Positions 1 to 64,000 of a stretch of DNA of 64,000 nt are shown piece by piece. Source of the stretch: Ectothiorhodosinus mongolicus. Lineage in GTDB: Bacteria; Pseudomonadota; Gammaproteobacteria; Ectothiorhodospirales; Ectothiorhodospiraceae. The translations under genes were made by a program, and so were the position numbers. How positions within the stretch are numbered: position 1 is the stretch's first letter; every line of letters begins with the position of its first letter. The DNA lies in NCBI RefSeq assembly GCF_022406875.1, contig NZ_CP023018.1, positions 1,623,914 to 1,687,913 on the forward strand, written 5' to 3'. A model generated the notes under the pieces. It made no database searches, was not told the DNA's origin, and saw only the letters and a list, made by a program, of their open reading frames with translations.

Positions 1-3000
1 TGCCCGCTGTCGCCGCCGCGACATCACCGATATCTTTCTAGGTACCGGCCTTGGCCCACGCAGTTATGCCATTATTGAACAGGGCATGATCTCGCGGCTG
101 ATTGAGGCGCGTCCGGAAGACCTGCGCATTTATTTGGAAGAGGCCGCGGGTATCTCCAAGTATCGAGAGCGTCGGCGCGAGACAGAAAATCGCATTCGCC
201 ATGCGCGTGAAAATTTAGAGCGCTTGGAAGACGTGCGGGAAGAAGTGGCCAAACAGCTGCGGCACTTGGAAAAACAGGCCGAGGTTGCCGATAAGTATAA
301 AAAGCTGCGCGAAGAGGAGCGTCAGGCCAAGGGTGAGTTACTGGTTTTGAGGCTTAAAGCTTTGCAAGAAGAGGCCGCGCGGCGCGAGGCAGAAGTCAAT
401 GAACAAACCTTGGCGCTAGAGCAGGCGATCGCCGAGCAGCGCCATGTCGAGGCGGGCTTGGAAAGCCAACGGCAAAGCCTGAGTCAGGCCAATGAGACGC
501 TGAACATGGTGCAAGGTCATTACTACAAGCTTGGCGCCGATATCTCCGCGACCGAACAATCGATTCGCATGCAAACGGAATTGTCAGCGCGGCGCACTCA
601 AGAGCGTGAGGAAGCCCGTGCCAGCCTCAGCAGTATCGATGCGCATTTACAAGAGGATCAACAGCGACTGGAATCTTTAAGCCAAGAGCTGGCCAAGCTG
701 CAACCGGAACAAGAGCAGCATTTCCAGCGACTAGAGGCAGTTAAAGCAGCCTTGCAATCAGCCGAAGAGGCCATGGCAGCGTGGCAGCAGCGCTGGGATG
801 TATTTACCCAACAGGCGGCTGAACCTGCGCAAACCGCCCAGGTACAAGGCGCGCGCATGGAATACCTAGAGCGCCAACTACAAAGCCTGAAACAGCGCAA
901 TGAACGCCTCAGTCAAGAAGCGCAGACCTTGGGTCAGGGCGATTTGGAACCGGCGATTTATGAGCGTCAGCAGGCCTTAAAGGCAGCCCAAGCAGAGCAC
1001 CAAAAAGCCGAGTCAAAGCTGCAGGCAGCCGGCGAGTTAGTGGCCCAACGACGTGATGAGCAACAGCAAAAAACCCAAGCCCTGGAAGAACAGCGTCGTG
1101 AGCTGCAGGTCAGTCAGGGACGCTTGTCTTCTTTAGAGGCGCTGCAGCAGGCGGCTTTGGGCAAAGAAACTGGAGCCTTGGGATCCTGGTTACAAGCCAA
1201 ACAGCTGGATGGCGCTGCGCGTTTGGGCGAGACCTTGGATGTTGAGTCGGGTTGGGAGTCTGCGGTGGAAACTGTACTCGGCCCATATTTGGAAGCCTTA
1301 TGTGTTGATCAGCTTGGCGATGCCTTAAGCGCAGATCCTGATGCCTTACCCGAGGCCAATGTTACGTTATTGCTGGCCGGCCAGTCCAAAGACTCAGCTT
1401 CGTCACCCGCCCACTCCTTAGCGGCTAAGGTGCGCAGCCCGCATCGCCTCAGCCACCTGCTGGCGGGTATTCGCTGTGTCGATAGTTTGGCTGAAGCCAT
1501 GGGCTGGCAGGGGCGCCTGGGTGCAGGCGAGTCAGTGATCACGCCGCAGGGGATTTGGCTCGGTCAGCATTGGGTGCGTATCACCCGGCAAAAAGACAGC
1601 CGCAGTGGCACTTTGGCGCGCGAAAAAGAGATCCGCAGCCTGAAAACTCATATCCAACAGCTACAAGCCAAAGTGGAGCAGGGGCAAGATGAGCTTGATC
1701 AAAACCGCGCCCAGCAACAACAGGCGGAGCAAGATGTTGAGGCGCAGCAGAATGCGGTAAACACCCACTATCGGCAGGTCAGCGAACTCAGTTCGGAACT
1801 GCAAAGCCTGAAAGCGCGCTCTGAACAACTGCGCAGCCGCCGCAGCCAAATCGAGGCCGAGCAGGCCGAGCTGGCGGAGCAGCGTGCTCAGGAAACCCAA
1901 GCCTTAAAATCCGCCACCAGTGAGCGTAATACGGCTTTGACCTTGATGGAACAGTTCAGTCTTGAGCGCAGCCAACTGGAGAGCGAGCGCGAACAATTGC
2001 GCACTGAGCTTAATCAGCAGCGTCAAGTAATGCAGGCTCAGCGCGATCGTCAGCATGAGGTGGCTTTGCGCATCCAGTCCTTACAAACCGGGATGCAGGG
2101 CACTGAGGCTGGGATCGGTCGTATGCAAGCGCAGCGCGAGCAGCTACAAGGGCAATTAGAGCGTCTTGAAGCGGCGATTCTCGAGGCAGGTGAGCCCTTG
2201 CAAGACCTCCAGGCGCAGTTGCAGGAGCAAGTAGCAGCGCGCGCTGGTATGGAAGATGAGTTGTTGGCCGCGCGTCAGGGGGTAGAAACCCTGGAGGGGC
2301 AACTCCGTGAGGCTGACCAAAAACGACTGCAGTTAGAGCAGCAAGCCTCGACAATCCGCTCCCGAGCCGATGAAAAACGCATGGCTTGGCAGGAAGTGAA
2401 TGTGCGTCATCAGACGGGCCGCGAGCAATTGCTGGAGATGGCGCTGGATTATGACACTTTGCTGGAAGGGCTTGAGGCGTCCGCTTCGGCCGATGAGTGG
2501 CAAGCGCGGGTAGACGGGTTAGCCCAGCGCATTCAGCGCTTAGGCCCCATCAATCTGGCCGCCATCGATGAGTTTAAAGAGCACAGTGAGCGTAAAGCCT
2601 ATTTGGATGCGCAACATGATGATCTCATCTCGGCATTAGAGACTTTGGAGCAGGCGATTGCGCGCATTGATCGGGAAACCCGCAGTCGTTTTCAGGAGAC
2701 CTTCGATTTGGTTAACACCCAGCTGGGTGAAAAATTCCCACGCCTATTTGGCGGCGGCCACGCGCACTTGGAAATGACCGGGGACGATTTATTGACCACG
2801 GGCGTGGCGGTGATGGCGCGGCCCCCCGGCAAGCGTTTGACAACCATTCACTTGATGTCCGGCGGTGAGAAAGCTTTAACTGCCGTGGCTATGGTGTTTG
2901 CGATATTTGAACTCAATCCTGCGCCATTTTGTATGCTGGATGAGGTCGATGCACCGTTGGATGAAGCCAATGTGGGGCGCTTTTGTGCTCTGGTTAAAGA

Positions 3001-3154
3001 TATGTCGCAAAGTGTGCAATTCATCTATATCACTCACAATAAGACCACCATGGAAATGGCCGATCAGCTCATTGGTGTCACCATGCGTGAACCGGGTGTG
3101 TCGCGGCTGGTGACAGTCGATGTGGATGAAGCGGCCAAGATGGCGACGGCCTGA
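1..3154 (+). CDS. smc: Chromosome segregation protein SMC (5' truncated by window edge)
   Basis: SMC ATPase that organises and helps segregate the chromosome as a dimer with the ScpA and ScpB kleisin complex. The reading frame is open from base 2 with no start, so the N-terminal Walker A part lies outside the window. About 1050 residues remain: the conserved stretch with CRRRDITD and LGTGLGPRSYAIIEQG, a long coiled coil rich in Glu, Gln and Arg, a hinge around 1200-1620, the second coiled coil, and the C-terminal ATPase lobe with the signature LMSGGEKAL and Walker B CMLDEVDAPLD. The partners scpA and scpB are far away at 39.8-41.3 kb. It is followed 18 nt later by zipA, a common gammaproteobacterial arrangement. 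Identification is certain. Confidence 0.97.
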   Translation, partial: ARCRRRDITDIFLGTGLGPRSYAIIEQGMISRLIEARPEDLRIYLEEAAGISKYRERRRETENRIRHARENLERLEDVREEVAKQLRHLEKQAEVADKYKKLREEERQAKGELLVLRLKALQEEAARREAEVNEQTLALEQAIAEQRHVEAGLESQRQSLSQANETLNMVQGHYYKLGADISATEQSIRMQTELSARRTQEREEARASLSSIDAHLQEDQQRLESLSQELAKLQPEQEQHFQRLEAVKAALQSAEEAMAAWQQRWDVFTQQAAEPAQTAQVQGARMEYLERQLQSLKQRNERLSQEAQTLGQGDLEPAIYERQQALKAAQAEHQKAESKLQAAGELVAQRRDEQQQKTQALEEQRRELQVSQGRLSSLEALQQAALGKETGALGSWLQAKQLDGAARLGETLDVESGWESAVETVLGPYLEALCVDQLGDALSADPDALPEANVTLLLAGQSKDSASSPAHSLAAKVRSPHRLSHLLAGIRCVDSLAEAMGWQGRLGAGESVITPQGIWLGQHWVRITRQKDSRSGTLAREKEIRSLKTHIQQLQAKVEQGQDELDQNRAQQQQAEQDVEAQQNAVNTHYRQVSELSSELQSLKARSEQLRSRRSQIEAEQAELAEQRAQETQALKSATSERNTALTLMEQFSLERSQLESEREQLRTELNQQRQVMQAQRDRQHEVALRIQSLQTGMQGTEAGIGRMQAQREQLQGQLERLEAAILEAGEPLQDLQAQLQEQVAARAGMEDELLAARQGVETLEGQLREADQKRLQLEQQASTIRSRADEKRMAWQEVNVRHQTGREQLLEMALDYDTLLEGLEASASADEWQARVDGLAQRIQRLGPINLAAIDEFKEHSERKAYLDAQHDDLISALETLEQAIARIDRETRSRFQETFDLVNTQLGEKFPRLFGGGHAHLEMTGDDLLTTGVAVMARPPGKRLTTIHLMSGGEKALTAVAMVFAIFELNPAPFCMLDEVDAPLDEANVGRFCALVKDMSQSVQFIYITHNKTTMEMADQLIGVTMREPGVSRLVTVDVDEAAKMATA

Positions 3155-3172
3155 GTCTGGGAGATCGATTAA

Positions 3173-6156
<2,984 letters not shown>

Positions 6157-6159
6157 GCG

Positions 6160-6345
6160 CTACCAATCTAGTTCGGCGTCGCTATCGTTTTCGTCAAAGA
6201 CATCTTGGATTTGTCGCTTTAAAGCGCGTTTTTCTAAATAACGCTCCAGCGAGCGCCGCGCTGTGACGGCATTGGGTTTGTTGGAATCCTTCCAATCAAA
6301 GCCTTCATCTTCTTCATCTTGAAGCAGGTCTCGGACACTGGCCAT
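6160..6345 (-). CDS. Small PA3496-family protein
   Basis: A 61-residue acidic/basic protein without membrane segment or signal peptide. The N-terminal third is rich in Asp and Glu; the middle (ARRSLERYLEKRALKRQI) is a likely amphipathic helix, and the protein ends in an acidic tail with a terminal Trp. This resembles the short proteins annotated as the PA3496 family (putative envelope integrity) in gammaproteobacteria; its biochemical role is unknown to me. It ends 3 nt from the end of ligA in convergent orientation. A perfect 26-bp palindrome lies 22-47 bases upstream of its start and may bear on its expression. Confidence 0.75.
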   Translation of the reverse strand: MASVRDLLQDEEDEGFDWKDSNKPNAVTARRSLERYLEKRALKRQIQDVFDENDSDAELDW

Positions 6346-6366
6346 GACTGCAATTCTCCACGCGAC

Positions 6367-6392
6367 GGGTTTATAAGGCGCCTTATAAACCC
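6367..6392. repeat. Perfect 26-bp palindrome
   Basis: Each 13-base half begins GGGTTTATAAGGC and is followed without any spacer by its exact reverse complement. It sits between the 3' end of the helicase gene and the start of the PA3496-family gene, both on the minus strand. No T-run follows on either strand, so it does not look like an intrinsic terminator. A dimeric regulator binding site is an inference. Confidence 0.75.
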
Positions 6393-6449
6393 TGTAGGGA
6401 AAACTGCAACCAGAATTTTTTTATCGCAGGAGTTAAGTCTTTTTAATAA

Positions 6450-6465
6450 CCTGACAAAAATCAGG
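6450..6465 (-). terminator. Weak hairpin at the end of the helicase gene
   Basis: A 5-bp inverted repeat CCTGA/TCAGG with a T-rich loop overlaps the helicase stop codon and is followed on the minus strand by an A/T-rich run. This is weak support for a terminator. Confidence 0.3.
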
Positions 6466-8422
6466 ATGATCGCTTTGTTCCCAGCTTGGGTCTCGCTTTG
6501 AAACCGCTTTTCGGGCCGCCGCCGGGCTTGAATCCACCGCTGCCCTTGGGGCCGCTACGGGCTTTGAAACCACTTCCGGGTTTGCCGCCACCATCAGATC
6601 TGAAACTGCTGCCACTCTTGGGTCCGCCGCCGCCAGGCTTGAACCCACCGCTGCCTTTTGGGCCGCCGCGCGCTTTGAAACCACCTTCGGTTTTGAAACT
6701 GCCGCGCATAGGCTTATTGCGACCCGATGAGCTGCCACCGCCTGTGATGGGCTCCATGCCGAGTTTTTGTCCACAGACCCAGACTTTCTTTAGGTGATTC
6801 ACTAAAGCTGAATCCAGACCCTCGGGGAGATCCACCGTAGAGTGGTCGTCGCGGATCTGGATACGGCCGATATGCTGGCTGTCGATACCGATTTCGTTGG
6901 CAATGGCGCCCACTAGGTTAGCGGGTTTGAGACCATGCGCGCGGCCGACATCGACGCGGAATGTGCGCATGCCGGCTTCAGCTTGGTGAGAGTCATCTCG
7001 GGCGCCTCGCTTGCTACGGCCGGGTCCTGCGGCGCGCTCGCGTGGTTCACGCCGCCCGGCTTTGGGTAGGGGCTCACGCGCGGGTTCGGGAGCATTTTCG
7101 TCCATCAATAAAGGCTTATCGCCTTGCGCCATAAAGGCGAGTGCCGCAGCGACTTTGAGCGGGTCGGCATCATGTTCATGCACATACTCCGCAACGATGT
7201 CCTGAAAGAACTCTAAGGATTCACTGCCCAGCACATCGGCGATCTGTTGGCGAAAGCGCTGAATGCGTCGCTCATTTACATCGCGTGCGGTGGGCATGTG
7301 CATGGGCTCGATGGGTTGGCGAGTGGCGCGTTCAATCGCTTGCAGCATGCGCTGTTCGCGCGGTGCCACGAAGAGAATGGCTTCGCCCTGGCGGCCGGCA
7401 CGACCGGTGCGGCCGATGCGATGCACATAGGACTCGGTGTCGTGGGGAATGTCGTAGTTGACCACATGGCTGATGCGTTCGACATCGAGACCGCGCGCCA
7501 CCACATCGGTGGCCACAACGATGTCTAATTGGCCGCGCTTGAGGCGATCAACGGTGCGTTCGCGCAGGTTCTGCGGAATGTCGCCATTAAGTGGTTCGCA
7601 GGCATGGCCGCGAGCGGCGAGTTTTTCTGCCAGTTCCACGGTTTCGGTCTTGGTGCGCACGAAGACCAACATCGCATCGAAAGTTTCATGTTCCAACAGG
7701 CGTGTGAGTGCGTCGAGCTTGTGTAGCCCGCTGACTCGCCAGTAGCGCTGGCGAATCGTTGATGCCGTGGTGGTCTTGGCTTGAATGCGCACCTCATGCG
7801 GCGATTTCAGATGCTTGCGCGCGACTTTACGAATGACATCGGGCATGGTGGCTGAGAAAAGGGCCAGCTGACAGGTTTGCGGGACCTGCTGCAAAACCCA
7901 CTCGACATCATCGATGAAGCCCATGCGCAGCATTTCGTCGGCCTCGTCCAGCACCAACGCCGTCAGACCTTCGAGCTTAAGCGTGCCGCGGCGCATGTGA
8001 TCCATAACTCGCCCCGGTGTGCCCACAATGACCTGTACCCCGCGTTTTAACTGGCGCAATTGGATGCCATAGGCCTGGCCACCATAAATTGGCAGGATGT
8101 GAAAATCCGGCAAGAACCGCGCATAGGTTTCAAAAGCCTCGGCTACCTGAATAGCCAGCTCTCGCGTGGGTGCCAGCACTAAGATCTGTGGCGCTTGATA
8201 CTGAGTGTTTAGGCGGGCCAGCAAGGGTAGGGCGAAAGCGGCCGTCTTCCCCGTCCCGGTTTGCGCCTGACCTAAGAGGTCTCGACCCTCCATCAGTGCC
8301 GGGATGCATTGGGCTTGAATGGGGGTGGGCTGTTCGTAACCGGTTTGATCCAGTGCTTGAAGCAGGGACGACGGCAAGCCCAGCGCAGCAAAAGCGGCCG
8401 GGGAGGAAGTAGGGGAGTTCAA
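6461..8422 (-). CDS. deaD: DEAD-box RNA helicase (DeaD/CsdA type)
   Basis: ATP-dependent RNA helicase, by family involved in ribosome assembly and mRNA turnover, especially in the cold. Motifs in order: Q-motif region, AQTGTGKTAAF (I), PTRELAIQ (Ia), DEADEML (II), SATMP (III) and HRIGRTGRAGR (VI). A C-terminal DbpA-type RNA-binding domain (around FRVDVGRAHGLKPANL) is followed by a Gly/Lys/Ser-rich tail built of imperfect GGFKPGG-like repeats. The frame stays open to an ATG at 8491, but that adds 23 residues with no family match; a TTG at 8422, preceded by an AGGA-type ribosome binding site and giving NSPTSSPAAFAALGL, is the better start (about 653 residues). Confidence 0.92.
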   Translation of the reverse strand: MNSPTSSPAAFAALGLPSSLLQALDQTGYEQPTPIQAQCIPALMEGRDLLGQAQTGTGKTAAFALPLLARLNTQYQAPQILVLAPTRELAIQVAEAFETYARFLPDFHILPIYGGQAYGIQLRQLKRGVQVIVGTPGRVMDHMRRGTLKLEGLTALVLDEADEMLRMGFIDDVEWVLQQVPQTCQLALFSATMPDVIRKVARKHLKSPHEVRIQAKTTTASTIRQRYWRVSGLHKLDALTRLLEHETFDAMLVFVRTKTETVELAEKLAARGHACEPLNGDIPQNLRERTVDRLKRGQLDIVVATDVVARGLDVERISHVVNYDIPHDTESYVHRIGRTGRAGRQGEAILFVAPREQRMLQAIERATRQPIEPMHMPTARDVNERRIQRFRQQIADVLGSESLEFFQDIVAEYVHEHDADPLKVAAALAFMAQGDKPLLMDENAPEPAREPLPKAGRREPRERAAGPGRSKRGARDDSHQAEAGMRTFRVDVGRAHGLKPANLVGAIANEIGIDSQHIGRIQIRDDHSTVDLPEGLDSALVNHLKKVWVCGQKLGMEPITGGGSSSGRNKPMRGSFKTEGGFKARGGPKGSGGFKPGGGGPKSGSSFRSDGGGKPGSGFKARSGPKGSGGFKPGGGPKSGFKARPKLGTKRSS

Positions 8423-8527
8423 GGTAGGGGTCCTGTCTTCGGGCAAATACAAATGTGCCACGAGTATAGCATGAAGCGGCTCTAGCATCATGTATGATGC
8501 TTTTGAGATGAGTCAGGTGAAACGCGG

Positions 8528-9529
8528 ATGACCGGTTTGTACCAAGACGCTTTTTTGCGCGAGCTGCAAGAAGGTGTCACAACCATTATGGGTGGTTGGG
8601 GGATTCCGGCTGATGCGCAAATCCAGCTGCTGGAGATTTCCGAGAACGCCACTTTTTTGGCAAGCGCGCCCGGTGATGGTCAACGTTGGGTTTTGCGTGT
8701 CTATCGGCCAGGCTATCGAAGTATTCCTGAAATACGATCTGAACTTCATTGGATTCAGTTGCTGCGCGCAGAAGAGATTATTCGCACGCCGGCAGTGTTG
8801 CCATCGATGGATGGCGGCTATGATCACCTGAGTTTCCTCTCAAGCAGCGCCGGTCCGCTAGCTGTGGCCTGTTTTGAATATGTCTACGGCCGCGCGCCCA
8901 CGCTTGAGGATGATCAGGTGGCTTTATTGCGCCAGATTGGTGGGATTAGCGCACGCCTTCAGGAGCATGTGCGGCGCTGGCAGCCACCACCCGGGTTTAC
9001 GCGCAAACTCTGGGATTTCCAAACCATGTTGGGTAGGCAAGCCTATTGGGGTGATTGGCGCTGCGCCCTGGGCTTGGATGCACGGGGCAAGCGGCTTTTA
9101 GAGGAAGCGGTTCTCTGGATTTTTGATCGTATTCAGCGCTATGGGCAATCGTCAGATCGCTTCGGATTGATTCATGGAGATTTACGTGCCGCTAATTTAT
9201 TGATGGATGCTGAGGGGCTGCAAGTCATTGATTTTGACGACAGTGGTTTGTCTTGGTTTGGGATGGATTTTGCCGGTGCCATCAGCTTCATTGAAACCGA
9301 AGTGGATATTCCGCTTTTGCAAGAGGCATTTCTTGATGGTTATCGACAAATCCGTCAACTACAGCGCGAAGATGTATACATGCTACCTGTGTTTGTTTTG
9401 GCACGACGTTTGCAGCTCACCGCATGGGTTGCCTCGCATCACGAGACCCCAACAGCAAAGGCCCTGGGTGAACAGTTCACTCAGGGCACCATTTATCTTG
9501 CTGATTCTTTGATGGCTCACCGTAGCTAA
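8528..9529 (+). CDS. APH/SrkA-type phosphotransferase
   Basis: A 333-residue kinase-fold protein. The catalytic loop LIHGDLRAANLL (about residues 216-227) and the metal-binding VIDFDDSG (about 237-244) are the Brenner and DFG-like motifs of the aminoglycoside phosphotransferase superfamily. Overall layout is close to SrkA/YihE, a Ser/Thr kinase of stress responses, but the real substrate cannot be read from sequence. It is transcribed divergently from the helicase gene, with a TATGAT hexamer at 8493-8498 as a possible -10 element. No drug-resistance context is seen. Confidence 0.8.
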   Translation: MTGLYQDAFLRELQEGVTTIMGGWGIPADAQIQLLEISENATFLASAPGDGQRWVLRVYRPGYRSIPEIRSELHWIQLLRAEEIIRTPAVLPSMDGGYDHLSFLSSSAGPLAVACFEYVYGRAPTLEDDQVALLRQIGGISARLQEHVRRWQPPPGFTRKLWDFQTMLGRQAYWGDWRCALGLDARGKRLLEEAVLWIFDRIQRYGQSSDRFGLIHGDLRAANLLMDAEGLQVIDFDDSGLSWFGMDFAGAISFIETEVDIPLLQEAFLDGYRQIRQLQREDVYMLPVFVLARRLQLTAWVASHHETPTAKALGEQFTQGTIYLADSLMAHRS

Positions 9530-9557
9530 ACCAGCGTCGCCGATTATCATTGAAAAC

Positions 9558-10034
9558 CTATTGTACGGAGCGATAAATTCCGCGACCGACTTGTTCTATT
9601 TTTCCTTGACGCTTCAAATAGCCAAGGGTTTGATGCACGTTGGAGAATACCAGGCCCATAGCCTCTGCCTCAGCCTTTACAGCGCGGGCAGTGGTCTCTC
9701 CCACTGTGTTTATAATCTTCAAAATTGTATCCGTCTGCTGGCCTTTCGGGCTGCGACCGTTACTGCCGCTGTTACCGCTATTACCGCGTTTGCGCGGCGC
9801 CCGCCCGGTGAGGTCGGCAATGCGACTATCCAGACTGGCCAATTCAGCGTTTTGAGCCTGTTGAAGTTGTCTCAAAGCCTTTCGGTGGCTGTTTAGCAGG
9901 CTGCGCCGCTCGGCACGCAGAGCTTTAATTTCTCGCTGACGATCTGTACGCGTGCGCTCCCACTCTTCCTGTTCGCGACGTTTGGCCATTTCATAAAGTT
10001 CTTTTGCACTCAGCGTTTCTATTGGTTTATCCAT
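9558..10034 (-). CDS. Unknown protein with N-terminal coiled coil and C-terminal winged-helix-like domain
   Basis: A 158-residue protein I do not recognise by name. Residues 1-75 are highly charged and predicted helical or coiled-coil (many Arg, Glu, Gln). A Gly/Asn/Ser-rich linker (about 78-95) leads to a C-terminal segment (TILKIINTVGETTARAV... LGYLKRQGKIEQVGRGIY) that reads like a winged helix-turn-helix. This suggests a DNA-binding protein. A 15-bp inverted repeat, GACTAT-ACG-ATAGTC, lies 33 nt upstream of its start and could be its own operator (inference). Convergent with the kinase gene, 28 nt apart. Confidence 0.6.
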   Translation of the reverse strand: MDKPIETLSAKELYEMAKRREQEEWERTRTDRQREIKALRAERRSLLNSHRKALRQLQQAQNAELASLDSRIADLTGRAPRKRGNSGNSGSNGRSPKGQQTDTILKIINTVGETTARAVKAEAEAMGLVFSNVHQTLGYLKRQGKIEQVGRGIYRSVQ

Positions 10035-10066
10035 AACAACGTCCTTTTTTCTTAAAAATTTTTAAT

Positions 10067-10081
10067 GACTATACGATAGTC
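10067..10081. promoter_or_regulatory. Inverted repeat, possible operator
   Basis: GACTAT-ACG-ATAGTC is a perfect 6+6 inverted repeat in an A/T-rich intergenic region upstream of the minus-strand winged-helix gene. On the minus strand it overlaps a TTGACT hexamer, as expected for an operator on a promoter. No binding protein is known. Confidence 0.4.
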
Positions 10082-10238
10082 AAACTTTCCAGTTCAAGGG
10101 CCCACCATAATAATTCCCCTTTAAAAAACAAAAGACTAGGTTTGATATTCTTAAATAAACTGTACTTTCGGGGCGCTAAGATGCGTCGCGGGTTGTGACG
10201 CGCTATGATGTGAAGCTGTCGAAATGAGAGGACGAGTG

Positions 10239-10502
10239 ATGAAAAGTCGTTTCATGGCATGGCCAGCGAGACTTTTTGCTCTTGTGGTGGCCTCAGTTAA
10301 TCTCGCAGCGGCAGGGCCGCTCAGCGGTTTCTACGATTTTTTAGATACACAGCCGACGCCTGAGGCCTTTGAAGAGGCGTATCCACATATTTGGCTTATT
10401 CTGCCGGGCGATTTTCAAACCCGTGAGTTCTGCACGAATTCTTATCGCTTCTTCGCTGAACTGGATGATGCCGGGCGCATTGTCGGCGGAGATCTTGAAT
10501 AG
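10239..10502 (+). CDS. Small secreted hypothetical protein
   Basis: About 87 residues from the ATG at 10239, chosen because AGAGGA lies 9 nt upstream; an in-frame ATG at 10224 has no ribosome binding site. The N-terminus is a likely signal peptide: KSR, then a hydrophobic stretch FALVVASVNLAAA ending near an Ala-Ala-Gly cleavage site. The mature part is short, acidic and has a single Cys. I do not recognise a family. A strong terminator follows immediately. Confidence 0.55.
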   Translation: MKSRFMAWPARLFALVVASVNLAAAGPLSGFYDFLDTQPTPEAFEEAYPHIWLILPGDFQTREFCTNSYRFFAELDDAGRIVGGDLE

Positions 10503-10510
10503 CTCCCGTA

Positions 10511-10552
10511 AAAAAAGGCCTAGCGCTTGTGATTCGCTAAGCCTTTGATTTT
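10511..10552. terminator. Bidirectional intrinsic terminator
   Basis: A 12-bp stem with one mismatch (AAAGGCCTAGCG / CGCTAAGCCTTT, loop of 9) is flanked by an A-run on the left and TGATTTTATT on the right. It can therefore end both the rightward small gene and the leftward tRNA-Arg transcript. Confidence 0.8.
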
Positions 10553-10554
10553 AT

Positions 10555-10631
10555 TGGCGCGCCCGGAAGGATTCGAACCTCCGACCGCCTGGTTCGTAGC
10601 CAGGTACTCTATCCAGCTGAGCTACGGGCGC
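10555..10631 (-). tRNA. tRNA-Arg (anticodon ACG)
   Basis: A 77-nt cloverleaf on the minus strand. The acceptor stem GCGCCCG pairs with CGGGCGC, the anticodon loop CTACGAA gives ACG (reads CGN Arg codons after A34 deamination), and the T-arm contains GGTTCGAATCC. The CCA end is encoded. A large palindromic repeat array lies 64 nt upstream of its 5' end. Confidence 0.95.
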
Positions 10632-10694
10632 GTGAATAAGACGCGAATTATGGGCAAGCCAAGCGCTCGCGTCAATCCACTTATGTCCCCAAAC

Positions 10695-10759
10695 GGGGTA
10701 CGACCCCAAACGGGGTACGACCCCAAAATGGGGTCGTACCCCGTTTGGGGTCGTACCCC
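10695..10759. repeat. Double GGGG-N5-CCCC palindrome array
   Basis: Four 13-bp units: GGGGTACGACCCC at 10695 and 10712, then its reverse complement GGGGTCGTACCCC at 10730 and 10747. The two halves form perfect 30-bp arms (10695-10724 and 10730-10759) around a 5-nt loop. It lies between proX (ends 10776, minus strand) and the tRNA-Arg gene and could fold into a very stable hairpin downstream of proX. Related units occur elsewhere in the window. Confidence 0.9.
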
Positions 10760-10775
10760 ACGGGTTAGGCATCGC

Positions 10776-11816
10776 TTACTGAGCAGCACCTCGCGCGGCT
10801 GCCAGCCAAGCATCAACCTGATCGCGGTTGTCTGCGATCCACTCCTGCACCAAGGGTCGTACCTGCCGATCGGTGAGATCCTCATCAGCCATGCGCTGAT
10901 CGACCGCACTAATCCACAGAAGCGGCAAAGACACCTGGCGGAACAGCTCGGCCGCAGCCGGGTTATCACTGAGGAAATCGTTATTGGCAACGACTTGGAT
11001 ATCAGCAGCGACAAAACCCATCTCGATGGGATCAGTCACCGCGCCAGTGACGCCCTCAGAGCGTTCGGCCTCTTCTTCAACAATGCCCGGGGCGTTAACC
11101 CACATGACATCCTCTCCCGGCGTTAGAGACAACAACCAGGCACTCGGGCCCCAAGTGTAGTAAAGCGTGGGCTCACCCGAATCGATGCGCGCCATCACTT
11201 CCGCAAAATTAGCGGAATAGCCGGCATCGACATGGTTGATGACATCATGTAGCTCGAACTTATCCAGCATGGCATTGATGCCTTCATGACAGCCCCAGCC
11301 GGGTGGGCACCCAAAAAGATCAGCCTTGCCATCACCTGTCGCATCAAAGGCGGCGCGCACTTCATCACGGCGGAAATCATCGATGCCGGTGATGCTGTAC
11401 TGCTCTACGGAAGCCACATCCACTAAATAGCCTTGAACGCCACAAGAGGGGCAATGGGGATCAAAGATCGTCGCCACATCACCAAAGTTGTCTGGAAGCT
11501 GCGGGTTGTGAATAGGGAACCAGCCATTGGGCCAGTAATGCGCGTCACCCTCGGAAATCGCCAGGTAGGCGACGGGGTTGGACAGTGCCACCGGATTGCC
11601 GACGTTATAGCCCAGTTCCTCTAACAGCTCGACGAAAACCCAACTTACCGGAACCGCTCCTGTCCAGGTGGCAACGGCTGGTTGGACATTAACACCGGCA
11701 CCGGGCTCATCATGATGCCCTGCCGCCAATGCGGACTGCCCAAGGCCTCCGGCTAAGGCTAGAGATCCAGCCAGCGCTAGGCTTAAACGGGTTTTTTTCA
11801 TCGCAGATACAGACAT
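10776..11816 (-). CDS. proX: Glycine betaine ABC transporter, substrate-binding protein ProX
   Basis: Periplasmic binding protein for compatible solutes (glycine betaine or proline betaine). The 346-residue precursor has a signal peptide: MKKTRLSLALAGSLALAGG starting at the second in-frame Met, cleaved near SALAAG. The mature part starts with VNVQPAVATWTGAVPVSW and is rich in Trp and Tyr residues of the kind that form the aromatic cage of OpuAC/ProX proteins (AHYWPNGWFP, TLYYTWGPSAWLL). It is the last gene of the proV-proW-proX operon, 37 nt after proW. This suits a halophilic or halotolerant host. Confidence 0.92.
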   Translation of the reverse strand: MSVSAMKKTRLSLALAGSLALAGGLGQSALAAGHHDEPGAGVNVQPAVATWTGAVPVSWVFVELLEELGYNVGNPVALSNPVAYLAISEGDAHYWPNGWFPIHNPQLPDNFGDVATIFDPHCPSCGVQGYLVDVASVEQYSITGIDDFRRDEVRAAFDATGDGKADLFGCPPGWGCHEGINAMLDKFELHDVINHVDAGYSANFAEVMARIDSGEPTLYYTWGPSAWLLSLTPGEDVMWVNAPGIVEEEAERSEGVTGAVTDPIEMGFVAADIQVVANNDFLSDNPAAAELFRQVSLPLLWISAVDQRMADEDLTDRQVRPLVQEWIADNRDQVDAWLAAARGAAQ

Positions 11817-11853
11817 CAGATAGCAACCTCCTTAAATCGGTTTGCAGTGGGGA

Positions 11854-12753
11854 TTAATCGGATTTGTACTTCACACCCGGAGCCTTATCCCCGAGGCCCT
11901 GGGTGATACGGTCAAGCACCATAGCCAACAAAACAATGCCGATGCCGCCGACAAATGCTTGGCCAATATTGAGGCGTTCCAGACCCGCATAGACTTCTAA
12001 GCCCAGCCCGCCAGCGCCGATGATCGCAGCGATCACTACCATTGATAGCGAAAGCATGATGGTCTGATTGAGTCCGGCCATGATGGTTGGCAAAGCCAGC
12101 GGAAACTGAACTTTCCACAGTGTTTGACTGCGGGTCGAGCCAAACGCAGAGGCTGCCTCAATAAATTCGGGATTGACGTTGCGAATGCCTAGGTAGGTCA
12201 GGCGGATAATGGGGGGCATCGCGAAGATGATGGTGGCGATCAGGCCAGGCACATTGCCGATGCTAAACAGCATCACAGCAGGAACGAGATAGACAAAAGG
12301 CGGGGTGGTTTGCATGATATCTAATATCGGTCGCATCACGGTATAAAAGCGCTCGCTGCGCGAGCCTATGATGCCAAGCGGTAGACCAATCACGATGCAA
12401 AAGAATACCGCTGTCACCACCAATGAGAGGGTGATGATCATCTCATCCCAGACCCCCAAAAAGCCGATAAACGCCAGCGACCCAGCGGCGAATACCCCAA
12501 CGCGCCAGGAAGATGACCACCAACCCAAAGCCAATGTCAGCAGCAAAAAAATGCCCGGCGGAATCACCGAAAGCATCCATTGCACGCTGTTCATCACGTT
12601 TTGTACTGGCGGGCTGATCCAAGTGCGCGAAAAACCGCGGAATGTCGAAACAATCCAGCTCACTGCATCGGTAATCCATTGCCTTATTGGCAGGTCGATG
12701 AAGGCGAAAGGGTCATTAATCAGGGCGCGCAGGAACTCTAAGAACTCAGTCAT
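11854..12753 (-). CDS. proW: Glycine betaine ABC transporter permease ProW
   Basis: Membrane permease of the betaine uptake system. From the ATG at 12753 it is about 299 residues with roughly six hydrophobic helices and the ABC permease EAA-like loop around IEAASAFGSTRSQTLWKVQFPLALPTI. The longer open frame to 12819 would overlap proV by 70 nt; the chosen start overlaps the proV stop by 4 nt (ATGA), which fits coupled translation. It works with ProV (ATPase) and ProX (binding protein). Confidence 0.93.
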   Translation of the reverse strand: MTEFLEFLRALINDPFAFIDLPIRQWITDAVSWIVSTFRGFSRTWISPPVQNVMNSVQWMLSVIPPGIFLLLTLALGWWSSSWRVGVFAAGSLAFIGFLGVWDEMIITLSLVVTAVFFCIVIGLPLGIIGSRSERFYTVMRPILDIMQTTPPFVYLVPAVMLFSIGNVPGLIATIIFAMPPIIRLTYLGIRNVNPEFIEAASAFGSTRSQTLWKVQFPLALPTIMAGLNQTIMLSLSMVVIAAIIGAGGLGLEVYAGLERLNIGQAFVGGIGIVLLAMVLDRITQGLGDKAPGVKYKSD

Positions 12754-14000
12754 GCCGCACCCGCTCGCTTCAGGTCCTCGTCGCGATAGCCACGTTTTTC
12801 GAGGATGCCGTTGATCCACTGAGCATCACTGATCACGCCATGGATGCGGTCTTCATCGCCGGTCACCACGACCGGTCGAGTGGAGTGCAGTCGTGCACGC
12901 AGAAGATCCCGCAGCACCGTATCCGCCGAGCAGGTGAGTAAGACCTGATGACGTTGTTCTGGCGGCGGCGGGCTCTCGGTGATGACCTCATTGAGCGGTC
13001 GGATGCGCAGCGCTTGCTCGCCCTGTTCGACACGGGTTAGACGATTGTTGGCATCGCGACGATAGCGCAAATCCGGTTGCCCCGGCACGCTAAACCAGCC
13101 AGCGTCGGAACCGTCTAGTTTCATGATGGCATCGCTGTTGAGCGGCAGAGCAATGGTTCCGGCGGTGATGACCTTGGTTGGATCTGCATGCTCAACAAAC
13201 TTAGCCACGTACTCTGTTAGTGGGTTCACCAGAATCTCTTCCGGGCTGCCAATTTGCACAATGCGGCCCTCTTCCATAATGGCAATGTGATCGCCAATGC
13301 GCATGGCTTCGTCCAAATCATGGGTGATAAATAAAATCGTGCGGTTGAGCTCACGCTGAATCCGCCGCAGTTCCTCTTGCATATCGACTTTAATCAGCGG
13401 ATCGAGCGCTGAGAACGGCTCATCCATTAACAACACACCGGCCTCGGTCGCCAAGGCGCGAGCCAGACCGACACGTTGTTGCATACCGCCCGAGAGTTCT
13501 GAGGGGTGGCTGTCGCCCCATGGGCCCAAGCCGACCATCTCTAAGACTTTCTGCGCGGACTGTTGCCGCTGATTGCGTTCACACCCTTGTATCTCTAGCC
13601 CATAGGCTGCGTTGTCCAATACCGTGCGGTGGGGGAGCAGGGCGAAGTGCTGGAAAACCATGCTGAGGTGGCGGCGGCGCGCATCGCGCAGTCCTGTCTC
13701 ATCCAGCGCGGTGATGTCAATCTCGCCCTGGTCGGGGTCTTTCAAAATAATGCGACCGGCGGTTGGATCAATCAGCCGGTTAATGCAGCGAATCAAGGTC
13801 GACTTGCCGCATCCTGACAAACCCATGATGGCAAACACTTCGCCGGGCTCGATATCAAAGCTGGCGTTGTTGACGCCGACAGTCTGCCCCGTGAGATCTC
13901 GAATCTCGTTCTTGGATTTGTTTTGTTGCAGAAGGGGCAGAGCAGATTCGGGCTCAGGTCCAAAGACCTTGGTGACGTTTTCTGCTCGTATCAAAACCAA
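12750..14000 (-). CDS. proV: Glycine betaine ABC transporter ATPase ProV
   Basis: ATP-binding subunit, 416 residues. It has Walker A GLSGCGKSTLIR, the ABC signature LSGGMQQRVGLARAL, Walker B VLLMDEPFSALDPL and the switch His in LFITHDLDEAM. The C-terminal part (from about residue 280) is a regulatory region with a recognisable CBS-like end (VLRDLLRARLHSTRPVVVTG), as in osmosensing ProV/OpuA proteins, where CBS domains sense ionic strength. It is the first gene of the operon; a sigma70-like promoter lies just upstream. Confidence 0.94.
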   Translation of the reverse strand: MVLIRAENVTKVFGPEPESALPLLQQNKSKNEIRDLTGQTVGVNNASFDIEPGEVFAIMGLSGCGKSTLIRCINRLIDPTAGRIILKDPDQGEIDITALDETGLRDARRRHLSMVFQHFALLPHRTVLDNAAYGLEIQGCERNQRQQSAQKVLEMVGLGPWGDSHPSELSGGMQQRVGLARALATEAGVLLMDEPFSALDPLIKVDMQEELRRIQRELNRTILFITHDLDEAMRIGDHIAIMEEGRIVQIGSPEEILVNPLTEYVAKFVEHADPTKVITAGTIALPLNSDAIMKLDGSDAGWFSVPGQPDLRYRRDANNRLTRVEQGEQALRIRPLNEVITESPPPPEQRHQVLLTCSADTVLRDLLRARLHSTRPVVVTGDEDRIHGVISDAQWINGILEKRGYRDEDLKRAGAA

Positions 14001-14062
14001 TCAATCCCATTTGCCTGACCAATCGTCAGTCTATGTGCCTGTTCAGAATTACTCTGTTTTTA

Positions 14063-14092
14063 CCATAACATGCATTTTTTACTTGGAGTCAA
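14063..14092 (-). promoter_or_regulatory. Probable sigma70-type promoter of proVWX
   Basis: On the minus strand TTGACT (14092-14087) is followed by an 18-bp A-rich spacer and TTATGG (14068-14063), about 65 nt upstream of proV. The -35 is good and the -10 moderate. Inference from hexamer match only. Confidence 0.5.
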
Positions 14093-14135
14093 CACCTGCA
14101 GTGGTGTATCACCGATAAATTCGCTCGGGTATACA

Positions 14136-14792
14136 CTAGCCAATAATATTGAGAAATAACCGCAGGCCAAGCCCCAGAAACACCGCGGCGGCGAGATAGT
14201 GTAGGAAGCTTTTTAGTCCTGAATTTTGAGCCAACAGCTGCCCCAAATACCCCGAAAAATAGCCAAGTGCGCCAAAGATCATTGCCCCCTGAAGCATAAA
14301 TGCCAAGCCCAGCAGCGCCATTTGCCAGGGGATATGGCCTTGCTCAGCAACCACGAACTGAGGCAGGAAAGCTAAAAAGAAAATCATCACCTTGGGATTA
14401 ATGGCGTTAGCGACCACGCCTTTGACGAATAGAGCGAGGGCGCTGTCAGGCATGACTGATAGAAAGCCTTCAGCATGGTCTCGTGCATGCCGTAGCGATT
14501 GCATGCCCAGCCAAATGAGATAAGCAGCACCTATAAGGGTCAGCAGCGCAAAACTTTTGGGTGAGGCGGCAACTAAAGCGCTCACGCCCAGCGTCGCCAA
14601 CAGAGTATGGATTAAGCAACCCGAAACACAGCCCAGACCAAAAGCGACTCCGGCGCGCCTTCCTTGAGACATGCCAAGGCTCAGTACCATGAGATTGTCG
14701 GGCCCTGGAGCCAGCGTCAAGACGATGGCAGCGATGAGGAAAGGCAGGAGTTGATCAACGCCGAGCATGGCCAAAGCATAACCAGTTTTCAT
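14136..14792 (-). CDS. LysE/RhtB family amino-acid exporter
   Basis: A 218-residue inner-membrane protein with about six hydrophobic helices. The LysE/RhtB hallmark is present near the N-terminus (LTLAPGPDNLMVLSLGMSQG), followed by the loop with GVAFGLGCVSG and the mid-protein NAINPKVMIFFLAFLPQFV. The family exports amino acids or their derivatives; the substrate is not deducible. The start could also be the Met eight codons downstream (MLGVDQLL). It lies behind proV with a 135-nt gap containing the proVWX promoter, so the two are separate units. Confidence 0.88.
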   Translation of the reverse strand: MKTGYALAMLGVDQLLPFLIAAIVLTLAPGPDNLMVLSLGMSQGRRAGVAFGLGCVSGCLIHTLLATLGVSALVAASPKSFALLTLIGAAYLIWLGMQSLRHARDHAEGFLSVMPDSALALFVKGVVANAINPKVMIFFLAFLPQFVVAEQGHIPWQMALLGLAFMLQGAMIFGALGYFSGYLGQLLAQNSGLKSFLHYLAAAVFLGLGLRLFLNIIG

Positions 14793-15066
14793 TCTATGCA
14801 GCAGGCTGGTATTCCAAACAGCACTCTTTAGAGGGTCTGGTTATAACCAAATTTTCGCTATTTTCATTCACAATGCGCCAAGGTTGTGCACATGCCCTCA
14901 CTCAACACTCTGAAATAGGCCAATTTACCGAAAAAATCGATTTCTCGGTCTGATGAATGCTTTATAAGTTAATGAAAAATATGAACAAAGTGGATATTGG
15001 TCAATATTTCACCAACATGACACGGATCAAGACCTGACAAGGCTTTGCGCCCATTTCTCGGCGACT

Positions 15067-15099
15067 TTCCACAAGCTTATCCACAGGTTCTGTGGAAAA
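15067..15099. promoter_or_regulatory. Cluster of three DnaA-box-like sites
   Basis: TTTCCACAA (15067-15075), the perfect consensus TTATCCACA (15077-15085), and TTTTCCACA on the opposite strand (15091-15099). DnaA binds such 9-mers. Whether this is a functional initiation, titration or regulatory site is unknown. Confidence 0.5.
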
Positions 15100-15109
15100 C
15101 TCAAGCAAA

Positions 15110-15138
15110 GGGGTACGACCCCAATGGGGTCGTACCCC
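15110..15138. repeat. Pair of GGGG-N5-CCCC palindromes
   Basis: GGGGTACGACCCC (15110-15122) and its reverse complement GGGGTCGTACCCC (15126-15138), separated by AAT, make a 13-bp-arm hairpin just after the 3' end of sbcC. Same family as at 10695. Confidence 0.9.
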
Positions 15139-15146
15139 GGTTGAGG

Positions 15147-18100
15147 TTAGTGGCAGCCGGGGCCGGAGAGGCGGCTGCGCCCACCGGTCAGAGGAGTTAC
15201 TTGGATTCGCGTGCTGATGCGCTCTTTGAGCATCGCCACGTGAGAGATCACGCCGATCAGCTTGCCGTCCTGCTGAAGATTGGCCAGCGTCTCTAGCGCC
15301 ACGTCCAGTGCATCCTCATCCAGAGTGCCAAAACCCTCATCAAGAAACAGCGAATCCACGCGCACTCGGCTGCTTGCCATCTGCGATAACCCCAAGGCCA
15401 AGGCCAGACTCACAATGAAGCTCTCCCCGCCGGACAGGTTCTTGGTGGAGCGAATCTCGCCTGCTTGGTAGTTGTCTACTACGTTCAGCTCCAGTGGAGC
15501 TTGCTCGCTACGGGTAAGAAGGTATCGGTCGGTCATCTTCATCAGCTGGCGGTTGGCATGCCCAATCATCACTTCGAAAGTGAGCCCTTGGGCAAAATTG
15601 CGGTATTTCTTGCCATCGGCAGAGCCAATCAGTTCATGCAGCGTATGCCAACGCAGGTATTCTTTTTGTTGAGCCTCAATCTGCGCCTGTTTATCAGCGC
15701 GCTGTGATTTGGCGTTGGTGTTATTTTCCCATTGCACTCTGAGCCGCGCCAGTGTCTCGCGCACCTCCAACAGGCCCCGTTCCAAGCGCTGATATTCCGG
15801 TTCCAGCTCGCTGAGGCTTTGAGCCGTTTTTGGTTTCGCCATTTGCTCCTCAAGACGGCTCTGACGTTCTGCGCGTCGGGTATTGAGCTCGGTCTGACGC
15901 TGTTCCAAAGAACGGGCCTGGGCGACCAGCAAATCGCGCTGCTCTGGCGCAAGACGAGCGCGCAGAAAATCCACCTCCGATGCAAAAGCCTTCGACGCCA
16001 GAAGCTGAGAAAAACCGGTTTCCTGTTCCAATAACCGCGGTGCAAAAGTTTCGATGTCCCGATGGAATTCGGCCAGGCGGCTCTGCGACTGCTGCCATTG
16101 TTGCTGTTGTTCTCCATAAAGTTCTCGAGCCTTTTTCTCGGCACTCTCTGCTATCGAGACAGCTTGCTGTAATTGTTTTTCATAAGCCTCGGGCGATTGC
16201 TCACCGAACAAATCGCGGCGCTGAGTCCCGAGCGTATCCCGATCTTTTATCAAAGACTCGTATTCCATTTGCTTTTGCTTCAATGAGTCCTGTTGTGATT
16301 GCCATAAGGCATCCAAACGGGCGAGCTCGCGTTGGTGATTAACCCGTCCCTGAAGCAACTCATTCCTTTGTTGTTGCGCCTTTTGCCAGCCTCGGCAACG
16401 CCCCTGCAGTTCCTCAATCAAAGCAGTTGGATCGGCGCCGAGCTCAAGCGGCTTATCAAAAGGCGCCAATATGGCAGCGGCTCGATCATGCTGTGCACTC
16501 AAGTCTTTCTGTCGCTGCAGTAATTGCATGTCACACTGCTGCAGGTGTTGTTCTAGGACCGCCTGCTGCTGCGCTGCTGAGACCAACGCCGTTTCGGCTT
16601 TAGAGACTGCCTGCTGCGCCGCGCGCTCGGCCTCATCATGTTGGCGAAGCAAGCCCTGTTGATCCTCTACGGCGGTAATTACCCGCTCTAAGGATTGGAT
16701 TTTCTCTTCAGTTTCATTGGCCACTGGCACTCCGACCTCAGCGAAAGGATGTTCCGTGGCACCGCAAAGCGGGCAGGGCTTACCTTGCTCCAATAAGCCA
16801 CGTTGCGCCTCTAAATCTGCGATACGTGAGAGCAGCGCCATTTCCCGCAGTAGGCCCTCTTTTTCACGACGATAATCCGCCAAGGCCCGATCCCCCAACA
16901 ACTGCTTTAAGTCGATCTGTGCCTGTTGATGGGCTTGTGCCGCCCTTTGCAGCGCCTGCTGAGCACTATCCCGCCGCTGCTGGGCCTCGTCATGGTGCTT
17001 TGTTGCTTGCTGCAAATCTTTCAGCAAACCCAGTTGGTGCTTCTCCGTATTCGCGCACTCGATTTGTTGTCGCTCCAGCGCCCGCAGTTGTTCCTCGATC
17101 CCGCTGAGTCCTCCAATCAGTGACTCATCGATTCGATGCTCGGAAAGGTATTGATCTGCCTTGGCTATATTCGCCTCGATACGGTCACATTGCTCCGCCT
17201 CCCGACTCTTAAGAGCCTGCAACTTAGCCAGTTGCTCGCGAGTGCTCTGACAGGCGATCTCAGCGCGCTGCACGCCGGTGTCTCGATCGCGCAGCTGAGT
17301 ATCTAGGGCGCGCACCTGGGTCAGTAGCGGCCAGGCCTTGCGCAGGTTCTCCTGAGCGCCAGCCGTATGTGTCTCAGCGTTTGCCAAAGCTTGCGCCGCC
17401 GCCTGCCTATGCTTCTCTAAAGCTGGCATGGCTTGGTGCAATTCATTCAATTGCCGCTCTAATTTGGCTTGTTGTTCGCGACTGCTTAAAAGGCGTGCAT
17501 AGTCCGCCTCAAGCGGCGCAGCGGCCAGGGCTTGCTCAAGCCGCTTTGCCTCGGGGGCAAAGGCTTGGCGATCGGTTTTTAGCTTCTGTGCATCTGTTTT
17601 GAGATCATCAAGATCCTTTCTCAGACGGGCCACGGTATTGAGCCAATCGATGCTTTCTTTAAGTGCCGTGCAATCTCCATTTAGCACGAACTCGGAGGCC
17701 TGATGCTCCTGAATAGCCGCGTCCAGTGCCGCCTCTTGTTCGGGATCAAGCAGGCCAATCGCCGCCATCTCGTGATGCAATGAATTGAGTATCGAGCTTT
17801 CAGAGCGGTGACGCTCATGCACGGCTTTTGAGATCTCGCTGTAGATTTCCGTGCCCGTGATTTGCTCCAAAATCGGCGCGCGCTCATCGGCATTGGCCTG
17901 TAAAAACCGCGCGAAATGACCCTGAGCCAACAGCATTGAGCGAGTGAAACGCTGAAAATCCATGCCGGTGACCGCCTCTAGTTTTTGCGTCACGGTGCTG
18001 AGCTTGTTCTCTAAAACCTGATCCGTATCGGCGTCCACGATCTCATGGCGCGGCGCCTGCAGTTCACCATCAGGCTTTTTGCGGGCCCGATGCTGTGCCC

Positions 18101-18386
18101 AATGGCAGCAATAGTGTCCGTGGGCGCTGACAAAACTGACCTCGGCGAAGCACTCCCCCGTCTGTCGCGACATGATCTCATTGCCACTGGCAGTGATGCG
18201 GCCGAGACGCGGCGTGCTGCCATAAAGCGCCAGACAAAGCGCATCCAGTAGCGTTGACTTACCCGCGCCCGTAGGCCCCGTAATGGCAAAAATGCCATCC
18301 GCGGTAAAAGCCGGATCATTGAAATCGATAGCCCACTCACCGACCAGCGAGTTCAGATTTTTAAAACGCAGTGAGAGGATGCGCAT
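15147..18386 (-). CDS. sbcC: Exonuclease subunit SbcC
   Basis: ATPase subunit of the SbcCD nuclease, which cuts hairpins and protein-blocked DNA ends. The 1079-residue protein has Walker A GPTGAGKST at residues 37-45, long coiled-coil arms, a zinc-hook CPLC motif near residue 540, and the C-terminal signature NLSGGESFIVSLALALG with Walker B LFLDEGFGTLDED. It begins 7 nt after the end of sbcD and forms an operon with it. Notable here because SbcCD removes hairpins formed by palindromes, and this genome carries many short palindromes. Length and motifs are complete. Confidence 0.96.
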   Translation of the reverse strand: MRILSLRFKNLNSLVGEWAIDFNDPAFTADGIFAITGPTGAGKSTLLDALCLALYGSTPRLGRITASGNEIMSRQTGECFAEVSFVSAHGHYCCHWAQHRARKKPDGELQAPRHEIVDADTDQVLENKLSTVTQKLEAVTGMDFQRFTRSMLLAQGHFARFLQANADERAPILEQITGTEIYSEISKAVHERHRSESSILNSLHHEMAAIGLLDPEQEAALDAAIQEHQASEFVLNGDCTALKESIDWLNTVARLRKDLDDLKTDAQKLKTDRQAFAPEAKRLEQALAAAPLEADYARLLSSREQQAKLERQLNELHQAMPALEKHRQAAAQALANAETHTAGAQENLRKAWPLLTQVRALDTQLRDRDTGVQRAEIACQSTREQLAKLQALKSREAEQCDRIEANIAKADQYLSEHRIDESLIGGLSGIEEQLRALERQQIECANTEKHQLGLLKDLQQATKHHDEAQQRRDSAQQALQRAAQAHQQAQIDLKQLLGDRALADYRREKEGLLREMALLSRIADLEAQRGLLEQGKPCPLCGATEHPFAEVGVPVANETEEKIQSLERVITAVEDQQGLLRQHDEAERAAQQAVSKAETALVSAAQQQAVLEQHLQQCDMQLLQRQKDLSAQHDRAAAILAPFDKPLELGADPTALIEELQGRCRGWQKAQQQRNELLQGRVNHQRELARLDALWQSQQDSLKQKQMEYESLIKDRDTLGTQRRDLFGEQSPEAYEKQLQQAVSIAESAEKKARELYGEQQQQWQQSQSRLAEFHRDIETFAPRLLEQETGFSQLLASKAFASEVDFLRARLAPEQRDLLVAQARSLEQRQTELNTRRAERQSRLEEQMAKPKTAQSLSELEPEYQRLERGLLEVRETLARLRVQWENNTNAKSQRADKQAQIEAQQKEYLRWHTLHELIGSADGKKYRNFAQGLTFEVMIGHANRQLMKMTDRYLLTRSEQAPLELNVVDNYQAGEIRSTKNLSGGESFIVSLALALGLSQMASSRVRVDSLFLDEGFGTLDEDALDVALETLANLQQDGKLIGVISHVAMLKERISTRIQVTPLTGGRSRLSGPGCH

Positions 18387-18392
18387 GGCCGC

Positions 18393-19622
18393 CTAAACCC
18401 GAGCACGGTCATCGTCGGCTTCAGCCACCGACTCAAGAATTTCTCGATAAGCCTGCAATAGCTCTGGCCGCTGCGCCTCGGGTACCTCGTGGGCCTCCAG
18501 ACAGCGCACAAAAACCTGTGCCATGTCGAGCTCTTCAAGGGTCTCTTCGGTCACACTCGGTGATAGCACCTGCTGGATCAAGCGTTGATTGCGCACCCGC
18601 AGAACCTCCAGAGGTGAACCCTCGATCAAGGCATCGATGCGCTCGCGCAGGTCGGTAATGATCTCCTTACCGGTGTAGTTCACCTCAAGCCAGCACGAGC
18701 TGGGCTTTGCCAGCTGCGCACGAATGCCCTGTTCAATGGTCGCCCAGTCGCCACTCAACGTGGCCAGCGCTTGGAACAACGGCACTGAAATGGGCTCCAC
18801 GCTCAGCTGCCGCCCTTCGCATCGCAGCTTGAGTACGATCTTCTCCTGTAGCGCCTCGCCAAACCCCATGGGTATCGGTGAGCCGCTGTAACGAACCCTG
18901 TCGCCTCCGCCCACCCGCTGCGGCACATGCAAATGCCCCAGAGCGACATAGTCAAGACACGGCGGAAAGACCTCGGCCGTGACATGCGCCAAAGAGCCCA
19001 CATACAAATCCCGGACACCGTCATCGCTAGTGGTTTTGCCGCCGGCGGTGAACAAATGGCCCATGCCGACGATCGGCACATCGACACCCAGATCCGCGCG
19101 CTGTACTTCAGCACAGGAGGCCACCTCGGCATAGTGACCGGCGATGCCTTCAATCAGCTTGCGCCCTTTATCTTCGATGCTTTCCCCCGGCTGCGCCTCA
19201 CGGATATCACGGTCGCGCAAATAGGGAACAGCGCAGACGATCAATTCAGGCTGTCCCTTGGCATCGCGCAGCACCCGCACCTCATCAGCCGGATCGGCGG
19301 TTTTGCTGCCAATCACATGCACATCAAAGGCCTGCAGCAGGTCCTGCGGGGCGTTGAGAAAGCTGGGTGAGTCGTGATTGCCGCCGATAATCACCACATG
19401 CCGACAAGCGGTGGTTTTTATCTGACCCAGAAAGCGGTAGTAGAGCTCCTGCACCCGGTTACTCGGTGTGCTGGTATCAAACACATCACCCGCCACCAAC
19501 AGCACATGAATCTCCTGGCGGGCAATCGTCTCCACCAGCCAAGACAAAAATGCCGCGAACTCCTCATCCCGGCGACGTCCATACAAAGCGCGCCCCAAAT
19601 GCCAGTCCGCGGTATGCAACAC
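18393..19622 (-). CDS. sbcD: Exonuclease subunit SbcD
   Basis: Mn-dependent calcineurin-like nuclease of SbcCD. Metal-binding motifs are in order: TADWHLGR, VAGDVFDTS, GGNHDSPSF and GHLHVPQ. The frame is open to an ATG at 19682, giving 429 residues, but the first 20 codons there come from a palindromic repeat pair (19628-19668) and have no family counterpart. The family start is one or two residues before LHTADWHLG, so I choose the GTG at 19622, giving about 409 residues; the exact start is uncertain. Translation from 19682 through the repeat remains possible. Operon with sbcC. Confidence 0.93.
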   Translation of the reverse strand: MLHTADWHLGRALYGRRRDEEFAAFLSWLVETIARQEIHVLLVAGDVFDTSTPSNRVQELYYRFLGQIKTTACRHVVIIGGNHDSPSFLNAPQDLLQAFDVHVIGSKTADPADEVRVLRDAKGQPELIVCAVPYLRDRDIREAQPGESIEDKGRKLIEGIAGHYAEVASCAEVQRADLGVDVPIVGMGHLFTAGGKTTSDDGVRDLYVGSLAHVTAEVFPPCLDYVALGHLHVPQRVGGGDRVRYSGSPIPMGFGEALQEKIVLKLRCEGRQLSVEPISVPLFQALATLSGDWATIEQGIRAQLAKPSSCWLEVNYTGKEIITDLRERIDALIEGSPLEVLRVRNQRLIQQVLSPSVTEETLEELDMAQVFVRCLEAHEVPEAQRPELLQAYREILESVAEADDDRARV

Positions 19623-19627
19623 ATTCA

Positions 19628-19668
19628 GGGGTACGACCCCCGCGCCCCCCATTGTGGGGTTGTACCCC
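19628..19668. repeat. Pair of GGGG-N5-CCCC palindromes at the sbcD start
   Basis: GGGGTACGACCCC (19628-19640) and GGGGTTGTACCCC (19656-19668), separated by a C-rich spacer. Same family as at 10695 and 15110. The pair covers the ribosome-binding region of sbcD or the first codons if the upstream ATG is used. Confidence 0.85.
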
Positions 19669-19683
19669 ATTTGTTCAGTCACC

Positions 19684-20478
19684 TCACACCACCCCCAAAA
19701 TCCAGCCCTCTAGCTCAGCGATAGCCGCTTCCTGCGCATCCCGAAACTCGGGATTGAGCAATAAGGGCAGGCTACCCGCGGCATCTAACCGGCGCAACTC
19801 AGCCGCCACCGCGTATGCATCATGCTGATCAGGGGTCCGATCCTCACGCGGATATCGTCCGCTCCATGAGGACGGGTACACCTCCAACACCGCGGATCGG
19901 CCGCTGGGAATAGACCAGCCATCAAAGGGCCAGAAGTGAAGTTGCTGCCCCAGTTGTGCCCGCAAATAACGCAGCCAAGGCAAGCCGGCATGGGTGGATT
20001 TAGCGACCGAGCCGGGCACATCGAAATGAAATACCGACTTGGCGCCGACGCGCGTCTCGGTGATACGCCGCCAGCGAGCATTGCCAACCCGCGCCAAGCC
20101 ATTGCCCACGACACCATCACGAATGAAATCCACGCAAGTCCATGGCTCATCAGTGGGCCAATGCCGACAAAAATCCTCTAAGAAAACCGGCCAGTTCAGC
20201 GGCAAGTGATGCGCTTCAAAATAGCGCAGCGGAAAGGAAAAACCGTGATCAATACCCACCAGCGTCGGCACATCCTCCGCCAAGCGCTCGGCCAGCCAAG
20301 CCGCTAACCCGCGCCGGGTCCAGTACTTGCGAGGGCTGGGAGGAGGCGGGATTTCCACGGGCATCGATTCACGATCGGCCACATACACGCGCAGCCCCTT
20401 AAGACTGCATTCCACCGATCGCGCGCCGGAATAATCGATACCGATATAACGCTTGAAAAGAGGAGGGTTAGTCACCAT
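19684..20478 (-). CDS. DUF429-like protein (RNase H-like fold)
   Basis: A 264-residue soluble protein. The N-terminal strand YIGIDYSGAR with a conserved Asp, the central VGIDHGFSFP, and the C-terminal EVYPSSW plus DQHDAYAVAAELRR follow the pattern of the DUF429 group, predicted to be RNase H-like nucleases. No experimental function is known to me. It lies upstream of sbcD on the same strand with a 61-nt gap that is largely palindromic repeat, so co-transcription with sbcDC is possible. Confidence 0.6.
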   Translation of the reverse strand: MVTNPPLFKRYIGIDYSGARSVECSLKGLRVYVADRESMPVEIPPPPSPRKYWTRRGLAAWLAERLAEDVPTLVGIDHGFSFPLRYFEAHHLPLNWPVFLEDFCRHWPTDEPWTCVDFIRDGVVGNGLARVGNARWRRITETRVGAKSVFHFDVPGSVAKSTHAGLPWLRYLRAQLGQQLHFWPFDGWSIPSGRSAVLEVYPSSWSGRYPREDRTPDQHDAYAVAAELRRLDAAGSLPLLLNPEFRDAQEAAIAELEGWILGVV

Positions 20479-20528
20479 TGGGTGAGTTTAACCACTGGAC
20501 AGATCGCTGCAATGACTTAACGGTTACT

Positions 20529-20966
20529 CTAGGAGCGAGCTCGTGTGTTCAAAACTGCTTCCTCAAATGCTTTTCGTCTTTCCATTATCGACGCGGAGTA
20601 GCGGCCATTTCGAGGTGTTAGGGCAAGATAATGGGCTAAAATCAAATCAGCCCTCAACCTCTTGTATGTTCTCAGAAAGGGTGAGACATGCTGCAGGAGA
20701 TGAAACGCTTGCCGATTATAAATCGCATAAGTGTATCCAGGGGAATGTGCGGCACTATATGTGCGTTTGGTTGTGATTTTACCAGCAGCCAACGTCTCAA
20801 GAATATATTCCAGTAACGGACGCTCCGTGCTGCTGATCGAAACTGACAATTGGCGGTTTTCACCGCGGTGTTTCCGAACCAGCGTGATGGTGCCTTCACC
20901 GTCAATCACTCCCGCGATATAAGCGGCGTCTATTTTACTGAGCGTCATATTCATGATGGCAATCAT
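20529..20966 (-). CDS. Single-motif LAGLIDADG homing endonuclease
   Basis: A 145-residue protein with one LAGLIDADG motif (YIAGVIDGEGTITL; motif residues 17-25, acidic residue Glu24), then the expected strand region (QLSVSISSTERPLLEYI), a YAIYNRQAFHLLQHV segment and a basic C-terminal half. Single-motif members act as homodimers that cut near-palindromic sites of about 20 bp. The first ATG abuts the T-run of the tmRNA terminator, 40 nt beyond the tmRNA 3' end; no ribosome binding site is visible there, and the ATGs at codons 5 or 7 are alternatives. It is NOT inside the intron of the adjacent tmRNA gene. It is less G+C rich than its neighbours, suggesting transfer. Confidence 0.85.
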   Translation of the reverse strand: MIAIMNMTLSKIDAAYIAGVIDGEGTITLVRKHRGENRQLSVSISSTERPLLEYILETLAAGKITTKRTYSAAHSPGYTYAIYNRQAFHLLQHVSPFLRTYKRLRADLILAHYLALTPRNGRYSASIMERRKAFEEAVLNTRARS

Positions 20967-20997
20967 AAAAAAACCCTGGCCTTGTGAGCCAGGGTTT
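20967..20997 (-). terminator. Intrinsic terminator of the tmRNA gene
   Basis: A perfect 10-bp stem (AAACCCTGGC/GCCAGGGTTT, loop of 7) followed on the minus strand by seven T. It lies 9 nt past the tmRNA CCA end and directly before the first ATG of the endonuclease frame. Confidence 0.93.
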
Positions 20998-21005
20998 CCG
21001 ACGAA

Positions 21006-21635
21006 TGGTGGAGGCGGCGGGACAGCTGGTTCCCCATCTTTCGATGAGGGCTGGACTATACCTTCATCCTGTCGCCAGGATGCGGGGCGTGTTATCCGCA
21101 GCGATGATTGGCTGCGAATCCTAGTGCCGGCTCTGTGTTTTCACACTCAGCCGGTCTATGAGTCTCTACAGGGCAGGCCTGAGGTTAGCCCTCTTCCTAC
21201 CCCTCGGTGTTGCCGTGGCGGGTTACCCCCGCTTTAGGGTCCACCGATGTGAGCCCCGTTTTCACTTTACCCTTACGGGCAAAGGCGACCATTGTGTTAA
21301 TCGAACCCGCGTCCGAGAATCCTACGCCATCGGTACTACATGCTTAGTTCGTCTTTTCAGTTAACGCCTTGGTCTCCGACGAACAGGATACCGCAGCGCG
21401 AGCCCGATCAGTTTTAGCGGTTAAGACCCGGGCAGGTCCGCTCCGCGAGCTTGTATTAATGACCTCTGAGTGAAACCTACAAGCAAATCCCGTCAGAGGC
21501 TAACCGTTTCTTAGGCGGCTAGAGCGTAGTTGTCGTCGTTGGCAACTATAACGTAACAGCATTTTTTGCGAGGTAAGCTGTATCCTCGGCATGCACCTCA
21601 GGTTTCGCAACCCCCGTCGAAGCCAGGTCGCCCCC
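21006..21635 (-). ncRNA. ssrA: tmRNA (ssrA), interrupted by a group I intron
   Basis: Transfer-messenger RNA, which rescues stalled ribosomes and tags the nascent protein. The 5' end is GGGGGCGACCTGGCTTCGAC and the gene ends with encoded CCA. The tag frame at 21543-21511 reads ANDDNYALAA followed by TAA, a typical proteobacterial tag. The 5' GGGGGCG pairs with CGCCTCC before ACCA. The T-arm is split: GCGGGTTCGAT (exon 1) and TCCCGC (exon 2) are separated by 277 nt; joined they give a normal GCGGG-TTCGATT-CCCGC T-arm. Mature length without the intron is about 353 nt, normal for this group. Promoter and terminator are both visible. Confidence 0.95.
21023..21299 (-). mobile_element. Group I intron in the tmRNA T-loop
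   Basis: A 277-nt insertion. The upstream exon ends in U (GGTTCGAT) and the insertion ends in G (CCAGCTG), the group I splice-site rule. An internal guide GUCG, 11 nt into the intron, can pair with the last exon bases CGAU, placing a U-G wobble at the 5' splice site. The conserved S element AAGGTATAGTCC (21064-21053) and an R-like GTAGAGACTC (21169-21160) can form P7 (GACU/AGUC). There is no internal open frame on the intron strand. Splicing is inferred from these motifs and from the exact restoration of the T-arm. Confidence 0.9.
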
Positions 21636-21651
21636 AAGTACTAACTCAGAC

Positions 21652-21680
21652 AGGATACGCCAAGATCAGTTCCCTGTCAT
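21652..21680 (-). promoter_or_regulatory. tmRNA promoter
   Basis: On the minus strand ATGACA (21680-21675), a 17-bp spacer, then TATCCT (21657-21652). The expected start is about 10 nt upstream of the mature 5' end, leaving a short leader for RNase P removal. Confidence 0.65.
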
Positions 21681-21726
21681 TTGGAGTTGTATTATGGACC
21701 TGAATTGACACGAAAGCGTTTGCGGG

Positions 21727-22158
21727 GTGAAAATTGGGATCATGAAGACTCTAGGTGCTGCACTTGCCTCTCGGCGCGAACGCCAGACAAAGCACTGTAA
21801 TCAGTGTGGCAACCTATTTTTGGGTTTGAAGATATCGCGCTACTGCTCTGAGGCCTGTCGGCAGCGTGCTAAATACCACCGCTCCAAACAGGTGATGCGT
21901 CAAACACCTTTGTCGCGCACGCTAGGATTGAGCCGTGCCTATGACTGGAGCAACAAGCAAATTCCCGAGGAGGTTTTTCTGTTGCGCGTGCTGCAAGGCG
22001 TTGAACTGATCGATATCGCCAAATGTGTCCGAGTATACGGTGCAGATTGCATGCAGATAATTCTTGATCGCATAGATGACCCACTGACCCGCAACATCGC
22101 TGGCCGCAAGTTGCGTAATGCCATCGAAGCAATAGAGCATATTGATGCTGCGGCTTGA
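21727..22158 (+). CDS. Zinc-ribbon protein paired with AbiEii-type gene (putative antitoxin)
   Basis: A 143-residue protein from GTG 21727 (or ATG 21742). Residues 20-50 hold four Cys in a CNQCG ... YCSEACRQRAK arrangement, a zinc-ribbon-like knuckle followed by a basic stretch; the rest is mainly helical with no known motif. It overlaps the next gene by about 14 nt, the usual geometry of toxin-antitoxin pairs, and the partner is an AbiEii-like nucleotidyltransferase. An antitoxin role is therefore inferred from position, not homology: AbiEi antitoxins are winged-helix proteins and this is not obviously one. Divergent from ssrA with a 91-nt gap. Confidence 0.6.
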   Translation: MKIGIMKTLGAALASRRERQTKHCNQCGNLFLGLKISRYCSEACRQRAKYHRSKQVMRQTPLSRTLGLSRAYDWSNKQIPEEVFLLRVLQGVELIDIAKCVRVYGADCMQIILDRIDDPLTRNIAGRKLRNAIEAIEHIDAAA

Positions 22159-22906
22159 TGCTCTGCCCGAAGACACTCGGCGTGTATTTGGGTACTGTCG
22201 CACCCATAGTGCTCTAGAGTCATTAGGTTTAGCTCTTTTCGGTGGAACGGCCCTGTCGCTCTTGCTTGGGCATCGCCAGAGTGAAGACTTAGACTTTTTC
22301 AGCTTTGAATCCAGTCTACCGATTGATGGAATCAGTGCATTTCTCACATCCTGCCGCAAAGACAATATGGAGGTGCACAATATCCTCGATACTGTGCGAA
22401 TTTCTCAGGCGCGCATTAATGGCATTCGATTAGAAGATTACATTCAGGAATATCAGATCGATGGAGTGCGGGTCAGTTTTGCGGCCATGACTCGAGGCGG
22501 CGACTCGCGCCGCACGTATTTTGCGAATGCGCCCATGCTTTCGGGAACTCAGTCGGTATTCCAAATCCCTACGTTACAGACTTTATTTGAATCCAAGGCG
22601 CTGACACTCCGAGACCGTGTCACATCCAGAGATTTGTTCGATCTCATGGTTCTGATACGGGATCATGGCTGCACCATCGAACAGCTTTTGGACGCAATTG
22701 TTCGCATTGATCATATTGAATTGAGTCAGGCATCAGCAGTTCTGGAAATTCTGCTAGGTCATGTCCCGGTCGATGCCGATGACCCTGGATTTTATTCCAT
22801 TAGACTCAACACAAGCCTTGATGGCATTTATGCTTTTTTTAAAACGCAGATAGATGCCTACGAACAAGCTGTCGTGATTAGGGAGCTAGGTTCCAAGAGC
22901 GAATAA
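22145..22906 (+). CDS. AbiEii/AbiGii-type nucleotidyltransferase (toxin component)
   Basis: About 253 residues. The motif FGGTALSLLLGHRQSEDLDFFSFE is the hG[GS]-x9-DxD nucleotidyltransferase signature of the AbiEii/AbiGii family, whose known members are toxins of abortive-infection or toxin-antitoxin pairs that modify tRNA 3' ends. Further conserved pieces are LFESKALTLRDRVTSRDLFDLMVLI. Start ATG 22145 lies inside the upstream gene; a TTG at 22142 is the alternative. The sequence is less G+C rich than purL next door, suggesting transfer. Sitting beside a tmRNA gene, a frequent landing site for accessory DNA, fits that view. Confidence 0.82.
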   Translation: MLRLDALPEDTRRVFGYCRTHSALESLGLALFGGTALSLLLGHRQSEDLDFFSFESSLPIDGISAFLTSCRKDNMEVHNILDTVRISQARINGIRLEDYIQEYQIDGVRVSFAAMTRGGDSRRTYFANAPMLSGTQSVFQIPTLQTLFESKALTLRDRVTSRDLFDLMVLIRDHGCTIEQLLDAIVRIDHIELSQASAVLEILLGHVPVDADDPGFYSIRLNTSLDGIYAFFKTQIDAYEQAVVIRELGSKSE

Positions 22907-22990
22907 AGCTCCCCGGGTTTCGCACTGCAAGCCGCGGGCGCAATGCAGTATCATGGCGGCTTTCTGCTGGTTGTTGGTAAGGACCTCTTC

Positions 22991-25900
22991 ATGTTGCGTT
23001 TATCCGGCGCTGCCGCGCTCTCTGAATTCCGTTTGCAGCGGCTCGCAAAATCCCTAAAAGGGGTCGTACCCCATCTGGAAAGGGTGGACGCAACGCAGCG
23101 GTTTTTCGTGCAGACCCGGCATGTGCCAACTGAGGCCGAGCAGAAGCAGATTCAGGCGCTGTTAGAAGCCATGCCGCTGCCGACTGATGCCGAGACCGGG
23201 GAGACGCAGATTCTGGTGGTGCCGCGCATCGGCACGGTCTCGCCATGGTCTACCAAAGCCACGGACATCGCCCGCCACTGCGGCTTGGGCGGCGTGGTCG
23301 AGCGTATCGAGCAAGGCATCGCCTATGCCCTGAAAACCGAAAGCCCGCTTAGCGCACAAGAACGAGAGGCAATTCTGTCGCTGCTGCACGATCGCATGAC
23401 GCAAACCGTGCTCACCCAAAGCGCAGATGCCGAAGGCTTATTCGCGCACCACGAAGCGGCCCCAGTGCGCCGCATCCCCTTGGGCGATGATCCGGAAGCC
23501 GCGCTGCGCGCCATCAATGCCGAGCTGGGACTGGCGCTGGCAGAAGATGAAATCACCTACCTGGCCGAGGCCTACCAGACCCTGAAGCGCGACCCCACCG
23601 ATGTGGAGCTGATGATGTTCGCCCAAGCCAACTCCGAGCATTGTCGCCACAAGATCTTTAATGCCGACTGGGTGATTGACGGTCAAACGCGCGATTACTC
23701 GCTGTTCGCCATGATTCGCCACACCCATGAAATCTCCCCCGAGGGCGTCTTGTCAGCCTACAAAGACAATGCCTCGGTGATCGCCGGACATACAGGTTAT
23801 CGGCTGATGCCGGATCCGCTGACCGGAGAATATCAACCCCAAAAACTCGACCTGCCCATTCTCATGAAGGTCGAGACCCATAACCATCCCACGGCGATAT
23901 CGCCATTTCCGGGTGCCGCCACCGGCTCGGGCGGCGAGATTCGCGATGAGGGCGCCACCGGTCGCGGCTCCAAACCCAAGGCAGGACTCACCGGCTTTTC
24001 GGTATCCAACCTGCGCATCCCCGGCTTTGAGCAACCTTGGGAGACTGACTTTGGTAAACCCGGGCGCATTGAATCCGCCTTGCACATTATGCTCGACGGG
24101 CCGATTGGCGCCGCGGCCTTTAATAATGAGTTTGGTCGTCCTGCATTGGCCGGTTATTTCCGCACTTTGGAGCTGCAAGCCCCCGGGCCACATGGCCTCG
24201 AGCTCAAGGGCTATCACAAGCCCATCATGATTGCTGGCGGAGTAGGGAGCCTACGCGCTGAACACATCGCCAAAAATGATCTTCCTGAAGGCACGCCCGT
24301 GGTGGTGCTGGGCGGTCCCGCAATGTTGATTGGCTTGGGCGGAGGTGCTGCCTCTTCGATGGCCAGTGGCGAAAGCGCCGAGCGCTTGGACTTTGCCTCG
24401 GTGCAGCGCGGTAACCCGGAGATGCAGCGCCGCTGTCAGGAAGTCATCGACCGCTGCACAGCGCTGGGAGAGAACAATCCTATTCTCTCTATCCATGATG
24501 TCGGTGCTGGCGGCTTGTCTAATGCCGTGCCGGAGATTTTGAATGATGCGGGGCGCGGTGGCAGTATCGAACTGCGCACCATCCCCAGTGATGAGCCCGG
24601 GCTCTCACCCATGGAGCTGTGGTGCAATGAAGCGCAAGAGCGCTATGTCTTGGCCATTGATGCCGCGCGGCTGGACTCATTCACGGCTTTGTGTGAACGC
24701 GAGCGCGCTCCTTTTGCCGTGATTGGCACGGCCACAGCGGACCGTCAGTTACTGGTGGGTGATGCTCAGTTCGGTAACAACCCCGTGGATCTGCCCATGG
24801 AAGTGCTGCTAGGTAAGCCGCCCAAGATGCTGCGCGATGTTCGGCATTTAACCTTTACCAAGCCTGAGCTGGACACCACCGATCTCTCGCTCAAGGAGGC
24901 GGTAAAGCGCGTATTACAGCTGCCCTCTGTGGCCTCCAAGTCTTTTCTGATTACCATCGGCGATCGTAGTGTGACCGGTCTCGTGGCTCGGGATCAGATG
25001 GTGGGGCCCTGGCAGGTGCCGGTTGCCGATGTGGCGGTCACCGCGACTGACTTTGAAGGCGATACCGGTGAGGCCATGGCCATGGGTGAGCGCAGCCCGA
25101 TTGCCTTAGTGCATGCACCAGCTTCAGGGCGCATGGCCATTGGTGAGGCCATGACCAATATCGCTGCAGCCGCGATCGAAAATCTCTCCGACATCAAACT
25201 CTCCGCCAACTGGATGGCGGCCACCGGCCATCCCGGTGAGGATGCTGCCCTGTTTGCCACGGTGGAAGCCGTGGGGCGTGAGCTGTGTCCGCGCTTGGGG
25301 CTTTGTATTCCGGTGGGCAAAGATTCCCTGTCGATGCGCACGGTGTGGGAAAGCCCCGAGGGATCTGAGGGCGAGCAAGTGATGACCTCGCCGCTGTCGC
25401 TGATCATCTCGGCTTTTGCCCCGGTGAGCGATGTGCGCCAGACATTGACGCCACAGCTGCGTACTGACTGTGGTGACAGCGATTTAATCTTCATCGATTT
25501 GGGTAAAGGCAAGCAGCGATTGGCGGGCTCGGCCCTGGCCCAAGTGCTCAGCCAAGTGGGTCATCACGCCCCCGATTTAGACGATCCCGACATGTTGATG
25601 CGCTTTTTCGCAGCGATTCAGGCGCTGCGACAAGAGGGCTTTTTGCTGGCCTATCATGACCGCAGTGATGGCGGTCTACTCACAACATTAAGCGAAATGG
25701 CTTTTGCCGGGCGCTGTGGCATGCGAGTGCAGCTCGATACCCTGGGCGATGATCCCCTGGCGGCACTATTCAATGAAGAGCTAGGCGCCGTTATTCAAGT
25801 CGCGCACAACCATACCGATGAAGTGCTCAGTATGCTTGCCGGCTGGGAATTATCGCATCACAGCCATGTGTTGGGATCAGTCACCGCTGCACAAGATCTG

Positions 25901-26893
25901 GCGTTTTACCTCGACAACTCGCTGCTTTTGAGTGCCAGCCGCGGCGAACTGGAATCGCTGTGGGCGGAGACCAGCTATCGCATGCAAGCCCTGCGCGATG
26001 ATCCCGATTGTGCTCGCGAGGCCTTCGAAGCGATCAGACGTGCCGATGATCCCGGACTTAACGTCCAGCTGAGCTTTGAAATGAATGAGGATATCGCAGC
26101 GCCCATGATTGCCAGCGGGCGGCGGCCGCGGGTGGCGATTTTGCGCGAGCAGGGCGTGAATGGACAAATTGAGATGGCTGCGGCATTTCATCGCGCCGGC
26201 TTTGCCCCGGTGGACGTGCACATGACCGATTTATTAGAGGGTAGGGTCGATCTCAAGGACTTCCAAGGCCTGGCGGCGTGTGGCGGCTTTTCTTATGGCG
26301 ATGTGCTGGGCGCGGGCAGTGGCTGGGCGCGCAGTATTCTATTCAATGCACAATTATCGGATGCCTTTGCGGCCTTTTTTGCGCGCCAGGACAGCTTTGC
26401 TTTGGGCGTGTGTAATGGCTGCCAAATGCTTTCCCAGCTCAAGTCCATGATTCCCGGGGCTGAGCATTGGCCGCGTTTTATGCGCAATCGCAGCGAGCAA
26501 TTTGAGGCGCGACTGTCGATGGTTGAGGTACTCGATAGCCCGTCGATTTTGCTCTCTGGGATGGCTGGCTCGCGCATGCCCATCGCGGTGGCTCATGGCG
26601 AGGGCAGAGCGGTGTTTGCTGACGCAGACCAGGAACTGGCTCAGCAGGAGCAAATACTCGCGCTGCGCTATGTGGATAATCACGGCACACCAGCCACGCG
26701 CTATCCCGAAAACCCCAATGGCTCGCCCGAAGGAATCACCGGCCTGACCACCCGAGATGGCCGCGTCACCATCATGATGCCGCATCCCGAGCGGGTATTT
26801 CGCGCGCTGCAACACAGCTGGCATCCCGATGAATGGGGCGAGGATGGGCCTTGGATGCGGTTGTTCCGTAACGCCCGGGTCTGGTTACAGTGA
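22991..26893 (+). CDS. purL: Phosphoribosylformylglycinamidine synthase PurL
   Basis: Large single-chain FGAM synthase of purine biosynthesis, converting FGAR and glutamine to FGAM. The ATG at 22991 (AAGGA just upstream; [17 protein letters not shown]) matches the family N-terminus and gives 1300 residues; an upstream in-frame Met at 22943 adds 16 unsupported residues. It has an N-terminal FGAR-AT domain with [13 protein letters not shown], two AIRS-type halves ([30 protein letters not shown]), and a C-terminal glutaminase with [13 protein letters not shown] (nucleophile Cys) and [10 protein letters not shown] palindromic repeat unit (23060-23072) lies in frame near the N-terminus and encodes GVVPH. 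Confidence 0.97.
23060..23072. repeat. GGGG-N5-CCCC palindrome inside purL
   Basis: GGGGTCGTACCCC, identical to intergenic copies, read as codons GGG-GTC-GTA-CCC followed by CAT at about residues 24-28 of PurL. Confidence 0.85.
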
Positions 26894-27621
26894 GTGCAGC
26901 ACCGATTTATTCGGTGATTATCCCGGCTTGGAACGAAGCCGGCTGGATTGAGAAAAGCCTAGAGGCGGTGTTTGCCGCTTGTCATGCCCAGCCCGAATCC
27001 TTTGAAGTCATTGTGGTGGACAACAACTCCAGCGATGACACGGCAGAGCTGGCCCGCGCTGCCGGCGCCAAGGTGGTGTTCGAGCCTCATCAGCAGATTG
27101 CCCGGGCGCGCAATGCTGGTGCCCAGGCCGCCCAAGGACAATGGCTGATCTTCGTTGATGCCGATACCTGGCCAGAGGCCGCGCTGATCCGCGCAACACT
27201 GGATCAGCTGGCCAGTGGCGCCGTGTCTGGCGGCGGCGCGCAAGTGGATTTTGATGATCTGCCGCTGGCGATATACCGTCTGGGCCTGCGCTTGTGGAAC
27301 TTTGCATCCTATTATGGCGGGGTGGCCGCTGGCTGTTATTTGTTTTGCCAAGCCGCTGCGCTTAAGGAGATCGGCGGCTTTAGTGAGAAGGTCTATGCTG
27401 GGGAGGAGGCTTTCTTCTCACGGGGCATTCGCCGTTGGGGCAAAGCGCGGGGCCTCAAATTTCACATCATCCGCAGCCCCAAGGTGCTAACCTCAGGGCG
27501 GAAAACGCAATGGTTCGCCCCTTGGCAGCATGTCATGGTCGCCTTGACGGTGCTGCTGATGCCGTTTGTGATCCGCTCCAAGCGGCTGAGCTGGTTTTGG
27601 TATCGGCGGCCACCACAATAA
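26890..27621 (+). CDS. Family 2 glycosyltransferase
   Basis: A 243-residue GT-A fold enzyme. The N-terminus [20 protein letters not shown] and [12 protein letters not shown], then a DADTWPE metal-binding motif, are family-2 hallmarks. The C-terminus has one hydrophobic segment ([14 protein letters not shown]) flanked by basic residues, probably a membrane anchor. The start is GTG 26890, overlapping the purL stop by 4 nt (GTGA). Donor and acceptor are unknown; no polysaccharide operon surrounds it. Confidence 0.87.
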
Positions 27622-27670
27622 TCGGCTATGACAATGGCGACCTCTGTCAGGCGCTAGCTAAACAGCGGTG

Positions 27671-28372
27671 TTACGACTTTTGTCGCGGCTCGGGCCCATA
27701 GGGGCTATTGCGGGTTTGATCGTGCGCCACCATGCGGTAGTGCACAAAAGCCTCGACATCATCAAAGTGCATAAACGGGTTGCCCGCTGCCTGCTCGCCC
27801 ATGGTGGAGTTCTCGTGGATGCCATAGTTATGGCCGGGGTGGATGCGCACATGCGGTTTGAGCTCTTTTTGAAGCCGCATCAAGCTGGCATGCATCGCCC
27901 GAGGATCACCGCCATTGAGATCGCAACGTCCGCAGCCATAGACAAACACCGTGTCCCCAGCGATCAAGTCATCGCCCAGGTCATAGCAGGTCGAACCCGG
28001 CGTATGTCCCGGCGTGTGGATCACGCGAATGCGCGTCTGACCCAGCAGGATCTCATCGCCATCTTCGTGCAGGACGCTCCCCTCTGGGGTCTGACCCCAA
28101 AATTCGGCTTCTGCGCGCAGCACATGCACCTCGGGTGAGAGCCGCTCCACCGCCTGAGATAGGGCATTGATGTGATCGCCGTGGCTGTGGGTCAGGAGGA
28201 CATGGGTGATGGTGAGTCCATGGTCTTGACACAGGCCGATCAAGCGATCCAAATCCCAAGCAGGATCAATCAGTGCCGCACTATGGGTCGCCACGTCCTC
28301 AATCACATAAAGGAAATTGTCCATCGGCCCAAGCTTGAGCGAATGGACCCGATAGGATCCTGCGGTATTCAT
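27671..28372 (-). CDS. MBL-fold hydrolase (glyoxalase II-like)
   Basis: Metallo-beta-lactamase-fold enzyme of about 233 residues from ATG 28372 (a good AGGAG/AAAGG site precedes it; the open frame runs 19 codons further upstream). Metal ligands: LLTHSHGDH, HTPGHTPGS, IAGDTVFVYG with the bridging Asp, and HPGHNYG. The closest families are hydroxyacylglutathione hydrolases and persulfide-dioxygenase-like proteins; the C-terminal helical domain of classical GloB is short here, so the substrate is open. A palindromic repeat unit encodes the FWGQTPE stretch at about residues 94-100. Confidence 0.82.
   Translation of the reverse strand: MNTAGSYRVHSLKLGPMDNFLYVIEDVATHSAALIDPAWDLDRLIGLCQDHGLTITHVLLTHSHGDHINALSQAVERLSPEVHVLRAEAEFWGQTPEGSVLHEDGDEILLGQTRIRVIHTPGHTPGSTCYDLGDDLIAGDTVFVYGCGRCDLNGGDPRAMHASLMRLQKELKPHVRIHPGHNYGIHENSTMGEQAAGNPFMHFDDVEAFVHYRMVAHDQTRNSPYGPEPRQKS
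28086..28098. repeat. GGGG-N5-CCCC palindrome inside the MBL hydrolase gene
   Basis: GGGGTCTGACCCC (reverse complement GGGGTCAGACCCC), in frame inside the coding sequence, flanked by the A/T bases typical of the intergenic copies (AAAATT). Confidence 0.75.
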
Positions 28373-28433
28373 TAGCCTTTCTCCTCCAGAAGATGCCTCT
28401 TTTCGGGCTGCGTATGCCTCTTTGGGCACTACA

Positions 28434-28460
28434 TAAAAATGGCCCCGTTTGGGGCCATTT
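28434..28460 (-). terminator. Intrinsic terminator after the DUF2892 gene
   Basis: A 10-bp stem AAATGGCCCC/GGGGCCATTT with a 4-nt loop, followed on the minus strand by TTTTTATG. It lies 10 nt past the end of the small membrane protein gene. Confidence 0.85.
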
Positions 28461-28470
28461 GCAAGGCTAA

Positions 28471-28671
28471 TTAATTAAAGGCTTCGCCGGGCTTGATGCC
28501 CGCCTTTTTAAGAATCATCGCCAGCGGACAAAAACCTGTGAAGGCGGACTGCAGCAGGTTAAAGCCCACAAAGGCCGTCAACAGCAACCAGTAAGAGCTC
28601 AGAAAAGACAACAACAGGCTGGCCAGAATCACCGTGCCGGCAAAAGCCATCACTACTCGATCGATCGTCAT
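28471..28671 (-). CDS. DUF2892 family small membrane protein
   Basis: About 66 residues from ATG 28671 ([16 protein letters not shown]). Two membrane helices separated by a tight turn are followed by the segment [18 protein letters not shown], the usual DUF2892/YgaP membrane-domain pattern (inner membrane, roughly N-P-C-P motif). The family is often linked with rhodanese and sulfur metabolism, which would suit a sulfur oxidiser, but no such gene is adjacent. It follows citrate synthase by 46 nt on the same strand. Confidence 0.8.
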
Positions 28672-28717
28672 CACATCACCCTCATCCGTATTAAGTAGTG
28701 CTAATATACGGGTTCGC

Positions 28718-30016
28718 TCAGCGCTTCTCAATAGGCACATAGACGCGGGTGTCGGCGCCCGTGTAAAGCTGACGCGGCCGACCGATGCGCGATTCGGGAT
28801 CCTGCATCATCTCATTCCAGTGTGCATTCCAGCCCACAATCCGCGCCAGAGCGAAGATCGCGGTGAACATATTCAGCGGAATGCCCATCGCTTTGAGAAT
28901 AATGCCCGAGTAAAAATCCACGTTCGGGTAAAGCTTGCGCTCTTTGAAATAATCGTCTTCTGTGGCGTAGCGCTCTAACTCCATGGCCACTTCGAACATC
29001 GGCTCGTTCTCACTACCCATCTGTGCCAGCAGTTCATGACACATCTTGCGGATGATGCGTGCGCGCGGATCGTAGTTCTTGTAAACCCGGTGACCAAAGC
29101 CCATCAGGCGATAGCTGTCATCCTTGTCTTTGGCGCGATTCACGAAGTGTTCCACCGACTGGCCGCTTTCGACGATGTCCTCAAGCATGCGCACGACTTT
29201 TTCGTTGGCGCCGCCATGCAAGGGTCCCCATAGTGAGGCAATGCCGGCCGAGACCGCTGCATAGGGGTTGGCCTCCGAGCTGCCCGATAGGCGCACGGTG
29301 GAGGTCGATGCGTTCTGCTCGTGATCGGCATGCAGAATCAAAATCAGATCCAGCGCCTTGGCAAAGACCGGGTTAGGCTCGTAGCGCTCGGTGGGCATGC
29401 CAAACATCATGCGTAGGAAGTTCTCGGAATAGCTCAGCTCGTTATCCGGATAGATAAACGGCTGACCCATGGCGTATTTATATGACCAAGCGGCCAAGGT
29501 CGGCATTTTCGAGATCATGCGGTGCGCGGCAATCTCGCGATGTTTGGGGTTATGCACATCCATCTCATCATGGAAGAACGCCGAGAGCGCACCGAACACA
29601 CCAACCATGATGGCCATGGGGTGAGCATCATGGCGAAAGCCGTCGTAAAAGCGGCGCACGGCCTGATGCGGTACTGAATGTTGCTGGATAATACGTTGGA
29701 AGTTCTGCAGTTGCGTGGCGGTAGGCAGCTCGCCGTAAAAAAGCAGATAGCAGGTCTCAAGATACGTGCTGTGTTCCGCCAATTCTTCGATGGGATAGCC
29801 GCGGTACATGAGGATGCCTTCATCGCCATCGATATAGGTGATATCGCTGCGGCAGCTGGCGGTGGACATAAAGCCCGGGTCATAAGTGAAATAGCCCAAT
29901 TCTTTCGACAAGGGCCGGATATCAACGGTGGCCGGTCCGATGGTGCCTTCTAGTACCGGCAACTCCACCTGCTTGCCGGTAGCGTTGTCAATGACCGTAA
30001 CAGTACGGTTGGTCAT
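28718..30016 (-). CDS. gltA: Citrate synthase
   Basis: Condenses oxaloacetate and acetyl-CoA in the TCA cycle. The 432-residue protein has the family N-terminal beta domain ([22 protein letters not shown]), the catalytic His regions in [10 protein letters not shown] and [15 protein letters not shown], and the Asp-containing [13 protein letters not shown]. This is the type II, NADH-sensitive gammaproteobacterial form by length and N-terminus. Single gene with its own upstream region. Confidence 0.97.
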
Positions 30017-30101
30017 GGCAAGTCCTCATGTTCACGTATCAACAAGAGGCCATACTTTATTGCGATGCAGCACACAAGTCCAGCCACACCAAATCAAAAA
30101 C

Positions 30102-30133
30102 GGGGACAGTCCCCATTTTTGGGGTCGTACCCC
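30102..30133. repeat. Two GGGG-N5-CCCC palindromes
   Basis: GGGGACAGTCCCC (30102-30114) and GGGGTCGTACCCC (30121-30133), separated by ATTTTT, directly downstream of the CBS-protein stop on the minus strand. The second unit is identical to copies at 10730 and 15126. Confidence 0.85.
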
Positions 30134-30138
30134 ATTTT

Positions 30139-30525
30139 TCAGTCGGCCAGCTCGATAATGGCGGAGATGATGTCATTCATGGAGATGAGGCCCACCAGTT
30201 CGTTGCCATGCAGAACGGCCACGCGGCGAATCCCCAGCTGTACCATCAGCCGAGCGACAAACTTCACCTCCATCATCTCGGGAACGCTAATGATCGGGCG
30301 GATGCAGATGTCGTACACATTAATAAGGTCAATATCACCCTCTTCAGCAACAATCGTGCGCAGAATATTGGTGTAGGTGATCAGCCCATAAGCATCGGTG
30401 TCGTGGACTTTTTCAACGACCAAGGATTTGACATCGCGGCGGCGCATCTCGCGCATCGCTTCACGAATCGTCGCGGTCGGTGCGATGCTCGCCACATCGC
30501 GAATCATAATGTCTTTAACTAACAT
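30139..30525 (-). CDS. CBS-domain protein
   Basis: A 128-residue protein consisting of two CBS motifs: VKDIMIRDVASIAPTATIREAMREM ... GLITYTNILRTIV and ISVPEMMEVKFVARLMVQLGIRRVAV ... GLISMNDIISAII. Paired CBS domains bind adenine nucleotides and regulate partners. It lies 30 nt after the PII-like gene and a DUF1538 membrane protein, so it is probably the third member of that operon and a nucleotide sensor for the transporter (inference). Confidence 0.88.
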   Translation of the reverse strand: MLVKDIMIRDVASIAPTATIREAMREMRRRDVKSLVVEKVHDTDAYGLITYTNILRTIVAEEGDIDLINVYDICIRPIISVPEMMEVKFVARLMVQLGIRRVAVLHGNELVGLISMNDIISAIIELAD

Positions 30526-30555
30526 GGTTTAAATTCTCCGAGAGCATGACAGGCT

Positions 30556-30903
30556 CTATATTTCGTCTTTAATGCGTTCTTCAAACTGCTGTATCTGGCC
30601 CAAATCGATACCCGCGATGTGCTCAAGCGGGACCGTAAAAACAATTCCTTCACTGTGCTCACGTAATTTCAGCTGATCGCGCAAAGCTTTCATCACCGAT
30701 AAGGACAGCTTTTTCTCAAGGATGAAAATCAACACCGATTGCGCACCCTCATAAGTCAGGCCAAAGAATGTTTTCTTCTCCGCCGCGCCAATGCCGCGCG
30801 CATCCATGATGGTGACGCCTGCAGCGCCGGCCTCACGCGCCACATCAATGGCTTTCTCTTCGAATTTCTCGGATAAAATCGCTACTAACACAGAGAATTT
30901 CAT
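30556..30903 (-). CDS. PII-like signalling protein
   Basis: About 115 residues from ATG 30903. The sequence (KFSVLVAILSEKFEEKAIDVAREAGAAGVTIMDARG, then FFGLTYEGAQSVLIFILEKK) follows the ferredoxin-like PII fold, with a shortened T-loop region lacking the uridylylated Tyr of GlnB/GlnK. It overlaps the DUF1538 stop by 4 nt (ATGA). A PII-like protein beside a membrane transporter usually controls it, here presumably together with the CBS protein. Confidence 0.8.
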   Translation of the reverse strand: MKFSVLVAILSEKFEEKAIDVAREAGAAGVTIMDARGIGAAEKKTFFGLTYEGAQSVLIFILEKKLSLSVMKALRDQLKLREHSEGIVFTVPLEHIAGIDLGQIQQFEERIKDEI

Positions 30904-32411
30904 GTGGTTTGCTGCCTCCAACGGCCCATGAATTCAACGGCGATAGCATAGAGCATCACCGTAATGATCGGAAAGATCGAAGCAAAGGCAATCAGCCCAA
31001 AGCCATCGATCAGCACATTTCGACCTTCTATATGGGTGGCAAGGCCTATGCCTAGGGCTGTGACCAAAGGTACAGTGACCTCCGAAGTCGTCACCCCGCC
31101 CAGGTCATAGGCCAAAGCGACGATGTATTTCGGCGCCAAAGCAGTCAAAACGATGACCACGGCATAGCCCCCCATAATGTAATAATGAATCGAGTCGCCG
31201 GTGATGATCCGGTGCACGCCAATGGTGATACCGATCGCCACGCCCGCGGCCACCAACAAGCGAATCGTGTTGCCATCTAATCGCCCCTTGGCTGCTTCTT
31301 CGGCCTTCTGGCCAATGGCGATCAGCGCCGGCTCGGCCATGGTCGTGGCAAAGCCAATACAAAAGGCAAACACGTAAATCCACAACACCGCATCCAGGGC
31401 AATGAGCTGCTCAGCCATGGATCGTCCAATCGGGAATAGCCCCAATTTCAAGCCCACCACGAAGGCGTAGAGACCAAAGATCACCAGCACGAACCCGCCC
31501 ACAACCTTTTGCACATGCGCTAAGTGGCGGCGAATCACCAAGTACTGAAAAACCAAAATAACGCCAATAATGGGCAGCACATCGCGAAACATCAGCAACA
31601 AATCGCGCAACATGCCCAACACAATGCTGCCGCCCACGGGGTCGATAAACCCATCGCCGGCATTCGTTTCCAGCATCGATGCTGGAGGTGCCGCCACTGC
31701 ACCCCCGGAAAAGACGATAATGCCGTAGAGCTGCACCACGATCATCGGCACCATCACGGCCAAAGCCACCAGCCCAAACCCATGCGTCAGGGCATTGCGC
31801 CCGCGAATCGAGACCGCTAGGCCAATACCCAAAGCCGCGATTAAAGGGACGGTAACGATATTGGTGGTGACCCCGCCCGAATCATAGGCCAGGCCAACGA
31901 TCTCAGCCGGTGCGAAAAACGTGATGGTGACCACCAACAGATAGCCGATGATCATGTACCAGTGCAGGCTATGCCCCAGCGCGATACGAATAACACCAAT
32001 GGCAACCACCACTCCCACCGACAGCGCTACCAGAAGGCGCAGCACCCAGCCATTGATTTGTCCGGCGCTGATCAGCTCCGCTTGTTGAGCGACGGCAATC
32101 AAAGCCGGCTCGGCGATCACTGCCGAAAAGCCCAAACAAAAGCCGAACAACATCAGCCAAAACAGCGAGCCTTTCTTCGCAAACTCATTCGAGAGATTGC
32201 GGCCGATGGGGAAGATACCCATCTCAAGGCCCTGCAAAAACAGAGCCACGCCAATCACCACAATCCCTAGGCCAATCACAATCGGCAGCCAGCCCTCAGG
32301 CACCTGGCGCATCACCAGCAGCTGGAACACCCCCACTACGAGAATAATCGGCATCAGGTTGCGCAATGAATGCAGCAACAGCCGATAAAACTCTCGTAAC
32401 GTATCACCCAT
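30900..32411 (-). CDS. DUF1538 membrane protein (fused UmpA/UmpB-type antiporter)
   Basis: A 503-residue integral membrane protein made of two homologous halves. Each half has the signature GLxxGxFPIGRxxxxE, an AEPALIA motif (SAVIAEPALIAVAQQAE; ATTMAEPALIAIGQKAE), and AYDSGGVTT / AYDLGGVTT followed by TVPLIxALGIGLA. DUF1538 pairs from Halomonas were described as UmpAB Na+(K+)/H+ antiporters; here both units are in one chain. It begins an operon with a PII-like and a CBS protein. Cation/H+ antiport is the best guess, not proven. Confidence 0.83.
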   Translation of the reverse strand: MGDTLREFYRLLLHSLRNLMPIILVVGVFQLLVMRQVPEGWLPIVIGLGIVVIGVALFLQGLEMGIFPIGRNLSNEFAKKGSLFWLMLFGFCLGFSAVIAEPALIAVAQQAELISAGQINGWVLRLLVALSVGVVVAIGVIRIALGHSLHWYMIIGYLLVVTITFFAPAEIVGLAYDSGGVTTNIVTVPLIAALGIGLAVSIRGRNALTHGFGLVALAVMVPMIVVQLYGIIVFSGGAVAAPPASMLETNAGDGFIDPVGGSIVLGMLRDLLLMFRDVLPIIGVILVFQYLVIRRHLAHVQKVVGGFVLVIFGLYAFVVGLKLGLFPIGRSMAEQLIALDAVLWIYVFAFCIGFATTMAEPALIAIGQKAEEAAKGRLDGNTIRLLVAAGVAIGITIGVHRIITGDSIHYYIMGGYAVVIVLTALAPKYIVALAYDLGGVTTSEVTVPLVTALGIGLATHIEGRNVLIDGFGLIAFASIFPIITVMLYAIAVEFMGRWRQQTT

Positions 32412-32432
32412 GGATCAGAGTCTAAAACAAAT

Positions 32433-32462
32433 GGGGTCAGACCCCAATTGGGGTCCGACCCC
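32433..32462. repeat. Pair of GGGG-N5-CCCC palindromes
   Basis: GGGGTCAGACCCC (32433-32445) and GGGGTCCGACCCC (32450-32462), flanked by AAAT and ATTTT. It lies 7 nt past the tRNA-Arg(CCT) 3' end and just upstream of the DUF1538 gene; on the minus strand it may act as a terminator for the tRNA. Confidence 0.88.
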
Positions 32463-32468
32463 ATTTTC

Positions 32469-32545
<77 letters not shown>

Positions 32546-32680
32546 ATGTGCGCAGCATACTACCGCTTAAAGGGTCGGTAAAAGTGCGCACAGGCACCGC
32601 TCGCCCCAAGATCGCCCCTAGTTCACTGCCCAGCCCATTTGCTTTATTGTTGTCGGGTTATTGGCTCAGGGGATATACGC

Positions 32681-33688
32681 ATGAAAGTGCTGGTCACAGG
32701 CACCGCCGGTTTTATCGGATCGGCATTAGCCAAGCGGCTATTGGCGCGAGGCGATGAGGTCATCGGCATCGATAACCTCAATGACTATTACGATGTGAAC
32801 TTGAAAAAAGCCCGCCTGGCGCGCATTGCCGAGCACCCGAGCTTCACTGATGTGCGCATCGATATCGCCGATCGCGCCGCCATGGAAGCGGTTTTCGCAG
32901 ACCACAAGCCCGATCGCGTCGTGAACCTCGCCGCCCAAGCCGGCGTGCGGTACTCCCTCATCAATCCCCATGCCTATGTCGAGACCAATCTGGTCGGCTT
33001 TATGAACATTCTCGAGGGCTGTCGCCACCACGACGTCGAACACTTGGTCTACGCCTCATCGAGCTCGGTTTATGGCGCCAATACCGCCATGCCGTTCAGC
33101 GTCCATGACAACGTCGATCATCCCATGAGTCTTTATGCCGCCAGCAAAAAGGCCAATGAACTCATGGCGCATACCTACAGCTCGCTGTATGGCCTGCCGA
33201 CCACCGGTCTGAGATTTTTTACCGTTTACGGACCCTGGGGGCGGCCGGATATGGCGCTCTTCCTATTTACTCGTAATATGCTCGAAGGCCAGCCCATCGA
33301 CGTCTTTAACTATGGCAAGCATCGCCGCGATTTCACCTACATCGATGACATTGTCGAGGGCGTGATGCGCACCTTGGATCATGTGGCCACGCCCAACCCT
33401 GATTGGTCAGGAGAGGCACCCGATTCAGCCACCAGTTTCGCGCCGTATCGCTTGTACAACATCGGCAACAACCAGCCGGTGGATCTGATGCACTACATTG
33501 AAGTGTTGGAGGACTGCTTGGGCGTTAAGGCCGAGAAAAATCTGTTGCCCCTACAGCCTGGTGATGTGCCTGACACCTATGCCGATGTGGCTGACCTCGT
33601 CAAAGACGTTGATTACCAGCCCGCCACACCCGTAGAGCAGGGCGTCGCTGAATTCGTTCGCTGGTACCGCGACTTTTACAAAGTCTGA
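32681..33688 (+). CDS. NAD-dependent epimerase (UDP-glucuronate 4-epimerase-like)
   Basis: Extended short-chain dehydrogenase of 335 residues from ATG 32681. The Rossmann motif [31 protein letters not shown] (typical of UDP-GlcA 4-epimerases), SSSVYGAN and the catalytic YAASKKAN (YxxxK), plus [15 protein letters not shown] support the call. It probably makes UDP-galacturonate for surface polysaccharide. The sugar-nucleotide enzyme manB lies 0.9 kb downstream, with a toxin-antitoxin pair between them. Confidence 0.88.
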
Positions 33689-33728
33689 TATACGCTATGA
33701 AACCCAGTATGGAGACTCAGTGTCAGGC

Positions 33729-33757
33729 TTGAGAATACACGTTAGATACACGATAAT
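33729..33757 (+). promoter_or_regulatory. Promoter of the TacAT-type module with direct repeats
   Basis: TTGAGA (33729-33734), a 17-bp spacer, GATAAT (33752-33757). The spacer and -10 contain two direct repeats ATACACG (33735-33741 and 33746-33752), spaced 11 bp centre to centre, a likely site for the ribbon-helix-helix antitoxin (autoregulation is inferred). An A/T-rich AATATATATT run follows. Confidence 0.6.
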
Positions 33758-33790
33758 AGATATTCAAAATATATATTAAAGGGGTGTCCA

Positions 33791-34054
33791 ATGAGACAAT
33801 CCGTTCCAATCAACATGAAAGCCGAGCCCGAGCTTCGCAATCTGATTGACCGAGCCGCCAAGCTCACGCATCGCAATCGCACGGAGTTTGTCTTGGAGGC
33901 GGCGGCGCAACGGGCCCAAGAGGTGATTCTCGATCAAACCTTGATCACGCTAGATCCGGATCGGTTTCAGAAATTCATCGATGCACTGGATGCACCTCCA
34001 GCGAGCAATCCTAGGCTGCGTCGCGTATTGCATGCGAAGGCGCCTTGGGAGTGA
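33791..34054 (+). CDS. DUF1778 antitoxin (TacA-like)
   Basis: An 87-residue ribbon-helix-helix protein: basic beta strand at SVPINMKAEPELRNLIDRAAKLTHRNRTEFVLEAA matches the DUF1778 antitoxins that neutralise GNAT toxins. The C-terminal half (about residues 45-87) is the flexible toxin-binding part. GTGA overlap with the toxin gene. A promoter with repeats lies just upstream, as expected for an autoregulated module. Confidence 0.9.
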   Translation: MRQSVPINMKAEPELRNLIDRAAKLTHRNRTEFVLEAAAQRAQEVILDQTLITLDPDRFQKFIDALDAPPASNPRLRRVLHAKAPWE

Positions 34055-34557
34055 TATGCCCGCCACAACCGCTGAGCGAGCAACACATTACCGATGATTT
34101 TTATTGTGGCCATGCATCCCTCAATCAATGGTTAAAAAAGCGCGCCCCCAAAGCGGCGCGCATTGGACACTCAGCACGGACTTTCGTGGTGTGCGACCAA
34201 GACCAAAGGGTGCTCGCGTACTATGCCCTCGCATCGGGGTCTGTTAATCGGGAAGATGTGCCCAACAAAGTCGCGCGCAACACGCCTGATCCGGTACCCG
34301 TCGTGTTACTCGCTCGATTGGCTGTGGACCAAAGTATGGCGGGTCGGGGGATGGGTCGCGGCCTGCTTAAAGACGCATTTTTACGCGTTTATTCGGCTGC
34401 CGAACAGATTGGCATTCGGGCTATTCTGGTACATGCGATTGATGAACAAGCGCGATCATTTTATGTAAAACACGGTTTTTACGATTCTCCCACCCACGAG
34501 TTGACGCTGATGTTGACCATCAGTGAGATCGAGAAGGAATGGATATCTAGCCCATGA
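34051..34557 (+). CDS. GNAT toxin (TacT-like)
   Basis: A 168-residue GNAT acetyltransferase. TacT enzymes acetylate the amino group of charged tRNAs and block translation. The N-terminus ICPPQPLSEQHITDDFYCGHASLNQWLKKRA is the family hallmark; the acetyl-CoA loop is RLAVDQSMAGRGMGRGLL, and the catalytic-type Tyr region is SFYVKHGFYD. I choose GTG 34051, giving the family start and GTGA overlap with the antitoxin; a TTG at 34045 is also in frame. Its stop overlaps the manB start by 4 nt, so manB may be expressed from the same transcript. Confidence 0.9.
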   Translation: MICPPQPLSEQHITDDFYCGHASLNQWLKKRAPKAARIGHSARTFVVCDQDQRVLAYYALASGSVNREDVPNKVARNTPDPVPVVLLARLAVDQSMAGRGMGRGLLKDAFLRVYSAAEQIGIRAILVHAIDEQARSFYVKHGFYDSPTHELTLMLTISEIEKEWISSP

Positions 34558-35927
34558 CGACTGAGCAAAAACTGGCCTGTTTTAAGGCCTACGATATCCG
34601 CGGCCGCGTGCCCGAAGAACTCAACCCCGAGGTGGCCGAGGCCATTGGCCGCGCCTATGCGGCAGTCGTGCAGCCTCAGGGCCCGGTTGCCATCGGCTGG
34701 GACATCCGCCTTAGCAGCCCCGAACTAGCCCAAGCCCTGACCCGAGGATTGAACGCCTCAGGAGTGGACACCCAAACCCTAGGCCAATGCGGCACCGAAA
34801 TGATCTACCACGCCGCCTCGCAATCCGGCATGGGCGGCGGCATCATGGTCACCGCCAGCCACAATCCCATGGACTACAACGGCATGAAGCTGGTGCGTGA
34901 CCAGGCGATTCCCTTGAGCGGCGACAGCGGCCTACCCGAGATGGAGCGGCGGGTGCGCGAAAACGATCTGCCACCGCCGACCGTCCATCCCGGAACCAAC
35001 ACCGCGGTCGATGTGCTGCACTCCTACGTCCAACGGATTCTGGGTTTTATCGAAGTGCCCCAATTAAAGCCGCTGCATCTGGTGGTCAACGCCGGTAATG
35101 GCGCTGCCGGGCCGGTGTTCGACGCCCTCGCGGAGCACTTGCCGTTTCGCATCACCCGCGTGCACCACGAACCCGATGGCCATTTCCCCAACGGCATCCC
35201 CAACCCGTTGCTGCCCGAAAATCGCAGCGCCACCGCCGAGGCCGTGCAACAGCATGGCGCGGATATGGGCATTGCTTGGGATGGAGATTTCGATCGCTGC
35301 TTTTTCTTTGATGAACGCGGCGCATTTATTGAAGGCTACTACATGGTCGGCCTGCTGGCGGCACAGATCCTCGCCAAACACCCCGGTGGTCGCGTGATTC
35401 ACGATACGCGCCTGACCTGGAATACCCGAGACATGGCGCGCCAGGCGGGCGGTGTACCCATCATGGGCCGCACCGGTCACGCCTTTATGAAGGACCTCAT
35501 GCGCAGCGATGATGCGCTGTACGCTGGCGAGATGTCAGCCCACCACTATTTCCGCGATTTTGCGTGCTGCGACAGCGGCATGATCCCCTGGCTACTGATT
35601 GCCGAGGCGATGAGTGTGACCGGTCAGCCCCTGTCCGCATTGGTTGAAGCGCGGATCAGCGCCTACCCCTGCAGTGGCGAGATCAATTTCCCGGTGCGCG
35701 ATGTGGCCGCCGCCATTGGCCATATCGCCGATCACTACGCCCAGCTGCGTCCCATGATCGACACCACTGATGGCATCAGCATGGACTTCGATCTGTGGCG
35801 ATTTAACCTGCGCGGCTCCAACACCGAGCCTATGCTGCGCCTCAATGTGGAGAGTCGTGGCGACGCAGCCCTCATGCAACAGCGTACCCAGGAAATCAGC
35901 GACCTGATCGCCGCCTTCGCTCAATAG
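34554..35927 (+). CDS. manB: Phosphomannomutase
   Basis: Interconverts mannose-6-phosphate and mannose-1-phosphate for GDP-mannose synthesis. The 457-residue alpha-D-phosphohexomutase has the phosphoserine loop VTASHNPMDYNGMK, the metal loop AWDGDFDRCFFFDE, GEMSAHHYFRDF, and the phosphate-binding RGSNTEPMLRLNVE. The DGDFDR loop and overall sequence are closest to ManB/CpsG rather than AlgC. The ATG overlaps the toxin stop by 4 nt. No separate promoter is evident in the preceding coding sequence. Confidence 0.93.
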   Translation: MTTEQKLACFKAYDIRGRVPEELNPEVAEAIGRAYAAVVQPQGPVAIGWDIRLSSPELAQALTRGLNASGVDTQTLGQCGTEMIYHAASQSGMGGGIMVTASHNPMDYNGMKLVRDQAIPLSGDSGLPEMERRVRENDLPPPTVHPGTNTAVDVLHSYVQRILGFIEVPQLKPLHLVVNAGNGAAGPVFDALAEHLPFRITRVHHEPDGHFPNGIPNPLLPENRSATAEAVQQHGADMGIAWDGDFDRCFFFDERGAFIEGYYMVGLLAAQILAKHPGGRVIHDTRLTWNTRDMARQAGGVPIMGRTGHAFMKDLMRSDDALYAGEMSAHHYFRDFACCDSGMIPWLLIAEAMSVTGQPLSALVEARISAYPCSGEINFPVRDVAAAIGHIADHYAQLRPMIDTTDGISMDFDLWRFNLRGSNTEPMLRLNVESRGDAALMQQRTQEISDLIAAFAQ

Positions 35928-35960
35928 CGCTAGGCAGGCAAACGCGGCCTAAGAAAGCCC

Positions 35961-36773
35961 TCAGTAACGCTCAATCGTGGCGCGCTGACGCAGCAGTTCC
36001 AGTTCGCTCTGCAAAGCCCGATTAGCAAGAATCTGTTGCAGCGCCTCAATCACTTCCTCAAATGCCGGAAGATCCAAGGCGCGCGTCTCCTGAAGCTCGA
36101 TCACATGCCAACCAAAGCGGCTTTGCACCGGTTCCGCAGTCACCTGGCCCGGGGAAAGCTGCGCCAAAGCCTCGGCGAATTCGGTGACCATCATATCCAG
36201 CTGAAACCAACCCAAATCACCACCCCGATCGGCGGTGGTATCGGTTGAGTGCTCGCCCGCTAAGGCCACAAAGTCCGCCCCAGCGCCCAGTTGCGCAATC
36301 AGTTCCGCCGCCAGATCCGCATCATCCACCAAAATATGCCGCGCCCGAAACTCCTCATCCCCGGCCGCGGCAATCTGCGCTTCATACTCGGCACGTAGAG
36401 CCGTCTCAGTGAAATCCTGCTCATCCATAAACCGCTGCACATAATGATTCGCCAGCACGTTGGTGCGCAGCTGGTCCAGCTGCCGCTGAATCTCCAGATC
36501 CTCATCCAGCCCGCGCCGCTCAGCGGCCTGACGCAGTAAGACCATATCGATCAGTTCTTCCAGCGCATCATCGCGACTCACCCGCGCCATAGGCCCCTGG
36601 CGCGCAATCAAGTCCTCCACCGCCCAGCGACTAATCACTGCGTCATTGACCTTAGCGACTTGCGGCCCAGGATCGGTAAACGCAGCCGTATCGTTATTGC
36701 CACAGCCCATCAGGCTGAGCGCCAGAGCGCTCACCACTCCACCCAAAATGAGCCCAAGCGGCCAGCGTTTCAT
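35961..36773 (-). CDS. Parvulin-type peptidyl-prolyl isomerase lipoprotein
   Basis: A 270-residue envelope protein. The signal peptide ends in a lipobox-like SLMGC, so it is probably lipid-anchored. A SurA-N-like helical region (about 45-140) precedes a PpiC/parvulin domain (about 140-240: [48 protein letters not shown]). It likely helps fold exported proteins. The upstream yciI-like gene overlaps its start by 4 nt. Confidence 0.87.
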
Positions 36774-37072
36774 GAAGGAAACACCTGTTTAAACGGCTTC
36801 ACGCTGACCTGCGCATAAACCCCAGCGGCCACATAGGGATCAGCATCCGCCCAGTCCTGCGCGGCTTTGAGGCTGGCAAACTCGGCGACCACCAAGCTGC
36901 CGGTAAATCCCGCCTCGCCGGGGTCATTGCTATCGATGGCCGGATGTGGGCCGGCCAAGACCAACCGTCCCTCGTTTTGTAAAGCCTCCAGCCGCGCCAG
37001 ATGCGCCGGGCGCACCGACTGGCGCAGTGGGAGGCTGTCAGCCACGTCTTGACTGATGATGGCGTATAGCAT
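36770..37072 (-). CDS. YciI-like protein
   Basis: A 100-residue protein of the YciI/YCII family: [31 protein letters not shown], then [10 protein letters not shown] and [16 protein letters not shown]. The conserved His in RPAHL and the Asp-Pro-Tyr region are typical. The fold is ferredoxin-like; the physiological role is poorly known. It overlaps the parvulin gene by 4 nt and is divergent from yciO with a 142-nt gap in which I see no further feature. Confidence 0.85.
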
Positions 37073-37214
37073 GAAGTGAATCCCTAACCATAAAACCCAT
37101 GGAGGTCTCGTAGATTAGCGCAGCTAGGCGCTGGGATACAAAGCGGATTTCCACGCAGTGGCCGCCTTGCGGTCTGATACAATGGGAATCGATCAAAAAG
37201 ATGCCTGATAACCC

Positions 37215-37841
37215 ATGAGCAAAGTGCTGCACATCCATCCGCAAAACCCCCAAGCCCGGCTGATCGAGCAGGCCGCGGCGGTGGTGCGCGATGGCGGGGT
37301 CATCGCGTACCCCACGGATTCCTGCTATGCCTTGGGCTGCGCCATCGACAATAAGACCGGAATGGAAACCATTCGGCGGCTGCGGCGCCTGGATGACAAC
37401 TATCATCTCACCCTGGTGTGCCGTGATCTGTCGGAAATCGCCCTCTATGCCAAGGTCGGCAATAGCGCCTATCGACTGCTGAAGTCTCTGACCCCTGGCC
37501 CTTATGCCTTTTTATTAAAAGCCACGCATGAGGTACCGCGGCGCATTCAACATGCCAAGCGCAAGACCATCGGCCTGCGCATCCCCGCCCATCCCATCGT
37601 CCAACAGCTGATCGAAGCCTTAGGTCAGCCGTTAATGAGTAGCACGCTGCAATTGCCCGGCGACGATATGCCGCTGAACGACATCTACGACATCGAAGAG
37701 CGCCTCGGCGGGCAAATTGACTTAATGATCGACGGCGGCCCCTGCGGCGGCGAGCCCACCACCGTGATCGATCTGGAAAGTGACACGCCGGTGCTGGTGC
37801 GCCAGGGTCTGGGCCCGGTACCACCTGGGATGCTGGAGTAA
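37215..37841 (+). CDS. yciO: YciO-type Sua5/YrdC-domain protein
   Basis: A 208-residue protein with the YrdC/Sua5 nucleotide-binding domain: GGVIAYPTDSCYALGC, LTPGPYAFLLKAT, KTIGLRIPAHPIVQ and MSSTLQLPGDD. Sua5/YrdC proteins make threonylcarbamoyl-adenylate for the t6A37 tRNA modification. The sequence is nearer to the YciO branch, whose exact role is less clear than TsaC. Followed 10 nt later by an M50 protease gene. Confidence 0.88.
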   Translation: MSKVLHIHPQNPQARLIEQAAAVVRDGGVIAYPTDSCYALGCAIDNKTGMETIRRLRRLDDNYHLTLVCRDLSEIALYAKVGNSAYRLLKSLTPGPYAFLLKATHEVPRRIQHAKRKTIGLRIPAHPIVQQLIEALGQPLMSSTLQLPGDDMPLNDIYDIEERLGGQIDLMIDGGPCGGEPTTVIDLESDTPVLVRQGLGPVPPGMLE

Positions 37842-37851
37842 GTCGGTCGCC

Positions 37852-38529
37852 ATGGAGAATCTGCTCCAAGTCATCGCCATCTGGGCTTTGCCGGTGTTGT
37901 TTGCCATCACCTTGCATGAGGCCGCCCATGGCTGGGCCGCCAAACAACTGGGGGATCCCACGGCGAAGATGCTCGGCCGTTTAACCCTCAACCCCATCAA
38001 ACACGTCGATCCGGTGGGCACTATTCTCGTGCCGGCCGGTCTGCTGGCCTTTAGTCTATTAACCCCGGCGCCGCCCTTTGTGTTTGGTTGGGCCAAGCCC
38101 GTGCCGGTGAACACCCGCAACCTACAAAAACCCCGCCGCGACATGGCGGTGGTGGCCATTGCCGGGCCGCTGTCGAACCTATTGATGGCCTTTTTCTGGG
38201 CGCTGATGATTAAGCTGGGTCTGAGTCTACAAGGGACCTTCGATTGGGTGGCCGTGCCTTTGGTCTACATGGGTGTGGCCGGTATCAGTATCAATATCCT
38301 GTTGATGGTACTGAATATGATGCCCGTACCGCCGCTGGATGGCGGGCGCGTCTTATCGGGTTTTCTGCGCGGCCGGATTGCCTATAATTATGATCGTCTT
38401 GAACCCTATGGACTGGTGATAGTGGTGGTTTTGTTGATTACCGGCGTGCTCGGCGCCATCCTATTCCCCATCTATGGCTGGTTTGTGGAGCTGATCCAAA
38501 CGCTGTTTGCGCTGCCCAGTTGGCGCTGA
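37852..38529 (+). CDS. Site-2 protease family protein (peptidase M50)
   Basis: A 225-residue multi-pass membrane zinc protease. The HExxH-type motif is in ITLHEAAHGWAAKQLGDPTA, and the second metal-ligand motif is MPVPPLDGGRVLSG. About five hydrophobic helices are visible. The ATG at 37852 matches the family N-terminus (ENLLQVIAIWALPVLFAI); an open frame begins further upstream inside yciO. The substrate is unknown. Same strand as yciO and trpS, a common gammaproteobacterial neighbourhood. Confidence 0.9.
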   Translation: MENLLQVIAIWALPVLFAITLHEAAHGWAAKQLGDPTAKMLGRLTLNPIKHVDPVGTILVPAGLLAFSLLTPAPPFVFGWAKPVPVNTRNLQKPRRDMAVVAIAGPLSNLLMAFFWALMIKLGLSLQGTFDWVAVPLVYMGVAGISINILLMVLNMMPVPPLDGGRVLSGFLRGRIAYNYDRLEPYGLVIVVVLLITGVLGAILFPIYGWFVELIQTLFALPSWR

Positions 38530-38562
38530 ATCGATTATGCATAACACCATTGAGGTCGCCTT

Positions 38563-39780
38563 TTGAGTTCCCTGCCTACCCAAAGCCAGCGCGTGTTATC
38601 CGGCATGCGCCCCACCGGTCGTCTGCATCTGGGGCATTACCACGGCGTTTTAAAAAACTGGGTGGAGCTGCAACATGCCTACGAATGTTTTTACTTCGTC
38701 GCCGATTGGCATGCCCTGACCACCCATTACGAAGACCCAAGCGTCATCGGTAGCAGTGTCTGGGATATGGTGGTCGACTGGTTGGCCGCCGGCGTCTCAC
38801 CCGGCTCAGCGCGCATTTTTATTCAATCTCGCGTCCCCGAACATGCGGAGCTGCATCTGCTGTTATCGATGATCACGCCCTTGGGCTGGCTGGAGCGCGT
38901 GCCCACTTTCAAAGATCAGCAAGAAAAGCTCAAAGAAATGGATCTCGCCACCTATGGCTTTCTCGGCTATCCCTTACTGCAAAGCGCCGATGTGCTGATT
39001 TACAAAGCCGGGCTGGTGCCGGTGGGTGAGGATCAAGTCTCACATTTGGAAGTTACCCGGGAAATCGCCCGCCGCTTTAATCATCTTTATGGCACGGAAC
39101 CGGATTTCGAGAATCTCGCCGAAGCTGCCGCCGATAAAATGGGTAAGAAAAATGCCCGGCTGTATCGCGATCTGCGCCGCCGTTATCAAGAAAAAGGTGA
39201 GGATGAAGCACTGGATATCGCGCGCGCGCTGCTCGAAACCCAACAAAATATCTCGCTGGGCGATCGCGAGCGCTTGTTTGGCTATCTCGAGGGTGGTGGG
39301 CGCATCATCCTGCCCGAACCTCATCCTTTGCTGACCAAGGCCTCGAAAATGCCAGGCTTAGACGGCCAGAAAATGTCCAAGTCCTATGGCAATACGATTG
39401 CCCTGCGCGATGAGCCGGTCGTGGTCGAGAAAAAGCTGCGCACCATGCCCACCGATCCAGCGCGCGTGCGGCGTACCGATCCCGGTGACCCCGGCAAATG
39501 CCCGGTGTGGCAGCTGCATGAGGTTTATACCGATGAGAGTACCCACCAGTGGGTGCAAGAGGGCTGCCGCAGCGCCGGTATCGGCTGTTTGGAGTGTAAG
39601 CAGCCGGTGATCGACGCCGTGCTCGCCGAGCTGGCGCCCATGCAAGAGCGCGCCCGCGATTACGAACAAGACCCGAATTTGGTGCGCTCGGTGGTGGCAG
39701 AGGGCTGCGAAGCGGCTCGTGATGTCGCCCGCGATACCTTGGATGAAGTGCGCCGCGCCATGGGTCTGGCTTACCGATGA
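38563..39780 (+). CDS. trpS: Tryptophanyl-tRNA synthetase
   Basis: Class I aminoacyl-tRNA synthetase charging tRNA-Trp. The 405-residue protein begins at TTG 38563, giving SSLPTQSQRVLSGMRPTGRLHLGHYHG with the HIGH-type LHLGHY, and has GQKMSKSYGN (KMSKS). It is longer than the E. coli enzyme (334) because of a segment around residues 190-245 seen in the long TrpS forms. The stop overlaps scpA by 4 nt. Confidence 0.95.
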   Translation: MSSLPTQSQRVLSGMRPTGRLHLGHYHGVLKNWVELQHAYECFYFVADWHALTTHYEDPSVIGSSVWDMVVDWLAAGVSPGSARIFIQSRVPEHAELHLLLSMITPLGWLERVPTFKDQQEKLKEMDLATYGFLGYPLLQSADVLIYKAGLVPVGEDQVSHLEVTREIARRFNHLYGTEPDFENLAEAAADKMGKKNARLYRDLRRRYQEKGEDEALDIARALLETQQNISLGDRERLFGYLEGGGRIILPEPHPLLTKASKMPGLDGQKMSKSYGNTIALRDEPVVVEKKLRTMPTDPARVRRTDPGDPGKCPVWQLHEVYTDESTHQWVQEGCRSAGIGCLECKQPVIDAVLAELAPMQERARDYEQDPNLVRSVVAEGCEAARDVARDTLDEVRRAMGLAYR

Positions 39781-40592
39781 GCGAGGCCATTGCCGATAAC
39801 GCCGAGGTCGATATCGCTGAGTGGGTGCAGCGCGTCTCGGTGCGCGGTGAGCCCTTAGCCAAAGTCCCCCAAGATCTTTATATCCCGCCGGATGCCCTAG
39901 AGGTCTTTTTGGAGACCTTCGAGGGTCCGCTGGATCTGCTGTTGTATCTGATTAAAAAACAAAACCTCGACATCCTCGATATCCCCATCGCCGAGATCAC
40001 CAAACAGTACATGCAATACATCGAGTTGATGCGCGAGATGCGGTGGGAGCTCGCCGCCGAGTATTTGTTGATGGCGGCGATGCTCGCGGAAATCAAATCC
40101 CGCATGTTGCTGCCGCGCCCCGCCAGTATCGACGAAGAGGATGACCCGCGCGCGGATTTGGTGCGGCGCCTGCAGGAATATGAACGCTATCGTCAGGCAG
40201 CCGAGGACATCGACCAGCTGCCGCGTCTGGAGCGCGAAATCTTCCCACTGCATATCGAACCGCCGCCCTTAGAGATCACACCGCCGTTGCCGGATGTGGA
40301 GCTGGAGGCGTTGCTGCGCGCTTTGCGTGAGGTGCTTGCCAAAGCCGAGATGTTCACCCACCACCATATTCAAAGAGAGCCGCTGTCGGTGCGCGAGCGC
40401 ATGAGCCGCATCCTTGAGGCGGTCAACAGCCAAGAGCATGTGCCATTTTTGAGCTTATTCACCGTCGAAGAGGGACGCCGCGGGGTGGTGGTGACCTTCC
40501 TTGCCATCTTGGAGTTGGTCAAAGAACACATTATCGAGTGCATCCAAGCCGATAGCTATGCACCCCTGTATTTAAGAGCGGCGGCGGCATGA
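39777..40592 (+). CDS. scpA: Segregation and condensation protein ScpA
   Basis: Kleisin subunit that bridges SMC heads. The 271-residue protein has the N-terminal kleisin region LEVFLETFEGPLDLLLYLIKKQNLDILDIPI and EYLLMAAMLAEIKSRMLLPRP, and a C-terminal winged helix (VPFLSLFTVEEGRRGVVVTFLAILELVKE). It overlaps trpS upstream and scpB downstream by 4 nt each, so three genes are translationally chained. It partners with the SMC at the left end of the window. Confidence 0.95.
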   Translation: MSEAIADNAEVDIAEWVQRVSVRGEPLAKVPQDLYIPPDALEVFLETFEGPLDLLLYLIKKQNLDILDIPIAEITKQYMQYIELMREMRWELAAEYLLMAAMLAEIKSRMLLPRPASIDEEDDPRADLVRRLQEYERYRQAAEDIDQLPRLEREIFPLHIEPPPLEITPPLPDVELEALLRALREVLAKAEMFTHHHIQREPLSVRERMSRILEAVNSQEHVPFLSLFTVEEGRRGVVVTFLAILELVKEHIIECIQADSYAPLYLRAAAA

Positions 40593-41281
40593 ACGACGAG
40601 CAACTGATGCGGATTTTAGAGGCAGCCCTGATGGTCTCGGCCGATCCCTTATCGATCGAGGGCATGGAGCGCTTGTTCGCCGACCACGAGCGGCCCACTC
40701 GCGCACAAATCAAGGCCGCCCTGCAACACCTCGAGGCGCAATGCGCCGAGCGTGGCTATGAGCTCAAAGCCGTGGGCAGCGGTTGGCGCTTTCAAGCCAA
40801 AGCTGATCTAGCGCCGTGGATCGCGCGTTTGTTCGAGGAAAAACCGCCGCGCTATGGCCGCGCGCTGTTAGAGACTTTGGCGCTGATTGCCTATCGCCAG
40901 CCCATCACCCGCGCCGAAATCGAAGAGGTACGCGGTGTGGCGGTGAGTACGCAAATTATTCGTACGCTTAGTGACCGCGAGTGGGTGCGCGTCATTGGCC
41001 ATAAGGAATTGCCGGGCCGCCCAGCGCTCTATGGCACAACCCGCCAGTTCCTGGATTATTTCAATCTGCAATCGCTGGATGAGTTGCCCAGCCTCGCCGA
41101 GCTCACCGATCTGGATAAACTGCTGAGCAGTGAACAACAGCTCGAGTTGGTCGAAGCAGAGGCAGAGACCGCCGCCGTTGGCGACCAAGCCGAGAGCTCA
41201 GCGCTGGCGGGCGAGTCCGAAGCTGAAGCCGAAGCCGAAGCAGACGATCAGGGCGATACTGAGCTCCGCCGCGATGAGTGA
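40589..41281 (+). CDS. scpB: Segregation and condensation protein ScpB
   Basis: Dimeric winged-helix partner of ScpA, 230 residues. Conserved pieces: [51 protein letters not shown] (as [12 protein letters not shown] here) and [17 protein letters not shown]. The C-terminal 40 residues are a low-complexity acidic tail of Glu/Ala repeats. It overlaps rluB by 8 nt. Confidence 0.95.
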
Positions 41282-42068
41282 GCGTCTACAAAAACTCTTG
41301 GCGCATGCCGGCCTGGGTTCGCGGCGCGAAATCGAAACCTGGATCGCCGCCGGCGAGGTCAGCGTCAACGGCCAAGTTGCCAAGCTTGGCGATCAAGCCA
41401 GCCCCACCGATGTGATTATGGTGCGCGGCAAGCTGGTGTCTTCAGCGGCGCCCGAAGTGGCGCGGGTAATTGCCTATCATAAGCCTGAAGGTGAGGTCTG
41501 TACGCGCTCCGACCCCGAGGGCCGCGATACCGTTTTCACCCATCTGCCGGTATTGCGCCAAGGTCGCTGGGTGGCCGTGGGGCGCCTGGATTTGAATACC
41601 TCAGGGCTGTTGTTGTTCACCACCGACGGCGAACTGGCGAATCGCTTAATGCACCCCTCCCAAGAGCTAGAACGCGAATATGCTGTGCGCGTTCTTGGAG
41701 AGGTGACACCGGCGCAACTCCAAGCCATGCAACAAGGCGTTACCCTGGAGGACGGCATCGCTGCGTTTGATCGCATCACCCCAGCCGGCGGCAGCGGCGC
41801 CAATCAATGGTTTCATGTGGTGTTAAGAGAAGGCCGCAATCGTGAAGTGCGGCGACTTTGGGAAAGTCAGGAGCTCATGGTCAGCCGGCTCATGCGCCTA
41901 CGTTACGGACCCATTAGTCTGGGAACGGGTCTGCACTCCGGGCGTTGGCGAGAGCTTGAGCCCGCCGAGATGAAACAGCTGTATGCCGCTGCGGGCTTGA
42001 AATGGCAGCGCCCGGCTAAACCCACGCGGGTGATCCGCCCGCCGCGCAGCCGTCGCCGCTCGGATTAG
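41274..42068 (+). CDS. rluB: 23S rRNA pseudouridine2605 synthase RluB
   Basis: About 264 residues from ATG 41274. An N-terminal S4 RNA-binding domain ([32 protein letters not shown]) precedes the RsuA-type catalytic domain with the catalytic Asp in [18 protein letters not shown] and the motif [15 protein letters not shown]. The basic tail ([10 protein letters not shown]) is usual for RluB. The frame is open 48 codons upstream inside scpB without family match. Last gene of trpS-scpA-scpB-rluB. Confidence 0.93.
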
Positions 42069-42119
42069 GCGCTAGGCGTCGCGGGGTAAGGCACTAGGGC
42101 GTCGCGGGGTTAGGTACTG
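42069..42119. repeat. Short imperfect tandem repeat
   Basis: Two copies of a unit reading about GGCGTCGCGGGGTAAGGCACTA / GGCGTCGCGGGGTTAGGTACT fill the gap between the convergent rluB and yciK-like genes; the second copy overlaps the end of the latter. Likely a local duplication. Confidence 0.7.
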
Positions 42120-42865
42120 GCCTGCAACTCGATATTCTGGCCGGTGGTCTTGCCGGCATCGGGCCCCAAGAAATACACATACGGCGCAACCATGGTCTCG
42201 GGTTCGGGGTTTTGTGCCGGATCCTCGCCTGGGTAATGGCTGACCCGCAGCGGTGTGCGCATCGGTCCTGTGTCCACGCCATTGACCCGAATCCAGCGCT
42301 TGCCGCTGTGCTCATGAGCGAGAATATCCATGAGGGCATGCAGGCCCGCCTTGGCGACGCCAAATGCCCCCCAATAGGCTTTGCGGCAAGACTGCGTGGA
42401 GAAGACGATGCTCGGGTCTGGGGCTTTAAGCAGCAGCGGCAACAGCGCGTGGTTCAGCAAAAACGGTGCATGCAGATTTGTCGTGATGACCTTGGCCCAA
42501 AGCTCTAAATCGTAGTGCTCAATCGGCGTTAACGCGCCCACCCACGCGGCATTGTTCACCAGGCCATCGAGGCGGCCAAACTCAGCCTCAAGATTATCGC
42601 GCAGATCTTCATAATCCTTAGCCGTGGCGCCTTCTAAGTTCATGGGATAAATCGCCGGTTGCGGCCCACCGGCGGCTTCGATGGCGTCATAGACGGCTTC
42701 CAGCGGCTTCATGCTTTTATCCAACAGCACCACGGTCGCGCCCAGCCGTGCACAGCGTTTAGCCAGCGCTGCGCCCAGACCGCTGCCGGCACCGGTGATC
42801 AAAATCACGCGGTCTTTGAGAAGCTCAGGGGCGGCTTGATAGTTCAGTAAATCCTGTGGCGACAT
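42110..42865 (-). CDS. YciK-type short-chain dehydrogenase with Phe in place of the catalytic Tyr
   Basis: A 251-residue Rossmann protein from ATG 42865. The cofactor motif is ILITGAGSGLGAALAKRCA and the LVNNAAWVG motif is present. The catalytic region reads STQSCRKAYWGAFGVAKAG: the YxxxK position is Phe (codon TTT), with a Tyr three residues before. E. coli YciK and relatives have WGAYAASK there. It may be a weak or non-catalytic member, or use another residue. Overall similarity to YciK (EHSGKRWIRVNGVDTGPMRT) is clear; the substrate is unknown. It follows hpnE by 10 nt on the same strand. Confidence 0.85.
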   Translation of the reverse strand: MSPQDLLNYQAAPELLKDRVILITGAGSGLGAALAKRCARLGATVVLLDKSMKPLEAVYDAIEAAGGPQPAIYPMNLEGATAKDYEDLRDNLEAEFGRLDGLVNNAAWVGALTPIEHYDLELWAKVITTNLHAPFLLNHALLPLLLKAPDPSIVFSTQSCRKAYWGAFGVAKAGLHALMDILAHEHSGKRWIRVNGVDTGPMRTPLRVSHYPGEDPAQNPEPETMVAPYVYFLGPDAGKTTGQNIELQAST

Positions 42866-42875
42866 GCCCGTTCCT

Positions 42876-44180
42876 TCACGCAGATGACAATATTTGGCGT
42901 GCACATTCTACGCCACTTCGCACTGCGCCTTCGAGCGTGGCCGGCAGGCCCGTATCGGTGTAATCGCCAGCCAGCCAAAGACCGGGCAGGGCAGTGTGGT
43001 TACCAGGCCGCAGTGCTTCGCTCGCCACACTGGCACAGAAAGTCGCCTGCTTTTCGCGCACCACGCGCTGCCACAGCGGTGCAGGCCACTGCGGATAATG
43101 TTGACGCAGCTCCTGATCCACCGCCGTGGCCAAAGCCTCATTATCCAGCGCTAGGTGCGATCCATTGCCCGAGATCACCACCGCCATCACCCCGGGATGG
43201 CCGCTAAAGCGCCGATCAAATACCCACTGCCCGATACCGCCCAACAGACCTTGCATGGGCATGGGTAAGCGCACCTGGCGCGGATAGCGTAGGTACACTG
43301 TACAAATCGGTTCCGTCCCCAAGCTGGCCAGATTGTCACGCAGGGGCTGGAGCGACGGCACATCCGGTAACAAGCGCGCACTTTCGGCGTGTCCCGTGGC
43401 CATGATCACCGCTTGCGCCATAAGGCTTTGACGCTGACGCAGCTGAATATGCATCCCTTCTGCCTGAGGACCAATTGAGATCACCCGTTGATTGTGATGC
43501 AGCGGGCAACCTTGACGCGCCAGCCAGCTAGCCGCCGGTTCTGGAAAGACCGAGCCCAGATCAGCGCGCGGCACCAATAAATCGCTATGGCTGCGATGGC
43601 CGGTAAAAGCGCCTTGCAGTACGTTGAAAAAAACGCGAGCGGAGGCGATCTCTGCATGGGTATTCATCACCGCCAAACACAGCGGTATCCACAATTCCTG
43701 AATCAGCCGAGGCGGTTGTTGAAGATCCTCTAGCCACTGCAGCACACTGTGCTGCGCATCGGGCGGCGTTTGTAGCATGCGCCGCATACCCGGCAGAGCC
43801 TGGCTTTTCTCACGCCAGCTCAGGCCACGCGCAGTCATCAGCGCCGCCAATAAATGCCACGGCGCCGGCAAATAAGCGCTAGAAAGGCTGAGTCGGGAGC
43901 CATCCCCGCGCAAACTCACCAAATCCAAGGGCGCCCGGCGCAGCACTTCGGGTTCCTTTACCTCAATGTGTCGGAGCAGTTCTAAGGTGGTGGTATAGGC
44001 ACCCATCAGCAGGTGCTGGCCGTTATCCAGGTTCAGGCCCTCCAAACGCGCGCGTCTGGCGCGACCACCGGGTTGTGGTGCGGCTTCAAATAGCTCAACG
44101 GGTGCACCCGCACGCACCAAGGTAATGGCCGCCGCTAGGCCTGCCCAGCCCGTACCGATAATGGCGATAGGCGCGGTCAT
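42876..44180 (-). CDS. hpnE: Squalene-forming FAD oxidoreductase HpnE
   Basis: Amine-oxidase-type flavoprotein of 434 residues from ATG 44180. In the three-enzyme route it reduces hydroxysqualene to squalene. FAD motif IAIIGTGWAGLAAAITLVRAG, followed by GGRARRARLEGLNLDNGQHLLMGAY (GGRA motif), and the C-terminal GLWLAGDYTDTGLPATLEGAVRSG. It overlaps hpnD by 4 nt (ATGA). Phytoene desaturase-like CrtI and CrtD in this window are related but lack this exact pattern. Confidence 0.92.
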   Translation of the reverse strand: MTAPIAIIGTGWAGLAAAITLVRAGAPVELFEAAPQPGGRARRARLEGLNLDNGQHLLMGAYTTTLELLRHIEVKEPEVLRRAPLDLVSLRGDGSRLSLSSAYLPAPWHLLAALMTARGLSWREKSQALPGMRRMLQTPPDAQHSVLQWLEDLQQPPRLIQELWIPLCLAVMNTHAEIASARVFFNVLQGAFTGHRSHSDLLVPRADLGSVFPEPAASWLARQGCPLHHNQRVISIGPQAEGMHIQLRQRQSLMAQAVIMATGHAESARLLPDVPSLQPLRDNLASLGTEPICTVYLRYPRQVRLPMPMQGLLGGIGQWVFDRRFSGHPGVMAVVISGNGSHLALDNEALATAVDQELRQHYPQWPAPLWQRVVREKQATFCASVASEALRPGNHTALPGLWLAGDYTDTGLPATLEGAVRSGVECARQILSSA

Positions 44181-45043
44181 CAGACCTTTTTTAAAGCCTT
44201 GGTATGGCGTTTTTCGCTGCGCACCGTGCGCCAAGCGATCCATAGCTTGCGCAGCGGTGTCAGTGCCACGCGCCGCTCCAGCACATGAAAGCCATCGGCT
44301 TCGATCTCATCCAAAAGCGTTTGATAAATCGCCGCCATGATGATGCCGCTGCGCTGCGTGTGGCGATCAACAGCCGGCAGATGCGAGAAGGCTCGGCGGT
44401 AATAGTCCCGGGCTCGCTCGGCTTGAAAAGCAAACAAGGCCTGCAGTCGCTCCGAGGTTTGCGCGCGCTGCAACTCCATGGGGTCAATCTCGAAGCGCTT
44501 GAGTTCATCCAAAGGAATATAGATCCGCCCGCGGCGCGCATCTTCCAGCACATCGCGCAGGATATTGGTGAGCTGGAAGGCCATGCCCAAATCATGTGCA
44601 TAGCGGGCGGTGCGGTGGTCTTCATAGCCAAAGATCTGTGCCGACATTAGGCCCACCACCGAGGCGACGCGATAACAATACAAAGACAGCTCAGTGAAGC
44701 TGGGATAGGCGTCATAATCCAAATCCATTTGCATGCCATCGATAATCTCGCGGAACTGCTCCTCAGGCAGATCAAAGGTCTTAATGCACGGCGCTAGGGC
44801 TTTGCACACCGGATGGTCCGGCTCGCCGGCATACATCTTGCCCACTTGCTCACGCCACCAATCCAGTTTGACGCGGGCGACAGCCGGTTCACGGCATTCA
44901 TCCACCACATCATCCACTTCCCGACAAAACGCATACAAAGCGGTAATCGCCCGGCGCCGCTCAGGTGGCAGGAACAAAAAGCTGTAATAAAAGCTTGAGC
45001 CGCTGGCGGCTGCTTTTTTCTGGCAGTATTCATCCGGTGTCAT
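44180..45043 (-). CDS. hpnD: Presqualene diphosphate synthase HpnD
   Basis: Trans-prenyltransferase of about 287 residues from ATG 45043 (MTPDEYCQKKAAASGSSFYY). It joins two farnesyl diphosphates to presqualene diphosphate. The Asp-rich motifs are REVDDVVDECRE and NILRDVLEDARRGRIYIP. Sequence closely follows HpnD (LDWWREQVGKMYAGEPDHPV). Overlaps hpnE by 4 nt and follows hpnC by 19 nt; the three form an operon. Confidence 0.93.
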   Translation of the reverse strand: MTPDEYCQKKAAASGSSFYYSFLFLPPERRRAITALYAFCREVDDVVDECREPAVARVKLDWWREQVGKMYAGEPDHPVCKALAPCIKTFDLPEEQFREIIDGMQMDLDYDAYPSFTELSLYCYRVASVVGLMSAQIFGYEDHRTARYAHDLGMAFQLTNILRDVLEDARRGRIYIPLDELKRFEIDPMELQRAQTSERLQALFAFQAERARDYYRRAFSHLPAVDRHTQRSGIIMAAIYQTLLDEIEADGFHVLERRVALTPLRKLWIAWRTVRSEKRHTKALKKV

Positions 45044-45062
45044 GCGCGCCAACCTACCACAA

Positions 45063-45944
45063 TCAGCCCCCAGAGCGGCCCTTCGGCCACACGCTATCGG
45101 CAGCGATGCGCAGATAATCCTTGCTGGATAAGCGCGGTCGGGAGAATAAATCTCCCTCTTGGCGTCGCAGTAACCACAGCACCCGCGCACCGGCGTTGAT
45201 GATAAAACGAATTTCTAAGCCCAAGCGGCCGCTGAGCTCGCGACCCAAGGGCGCACCGCTGCGCAATAGCTTATCGGCGCGCTGATACTGAAACTGCATG
45301 AGCGCGCGCATCGCCCCATCACTGCGTCGCTCAGCCAGATGCGCCTCGGTCACGGCAAAGCGCTGCATCTCATCTTGGGGCAAATAGATCCGCCCCATCT
45401 CCTCATAGTCTTGCGCCAGATCCTGATAGAAATTGATCAGCTGCAAACTGCTGCATACCGCATCGGATAAAGCCAGCTTGCGCGCCTCGGCCTTGCCGCC
45501 CAAATGCAGCAGCAAACGCCCAATCGGATTGGCAGAACAGCGGCAGTACTGCATTAACTCGCCAAAATCCGCGTAGCGCTTGTGCGTCACATCTTGGCGA
45601 AAGGCCGTGAGTAAATCATGAAACAGGCTGACCGGCAGGGCGTAACGCGACATCGCGTCAGCCAAAGCCACAAAGGTCGCATCCTCGGGGTCCGCTCTAC
45701 CCGCGGCCGCCTCATCAATGGCCTGGGCCATGGCATCCAGCCCCGCCAAGCGCTGCGCATCACTGAGCTCGCCCTCATCCGCCCAATCATCGCTGCGCCG
45801 CGCGAAACTGTAGATGGCCGCCACCGGGGCGCGCAGGGCGGAAGGCAGCAGCCTCGAAGCCACCGGAAAGTTCTCATAATGCCGGTTGGCCTCATGTAGG
45901 CAGTGCTGGTAGGCCTGTTGTGGGGTAAAAACCGCTGCGTGCAT
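45063..45944 (-). CDS. hpnC: Hydroxysqualene synthase HpnC
   Basis: About 293 residues from ATG 45944 (HAAVFTPQQAYQHCLHEANRHYENFPVAS). It converts presqualene diphosphate to hydroxysqualene. The first Asp motif RRSDDWADEGE and the second INFYQDLAQDYEEMGRIYLP are those of HpnC, distinct from HpnD. First gene of hpnC-hpnD-hpnE, which supplies squalene for hopanoids. Divergent from bchI, 125 nt apart, so the sterol-like lipid and photosynthesis operons share one intergenic region. Confidence 0.93.
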   Translation of the reverse strand: MHAAVFTPQQAYQHCLHEANRHYENFPVASRLLPSALRAPVAAIYSFARRSDDWADEGELSDAQRLAGLDAMAQAIDEAAAGRADPEDATFVALADAMSRYALPVSLFHDLLTAFRQDVTHKRYADFGELMQYCRCSANPIGRLLLHLGGKAEARKLALSDAVCSSLQLINFYQDLAQDYEEMGRIYLPQDEMQRFAVTEAHLAERRSDGAMRALMQFQYQRADKLLRSGAPLGRELSGRLGLEIRFIINAGARVLWLLRRQEGDLFSRPRLSSKDYLRIAADSVWPKGRSGG

Positions 45945-46069
45945 GACAAATGATTGTCGAGAATCAGATGAGCGGCAGTCTAGCACGCGCTCTGCTTCAT
46001 GACCTTTGTGTTTTTCAGGCTTTTGGGGGAACATTAGCCGCTCGAGTGAGCAACGATAAAGATTCTCTT

Positions 46070-47086
46070 ATGGCCTTGAGTTTTCCGTTTTCCGCCATTG
46101 TCGGCCAAGAAGAAATGAAGCTGGCCATTTTGATTTCGGCCATTGATCCGAGCATTGGCGGTGTCTTGGTGTTTGGTGATCGCGGCACCGGTAAATCCAC
46201 CACCGTGCGCGCTCTGGCGGCTTTGCTGCCACCCATGGAAGCGGTCACCGGCTGTCCCTATGGCTGTGCCCCCGACAAAATGGCTGGGCTATGCGATGCC
46301 TGCACCGCTAGCGACAAACCCAAAACCCGCCAGGTGCCGGTGCCCGTGGTCGATATGCCCTTGGGCGTCACGGAAGATCGCGTGGTCGGTGCCTTAGACC
46401 TGGAAAAAGCCTTGACCCAAGGCGAGAAGGCCTTTGAGCCGGGTTTGTTGGCGCGCGCGCACCGTGGCTTTTTGTACATCGATGAGGTCAACCTGTTGGA
46501 AGACCATCTGGTGGACCTGCTCTTGGACGTCGCCGCCTCCGGCGAAAATGTCGTCGAGCGCGAGGGGCTGAGTATTCGTCACCCGGCGCGCTTTGTACTG
46601 ATCGGTAGCGGTAACCCCGAAGAAGGCGAGCTGCGCCCGCAGCTATTGGACCGCTTTGGCCTATCGGTGGAGATTCGCACGCCCGAGGATTTGCCGACCC
46701 GCATTGACGTGGTCAAGCGCCGCGACGAGTTCGAAAAAGACCCCGAGGCCTTTACCAAGAAGTACCAGCGTCATGATGCCAAACTGCGCAAGCAGCTGAT
46801 TGCCGGTCGGGCCTTGCTGCCTGAGGTGAAGGTGCCCGATGCCCTGCTTGAGCGTGCGGCGACCCTGTGTCTGAGTCTGGGTACCGATGGTCTGCGCGGT
46901 GAGCTCACCTTGATCCGCGCCAGCCGTGCCCTGGCGGCGTTTGAGGGCGATAAAGTGGTCACGGACGATCATCTCAAGCGCGTGGCCCCACCGGCTTTGC
47001 GGCATCGCCTGCGCCGCAATGTCTTGGATGATGCCGGCTCTTCTACCCGCGTCGCGCGTGCCATCGAGGAGATGTTCGGCGCATGA
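46070..47086 (+). CDS. bchI: Magnesium chelatase ATPase subunit BchI
   Basis: AAA+ subunit that drives Mg insertion into protoporphyrin IX with BchD and BchH. 338 residues from ATG 46070 (ALSFPFSAIVGQEEMKLA); GTG 46046 is an in-frame alternative and neither has a strong ribosome site. Walker A GDRGTGKST at residues 36-44, Walker B FLYIDEVNLL near 134-143, sensor GSGNPEEGELRPQLLDRFGL. BchH is not in the window. Operon bchI-bchD-bchO-crtI-crtB. Confidence 0.95.
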   Translation: MALSFPFSAIVGQEEMKLAILISAIDPSIGGVLVFGDRGTGKSTTVRALAALLPPMEAVTGCPYGCAPDKMAGLCDACTASDKPKTRQVPVPVVDMPLGVTEDRVVGALDLEKALTQGEKAFEPGLLARAHRGFLYIDEVNLLEDHLVDLLLDVAASGENVVEREGLSIRHPARFVLIGSGNPEEGELRPQLLDRFGLSVEIRTPEDLPTRIDVVKRRDEFEKDPEAFTKKYQRHDAKLRKQLIAGRALLPEVKVPDALLERAATLCLSLGTDGLRGELTLIRASRALAAFEGDKVVTDDHLKRVAPPALRHRLRRNVLDDAGSSTRVARAIEEMFGA

Positions 47087-48876
47087 GTAAAGAGCCGGTC
47101 CCGGAGTTCGGGCCCTGGACTCTGGCGAGTATCGCTGCCGGTTTATTCGCGGTGGATCCGACTGGTTTGGGCGGCGTGTCTTTGCATGCCCATGCCGGCC
47201 CGGTGCGCGATACCTGGACGCAGCAACTGCGCGATCTCTTGCCGCCTGAAGACCCGCTGCGGCGCATGCCTTTGAACATCGCCGACGGTCGCCTGCTAGG
47301 CGGCTTAGATTTGGCGGCGACCTTGCGTGCGGGTCGTCCTGTGGCCGAGCAGGGCCTGCTTGCGGAATGTGATGGCGGGGTGGTGATTGCTGCCATGGCC
47401 GAGCGTCTCACCCCCTCGGCTGCTGGGCGTATCGCCGCGGTCATGGACAACCACGAAGTGCTGCTTGAGCGCGATGGACTGGGTCTGCGCCTGCCAGCGC
47501 GCTTTGGCTTGGTGGCATTGGACGAATCGATGAATGAGGAAGAAGCCGTGCCCAAGGCGCTGCTGGATCGCCTGGCGTTTTTACTGGATCTGGAGCCAGT
47601 GGCGCGCAGCGATACGCATGCTTCTTTGTGGTCATTAGAGCAGGTGCGGGCGGCGAGAGAAAAGCTCCCAGAGGTCTCGGTCGATGAAGAGCTGCTGAAG
47701 GTGTTATGCGGCACGGCCTTGGCCTTGGGCGTGTATTCACTGCGTATTCCGCTGCTGGCGCTGCGGGCGGCGCGCGCCGCTGCCGCCCTAGATGGTCGCA
47801 GCGCGGCCACCGAGGAAGATGCCGCCTTGGCGGCGCGTTTGGTATTGGCGCCGCGGGCCACGCGCTTGCCCGCCATGGAAGAAGAGGCTGAGCCCGAGCC
47901 GCCACCACCCGAAGAGCCGCCCCCCGAACAGGATCAGGCTGAGGATCAAGAACAGCAGGACCCCGCCGATCTCGATAAACCCCTAGAGGATCGGGTATTG
48001 GATGCCGCCAAAGCGGCGCTGCCTGCAGGCTTGCTGGCGCAGCTGCAGGCCGGTCTGGGCAGCCGCTCGCGCTCCCAATCCTCGGGCAAAGCCGGCGCCC
48101 TGCAACAGGGCAATAAGCGTGGCCGGCCGATTGGGACACGCCGCGGCGAACTTAAATCCGGCGCTCGCCTGAATGTGATCGAAACCCTGCGCGCCGCCGC
48201 GCCTTGGCAGCCGATTCGCCGTGCCCAAGCCTTGGCCGCCGAAGAGGGCGCTGAACGCAAAGGCCCGCGGGTGCATGTGCGCCGCGATGATTTTCGGATT
48301 CAGCGGTTCAAACAGCGCAGTGAGACCACGACGATTTTTGCTGTGGACGCCTCGGGCTCCGCCGCCCTGCATCGCCTCGCCGAAGCCAAGGGCGCGGTGG
48401 AGTTACTGCTGGCCGATTGTTATGTGCGGCGTGATCGGGTGGGTTTGATTGCCTTTCGTGGTCAGGGCAGCGATTTATTGCTGCCACCGACGCGTTCGCT
48501 GGTGCGTGCCAAGCGCGGTCTGGCGGCGCTGCCCGGTGGCGGTGGCACGCCGCTGGCCAATGCCATTGATGCGGTGCGCGAGCTGGCTGAATCGGTAAAA
48601 CGCCGCGGTGAAACCCCGGTGGCCGTGTTTCTCACCGATGGTCGCGCCAATATTGCGCGGGATGGCAGTACCGGTCGCCAACAAGCCACCGAGGATGCGC
48701 TGTCTGCCGCTCGCGAGCTGGCACTCACCGGCATCAAAACCATCTTGGTCGATACCTCGCCGCGGCCCCAGTCGACCGCCCGAGAGTTGGCGATGGCGAT
48801 GCAGGCGCGCTATTTACCGCTGCCGCATGCCGATGCGCAGACCCTGTCCACCGCCGTGCAAAGCGCGGCCGCATGA
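47083..48876 (+). CDS. bchD: Magnesium chelatase subunit BchD
   Basis: 597 residues. The N-terminal half is an AAA+-like domain without a functional Walker A, followed by a Pro/Glu/Gln-rich linker (about residues 265-305) and a C-terminal von Willebrand A domain with the MIDAS motif DASGSAA near residues 422-428 and VFLTDGRANIARDG. It forms the platform for BchI hexamers. ATGA overlaps with bchI and bchO. Confidence 0.95.
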   Translation: MSKEPVPEFGPWTLASIAAGLFAVDPTGLGGVSLHAHAGPVRDTWTQQLRDLLPPEDPLRRMPLNIADGRLLGGLDLAATLRAGRPVAEQGLLAECDGGVVIAAMAERLTPSAAGRIAAVMDNHEVLLERDGLGLRLPARFGLVALDESMNEEEAVPKALLDRLAFLLDLEPVARSDTHASLWSLEQVRAAREKLPEVSVDEELLKVLCGTALALGVYSLRIPLLALRAARAAAALDGRSAATEEDAALAARLVLAPRATRLPAMEEEAEPEPPPPEEPPPEQDQAEDQEQQDPADLDKPLEDRVLDAAKAALPAGLLAQLQAGLGSRSRSQSSGKAGALQQGNKRGRPIGTRRGELKSGARLNVIETLRAAAPWQPIRRAQALAAEEGAERKGPRVHVRRDDFRIQRFKQRSETTTIFAVDASGSAALHRLAEAKGAVELLLADCYVRRDRVGLIAFRGQGSDLLLPPTRSLVRAKRGLAALPGGGGTPLANAIDAVRELAESVKRRGETPVAVFLTDGRANIARDGSTGRQQATEDALSAARELALTGIKTILVDTSPRPQSTARELAMAMQARYLPLPHADAQTLSTAVQSAAA

Positions 48877-49799
48877 ATGCCATTTTGAAAGGCCTGAACT
48901 GGGACATTCACGGGCACGATTGGCCCAATCGCGATTTCAGCCAGTTTATCGAGGCCGGCGGCGTGCACTGGCATGTACAAATCATGGGCCAAGGGCCGGT
49001 GATCTTGCTATTGCACGGTACGGGCGCTGCCAGCCACAGCTGGCGCGATCTGGCGCCGCTATTGGCCGAGCGCTTCACCGTGATAGCCCCGGATTTACCC
49101 GGTCAAGGATTCTCGCGTCCCACGCAGGCGGGCAGCCGAGTGCACAGCTTGCCGGGTATGGCGCAGGCCATCAAAGCCCTGTTAAACGCGCTGGGGCAAT
49201 CGCCCGCCATGTTGGTCGGCCATTCCGCTGGAGCGGCGATTGCTGCGCGCCTGTGTCTGGATAAAAGCGTCCAGCCGCAGCTGTTGGTGAGTTTAAACGG
49301 CGTGATGCTACCGCTGCCGGGACCGATGAGTGGGTTGTTCTCGGCCTCAGCGCGGGTTTTATCGATGTTGCCCATGGTGCCTGAGGTGTTTGCTTGGCGC
49401 GCCACCGACCGCAAAACCGTCGATCAGCTCTTGGCGGGCACCGGCTCCCAGCTCGATGAGCGCGGCCGCGCGCTCTATGGGCGTTTGGTGCGCCAGCCCG
49501 GGCATGTGGCCGGGACGCTGCGCATGATGCATCACTGGAATCTCGATCCCTTAGCCAAAGACTTACCGAAGCTGAGTGTGCCCTTGGTACAGCTGGTGGC
49601 CAGTCAAGATCGCATGGTGCCGCCGGATGAGGCGGCGAGAGTGGCGCAGATCCTACCTCAGGCGCGGCGTCTGGATCTGCCCGGCCTGGGCCATCTGGCG
49701 CACGAAGAGCATCCGCAGCTATTGGCCGGCATTTTCTGTGATGAGGCGCAAAGCCATGGCATTTTTCCGGCAAAACCTGAGCCGGATCGGGTTCGGTGA
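48873..49799 (+). CDS. bchO: Alpha/beta hydrolase BchO
   Basis: 308-residue alpha/beta-hydrolase: oxyanion region LLLHGTGAASHSWRDL, nucleophile elbow VGHSAGAAIAARL, catalytic Asp in VASQDRMVPPD and His in LGHLAHEEHP. BchO is a conserved but poorly understood Mg-chelatase-associated protein of photosynthesis clusters. It overlaps bchD by 4 nt. A 52-nt gap with a regulatory site follows. Confidence 0.9.
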   Translation: MNAILKGLNWDIHGHDWPNRDFSQFIEAGGVHWHVQIMGQGPVILLLHGTGAASHSWRDLAPLLAERFTVIAPDLPGQGFSRPTQAGSRVHSLPGMAQAIKALLNALGQSPAMLVGHSAGAAIAARLCLDKSVQPQLLVSLNGVMLPLPGPMSGLFSASARVLSMLPMVPEVFAWRATDRKTVDQLLAGTGSQLDERGRALYGRLVRQPGHVAGTLRMMHHWNLDPLAKDLPKLSVPLVQLVASQDRMVPPDEAARVAQILPQARRLDLPGLGHLAHEEHPQLLAGIFCDEAQSHGIFPAKPEPDRVR

Positions 49800-49817
49800 G
49801 ACCCCGGACTGCTACAC

Positions 49818-49835
49818 TGTGGGTTAAAGCCTACA
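49818..49835. promoter_or_regulatory. Perfect CrtJ/PpsR consensus site
   Basis: TGT-N12-ACA (TGTGGGTTAAAGCCTACA), partly palindromic, 17 nt upstream of the crtI ATG. CrtJ/PpsR represses bch and crt promoters under oxygen in purple bacteria. I found no other perfect match in the hpnC-bchI, crtD-crtE, crtF-bchC or bchZ-pufB gaps by eye. Confidence 0.55.
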
Positions 49836-49851
49836 CATTTTGGGGTTAAGC

Positions 49852-51393
49852 ATGTCAGCGGTTCTCGCCAGCGACCTACCCGGCACCACAAGCCAAGACG
49901 AAAGACCTCATGCCATTGTGATCGGCAGCGGTTTTGGCGGTTTGGCGGCGGCCATTCGTTTGGGCAGTCGCGGCTACCGCGTCACCGTGCTGGAAAAACG
50001 CGATGCCCCCGGGGGCCGCGCCTACGTATTCCACCAAGATGGTTTTCAGTTCGACGCTGGCCCCACGATTATCACCGCTCCGTTCGTGCTCGAAGAGCTC
50101 TGGCAGCTGTGCGGCAAGCGCATGGATGACGACATCGATTTGCGCGCCATGGATCCGTTTTATCAGATCCGCTTCCATGATGGCGAAATCTTCAATTACT
50201 GGTCCGGCGTGGATGCGGTGCGTGAAGAAATCCGGCGTTTCGCGCCCGAAGATCTGGATGGTTACGACGCCTATATGAAGGCCAGCGAGGCCAACTACCG
50301 CGTCGGTTTTGAGAAGCTGGGGCATGTCGCGTTTAACTCTGTGGCCGATATGGCCAAGGTGGTGCCGGAGCTCGTGATGCTGCGCGCTGACCGTAGCGTT
50401 TATGCCCTAGTCTCCAAATACATCAAGAACGAGCGGCTGCGTCAGGTGCTGAGTTTTCATCCCCTGCTGGTTGGCGGTAATCCATTTCGCGCCAGCTCGG
50501 CCTATTCATTGATTTCCTACTTGGAACGGGCCTTTGGCGTGCATTCAGCCATGGGCGGAACAGGCGCGATTGTGCGCGCCTTGGTTAAGCTGATCGAAGG
50601 GCAGGGCAGTGCGGTGGTGTGTGACGCGGGCGTCGCACAAATTATGGTGAAAGACGGCCGCGCCTGTGGTGTGCGTCTAGATAATGGTGAGGTGATTGCG
50701 GCCGATGTGGTGGTCTCCAATGCCGACTCCGCCACCACCTACCAAAAGCTGTTATCCGAAACCCCGCGTCAGCGCTGGACCGATGCCAAAGTGGCCAAGG
50801 CCCGCTACTCAATGAGCCTGATGGTTTGGTATTTCGGCACCAAGAAGCGCTATGAGGATATCCCGCACCACATGATCATCCTCGGGCCGCGCTACAAAGC
50901 CCTGCTCAAGGATATTTTTGATCGCAAGGTGCTCGCCGAGGATTTCAGCCTGTATCTGCATCGCCCCACCGCGACCGATCCCTCGCTGGCGCCTCCGGGT
51001 TGTGACACGTTTTATGTGTTATCGCCCGTGCCGCACCAACAAAGCGGTATCGACTGGGCGCAGCAGGCCGAGCCTTATCGCCAGCGCATTGAACAGCATT
51101 TGTCCAAGCACATCCTGCCGGATCTGGAGAATCAGGTGATCAGCTCGCGCCTGATCACCCCTCAGTATTTCGAAAATGAGCTCTCGTCTTATCAGGGCGC
51201 AGCGTTTGGTATGGAGCCGATTTTGACGCAAAGCGCTTGGTTCCGTCCGCATAACCAAAGCGAAGAAGTCGAGAATCTCTATCTGGTAGGCGCCGGAACA
51301 CATCCAGGCGCAGGCTTGCCGGGTGTGATTTCATCGGCTCGCGTATTAGACAGTGTGGTCCCCGATCCGCAAGTCTTTAGGCAGGGTGCATGA
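49852..51393 (+). CDS. crtI: Phytoene desaturase CrtI
   Basis: 513-residue FAD enzyme from ATG 49852 that desaturates phytoene in successive steps to neurosporene or lycopene. FAD motif HAIVIGSGFGGLAAAIRLGSRG near residues 24-45, GGRAYVFHQDGFQFDAGPTI, and C-terminal YLVGAGTHPGAGLPGVISSARV, all CrtI hallmarks. It overlaps crtB by 4 nt. Confidence 0.96.
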   Translation: MSAVLASDLPGTTSQDERPHAIVIGSGFGGLAAAIRLGSRGYRVTVLEKRDAPGGRAYVFHQDGFQFDAGPTIITAPFVLEELWQLCGKRMDDDIDLRAMDPFYQIRFHDGEIFNYWSGVDAVREEIRRFAPEDLDGYDAYMKASEANYRVGFEKLGHVAFNSVADMAKVVPELVMLRADRSVYALVSKYIKNERLRQVLSFHPLLVGGNPFRASSAYSLISYLERAFGVHSAMGGTGAIVRALVKLIEGQGSAVVCDAGVAQIMVKDGRACGVRLDNGEVIAADVVVSNADSATTYQKLLSETPRQRWTDAKVAKARYSMSLMVWYFGTKKRYEDIPHHMIILGPRYKALLKDIFDRKVLAEDFSLYLHRPTATDPSLAPPGCDTFYVLSPVPHQQSGIDWAQQAEPYRQRIEQHLSKHILPDLENQVISSRLITPQYFENELSSYQGAAFGMEPILTQSAWFRPHNQSEEVENLYLVGAGTHPGAGLPGVISSARVLDSVVPDPQVFRQGA

Positions 51394-52451
51394 ACCGTTT
51401 CCCACCCGCCAAACTGCCTTATACCCGCGCCAAAGATCTGGCCGAGTGTCGCTCGCTGCTGTGTGATGGTTCGCGCTCGTTCTATGCCGCATCATTGTTT
51501 TTGCCGCGCCAGCTCTCTGAGCCGGCCACCGCGCTTTATGCGTTTTGCCGTCTAGCCGATGACGCGATTGATGAAGATCCTGAAGGGGATGGTCTGCAGC
51601 GCATGCAGGCACGGCTGGATGCCATTTATGCCGGGGAGCCTGAAAATAGCGCCGCCGATCGCGCTTTGATGCGAGTGGTGCAACGTTTCGAGATTCCGCG
51701 CGCCTTGCCCCAAGCGCTTTTGGAAGGCTTTGAGTGGGATACCGGTGGGCGCATGTATGCCACGGGTGAGGAACTGGAAGACTATGCCGCGCGCGTGGCG
51801 GGGACGGTGGGGGCGATGATGACCTTGCTGATGGGCGTGCGCAGTCCCGATTCGCTGGCGCGAGCCTGTGATATGGGCGTGGCCATGCAACTCACCAATA
51901 TCGCTCGCGATGTGGGCGAAGATGCCCATCGGGGGCGTTTGTATCTGCCTTTGAACTGGATGCAGGAAGCCGGTATCGATCCAGATGCGTTTTTGGCCAA
52001 TCCAGTCTTTACGCCGGAGTTGGGCTCGGTGATAAAACGGCTGTTACAGGAAGCCCACCGACTCTATGAGCGCGGCGCGGTAGGGATTCAAACCCTGCCT
52101 CCGGCTTATCGTCCCGGCATTACGGCGGCGATGGTGCTTTACTCCGAGATCGGCCGCGAGGTTGAGCGCAATGGCTATGACTCGGTGAGTCGCCGAGCCG
52201 TGGTGCCGCCCTCACGCAAGGTGATGGCGCTGACCCGCATGATGCGCCGCTTCAATCGCGAGCAGCTGCGCATCATGGGCCGCATGTTGGGCGAAGCCCC
52301 CTCTGCCGCCAATCGCTTCCTAGTGCGCGCCGTGCAAGACCAAAAACCCAGCAGCCCCAGCATCCGCCCCACGGCGCTGGCCATGGGCCGCGTCGAGCAC
52401 CGCATCATGTGGCTGCACAACCTCTTCCAGCGCCTCGACCAAAAAAAATAA
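51390..52451 (+). CDS. crtB: Phytoene synthase CrtB
   Basis: 353 residues, condensing two GGPP to phytoene. Asp motifs ADDAIDEDPEGD and NIARDVGEDAHRGRLYLP; the motif GSRSFYAASLFLPRQ at the start is typical. A paralogue of hpnC and hpnD 6-7 kb away. The C-terminal 60 residues after KVMALTRMMRRFNRE are basic and family-specific. It ends in an A-run leading into a palindromic repeat pair and converges with crtC. Confidence 0.95.
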   Translation: MNRFPPAKLPYTRAKDLAECRSLLCDGSRSFYAASLFLPRQLSEPATALYAFCRLADDAIDEDPEGDGLQRMQARLDAIYAGEPENSAADRALMRVVQRFEIPRALPQALLEGFEWDTGGRMYATGEELEDYAARVAGTVGAMMTLLMGVRSPDSLARACDMGVAMQLTNIARDVGEDAHRGRLYLPLNWMQEAGIDPDAFLANPVFTPELGSVIKRLLQEAHRLYERGAVGIQTLPPAYRPGITAAMVLYSEIGREVERNGYDSVSRRAVVPPSRKVMALTRMMRRFNREQLRIMGRMLGEAPSAANRFLVRAVQDQKPSSPSIRPTALAMGRVEHRIMWLHNLFQRLDQKK

Positions 52452-52455
52452 AAAT

Positions 52456-52495
52456 GGGGACAGACCCCTTTTTAGTAAAAATGGGGACAGACCCC
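52456..52495. repeat. Two GGGG-N5-CCCC palindromes between crtB and crtC
   Basis: GGGGACAGACCCC at 52456-52468 and 52483-52495, each flanked by AAAAAT and TTTTT, in tandem. The T-run after each unit on the plus strand could make them terminate crtB transcription; the second ends 5 nt from the crtC stop. Confidence 0.85.
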
Positions 52496-52499
52496 TTTT

Positions 52500-53564
52500 T
52501 TAGAAGCGCGGCATGCGGAAGGGCAGCATCAGCTGCACGATGGGGTGAGCGAAGCGAGTGAGGCTGAGGCTCTCGTGGAAGGCGAGGGCGGGCTCGCCAT
52601 GGATTCTCTGCTTGAGCAGCGAGCGCGTATAGAAGGGCGTATCCTCGAGCGTTTCGACGATCTCGACGCTATGAACATCGCCGCGGGTGCCGCGTGGGGC
52701 TCGCCAGATGCGCCCGGGGGGAAGGGCCTGCGGCGCAGGCGCCTCGATCGGAGTGCAGCGTCCCTGAGCGTCATAACGCAAGGCCAGCAAGCCCTGACTG
52801 TCATCGCGCCGCAGCGATTCATACAAAATCACCGTATCGTCATTGGGCATCATGGCGCGCGACCAGTCCCAATAAGTAAACCCCGCCTCCAGCGGCTCAC
52901 TGCCGATGTTACTGTCGAAATAGCCGCGCCCCCGCCAATGCAAATCGGGGCTGGATAAATCGACCTGCACATCCGCCGCCGGCGCAATCGGCCGCCATTG
53001 GTGCCTGCCCAAAGCATCTAAGTCATAGCTATCCGTGGTCAATGCCCGTGGCGTTAAGGTGATGCTGCCGCGCAAACGGCTAGGAATCGGCGCCGTGATC
53101 TCATTCACCTCAATATGCAACGAACGGCCATCCCAGCGCAGGCTGCTCGGGCCGATATTCAGATGCTCCGCATCGCGCATCAGGCGATTCTGGCCCCGCT
53201 CCGTCATCGCCCAGCGTTTGCCGCCCTTGCCATACAGCGCCACATTCACCGCACAATGCTGCTCGGGCACGGCACGCCCGCGGCGCCGCTGCCAAGCGTA
53301 ATAAGGGGAAAACACACTGCCCACAAAGGCAATCAGCGTAATGCCGCGACTCCCATCATCGCTCAGCGCATCCAAATACCACCACAAATAGCCGCCGGGA
53401 TTTACCGCCTCGCTGAAGTCAGGTCCTGCAGCACCGCCGCCGCCGCCAAGCGACCCGAGAGACTGGCCATCGGCACGCCCGCTCCCGGGTGCACGCTGCC
53501 CCCCGCCAGATACAGGCCCGGCATCTGACTGCGCGCCCCCGGTCGGCGGAAGCTCGCTTGCCAT
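52500..53564 (-). CDS. crtC: Carotenoid 1,2-hydratase CrtC
   Basis: Adds water across the 1,2 double bond of neurosporene or lycopene in the spheroidene/spirilloxanthin route. The family core starts at PGGYLWWYLDALSDDGSRGITLIAFVGSVFSPYY and ends FAHPIVQLMLPF. The frame is open far upstream in another frame of crtD; the nearest canonical start before the conserved region is ATG 53564, giving 354 residues and a 163-nt overlap with crtD. No ATG/GTG/TTG lies between that and the conserved PGGY, so the true start is unsure. Operon crtD-crtC. Confidence 0.88.
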   Translation of the reverse strand: MASELPPTGGAQSDAGPVSGGGQRAPGSGRADGQSLGSLGGGGGAAGPDFSEAVNPGGYLWWYLDALSDDGSRGITLIAFVGSVFSPYYAWQRRRGRAVPEQHCAVNVALYGKGGKRWAMTERGQNRLMRDAEHLNIGPSSLRWDGRSLHIEVNEITAPIPSRLRGSITLTPRALTTDSYDLDALGRHQWRPIAPAADVQVDLSSPDLHWRGRGYFDSNIGSEPLEAGFTYWDWSRAMMPNDDTVILYESLRRDDSQGLLALRYDAQGRCTPIEAPAPQALPPGRIWRAPRGTRGDVHSVEIVETLEDTPFYTRSLLKQRIHGEPALAFHESLSLTRFAHPIVQLMLPFRMPRF

Positions 53565-54904
53565 CCATGCGTGGCTTGACCATACAGCCCGCCGCCGGAC
53601 GCCGGGAACAGATGCTCGAAGTGCGCCGGCGTCGTCATCACCCCAGCCTCCGTATCCAGATTCAGCTGCAGTCCACAACGGGCCAACAGCTTTTGCGCGC
53701 TGCTGCGGCATTGGCTTACCTCCGATTCATCAAAGGCCCGCTGATCACCGCGGGCCGGGGCATTGACCAAGCATAGCAGTCGCTCCGAGCCATCAGGCGG
53801 ATCCGAATCAATATCCGCGCGATCTTGAGCGCAGATATAAATCGTGGGCTCCGCAGGCAACGCGCCGCGCGCAAAAATCGCCTCAAACTCAGCCGCATAA
53901 TCGCCATTAAAAAACACATTGTGGCGCAGCAGCGGAAAACCCTGGGTGCGCGTATTTAATGTCCAAGTAATGGCCGACAGCGAGCGCTGATCAGGTTGAG
54001 GCTGCGGCACGCTAGTCCTCAAAGAAGCACCATAATGCCCGGCGGCTAACGCCGCATAGTCGGTATTACTGATTACCGCATCGGCCTCCAGACGCTCGCC
54101 ATTATCCAGCAGCACACCGCAGGCCCGACCGCCTTTCACCAAGATCTCTTGAACAGCCACGCCCGAGTGCAGCCGCGCCCCACGAGCTTGAGCCAGCTTG
54201 GCCAAAGCCTCGGGAATACGCGCCATGCCGCCATCCACCATCCACACGCCCTCTTGCTCGACATGCGCAATCAACATCAAAGTCGCCGGCGCCAAAAAAG
54301 GCGAAGACCCACAATAGGTGGCATAACGCCCAAACAGCTGCTGCAAACGCGGATCCTTAAAATACTTTCCCAAAGCCCGCCACAAGCTGGCAAAGGGCGT
54401 GATGTGCATCAGGCCGCGCGGATCCTCACGCGTCACACGACTGATCAGCTGCGTCAGGCTGGGTCGGCTGTCGCGCATAAAAGACGTATCCAAAGCCTGA
54501 TAGGTTTTTTGCGCCTGACGACAAAAGGCCACATAACGATCGGCCTCAGCGCCCCCGGCAAAGGCAGCAATGGCCTCATGTGAGCGCTGCATGTCCGCAT
54601 ACAAATCCAGTCGCTGCTCAGCATCCCAAGCATGCCGCGCCAAAATCTGCATCGGCGCCAGGCTTAAGTGGTCCTCAAGACGCTCCCCCACAGCGCTAAA
54701 CAAAGCCTCAAAGATCCAGCGCATAGTGAACACCGTCGGTCCTGCATCGATTTTGGCGTCACCCACCGCCACTTCACGCAGCTTGCCACCCGGCGCACCC
54801 GCCTTATCAACGATATGCACTTCTAGCCCTTGGTGGGCCAGCTCCAAGCCGGCGGTCAAACCGCCCATGCCCGCGCCAATAATTACGATGCGTTGTGCAC
54901 TCAA
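53402..54904 (-). CDS. crtD: 1-hydroxycarotenoid 3,4-desaturase CrtD
   Basis: 500-residue FAD enzyme, paralogue of CrtI: IVIIGAGMGGLTAGLELAHQG, PGGKLREVAVGDAKIDAGPTVF, and C-terminal GLYLAGGSVHPGAGVPMASLSGRLAA. It introduces the 3,4 double bond into 1-hydroxy or 1-methoxy carotenoids. The GGS-VHPGAG ending and partner crtC support CrtD over CrtI. Divergent from crtE with an 87- to 108-nt shared gap. Confidence 0.93.
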   Translation of the reverse strand: MSAQRIVIIGAGMGGLTAGLELAHQGLEVHIVDKAGAPGGKLREVAVGDAKIDAGPTVFTMRWIFEALFSAVGERLEDHLSLAPMQILARHAWDAEQRLDLYADMQRSHEAIAAFAGGAEADRYVAFCRQAQKTYQALDTSFMRDSRPSLTQLISRVTREDPRGLMHITPFASLWRALGKYFKDPRLQQLFGRYATYCGSSPFLAPATLMLIAHVEQEGVWMVDGGMARIPEALAKLAQARGARLHSGVAVQEILVKGGRACGVLLDNGERLEADAVISNTDYAALAAGHYGASLRTSVPQPQPDQRSLSAITWTLNTRTQGFPLLRHNVFFNGDYAAEFEAIFARGALPAEPTIYICAQDRADIDSDPPDGSERLLCLVNAPARGDQRAFDESEVSQCRSSAQKLLARCGLQLNLDTEAGVMTTPAHFEHLFPASGGGLYGQATHGWQASFRRPGARSQMPGLYLAGGSVHPGAGVPMASLSGRLAAAAVLQDLTSARR

Positions 54905-54934
54905 TGCTGTTCTCCAAACTCATGATCCAGGTCT

Positions 54935-54964
54935 TTGACTGGCTCTTGACCTTCTGCCTAATCT
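54935..54964 (+). promoter_or_regulatory. Possible promoter of the crtE-puf superoperon
   Basis: TTGACT (54935-54940), an 18-bp spacer and TAATCT (54959-54964), upstream of crtE. Hexamers only; no CrtJ/PpsR consensus was seen here. Confidence 0.4.
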
Positions 54965-55012
54965 GCGACTCATAAGCCATTTAAGCCCAAGATGGGTAAG
55001 CGAGACCAGCAC

Positions 55013-55882
55013 ATGAAGGTTCAAGAACGCATCGAAACCGCGTTGGATCAATTTCTGGCGCGTGGGGAATCCTCGGTGGCACCGCCGCGTCTGCAAGAGG
55101 CGATTCGCTATTCGGTATTTCCCGGCGGCGCCCGCGTGCGCCCACAATTGGTGCTGGCGGTGGCCGCCGCCTGCGGCGATGATGCGCCCGAGGTCAGTGA
55201 CGCCGCTGCCGTGGCCATTGAAATGATGCATTGCGCTTCCTTAGTGCATGACGATCTGCCGTGTTTTGATGGCTCAGAGCTGCGCCGCGGCAAGCCCTCG
55301 GTGCATGCCGCCTTTGGTGAACGCCTTGCGGTCTTAGGCGGCGATGCCCTCATCGTATCGGCCTTTGATGCGCTGAATCAGGAAGCCAGCGCGCATCCCA
55401 CCCGCTTGGTGGCTTTGCTGAATATTCTGGCTCAGGGCGTCGGCGTGCCCTCTGGAATCATCGCCGGCCAAGCCTGGGAGTGTGAGGACCACATCGATTT
55501 AGCGCAGTATCAGCGTGCCAAGACTGGTGCGTTGTTCGCTGCGGCGACCATGGCTGGCGCTGCTGCTGCAGGCGTGGCACATGAGCCCTGGCGCGAGCTC
55601 GGCGATAAGCTGGGCGAAGCCTTCCAAGTGGCCGATGACCTAAGAGACGCGGTCTCCAACCCCGAGGATCTGGGCAAGCCGGTGGGCCAAGACGAAGCCT
55701 TGGGCCGACCCAATGTGGTCGCGGCTAGAGGCATTAAAGGCGCGGTGAGCTATCTCAAGGAGCTCTTGGCAGAGGCCATGGCCTCTGTGCCCGCCTGTCC
55801 GGGTGAGGAGGCCTTGCGCGAGCTGTTGATGAAACAGGCCGCTCAGTTCCTGCCGCGCGAACTGGCGCAGGAAGCGGCCTGA
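55013..55882 (+). CDS. crtE: Geranylgeranyl diphosphate synthase CrtE
   Basis: About 289 residues from ATG 55013 (ATG 54992 is also in frame). Isoprenyl synthase making GGPP for carotenoids and the bacteriochlorophyll tail. First Asp motif LVHDDLPCFDGSELRRGKPSVH and second QVADDLRDAVSNPEDLGKPVG. Close to IspA in length, but the first gene of crtE-crtF-bchCXYZ supports GGPP synthase. Confidence 0.9.
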   Translation: MKVQERIETALDQFLARGESSVAPPRLQEAIRYSVFPGGARVRPQLVLAVAAACGDDAPEVSDAAAVAIEMMHCASLVHDDLPCFDGSELRRGKPSVHAAFGERLAVLGGDALIVSAFDALNQEASAHPTRLVALLNILAQGVGVPSGIIAGQAWECEDHIDLAQYQRAKTGALFAAATMAGAAAAGVAHEPWRELGDKLGEAFQVADDLRDAVSNPEDLGKPVGQDEALGRPNVVAARGIKGAVSYLKELLAEAMASVPACPGEEALRELLMKQAAQFLPRELAQEAA

Positions 55883-55892
55883 ATACCCGTCC

Positions 55893-57047
55893 ATGAGCCT
55901 CAGCAGCGTCCGATCTCGCCTAGAACAACTTCTCAGGCCGCTGCGCCGCCCGTGGTTCATTTGGCGTAACCAAATCCTTGGTAGCCCGGATTTTCAGCGC
56001 TGGGCCGCGGCTTTTCCCTTAACCCGACCCATTGCTCAAAGACGCGCCCGCCGCGTCTTTGACCTGGTGGCAGGGTTTGTCTATGCCCAAATCCTACAGG
56101 CCTGCGTGCAAACCCAGTTGCTGGAGCACTTAAAAGCTGAGGGCCCCAAAACGCTGGAGCAGCTCTTGCCCCTGTTGGCCATGCCCGAGGCTGAAGCGCG
56201 CCTGCTGGTCAAAGCCGCAGTCTCCCTAGGGCTGGTGGATGAGGACGGGCGCGGCTGTTACATGCTCGGCCCCCAAGGCGCAGAAATGCTCGCCAATCCC
56301 GGCATTGCTGCCATGGTGCGCCATCACCAAATGCTTTATGCCGATCTGCTCGATCCGCTGAAACTGCTGCGCGGTGAAGCGCCGCAAACCCAGCTCAATC
56401 GTTACTGGGCCTATGCCACAGGGGGCGGTGAGGGCGTCACAAAACCCGAGGCCGTGCGCGAATACACCGAGTTGATGTCGGTCTCTCAAGAGCGCGTCGC
56501 CGAAGAGATTCTTGATGCCTTTAAACCCGAAGGGGTATCGTGCTGGATGGACTTGGGCGGCGGTAACGCCACATTTTTATCCGCAGTGGCGCGCCGCCAT
56601 TCGCAGCTTTCGCTGCGACTCTTTGATTTGCCGCCGGTGGCTGAAGCCGCCCGTGAGCGCCTGCAACACCTGGGTCTGGCCGATCGTATCCAGACCTATG
56701 GCGGCAATTTCTTCACCGATACCTTGCCCGAAGGCGCGGATTTAATTTCCCTAGTGCGGGTGGTTCACGACCACAACGACGAGGATATTCGCCAGCTCTT
56801 GGCCCGCGTGCGCCAGGTCTTACCGGAGCAGGGCGCCTTGCTGTTGGCTGAGCCCATGTCCGGTACCTCAGGGGCCGAGCCCATCGGCGATGCCTATTTT
56901 GGGTTTTATCTCTACGCCATGGGCCGGGGCCGGCCGCGTACCGCCGATGAACTGCGCGCCATGCTCAGCGAAGCCGGATTCTCGCGAATCCAGCTATTGC
57001 CCAACCGCACACCCTTACTCACCCGGGTCATGATCGCCCGACCCTAG
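55893..57047 (+). CDS. crtF: Carotenoid O-methyltransferase CrtF
   Basis: 384-residue SAM-dependent methyltransferase, methylating the tertiary hydroxyl made by CrtC (demethylspheroidene/hydroxyspirilloxanthin O-methylation). An N-terminal helical dimerisation domain (about 1-170), then SAM motif I MDLGGGNATFLSAVARRH, and the conserved DLISLVRVVHDHNDEDI. Starts 11 nt after crtE. Confidence 0.92.
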   Translation: MSLSSVRSRLEQLLRPLRRPWFIWRNQILGSPDFQRWAAAFPLTRPIAQRRARRVFDLVAGFVYAQILQACVQTQLLEHLKAEGPKTLEQLLPLLAMPEAEARLLVKAAVSLGLVDEDGRGCYMLGPQGAEMLANPGIAAMVRHHQMLYADLLDPLKLLRGEAPQTQLNRYWAYATGGGEGVTKPEAVREYTELMSVSQERVAEEILDAFKPEGVSCWMDLGGGNATFLSAVARRHSQLSLRLFDLPPVAEAARERLQHLGLADRIQTYGGNFFTDTLPEGADLISLVRVVHDHNDEDIRQLLARVRQVLPEQGALLLAEPMSGTSGAEPIGDAYFGFYLYAMGRGRPRTADELRAMLSEAGFSRIQLLPNRTPLLTRVMIARP

Positions 57048-57076
57048 GGTGTCACGCTTACCGATGGAAAAATTCT

Positions 57077-58042
57077 ATGTCGCTTGAAGCCACCGCCGTT
57101 GTTTTTGAACAACCCGAACAACTGAGCCTGCGCCGCTTGGTATTGAACCAGCCGGGCCCCGCCGATGTGCGAGTCGATATTCACTATGCCGGCATCAGCA
57201 CCGGTACCGAGCGGCTGTTGTGGACCGGCAAGATGCCGCCGTTCCCCGGCATGGGCTATCCCTTAGTGCCAGGCTATGAATCGGTCGGCGTGATTCTCGA
57301 AGCCGGCCCAGAATCCGGGCGACAGGTCGGCGAGAGGGTATTCGTCCCTGGCGCTTCTTGTTACGGCGAGGTGCGCGGACTGTTCGGTGGCTCAGCCTCT
57401 CAGGTGGTGGTGCCTGGCGCCAAAGTCGTACCCATTAGCGAGGATTTAGGAGAGCAGGGCGCTTTGCTGGCGCTGGCGGCCACGGCTTATCACGCGGTCT
57501 TTCAGGGCAAAGCCCCTGAGACCCTGGCGCCAGAGGCTCTGCCGGATCTGATTGTCGGGCATGGCGTATTGGGTCGCTTAGTGGCGCGTGTTGTTGCTGC
57601 CGTGGGTAAGCCGCCGACCGTGTGGGAATTGGACAGCGAACGTGCCAAGGGCGCCATGGGTTACGAGGTGGTGCATCCCGATGCCGATGCGCGCCGCGAT
57701 TATCGCTGCATCGTCGATGTCAGCGGCGACTCCAAAATTCTCGATACCTTGATCGCCCGCCTGGGTCGTGGCGGTGAAGTCGTGCTCGCGGGTTTTTACA
57801 GTCAGCCGCTGAGCTTTGTATTCCCGCCGGCCTTCATGCGTGAGGCGCGTCTGCGCTGCGCCGCCGAATGGGTTGCTGGAGATCTGATCGAAATCAAGGG
57901 GCTTTTAGAGTCGGACAGGCTATGCTTGGATCAGTTAATTACCCACCGTTTTCCCGCCGCCCAGGCGGATGAGGCTTATCGCATCGCATTTGGCGACCCT
58001 CAGTGCCTGAAGATGATCCTCGACTGGAGGGATATGCAATGA
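57077..58042 (+). CDS. bchC: 3-hydroxyethyl bacteriochlorophyllide a dehydrogenase BchC
   Basis: 321-residue MDR/zinc-alcohol-dehydrogenase-like protein that oxidises the C3 hydroxyethyl group to acetyl. Conserved features: YAGISTGTERLLWTGKMPPFPGMGYPLVPGYESVG and the Rossmann part IVGHGVLGRLVARVVAA. Overlaps bchX by 4 nt. Confidence 0.95.
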   Translation: MSLEATAVVFEQPEQLSLRRLVLNQPGPADVRVDIHYAGISTGTERLLWTGKMPPFPGMGYPLVPGYESVGVILEAGPESGRQVGERVFVPGASCYGEVRGLFGGSASQVVVPGAKVVPISEDLGEQGALLALAATAYHAVFQGKAPETLAPEALPDLIVGHGVLGRLVARVVAAVGKPPTVWELDSERAKGAMGYEVVHPDADARRDYRCIVDVSGDSKILDTLIARLGRGGEVVLAGFYSQPLSFVFPPAFMREARLRCAAEWVAGDLIEIKGLLESDRLCLDQLITHRFPAAQADEAYRIAFGDPQCLKMILDWRDMQ

Positions 58043-58980
58043 GTCAGGAAGCCATACCCGAAAAGACTTCGGAGAAAGAAACCCAGATTATCGCCATCTA
58101 CGGTAAGGGCGGTATTGGCAAAAGTTTCACCCTTGCCAATCTGTCCTACATGATGGCCCAACAAGGCAAGCGTGTGCTGTTGATCGGTTGCGATCCCAAG
58201 AGTGACACCACCTCGCTGCTGTTCGGCGGCAAGGCTTGCCCCACCATTATCGACACCGCCGCGGCGAAAAAAGCGGCTGGTGAAGACGTCAAAATCAGCG
58301 ATGTCTGTTTTAAGCGCGATGGCGTGTTTGCCATGGAGCTGGGTGGCCCTGAAGTGGGCCGTGGTTGTGGCGGGCGCGGCATTATTCATGGTTTCGAAAC
58401 CCTGGAGAAACTCGGTTTCCATGAATGGGGCTTTGACTATGTGCTACTCGACTTCCTCGGCGATGTGGTCTGCGGCGGCTTTGGTTTGCCAATCGCCCGC
58501 GATCTCTGCCAGAAGGTCATTGTCGTCGGCTCCAATGACCTGCAATCCCTCTACGTAGTGAATAACGTCTGCTCCGCCGTCGAGTACTTCCGGCGCTTGG
58601 GCGGCAATGTCGGTGTCGCTGGACTGGTGATCAACAAAGACGATGGTACCGGTGAGGCGGCGGCCTTCGCTGAGGCGGCTGGCGTCCCCATTCTCGCCTC
58701 GATTCCCGCACATGAAGACATCCGCCGCAAGAGCGCCAATTATCAGATTATCGGCCGCCCCGATGGCGAATGGGGTCCCTTGTTTGGACAGCTGGCTGAA
58801 GCCGTGGCTACCGCGCCGCCATTGCACCCGACACCATTAACCCAAGACGACCTGCTGGGCTTGTTCTCTGCCGACGCCGTGGGCCGCGATGTCGTGCTGC
58901 TGCCGGCCAGTCTTGAGGATATGCATGGCGGCACGATCGTTAGCAAGCCCTCGCTTGAGGTGGTGTATGACGACATCTGA
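58039..58980 (+). CDS. bchX: Chlorophyllide reductase iron protein BchX
   Basis: NifH-like ATPase, 313 residues from ATG 58039 (GGAGGG upstream). P-loop IYGKGGIGKSFTLANLSYM, switch GCDPKSDTTSLLFGG, 4Fe-4S Cys in GRGCGGRGI and DVVCGGFGLPI. Transfers electrons to BchYZ for reduction of chlorophyllide a ring B. 14-nt overlap with bchY. Confidence 0.97.
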   Translation: MSQEAIPEKTSEKETQIIAIYGKGGIGKSFTLANLSYMMAQQGKRVLLIGCDPKSDTTSLLFGGKACPTIIDTAAAKKAAGEDVKISDVCFKRDGVFAMELGGPEVGRGCGGRGIIHGFETLEKLGFHEWGFDYVLLDFLGDVVCGGFGLPIARDLCQKVIVVGSNDLQSLYVVNNVCSAVEYFRRLGGNVGVAGLVINKDDGTGEAAAFAEAAGVPILASIPAHEDIRRKSANYQIIGRPDGEWGPLFGQLAEAVATAPPLHPTPLTQDDLLGLFSADAVGRDVVLLPASLEDMHGGTIVSKPSLEVVYDDI

Positions 58981-60370
58981 GCCTGCCTCGAGTGGCTGCG
59001 CCAGCGGGCCGCATGATCGCCCGCAAAGTATGTGCCCGGCCTTTGGTTCGCTGCGTGTCGGACTGCGCATGCGACGTACGGCCACGGTGCTCTCAGGCTC
59101 AGCCTGCTGTGTCTATGGCCTAAGCTTCACCTCACATTTCTATGGCGCCAGGCGCACGGTGCACTATGTACCGTTCGACTCAGAGACCTTGGTCACTGGC
59201 AAGTTGTTTGAAGATATCCGCGAGGCGGTGCATCAGCTCGCCGATCCTGAAAAAAACGATGTCGTGGTGGTTATTAACCTCTGCGTGCCATCAGCCTCAG
59301 GCGTGCCACTGCGCCTATTGCCTAAGGAAATCAATGGCGTGCGCATCATTGGCATCGATGTGCCTGGATTTGGGGTGCCCACGCACGCCGAAGCCAAAGA
59401 CGTCCTGGCCGGCGCGATGCTCGGCTACGCCCGTCATGAGGCCGAGCAAGGGCCGGTGGCAGCGCCACGCGAAGGACGCCAAGACAAACCCACGGTAACG
59501 CTGTTGGGTGAGATGTTTCCCGCCGACCCCATGACCATAGCGGCTTTACTAGAACCCTTGGGTCTGGCCAATGGGCCGGTGGTACCCACCCGTGAATGGC
59601 GCGAGCTTTATGGCGCTTTGGATTGTGCCGTAACCGCAGCCATTCATCCGTTTTATACCCAGTGCGTGCGCGAGTTGGAATTGGCCGGTCGTCCTATTGT
59701 CGGCTCGGCGCCGGTGGGTTACGACGGCACGGCGCACTGGCTGGAGGCCATTGGTCAAGCGGCCAATGTGCCCACGAAAAAGATTGACGAGGCCAAAAAC
59801 CGCTTTTTGCCGGCGATTAAGGGCGCACTCAGCGCCGTACCCATCAAGGGGCGAATTACTTTGTCCGGGTATGAAGGCTCTGAGCTCTTGGTGGCGCGTC
59901 TGTTGATTGAAAGCGGCGCAGATGTGCCCTATGTCGGTACCGCCTGTCCAAAAACCCCATGGTCGCAAGTCGACCGAGAATGGTTGGAAGCCAAGGGTGT
60001 GCGCGTGAACTATCGCGCCACCTTGGAAGAAGACATCGCTGCCATCGATGAGTATGGCCCCGATTTAGCCATCGGTACCACACCCGTGGTGCAAGAAGCC
60101 AAACAGCGCGCCTTGCCCGGTCTGTATTTCACCAATTTGATCTCGGCGCGGCCTTTGATGGGCCCAGCCGGCGCCGGCTCACTCGGTCAGGTAATCAATG
60201 CGGCTCTGGCCAATAAAGTGCGTTTTGATCGCATGAAAGGCTTTTTTGGCGACATCGGCCAAGGTCCCAGCGCGGGCATTTGGCAAGAAGTCCCTCAAGA
60301 CCGCCCCGAGTTTCGCAAGAAACAGCGGCGCTCAATCCCCATTAAATCAATTACCGGCGAGGTGCTTTGA
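58967..60370 (+). CDS. bchY: Chlorophyllide reductase subunit BchY
   Basis: 467 residues from ATG 58967 ([10 protein letters not shown]). NifD-like subunit; Cys clusters near the N-terminus ([15 protein letters not shown] and [35 protein letters not shown]) match BchY. C-terminal [24 protein letters not shown] is typical. One-base overlap TGATG with bchZ. Confidence 0.96.
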
Positions 60371-61797
60371 TGCTGGTTCTGGATCTGGATCGCGCCGGGG
60401 GCTACTGGGGCGCCATCTATGTGTTTACCGCCATCAAAGGCCTACAGGTGGTGATCGATGGCCCGGTAGGCTGTGAAAACCTGCCGGTCACTTCGGTGCT
60501 GCATTACACCGATGCTTTGCCGCCGCATGAGCTGCCGATTGTGGTCACCGGTTTGGGCGAAGAAGAGCTGGGTCAACATGGCACAGAAGGCGCCATGCGG
60601 CGCGCCCATCGTGCCCTAGATCCAGAACTGCCAGCGGTGGTGGTCACCGGTTCGATTGCTGAGATGATTGGCGGTGGCGTAACCCCCGAAGGCACGAATA
60701 TCCAACGCTTTTTGCCGCGCACTATCGACGAGGACCAATGGCAATGCGCCGATCGGGCCCTGAAATGGCTTTGGACCGAGTATGGCAGCAAGAAAGTACC
60801 CGCGCTCAAAGCCCGCAAAGAGGGTGAGAAGCCCAAGGTCAACATCATTGGCCCCTGTTATGGCAATTTCAACATGCCCTCGGATTTGGCCGAAATTCAG
60901 CGTCTGATCGAAGGGGTGGGTGCTGAAGTGAATATGATCTTCCCGCTGGGCAGTCATTTAGCCGATGTGCCCAAGCTGGCTGATGCCGAGGTTAATGTCT
61001 GCATGTACCGGGAATTTGGCCGGCAATTATGCGAAACCTTGGAGCGCCCTTATCTGCAGGCGCCGATGGGCCTGCACAGCACCACCGCGTTTTTAGAATC
61101 GCTGGGAGAGTTGCTGGGACTGGATCCGCAGCCCTTCATTGAAAAAGAAAAACACACCACCATCAAGCCGTTGTGGGACTTGTGGCGCTCAGTCACTCAA
61201 GACTTTTTCACCACGGCCAGCTTCGGCATTGTCGCTACAGACACTTATGCCCGTGGCATTCGCAACTTTTTGGAAGAAGACCTGGGTATGCCCTGTCATT
61301 TTGCTTTCTCGCGTACGGCTGGCACCAAGCCGGATAATGCCGCGGTGCGCCAAGCGATTCATGAAAAGACGCCCTTGGTGTTGTTCGGAAGTTATAACGA
61401 GCGCATGTATTTATCGGAAATCGGCGGCCGCGCCATGTATATCCCTGTGTCTTTCCCAGGAGCGATTGTGCGGCGCCATACGGGCACCCCTTTTATGGGC
61501 TATGCCGGCGCTACTTATCTGCTTCAAGAAGTCTGTAACGCCCTGTTCGACATGTTATTCCATATCCTGCCTCTGGGTTCGGAGCTGGATAAGGTCGAGG
61601 CCACGCCCTCGCGTCAGCACCAAGAGCTGGCCTGGGATGAGGCCGCGCGTGCCGCTTTAGACCAACTCGTTGCCCGCTATCCCGTAGTGGCACAAATCTC
61701 GGCGGCTAAGCACTGGCGAGATACCATCGAAGGCGCTGCGCGCAAAGCTGGTGAGGATCGAGTCACCCTCGAGCGGGTCTCACAAACCCAAGCGTAA
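60370..61797 (+). CDS. bchZ: Chlorophyllide reductase subunit BchZ
   Basis: 475-residue NifK-like partner of BchY from ATG 60370. Conserved [54 protein letters not shown] (Cys cluster ligand), and [19 protein letters not shown]. Ends before a 297-nt gap that leads the puf operon. Confidence 0.96.
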
Positions 61798-62094
61798 GCC
61801 GCGCACTTACGGCCGCCACTCGGCCGAAATAACCCCAATGTTCATAGAAGTTTTGACCTAGGACACAACTTTGTGGGGTAGGTTCCATGGAGGGGAATTT
61901 CTTCGCGTATTGTTATGTCTGGCGCTGGCGATTCCGTCGTCTGTGTACTGCACAGGTAACGGATTCGGTCATGACTGAAGTTCCCGGCCATGCCCGCGTC
62001 AGTAAGCCACAGCAGCAATATCGCTGTGGTAACCGGAATCGCGTCTTAAACAGCGCGGTATTTGCCAATCAAGGCTCAATTGGAGGGTAGTTAG
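61798..62094. other. puf operon leader region, no gene seen
   Basis: 297 nt between bchZ and pufB. A 67-codon open frame at 61887-62090 has no similarity I recognise and weak coding character, so I do not call it; pufQ, found here in some alphaproteobacteria, is not evident. A near-perfect TGTG-TACTG-CACA inverted repeat lies at about 61941-61953, and a 7-bp stem-loop lies near 62007-62029. Confidence 0.6.
62007..62029 (+). promoter_or_regulatory. Stem-loop in the puf leader
   Basis: Perfect 7-bp stem CCACAGC/GCTGTGG, loop of 9, 66 nt before pufB. Stem-loops in puf leaders and intercistronic regions stabilise the message in known purple bacteria; a role here is inferred. Confidence 0.5.
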
Positions 62095-62247
62095 ATGGTT
62101 GACGAGACGAGAGGTTCGCTCTCAGGCCTGAATGAAGACGAAGCCATGGAATTCCACGGTGTTTTCATGACCAGCATGCTGGGCTTCGTCGCTGTTGCGG
62201 CAGTGGCTCACGTCCTGGCGTGGATGTGGCGTCCTTGGGGTATGTAA
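62095..62247 (+). CDS. pufB: LH1 beta polypeptide PufB
   Basis: 50 residues, start MVDETRGSLSGLNEDEAME. One membrane helix (about 20-43) with the bacteriochlorophyll-binding His in VAAVAHVLAWMWRPW and the C-terminal WRPW motif of LH1 beta. GGAGGG lies upstream of the ATG. First gene of pufBALM. Confidence 0.96.
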   Translation: MVDETRGSLSGLNEDEAMEFHGVFMTSMLGFVAVAAVAHVLAWMWRPWGM

Positions 62248-62316
62248 GAACAGGCCCTAAGCCTGCTTCATTCTTTGTCTGAATTTTAAGTTTTTACTTT
62301 TATAGGAGATTTCAAC

Positions 62317-62502
62317 ATGTGGCGTGTTTGGCTGCTGTTCGATCCTCGCAGAGCTTTAGTTGCTCTGTTTTCTTTCCTCGCCGTGCTGGCGCTGTTGATT
62401 CACTTCATCTTGCTGAGCACCGATCGTTTCAACTGGATGACGTCCGCGTCTGCAGTGGAAACTTCAGTGCAGGCTCAGATCGGCGAATCAACACTGGTCT
62501 AA
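62317..62502 (+). CDS. pufA: LH1 alpha polypeptide PufA
   Basis: 61 residues with AGGAG 8 nt upstream. N-terminal [18 protein letters not shown], one membrane helix and the Mg-ligand His in [17 protein letters not shown]. Pairs with PufB to form the ring around the reaction centre. Followed by a 149-nt gap with hairpins. Confidence 0.96.
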
Positions 62503-62651
62503 GCGAGCTTTACCCCGGGTTACCGGGTGGTGTGTGACACGTTAGTCAGCATCGCCCGGTCAGCCCGATTAGCGTTTAAAACCAGCGCGTTGTTCGTAAG
62601 GGTTGAGGCCGGGAATACCCGGCCAACGCCTTCTGACCGGAGGTTCTTGGT
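62503..62651 (+). promoter_or_regulatory. pufA-pufL intercistronic hairpin region
   Basis: Contains a weaker hairpin around 62513-62529 and a perfect 7-bp stem GGCCGGG/CCCGGCC with AATA loop at 62607-62624. In known puf operons an intercistronic hairpin protects the pufBA segment so more LH1 than reaction-centre protein is made; this region is in the same place. Confidence 0.7.
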
Positions 62652-63476
62652 ATGTCCATGCTGAGCTTTGAAAAACGATACCGCGTTCGCGGCGGTAACC
62701 TAATTGGGGGCGATCTATTTGATTTTTGGGTCGGTCCATTTTATGTCGGCTTTTTTGGTGTAACGACGGCATTTTTTGCCCTGCTCGGCACCTTGCTGAT
62801 TATCTATGGCGCTGCCATGGGACCCACCTGGAACATCTGGCAGATTAATATCGCTCCACCGGATTTAAGTTACGGTCTGGCTCTAGCGCCTATGATGGAA
62901 GGCGGCCTATGGCAGATGATTACAGTCTGTGCCATCGGCGCTTTTGGATCCTGGGTTCTGCGTCAGGTAGAAATCAGCAACAAACTGGGTATGGGTTATC
63001 ACATTCCCATTGCCTTTGGTGTGGCGGTATTCGCTTACATCACCCTCGTCGTGATTCGCCCAATTTTGTTGGGTGCATGGGGTCACGGATTCCCCTACGG
63101 CATTTTTAGTCACCTCGACTGGGTGTCGAATACGGGTTATCAGTTCCTGCACTTCCACTACAACCCAGCCCATATGCTGGCGATCACCTTCTTCTTCACC
63201 ACGGCTCTGGCTTTGTCATTGCACGGTGCTCTAATCCTGTCGGCAACCAATCCGCCTAAGGGTGAGGCCGTGAAAACGCCGGAATATGAAGACACCTTTT
63301 TCCGCGATGCCATTGGTTACTCCATCGGCGCGCTGGGCATCCACCGCCTCGGCTTGTTCCTGGCACTCAGTGCGGGTTTTTGGAGCGCCGTGTGTATCGT
63401 CATCAGCGGTCCCTTCTGGACACGCAGCTGGCCGGAATGGTGGAACTGGTGGCTTGAATTGCCGATCTGGGCCTAA
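62652..63476 (+). CDS. pufL: Photosynthetic reaction centre L subunit PufL
   Basis: 274 residues, five membrane helices, GGAGG upstream. Start [33 protein letters not shown]; helix region [22 protein letters not shown] holds the His ligands of the special pair and accessory bacteriochlorophyll; [16 protein letters not shown] contains the His that binds the non-haem iron. Partner pufM follows 15 nt later. Confidence 0.98.
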
Positions 63477-63491
63477 CGCGAGGAATTGATC

Positions 63492-64000
63492 ATGTTTGAG
63501 TATCAAAATATTTTTAACCGCGTTCAGGTGCAGGCGGCTCCGGAAGCCGGTCCGCCGATCGAGAACCCCAACGAGCGAATCGGTAAGGGCTTTCTGGTTC
63601 ACCTTTTTGGACGCGTCGGTAACGCCCAGGTCGGCCCGATTTATCTGGGTTATCTGGGGATTCTGGCCATTCTCTCAGGTTTGGTTGCTTTCCTGATCAT
63701 CGGCTTCAACTTCTGGGCTTCGGTGAATTGGGATCCGGTGCAGTTTGTCCGTCAACTCTTCTGGTTAGCGCTTGAGCCGCCTCAGGCTCAGTATGGCCTA
63801 GGTATCCCGCCGCTGGCCGAAGGTGGCTGGTGGTTGATGGCCGGTTTCTTCTTGACCGCTTCACTGCTGCTCTGGTGGTTGCGTATGTACCGCCGCGCTC
63901 GCGCCCTGAAAATGGGTACGCATGTGGCCTGGGCTTTCGCCTCCGCGATCTTCCTGTTCCTGACCTTGGGCTTTTTCCGCCCGATCCTGATGGGTGACTG
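63492..64000 (+). CDS. pufM: Photosynthetic reaction centre M subunit PufM (3' truncated)
   Basis: First 169 residues or so before the window edge: [37 protein letters not shown], and [37 protein letters not shown], the M-subunit pattern with two to three helices visible. GAGGA lies upstream of the ATG. The downstream gene (often pufC) cannot be seen. Confidence 0.97.

Follow-up and report, generated by a model that had tools for sequence, protein, structure and literature searches.

A free-standing LAGLIDADG endonuclease gene beside intron-bearing tmRNA genes of Gammaproteobacteria: a probable collaborative homing pair

The tmRNA gene, its intron and the adjoining endonuclease gene

The region analysed in this study (hereafter the window) is a 64,000-nucleotide stretch of DNA of Ectothiorhodosinus mongolicus. 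Its tmRNA gene, ssrA, lies on the minus strand (21635-21006; RF00023, 165.6 bits, E 1.4e-65) and is split by a presumably self-splicing group I intron placed between bases 6 and 7 of the T-loop. The 5' exon (21635-21300) encodes the tag ANDDNYALAA and ends with ...GCGGGTTCGAT; it is followed by the 277-nt intron (21299-21023) and by the 3' exon TCCCGCCGCCTCCACCA (21022-21006), identical in nearly all relatives, which supplies the remaining T-arm, the acceptor and the CCA end. In this layout (...GCGGGTTCGAT / intron / TCCCGCCGCCTCCACCA), joining of the exons restores a normal T-arm, GCGGGTTCGATTCCCGC; without the intron, the ssrA T-arm reads GGACGCGGGTTCGATTCCCGCCGCC. Terminator analysis placed an intrinsic hairpin of ssrA at 20999-20969. 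An ARAGORN run on the window did not detect the intron-split tmRNA.

The match of the intron to RF00028 scored 35.9 bits (E 3.5e-7) and thus falls short of the Rfam gathering score of 50. Alignment with the introns of 19 relatives revealed 54 consensus pairs, 30 of which displayed compensatory double changes; intron length in relatives is 250-345 nt. The U at position -1 pairs with a G of the internal guide GGTCG, and the terminal intron base is G. The element shares with tmRNA T-loop group I introns the insertion at position 7, the -1 U opposite G in P1, the terminal G and a conserved core. As stated in a preliminary description of this locus, the 277 nt contain no endonuclease reading frame. 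In a published survey of tmRNA T-loop group I introns, position 7 was common and homing genes were present inside the intron in 36 of 883 cases (~4%; PMC11915505). The class and the T-loop position of those introns are the same as in the window; however, their homing genes are intron-internal, with adjacent free-standing genes unmentioned in that survey, whereas the gene described below lies outside the intron.

This gene (20966-20529, minus strand) encodes a 145-aa protein of the PF14528 family (28.4 bits versus a cut-off of 22.5), whose homologues are also found downstream of ssrA. Its single LAGLIDADG-type motif reads AGVIDGEG, and the DGEG part is invariant across 22 family members. The ATG at 20966 is placed directly 3' of the terminator T-run, with 39 nt between it and the CCA end (21006), in full agreement with the earlier observation of a same-strand LAGLIDADG frame starting at the T-run about 40 nt past the CCA. 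Two alternative starts are present at 20954 and 20948, and the ATG at 20954 matches the start positions of relatives better than does 20966. The AlphaFold2 model of the protein (mean pLDDT 92) is closest to the solved structures of I-MsoI, I-CreI and I-CvuI (Foldseek E 1e-8 to 3e-7, with 1e-8 for I-MsoI). These three enzymes, encoded by introns of algal organelle genes, have the fold and the catalytic motif in common with the window protein, but the latter is free-standing and only 17-26% identical to them in sequence. Judged by its acidic catalytic motif and modelled fold, the protein is a single-motif LAGLIDADG homing endonuclease with predicted cleavage activity.

Apart from the terminator sequence itself, no ribosome site precedes the ATG at 20966. 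In relatives, a leader of tens of nucleotides separates the terminator from the start codon; a Shine-Dalgarno-like site was present in 11 of 18 of them (2.1 expected), and a -10-like hexamer followed the terminator in 9 of 18 (2.2 expected). The window gene has lost this leader and may therefore be weakly expressed, although its frame is still intact. Thus the earlier suggestion that expression may need read-through, made because no ribosome site was visible, applies to the window's gene but not to the arrangement in general.

Upstream of ssrA and divergent from it, we identified a 143-aa ORF and a gene for an AbiEii-like nucleotidyltransferase (PF08843, E 9e-15), together spanning 21727-22906 (+), which possibly form a type IV toxin-antitoxin or AbiE-like pair.

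Recurrence beside ssrA and co-occurrence with the intron

A scan of genome contigs with the window protein alone produced no matches. A profile search with a five-row alignment (A1) over the contigs of 84,980 species yielded 22 loci, fetched through endonuclease similarity alone, and 21 of these had a tmRNA gene just upstream on the same strand. At the remaining locus (L080), a transposon-like insertion inside the terminator parts the endonuclease from its ssrA. Together with searches of the class and of Halieaceae, approximately 42 loci were found in Gammaproteobacteria. With the exception of L080, at every locus whose contig is long enough to show it, the gene starts 8-300 nt past the CCA and has the same orientation as ssrA, and at none of the bacterial loci where this is visible is it placed inside the intron. 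Recurrence in about 42 genomes places the arrangement far beyond chance; it is not unique to the window's tmRNA, and the initial view that it would be unusual for a tmRNA is adjusted accordingly. Intact family members include the homologues of Methylophaga sulfidovorans and Seongchinamella unica. Two traits of collaborative (trans) homing were observed, namely a free-standing endonuclease gene adjoining an intron-bearing gene and an intron without an endonuclease frame of its own. A plasmid search for the endonuclease gave no match, and in a sample of 399 Pseudomonadota genomes the window itself was the sole match.

Co-occurrence of the two elements was analysed in 369 evenly drawn gammaproteobacterial genomes, in which each locus was read individually. 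Fifteen genomes contained both the intron and the endonuclease; 3 had the intron but no scored endonuclease, 2 had the endonuclease but no intron, and 349 had neither (Fisher p ~6e-22, a value that ignores phylogeny). Two of the three unscored genomes carried remnants of the gene (G205 and G348) and the third carried nothing (G128). The genomes with both elements represent more than 12 families, in most of which the sampled sister genomes have neither, and the pair is therefore not one inherited block. Six of the 22 intron-pattern matches in this sample were discarded as chance matches, judged by their sequence and the absence of a tmRNA end.

Among 47 genomes of the family to which the window belongs, the gene or its remnant was detected in all 7 intron-bearing genomes, including Thioalkalivibrio sulfidiphilus and T. 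denitrificans, and in none of the 40 others; two of the seven copies are decayed (G019, G021). Own-family genomes without the endonuclease had an uninterrupted ssrA in those examined. Thus both the co-occurrence in relatives and the intronless strains lacking both elements, which the preliminary description had proposed to look for, were found in the family as well as in the class. Some genomes do have the intron but no trace of the endonuclease gene, namely G128, G550 (at the search threshold) and G551 (judged by its locus). In G205, two contigs (C8:73910 and C12:33) each contain the 5' junction of an intron-bearing ssrA, which possibly reflects two ssrA copies.

Relatives of the endonuclease were also identified in viral contigs (37-43% identity). 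A tmRNA gene adjoins 14 of the 19 best of them (two near-identical pairs counted), compared with none of 20 weaker LAGLIDADG matches of the same scan. Several of these neighbours are permuted (two-piece) tmRNA genes, and in two cases (L187, 2857-3658; L193, 2833-3468) the LAGLIDADG gene lies within the intervening segment of the permuted gene, once in sense and once in antisense orientation. In Sphingobium phage Lacusarx, the endonuclease gene LAV_00110 overlaps the annotated ssrA. More distant INPHARED relatives are located elsewhere (Caulobacter phage CcrRogue and Gordonia phage Ailee) or within a tRNA cluster (Gordonia phage WilliamBoone). All phage T-arms that could be read were uninterrupted. 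The wider endonuclease family is therefore tied to tmRNA genes and does not require the intron; in bacteria it takes the form of a partnership with the intron.

T-loop sequences, decay and histories of the two partners

Uninterrupted relatives retain an identical target, GGACGCGGGTTCGATTCCCGCCGCCTCCACCA, i.e. the target is intact in intronless alleles. Where an uninterrupted ssrA with the standard loop TTCGATT is accompanied by the endonuclease, the latter is broken in both cases, by a frameshift in the catalytic motif (G050) or by an internal stop and truncation (G126). In contrast, the gene is intact in all four genomes whose uninterrupted ssrA has the loop TTCGAGA or TTCGAAA (G412, G413, G414, G447), and these loops differ from the standard one exactly at the intron insertion point. 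The numbers are small (2/2 and 4/4), but this is the pattern that self-cleavage would predict. One further genome (G444) has the loop TTCGAGA and no endonuclease. In Halieaceae, the loop is of the TTCAA type in 25 of 25 sampled ssrA genes that have neither element, and TTCGA in all those with an intron or an endonuclease. The latter loop is possibly a footprint of exon co-conversion; alternatively, it could reflect a need of splicing, as the splice site pairs CGAU with the guide GUCG.

In the class sample, decay has affected about half of the endonuclease copies. Decay of many copies with retention of the intron corresponds to the well-known cycle in which decay follows invasion. A wide distribution of the endonuclease without the intron had been named in advance as evidence against a homing pair; such copies do exist, but only as a few bacterial ones that are decayed or adjoin altered T-loops, and as phage relatives adjoining tmRNA genes, and in this form they still point to tmRNA.

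Several loci displayed additional rearrangements. In G447 (L141), a second ssrA 3' end (GGCTCGAGACCGGCCGCCTCCACCA) is present between ssrA and the endonuclease, and an integrating element may have supplied a new T-loop. In G050 (L049, 5426-6105 and 13821-14499), the ssrA 3' end and the decayed endonuclease are duplicated 8.4 kb apart, the first 300 nt being identical; island attachment repeats or a segmental duplication are both possible origins. A similar inverted repeat, GC-rich and with the sequence CCCTCTCCCGCTTGCGGGAGAGGG, was noted in the introns of G128 (L111) and G348 (L128), where a repeat element is inserted in a peripheral loop; an intact endonuclease is lacking in both genomes.

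Comparison of the two partners revealed two intron lineages, about 52% identical, accompanied by one endonuclease family that is not sorted by intron type. Distances between endonucleases correlated with those between ssrA exons (Mantel r 0.44) more than with those between introns (r 0.11), and the intron lineage labels were unclustered on the endonuclease tree (~110 of 500 shuffles were as low); a single clade for the endonucleases of lineage-A introns was not rejected (AU p 0.07). The window intron is about 89% identical to the Thioalkalivibrio introns, versus only about 60% for the endonuclease protein, and these identities therefore indicate no recent joint movement of the two. The dN/dS of the endonuclease (~0.10-0.18 in pairs with measurable dS) and the identity of the window and G015 genes by codon position (62/79/33%) indicate purifying selection.

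Collaborative homing and its alternatives

In our opinion, the best explanation, with a probability of roughly 75%, is that the two elements form a collaborative (trans) homing pair located at the tmRNA gene of bacteria. This is the reading originally proposed for the free-standing endonuclease and the ORF-less intron, and the comparative tests were mostly favourable to it. It is weakened by the low correlation between the histories of intron and endonuclease, by the unequal identities of the window's intron and endonuclease to those of Thioalkalivibrio, by the intron-bearing genomes that have no trace of the gene, by the frequent decay of the latter, by the phage relatives beside uninterrupted tmRNA genes and by the splicing alternative for the TTCGA loop in Halieaceae. 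The sequence comparisons suggest that the endonuclease cuts unsplit tmRNA genes, which would aid its own spread and that of the intron. The free-standing LAGLIDADG protein would dimerise, and the dimer would cut an uninterrupted ssrA with its cleavage site in the T-arm/T-loop; the resident copy would be protected by its ORF-less intron in the T-loop or, in certain lineages, by an altered T-loop sequence. When the donor allele serves as template for the repair of a cut recipient, the intron would be copied into it, together with the flanking endonuclease gene just past the terminator if the conversion tract extends over several hundred bp. Subsequently, the intron could be exchanged for another, or it could persist longer than the enzyme, with decay of the latter.

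The term collaborative homing was introduced for F-CphI, encoded beside the intron-bearing psbA of cyanophage S-PM2, where the psbA intron is expected to block self-cleavage (PMC6083498, PMC3984707). F-CphI is an Endo VII/DHHRN enzyme, acting at one phage protein gene, and its cleavage has been shown; the system described here, in contrast, has a LAGLIDADG protein, predicted to cleave, beside a bacterial chromosomal RNA gene in many families. Trans homing is also known for T4 MobE with the nrdB intron (PMC2988022), which resembles the proposed pair in that a free-standing endonuclease with a terminator at its 5' end mobilises the intron of a neighbouring gene, but differs in being an HNH nickase, in involving phage protein genes and in the presence of a defunct intron-encoded enzyme. 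A full-text literature search, covering few subscription journals, found no published free-standing endonuclease paired with tmRNA. Thus tmRNA introns and collaborative homing are known, while their combination through such an endonuclease is apparently new. A conserved adjacent endonuclease would explain how tmRNA introns without an internal homing gene have spread in Gammaproteobacteria. Collaborative homing, described for genes of phages, would also gain a set of bacterial chromosomal cases that recur and are thereby replicated in nature; this set would include apparent resistance alleles in an RNA found in nearly all bacteria.

An improbable, though by no means negligible, alternative is plain intronless homing, in which cleavage of the tmRNA gene leads to copying of the endonuclease gene alone into the flank, and a separate intron that happens to prefer the same loop merely shields the site. 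It would account for the phage relatives beside uninterrupted tmRNA genes, for the single endonuclease family with two intron lineages, and for the intact copies beside intronless ssrA genes with altered loops. However, the bacterial co-occurrence is far above chance, and where the bacterial enzyme is intact the intron is present in most cases; the intron therefore benefits in practice, which favours the collaborative pair. A more general model is tentative, and we give it somewhat less than an even chance: a dedicated tmRNA-targeting LAGLIDADG family of phages and bacteria, whose members adjoin standard tmRNA genes, or adjoin or occupy the intervening segment of permuted ones, would home by cutting the tmRNA gene; T-loop introns and T-loop variants would spread or persist because they confer resistance, and the tmRNA sequence would thus be shaped by the pressure of the endonuclease.

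It is very unlikely that the endonuclease gene simply travels with genomic islands whose attachment site is the ssrA 3' end. Integrase-like genes do follow ssrA in two genomes (G001, G006), and the repeated ssrA 3' end with an endonuclease remnant 8.4 kb away in G050 and the second 3' end in G447 are what such islands could leave; but the endonuclease gene comes first after the terminator, has the orientation of ssrA and varies with the intron, it is not separated from ssrA by an integrase, and two viral copies (L187, L193) reside within the intervening segment of permuted tmRNA genes. Least probable of all is a role as a maturase assisting the folding and splicing of the tmRNA intron: such activity is known for some LAGLIDADG proteins and would fit the co-occurrence, but introns persist where the gene is decayed or absent (G019, G021, G128, G205, G348), the gene is intact beside some intronless ssrA genes, readable phage tmRNA genes have no intron, and two unlike introns share one endonuclease family.

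It is worth mentioning that G019 carries a second, different tmRNA gene (L047, 4993-5362; tag ANDDSFDRALAA) near a tRNA cluster, which is probably located on a prophage or plasmid.

Follow-up and report, generated by a model that had tools for sequence, protein, structure and literature searches.

The ssrA gene of Ectothiorhodosinus mongolicus is interrupted in its T-loop

The window, a stretch of 64,000 nucleotides from the chromosome of Ectothiorhodosinus mongolicus, contains on its minus strand a tmRNA gene (ssrA) with an insert in its T-arm, followed by a terminator and a gene for a LAGLIDADG protein. The features of ssrA are:

21635 (start) to 21006 (end), minus strand: ssrA, T-arm interrupted after T-loop U6
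21300..21635, minus strand: ssrA 5' exon, 336 nt (Rfam RF00023, 165.6 bits; ARAGORN hit on the spliced sequence), holding the tRNA-like 5' part, tag frame, pseudoknots, 5' strand of the T-arm and T-loop to U6
21511..21543, minus strand: tag reading frame ANDDNYALAA* (ARAGORN on the spliced sequence, positions 93-125)
21006..21022, minus strand: ssrA 3' exon TCCCGCCGCCTCCACCA (from the sequence)
20969..20999, minus strand: intrinsic terminator of ssrA, CCCTGGC...GCCAGGG plus T-run (scan, 13 pairs)

The Rfam tmRNA model matched ssrA with 165.6 bits (E 1.4e-65), but the 3' strand of the T-arm and the acceptor were lost; the alignment reaches GGGUUCGAUU and the remainder is unaligned. ARAGORN detected 0 genes in the unspliced sequence, and after removal of 277 nt a 353-nt tmRNA with the tag ANDDNYALAA and an intact T-arm. 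The insertion point is T-loop position 7, GGGTTCGAT^TCCCGC. The initial annotation of this DNA had described an ssrA gene whose T-loop is split by a group I intron of 277 nt, the removal of which would restore a normal T-arm and a 353-nt tmRNA; all features named in that description were found on the minus strand between 21006 and 21635, and the ARAGORN result on the spliced sequence agrees with it. A second intact ssrA, which had been raised as a possible counter-observation, was searched for in the closed 2.0-Mb genome and none was found, and smpB is present in the same genome. It follows, as far as the sequence goes, that tmRNA function would here depend on splicing. The intronless allele that had been anticipated in relatives was encountered in sister species of the genus, in which GGTTCGATTCCCGC lies at the same place adjoining purL.

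ssrA and purL are close neighbours in the sister species. In the window they are separated by an AbiEii-type nucleotidyltransferase gene (PF08843, E 9e-15) and a small zinc-finger-like ORF that overlaps it (together 21727-22906, plus strand), and these two genes may form a toxin-antitoxin pair.

The insert has a conserved group I intron core

The features of the insert are:

21023..21299, minus strand: group I intron, 277 nt, TAACAC...CAGCTG, subtype A (Rfam RF00028; covariation in 30 relatives)
21286..21289, minus strand: internal guide GUCG, forming P1 with exon CGAU via U.G (from the sequence)
21161..21164, minus strand: P7 5' strand GACU (R element), pairing with 21057-21054, invariant in 30 relatives
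21053..21064, minus strand: S element AAGGTATAGTCC / AAGGUAUAGUCC, including the P7 3' strand (sequence and alignment)

The splice sites follow the group I rules, as the base at position -1 is a U that is paired to G in P1 and the terminal intron base is G. The insertion after U, the final G and the GUCG-CGAU pairing through a U-G wobble had all been noted before and are present in the sequence, and the S element AAGGTATAGTCC (21064-21053) has its R-like partner in GACT (21164-21161). A covariance search, suggested earlier as a check, recovered the group I core: the Rfam Intron_gpI model (RF00028) spans the entire insert, with E 4.6e-7 for a search of 1.8 kb and a score of 35.9 bits that lies under the gathering score of 50. 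Thirty related introns could be aligned into ten helices, P3, P7 and P8 among them. The 49 named pairs were formed in 98.8% of the cells of this alignment and 30 of the 49 were changed on both sides, compared to a pairing of ~43% when the partners were shifted by one column as a control. By sequence and covariation the insert in the ssrA T-loop is a group I intron, and it presumably splices itself. The related introns fall into two subtypes, A (that of the window) and B, which are ~50% identical and share the core and the insertion point. A similar hairpin (CCCCTCTCCCGCTTGCGGGAGAGGG) is inserted into one and the same peripheral loop of the L225 and L228 introns, resembling a small mobile repeat.

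A LAGLIDADG endonuclease gene lies directly behind ssrA

The initial annotation was right about the intron and incomplete about the locus: it did not mention the homing endonuclease gene that follows ssrA, nor the apparent partnership of this gene with the intron. The features of the gene are:

20529..20966, minus strand: homing endonuclease gene of 145 codons with a single LAGLIDADG motif, located outside the intron (PF14528, E 2e-6)
20892..20921, minus strand: LAGLIDADG motif YIAGVIDGEG with the invariant catalytic-type E24 (alignment A2, 20 sequences)

The gene is intact and is located directly behind the ssrA terminator, not within the intron. The window contains an ORF-less intron adjoining a free-standing endonuclease gene, which is one of the marks of a collaborative homing pair. 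The match to Pfam LAGLIDADG_3 (PF14528) is above the family cut-off, and E24 is invariant in the 20 aligned sequences. An AF2 model of the enzyme (pLDDT 91.7) has I-MsoI and I-CreI as its closest solved folds, with E 1.6e-8 and TM 0.72 for I-MsoI; going by this model, the protein is most likely a homodimeric endonuclease of the I-CreI/I-MsoI type. Such a homodimer would suit sites with partial two-fold symmetry, for instance the T-arm, and the target of the enzyme would most likely be the T-arm region of an intronless ssrA. The window enzyme may be ageing, since it has a long tree branch (0.83) and no ribosome-binding site is evident before its gene. Its best match among the PHROG phage families is phrog_5046 (E 1.7e-20), which is annotated as an HNH endonuclease; the protein itself is LAGLIDADG.

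The enzyme gene and the T-loop intron co-occur

A protein search of genome contigs with the window enzyme as the sole query gave no match. With an alignment of five relatives, 22 genes were identified among 84,980 bacterial and archaeal genomes, in Methylophaga, Thioalkalivibrio, Sedimenticola, Thiohalobacter, Parahaliea, Seongchinamella, Pseudohalioglobus and other Gammaproteobacteria. The gene is located directly behind ssrA in 21 of these 22; the remaining one lies near a contig edge, where the flank is uninterpretable. In a sample of 369 Gammaproteobacteria the enzyme was present in 17 genomes (16 genera), again behind ssrA. As the two genome sets overlap partly, they combine to ~43 distinct loci; all of these close relatives but one, which is undeterminable, lie directly behind ssrA, and nearly all of those ssrA genes have the intron.

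A T-loop intron was found in 15 of the 17 enzyme-bearing genomes of the sample versus five of the 352 others (p ~1e-20, kinship ignored), the five being a lower bound because the search pattern overlooks some introns. Two of these five (G338 and G195) retain remnants of the enzyme gene; the others are G118, G068 and G127. Nine genomes of the genus to which the window belongs lack the gene, and the ssrA genes examined among them are intact and have no intron. Where checked in same-genus genomes, purL adjoins ssrA as in the window, and the ssrA locus can therefore be regarded as orthologous within the genus.

Close pairs of intact enzymes have a dN/dS < 0.2. At other loci, among them those of G019, G021, G050, G092, G116, G221, G345, G352 and G365, the enzyme gene is broken by stops, frameshifts, deletions or insertions. 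Constrained pairs next to decayed copies are what a homing cycle predicts. G019 has two ssrA genes, L055 (C2) and L054 (C1), of which one has the intron and a broken endonuclease gene and one, on a 0.3-Mb contig, is divergent and intronless. In L057 a decayed endonuclease remnant with its flank is duplicated 8.4 kb apart (1426-2105 and 9821-10499, 300 nt identical) and adjoins an intronless ssrA.

Intron and enzyme are separable, and some T-loops are recoded

One and the same enzyme family occurs together with both intron subtypes, A and B. The distance between enzymes correlates with the distance between ssrA genes (r 0.46), versus a partial r of 0.04 with intron distance when ssrA is accounted for; the enzyme and ssrA trees are poorly resolved. 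L079 and L080 have ssrA 5' exons that are 89% identical and introns that are 57% identical and belong to subtypes A and B, and in L072 and L073 the enzymes are 76% identical and the introns unlike. Inheritance of enzyme and intron as one unit was considered and is ruled out by the distances and by these sister loci. Taken together, the sequences suggest that intron and enzyme are partners that can be separated. A Lysobacterales MAG (L079) has an ssrA 89% identical to the one on the L080 contig, which is filed under Anaerolineae and is probably misbinned.

In two loci of Seongchinamella (L087 and L089) an intact enzyme gene accompanies an ssrA that has no intron and in which the T-loop TTCGATT is replaced by TTCGAGA. 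This recoded motif occurred in none of the 369 genomes of the class and in none of 20 genomes of one family. G050 and G116 have a normal T-loop with no intron, next to a decayed enzyme gene. Protection from the enzyme by the intron or the recoding would be expected to produce this pattern: an intact enzyme next to a recoded T-loop in L087 and L089, and a decayed enzyme next to a normal one in G050 and G116.

Displaced ssrA 3' ends behind the enzyme gene

A second ssrA 3' end is located behind the enzyme gene in six loci (L074, L080, L082, L089, L223 and L236). In the first four of these there is nothing but the enzyme between the two 3' ends, and in L223 and L236 integrase-like island DNA follows the displaced end, so that the boundary of an ordinary island may play a part at these two loci. 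A displaced end is missing from most loci with the enzyme, and a search behind the enzyme gene of the window showed none. That the displaced end is the recipient's own was set as a prediction, and L074 and L082 agree with it: G100, an intronless genome without the enzyme, has a native ssrA 3' end with terminator and flank that matches the displaced ends of these two loci (79% over 89 nt, E 6e-15, and 87% over 53 nt, E 3e-12). The unit thus seems, judging from these matches, to carry a replacement ssrA 3' end. No sister genome with an empty locus turned up in the families of G081 and G103; a wider search around G103 did yield one. G081 (L236) keeps an intact enzyme next to a displaced GGGTTCGATTCCCGCC, and for that reason the T-loop alone cannot be the entire target site. 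A terminator of the CCCTG(A/G)C type follows ssrA in 16 of 32 enzyme-bearing loci versus 3 of the 48 loci without the enzyme (p 1e-5, with no correction for kinship).

Relatives of the enzyme at phage tmRNA genes

Several of the best matches in 2.9 million viral contigs are tied to tmRNA genes. In L093 (2857-3658) a LAGLIDADG gene fills the intervening segment of a permuted alpha-type tmRNA, directly after the CCA; the gene lies just before a permuted tmRNA in L094 and divergent from one in L092. In L099 (2900-3980, minus strand), L100 and L101 a relative of the enzyme is encoded antisense within the group I intron that interrupts the T-loop of a phage tmRNA, and in L103 and L104 the enzyme genes are convergent with the tmRNA. 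No link to tmRNA was found in the viral contigs L095-L098 and L102, nor in the next matches, L105-L119. Upstream of the phage tmRNA in L099-L101, at a distance of a few hundred bases, is a Pistol ribozyme. A recoded T-loop in the permuted tmRNA of L093 was considered and dropped, as the consensus T-loop of alpha-tmRNA is itself non-canonical.

A proposed model of tmRNA-specific collaborative homing

We propose, with a probability of roughly 0.72, that the enzyme and the intron take part in tmRNA-specific collaborative homing, in which the enzyme cuts unprotected ssrA genes, intron or recoding guards the host and repair transfers the unit. The co-occurrence of intron and enzyme, the displaced 3' ends at the T-arm and the recoded T-loops lend indirect support to the view that the enzyme would cut the intronless site and that the intron would block it. 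The intron, whose structure is observed, would have to splice for mature tmRNA to form. The LAGLIDADG enzyme would cut the T-arm region of an intronless ssrA and spare its own genome, where the target site would be disrupted by the intron or, in some species, by recoding of the T-loop. An unprotected ssrA that encounters donor DNA would be cut and then repaired on the donor template, and the repair would copy the intron, the replacement ssrA 3' end with its terminator and the gene of the enzyme. Behind that gene the recipient might retain its native 3' end in displaced form. The two partners would aid each other yet remain separable.

A wider reading, which we consider probable though with less assurance, is that these enzymes form a LAGLIDADG lineage specialised on the tmRNA genes of Gammaproteobacteria and phages. 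It would occupy several positions (behind the gene, within the T-loop intron and in the intervening segment of permuted tmRNA), bring its own 3' end and rely on at least three guards, namely either of two unlike intron subtypes or a recoded T-loop.

The alternative that keeps most weight, though we regard it as unlikely, is that the enzyme is cargo at the boundary of integrase-driven islands, with the displaced ends as attachment-site leftovers and the intron as an independent resident. ssrA is a classic integration site of islands (PMC11915505) and island-like DNA does follow the displaced end in L223 and L236, but at ~40 loci in many genera the enzyme gene comes next after the ssrA terminator with no integrase between, and the enzyme stands alone between the two 3' ends in L074, L080, L082 and L089, and co-occurs with the intron. 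Less likely still is that the LAGLIDADG protein is a maturase that has lost nuclease activity and aids splicing in trans. LAGLIDADG maturases are known and one (2ab5) was among the remote profile matches; against this, E24 is invariant, L087 and L089 combine intact enzyme genes with an intronless ssrA, and introns persist where the enzyme is absent or decayed (G118, G068, G127, G019, G021 and G345). That a standard tmRNA intron stands next to an unrelated homing endonuclease gene by chance would fit the low number of published intron-form tmRNAs with an endonuclease gene in the intron (36 of 883), but we hold it to be very improbable given the position beside ssrA in all interpretable relatives, the co-occurrence statistics and the phage relatives that are likewise found at tmRNA genes. 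Loss of tmRNA function in a pseudogene, to which the failure of ARAGORN on the unspliced gene might point, can practically be set aside, as the spliced form is a complete tmRNA with an intact tag, smpB is present and the splice rules and the intron core are conserved.

If the proposed pairing of intron and enzyme is true, it suggests how tmRNA introns, 96% of which are without an endonuclease gene, can keep spreading, with the enzyme outside the intron where it was not looked for. Collaborative homing, known from a protein gene of a phage, would then extend to a conserved RNA gene of bacteria, a single target would be guarded by either an intron or recoding, and the loci would offer a natural series (empty, paired, decaying and lost) for testing the homing cycle.

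Comparison with known systems

Intron-form tmRNA genes with a group I intron at T-loop position 7 were reportedly described by Williams in 2002. T-loop tmRNA introns and collaborative homing are already known, and the part for which no published description was found is the enzyme gene behind the tmRNA; the search for a free-standing endonuclease gene in this position covered the open-licence literature. The statement in the initial annotation that T-loop introns in ssrA had been reported is borne out by 883 unique intron-form tmRNAs, most of them with the intron at position 7 (PMC11915505), and the intron of the window is itself one more of this set. It resembles them in the gene, the insertion after U6, the splice-site rules and a length similar to their mean of 293 bp (PMC11915505). 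The published endonuclease genes, 36 in number, lie inside the intron (P7.1 or P9), whereas the gene described here lies outside it, behind the ssrA terminator.

For collaborative homing we compare with the psbA intron of cyanophage S-PM2 and the free-standing F-CphI, as outlined in later accounts (Zeng et al., 2009, via PMC6083498 and PMC3984707). In that system a group I intron shields the genome from an adjoining free-standing endonuclease targeting the insertion site, and the same would hold here. The locus studied here differs in residing on a bacterial chromosome and in an RNA gene, in a LAGLIDADG rather than an Endo VII motif, and in the alternative of T-loop recoding and the replacement gene end that seems to be carried, while cleavage by the window enzyme is a prediction.

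The single motif, the length of ~145-165 residues and the fold (TM ~0.7) are shared with the homodimers I-MsoI and I-CreI, to which the identity is ~16-26%; the window enzyme differs in not being encoded in an rRNA intron. Mobile ORFs of fungal mitochondria replace gene 3' ends in Allomyces atp6 and in Glomus atp6, atp9, cox2 and nad3 (PMC3630166). They are alike in that a foreign gene end is brought together with an endonuclease gene and the native end is displaced behind it (PMC3630166), whereas the part replaced here would be the tRNA-like 3' end of an RNA gene in bacteria, usually in combination with an intron.
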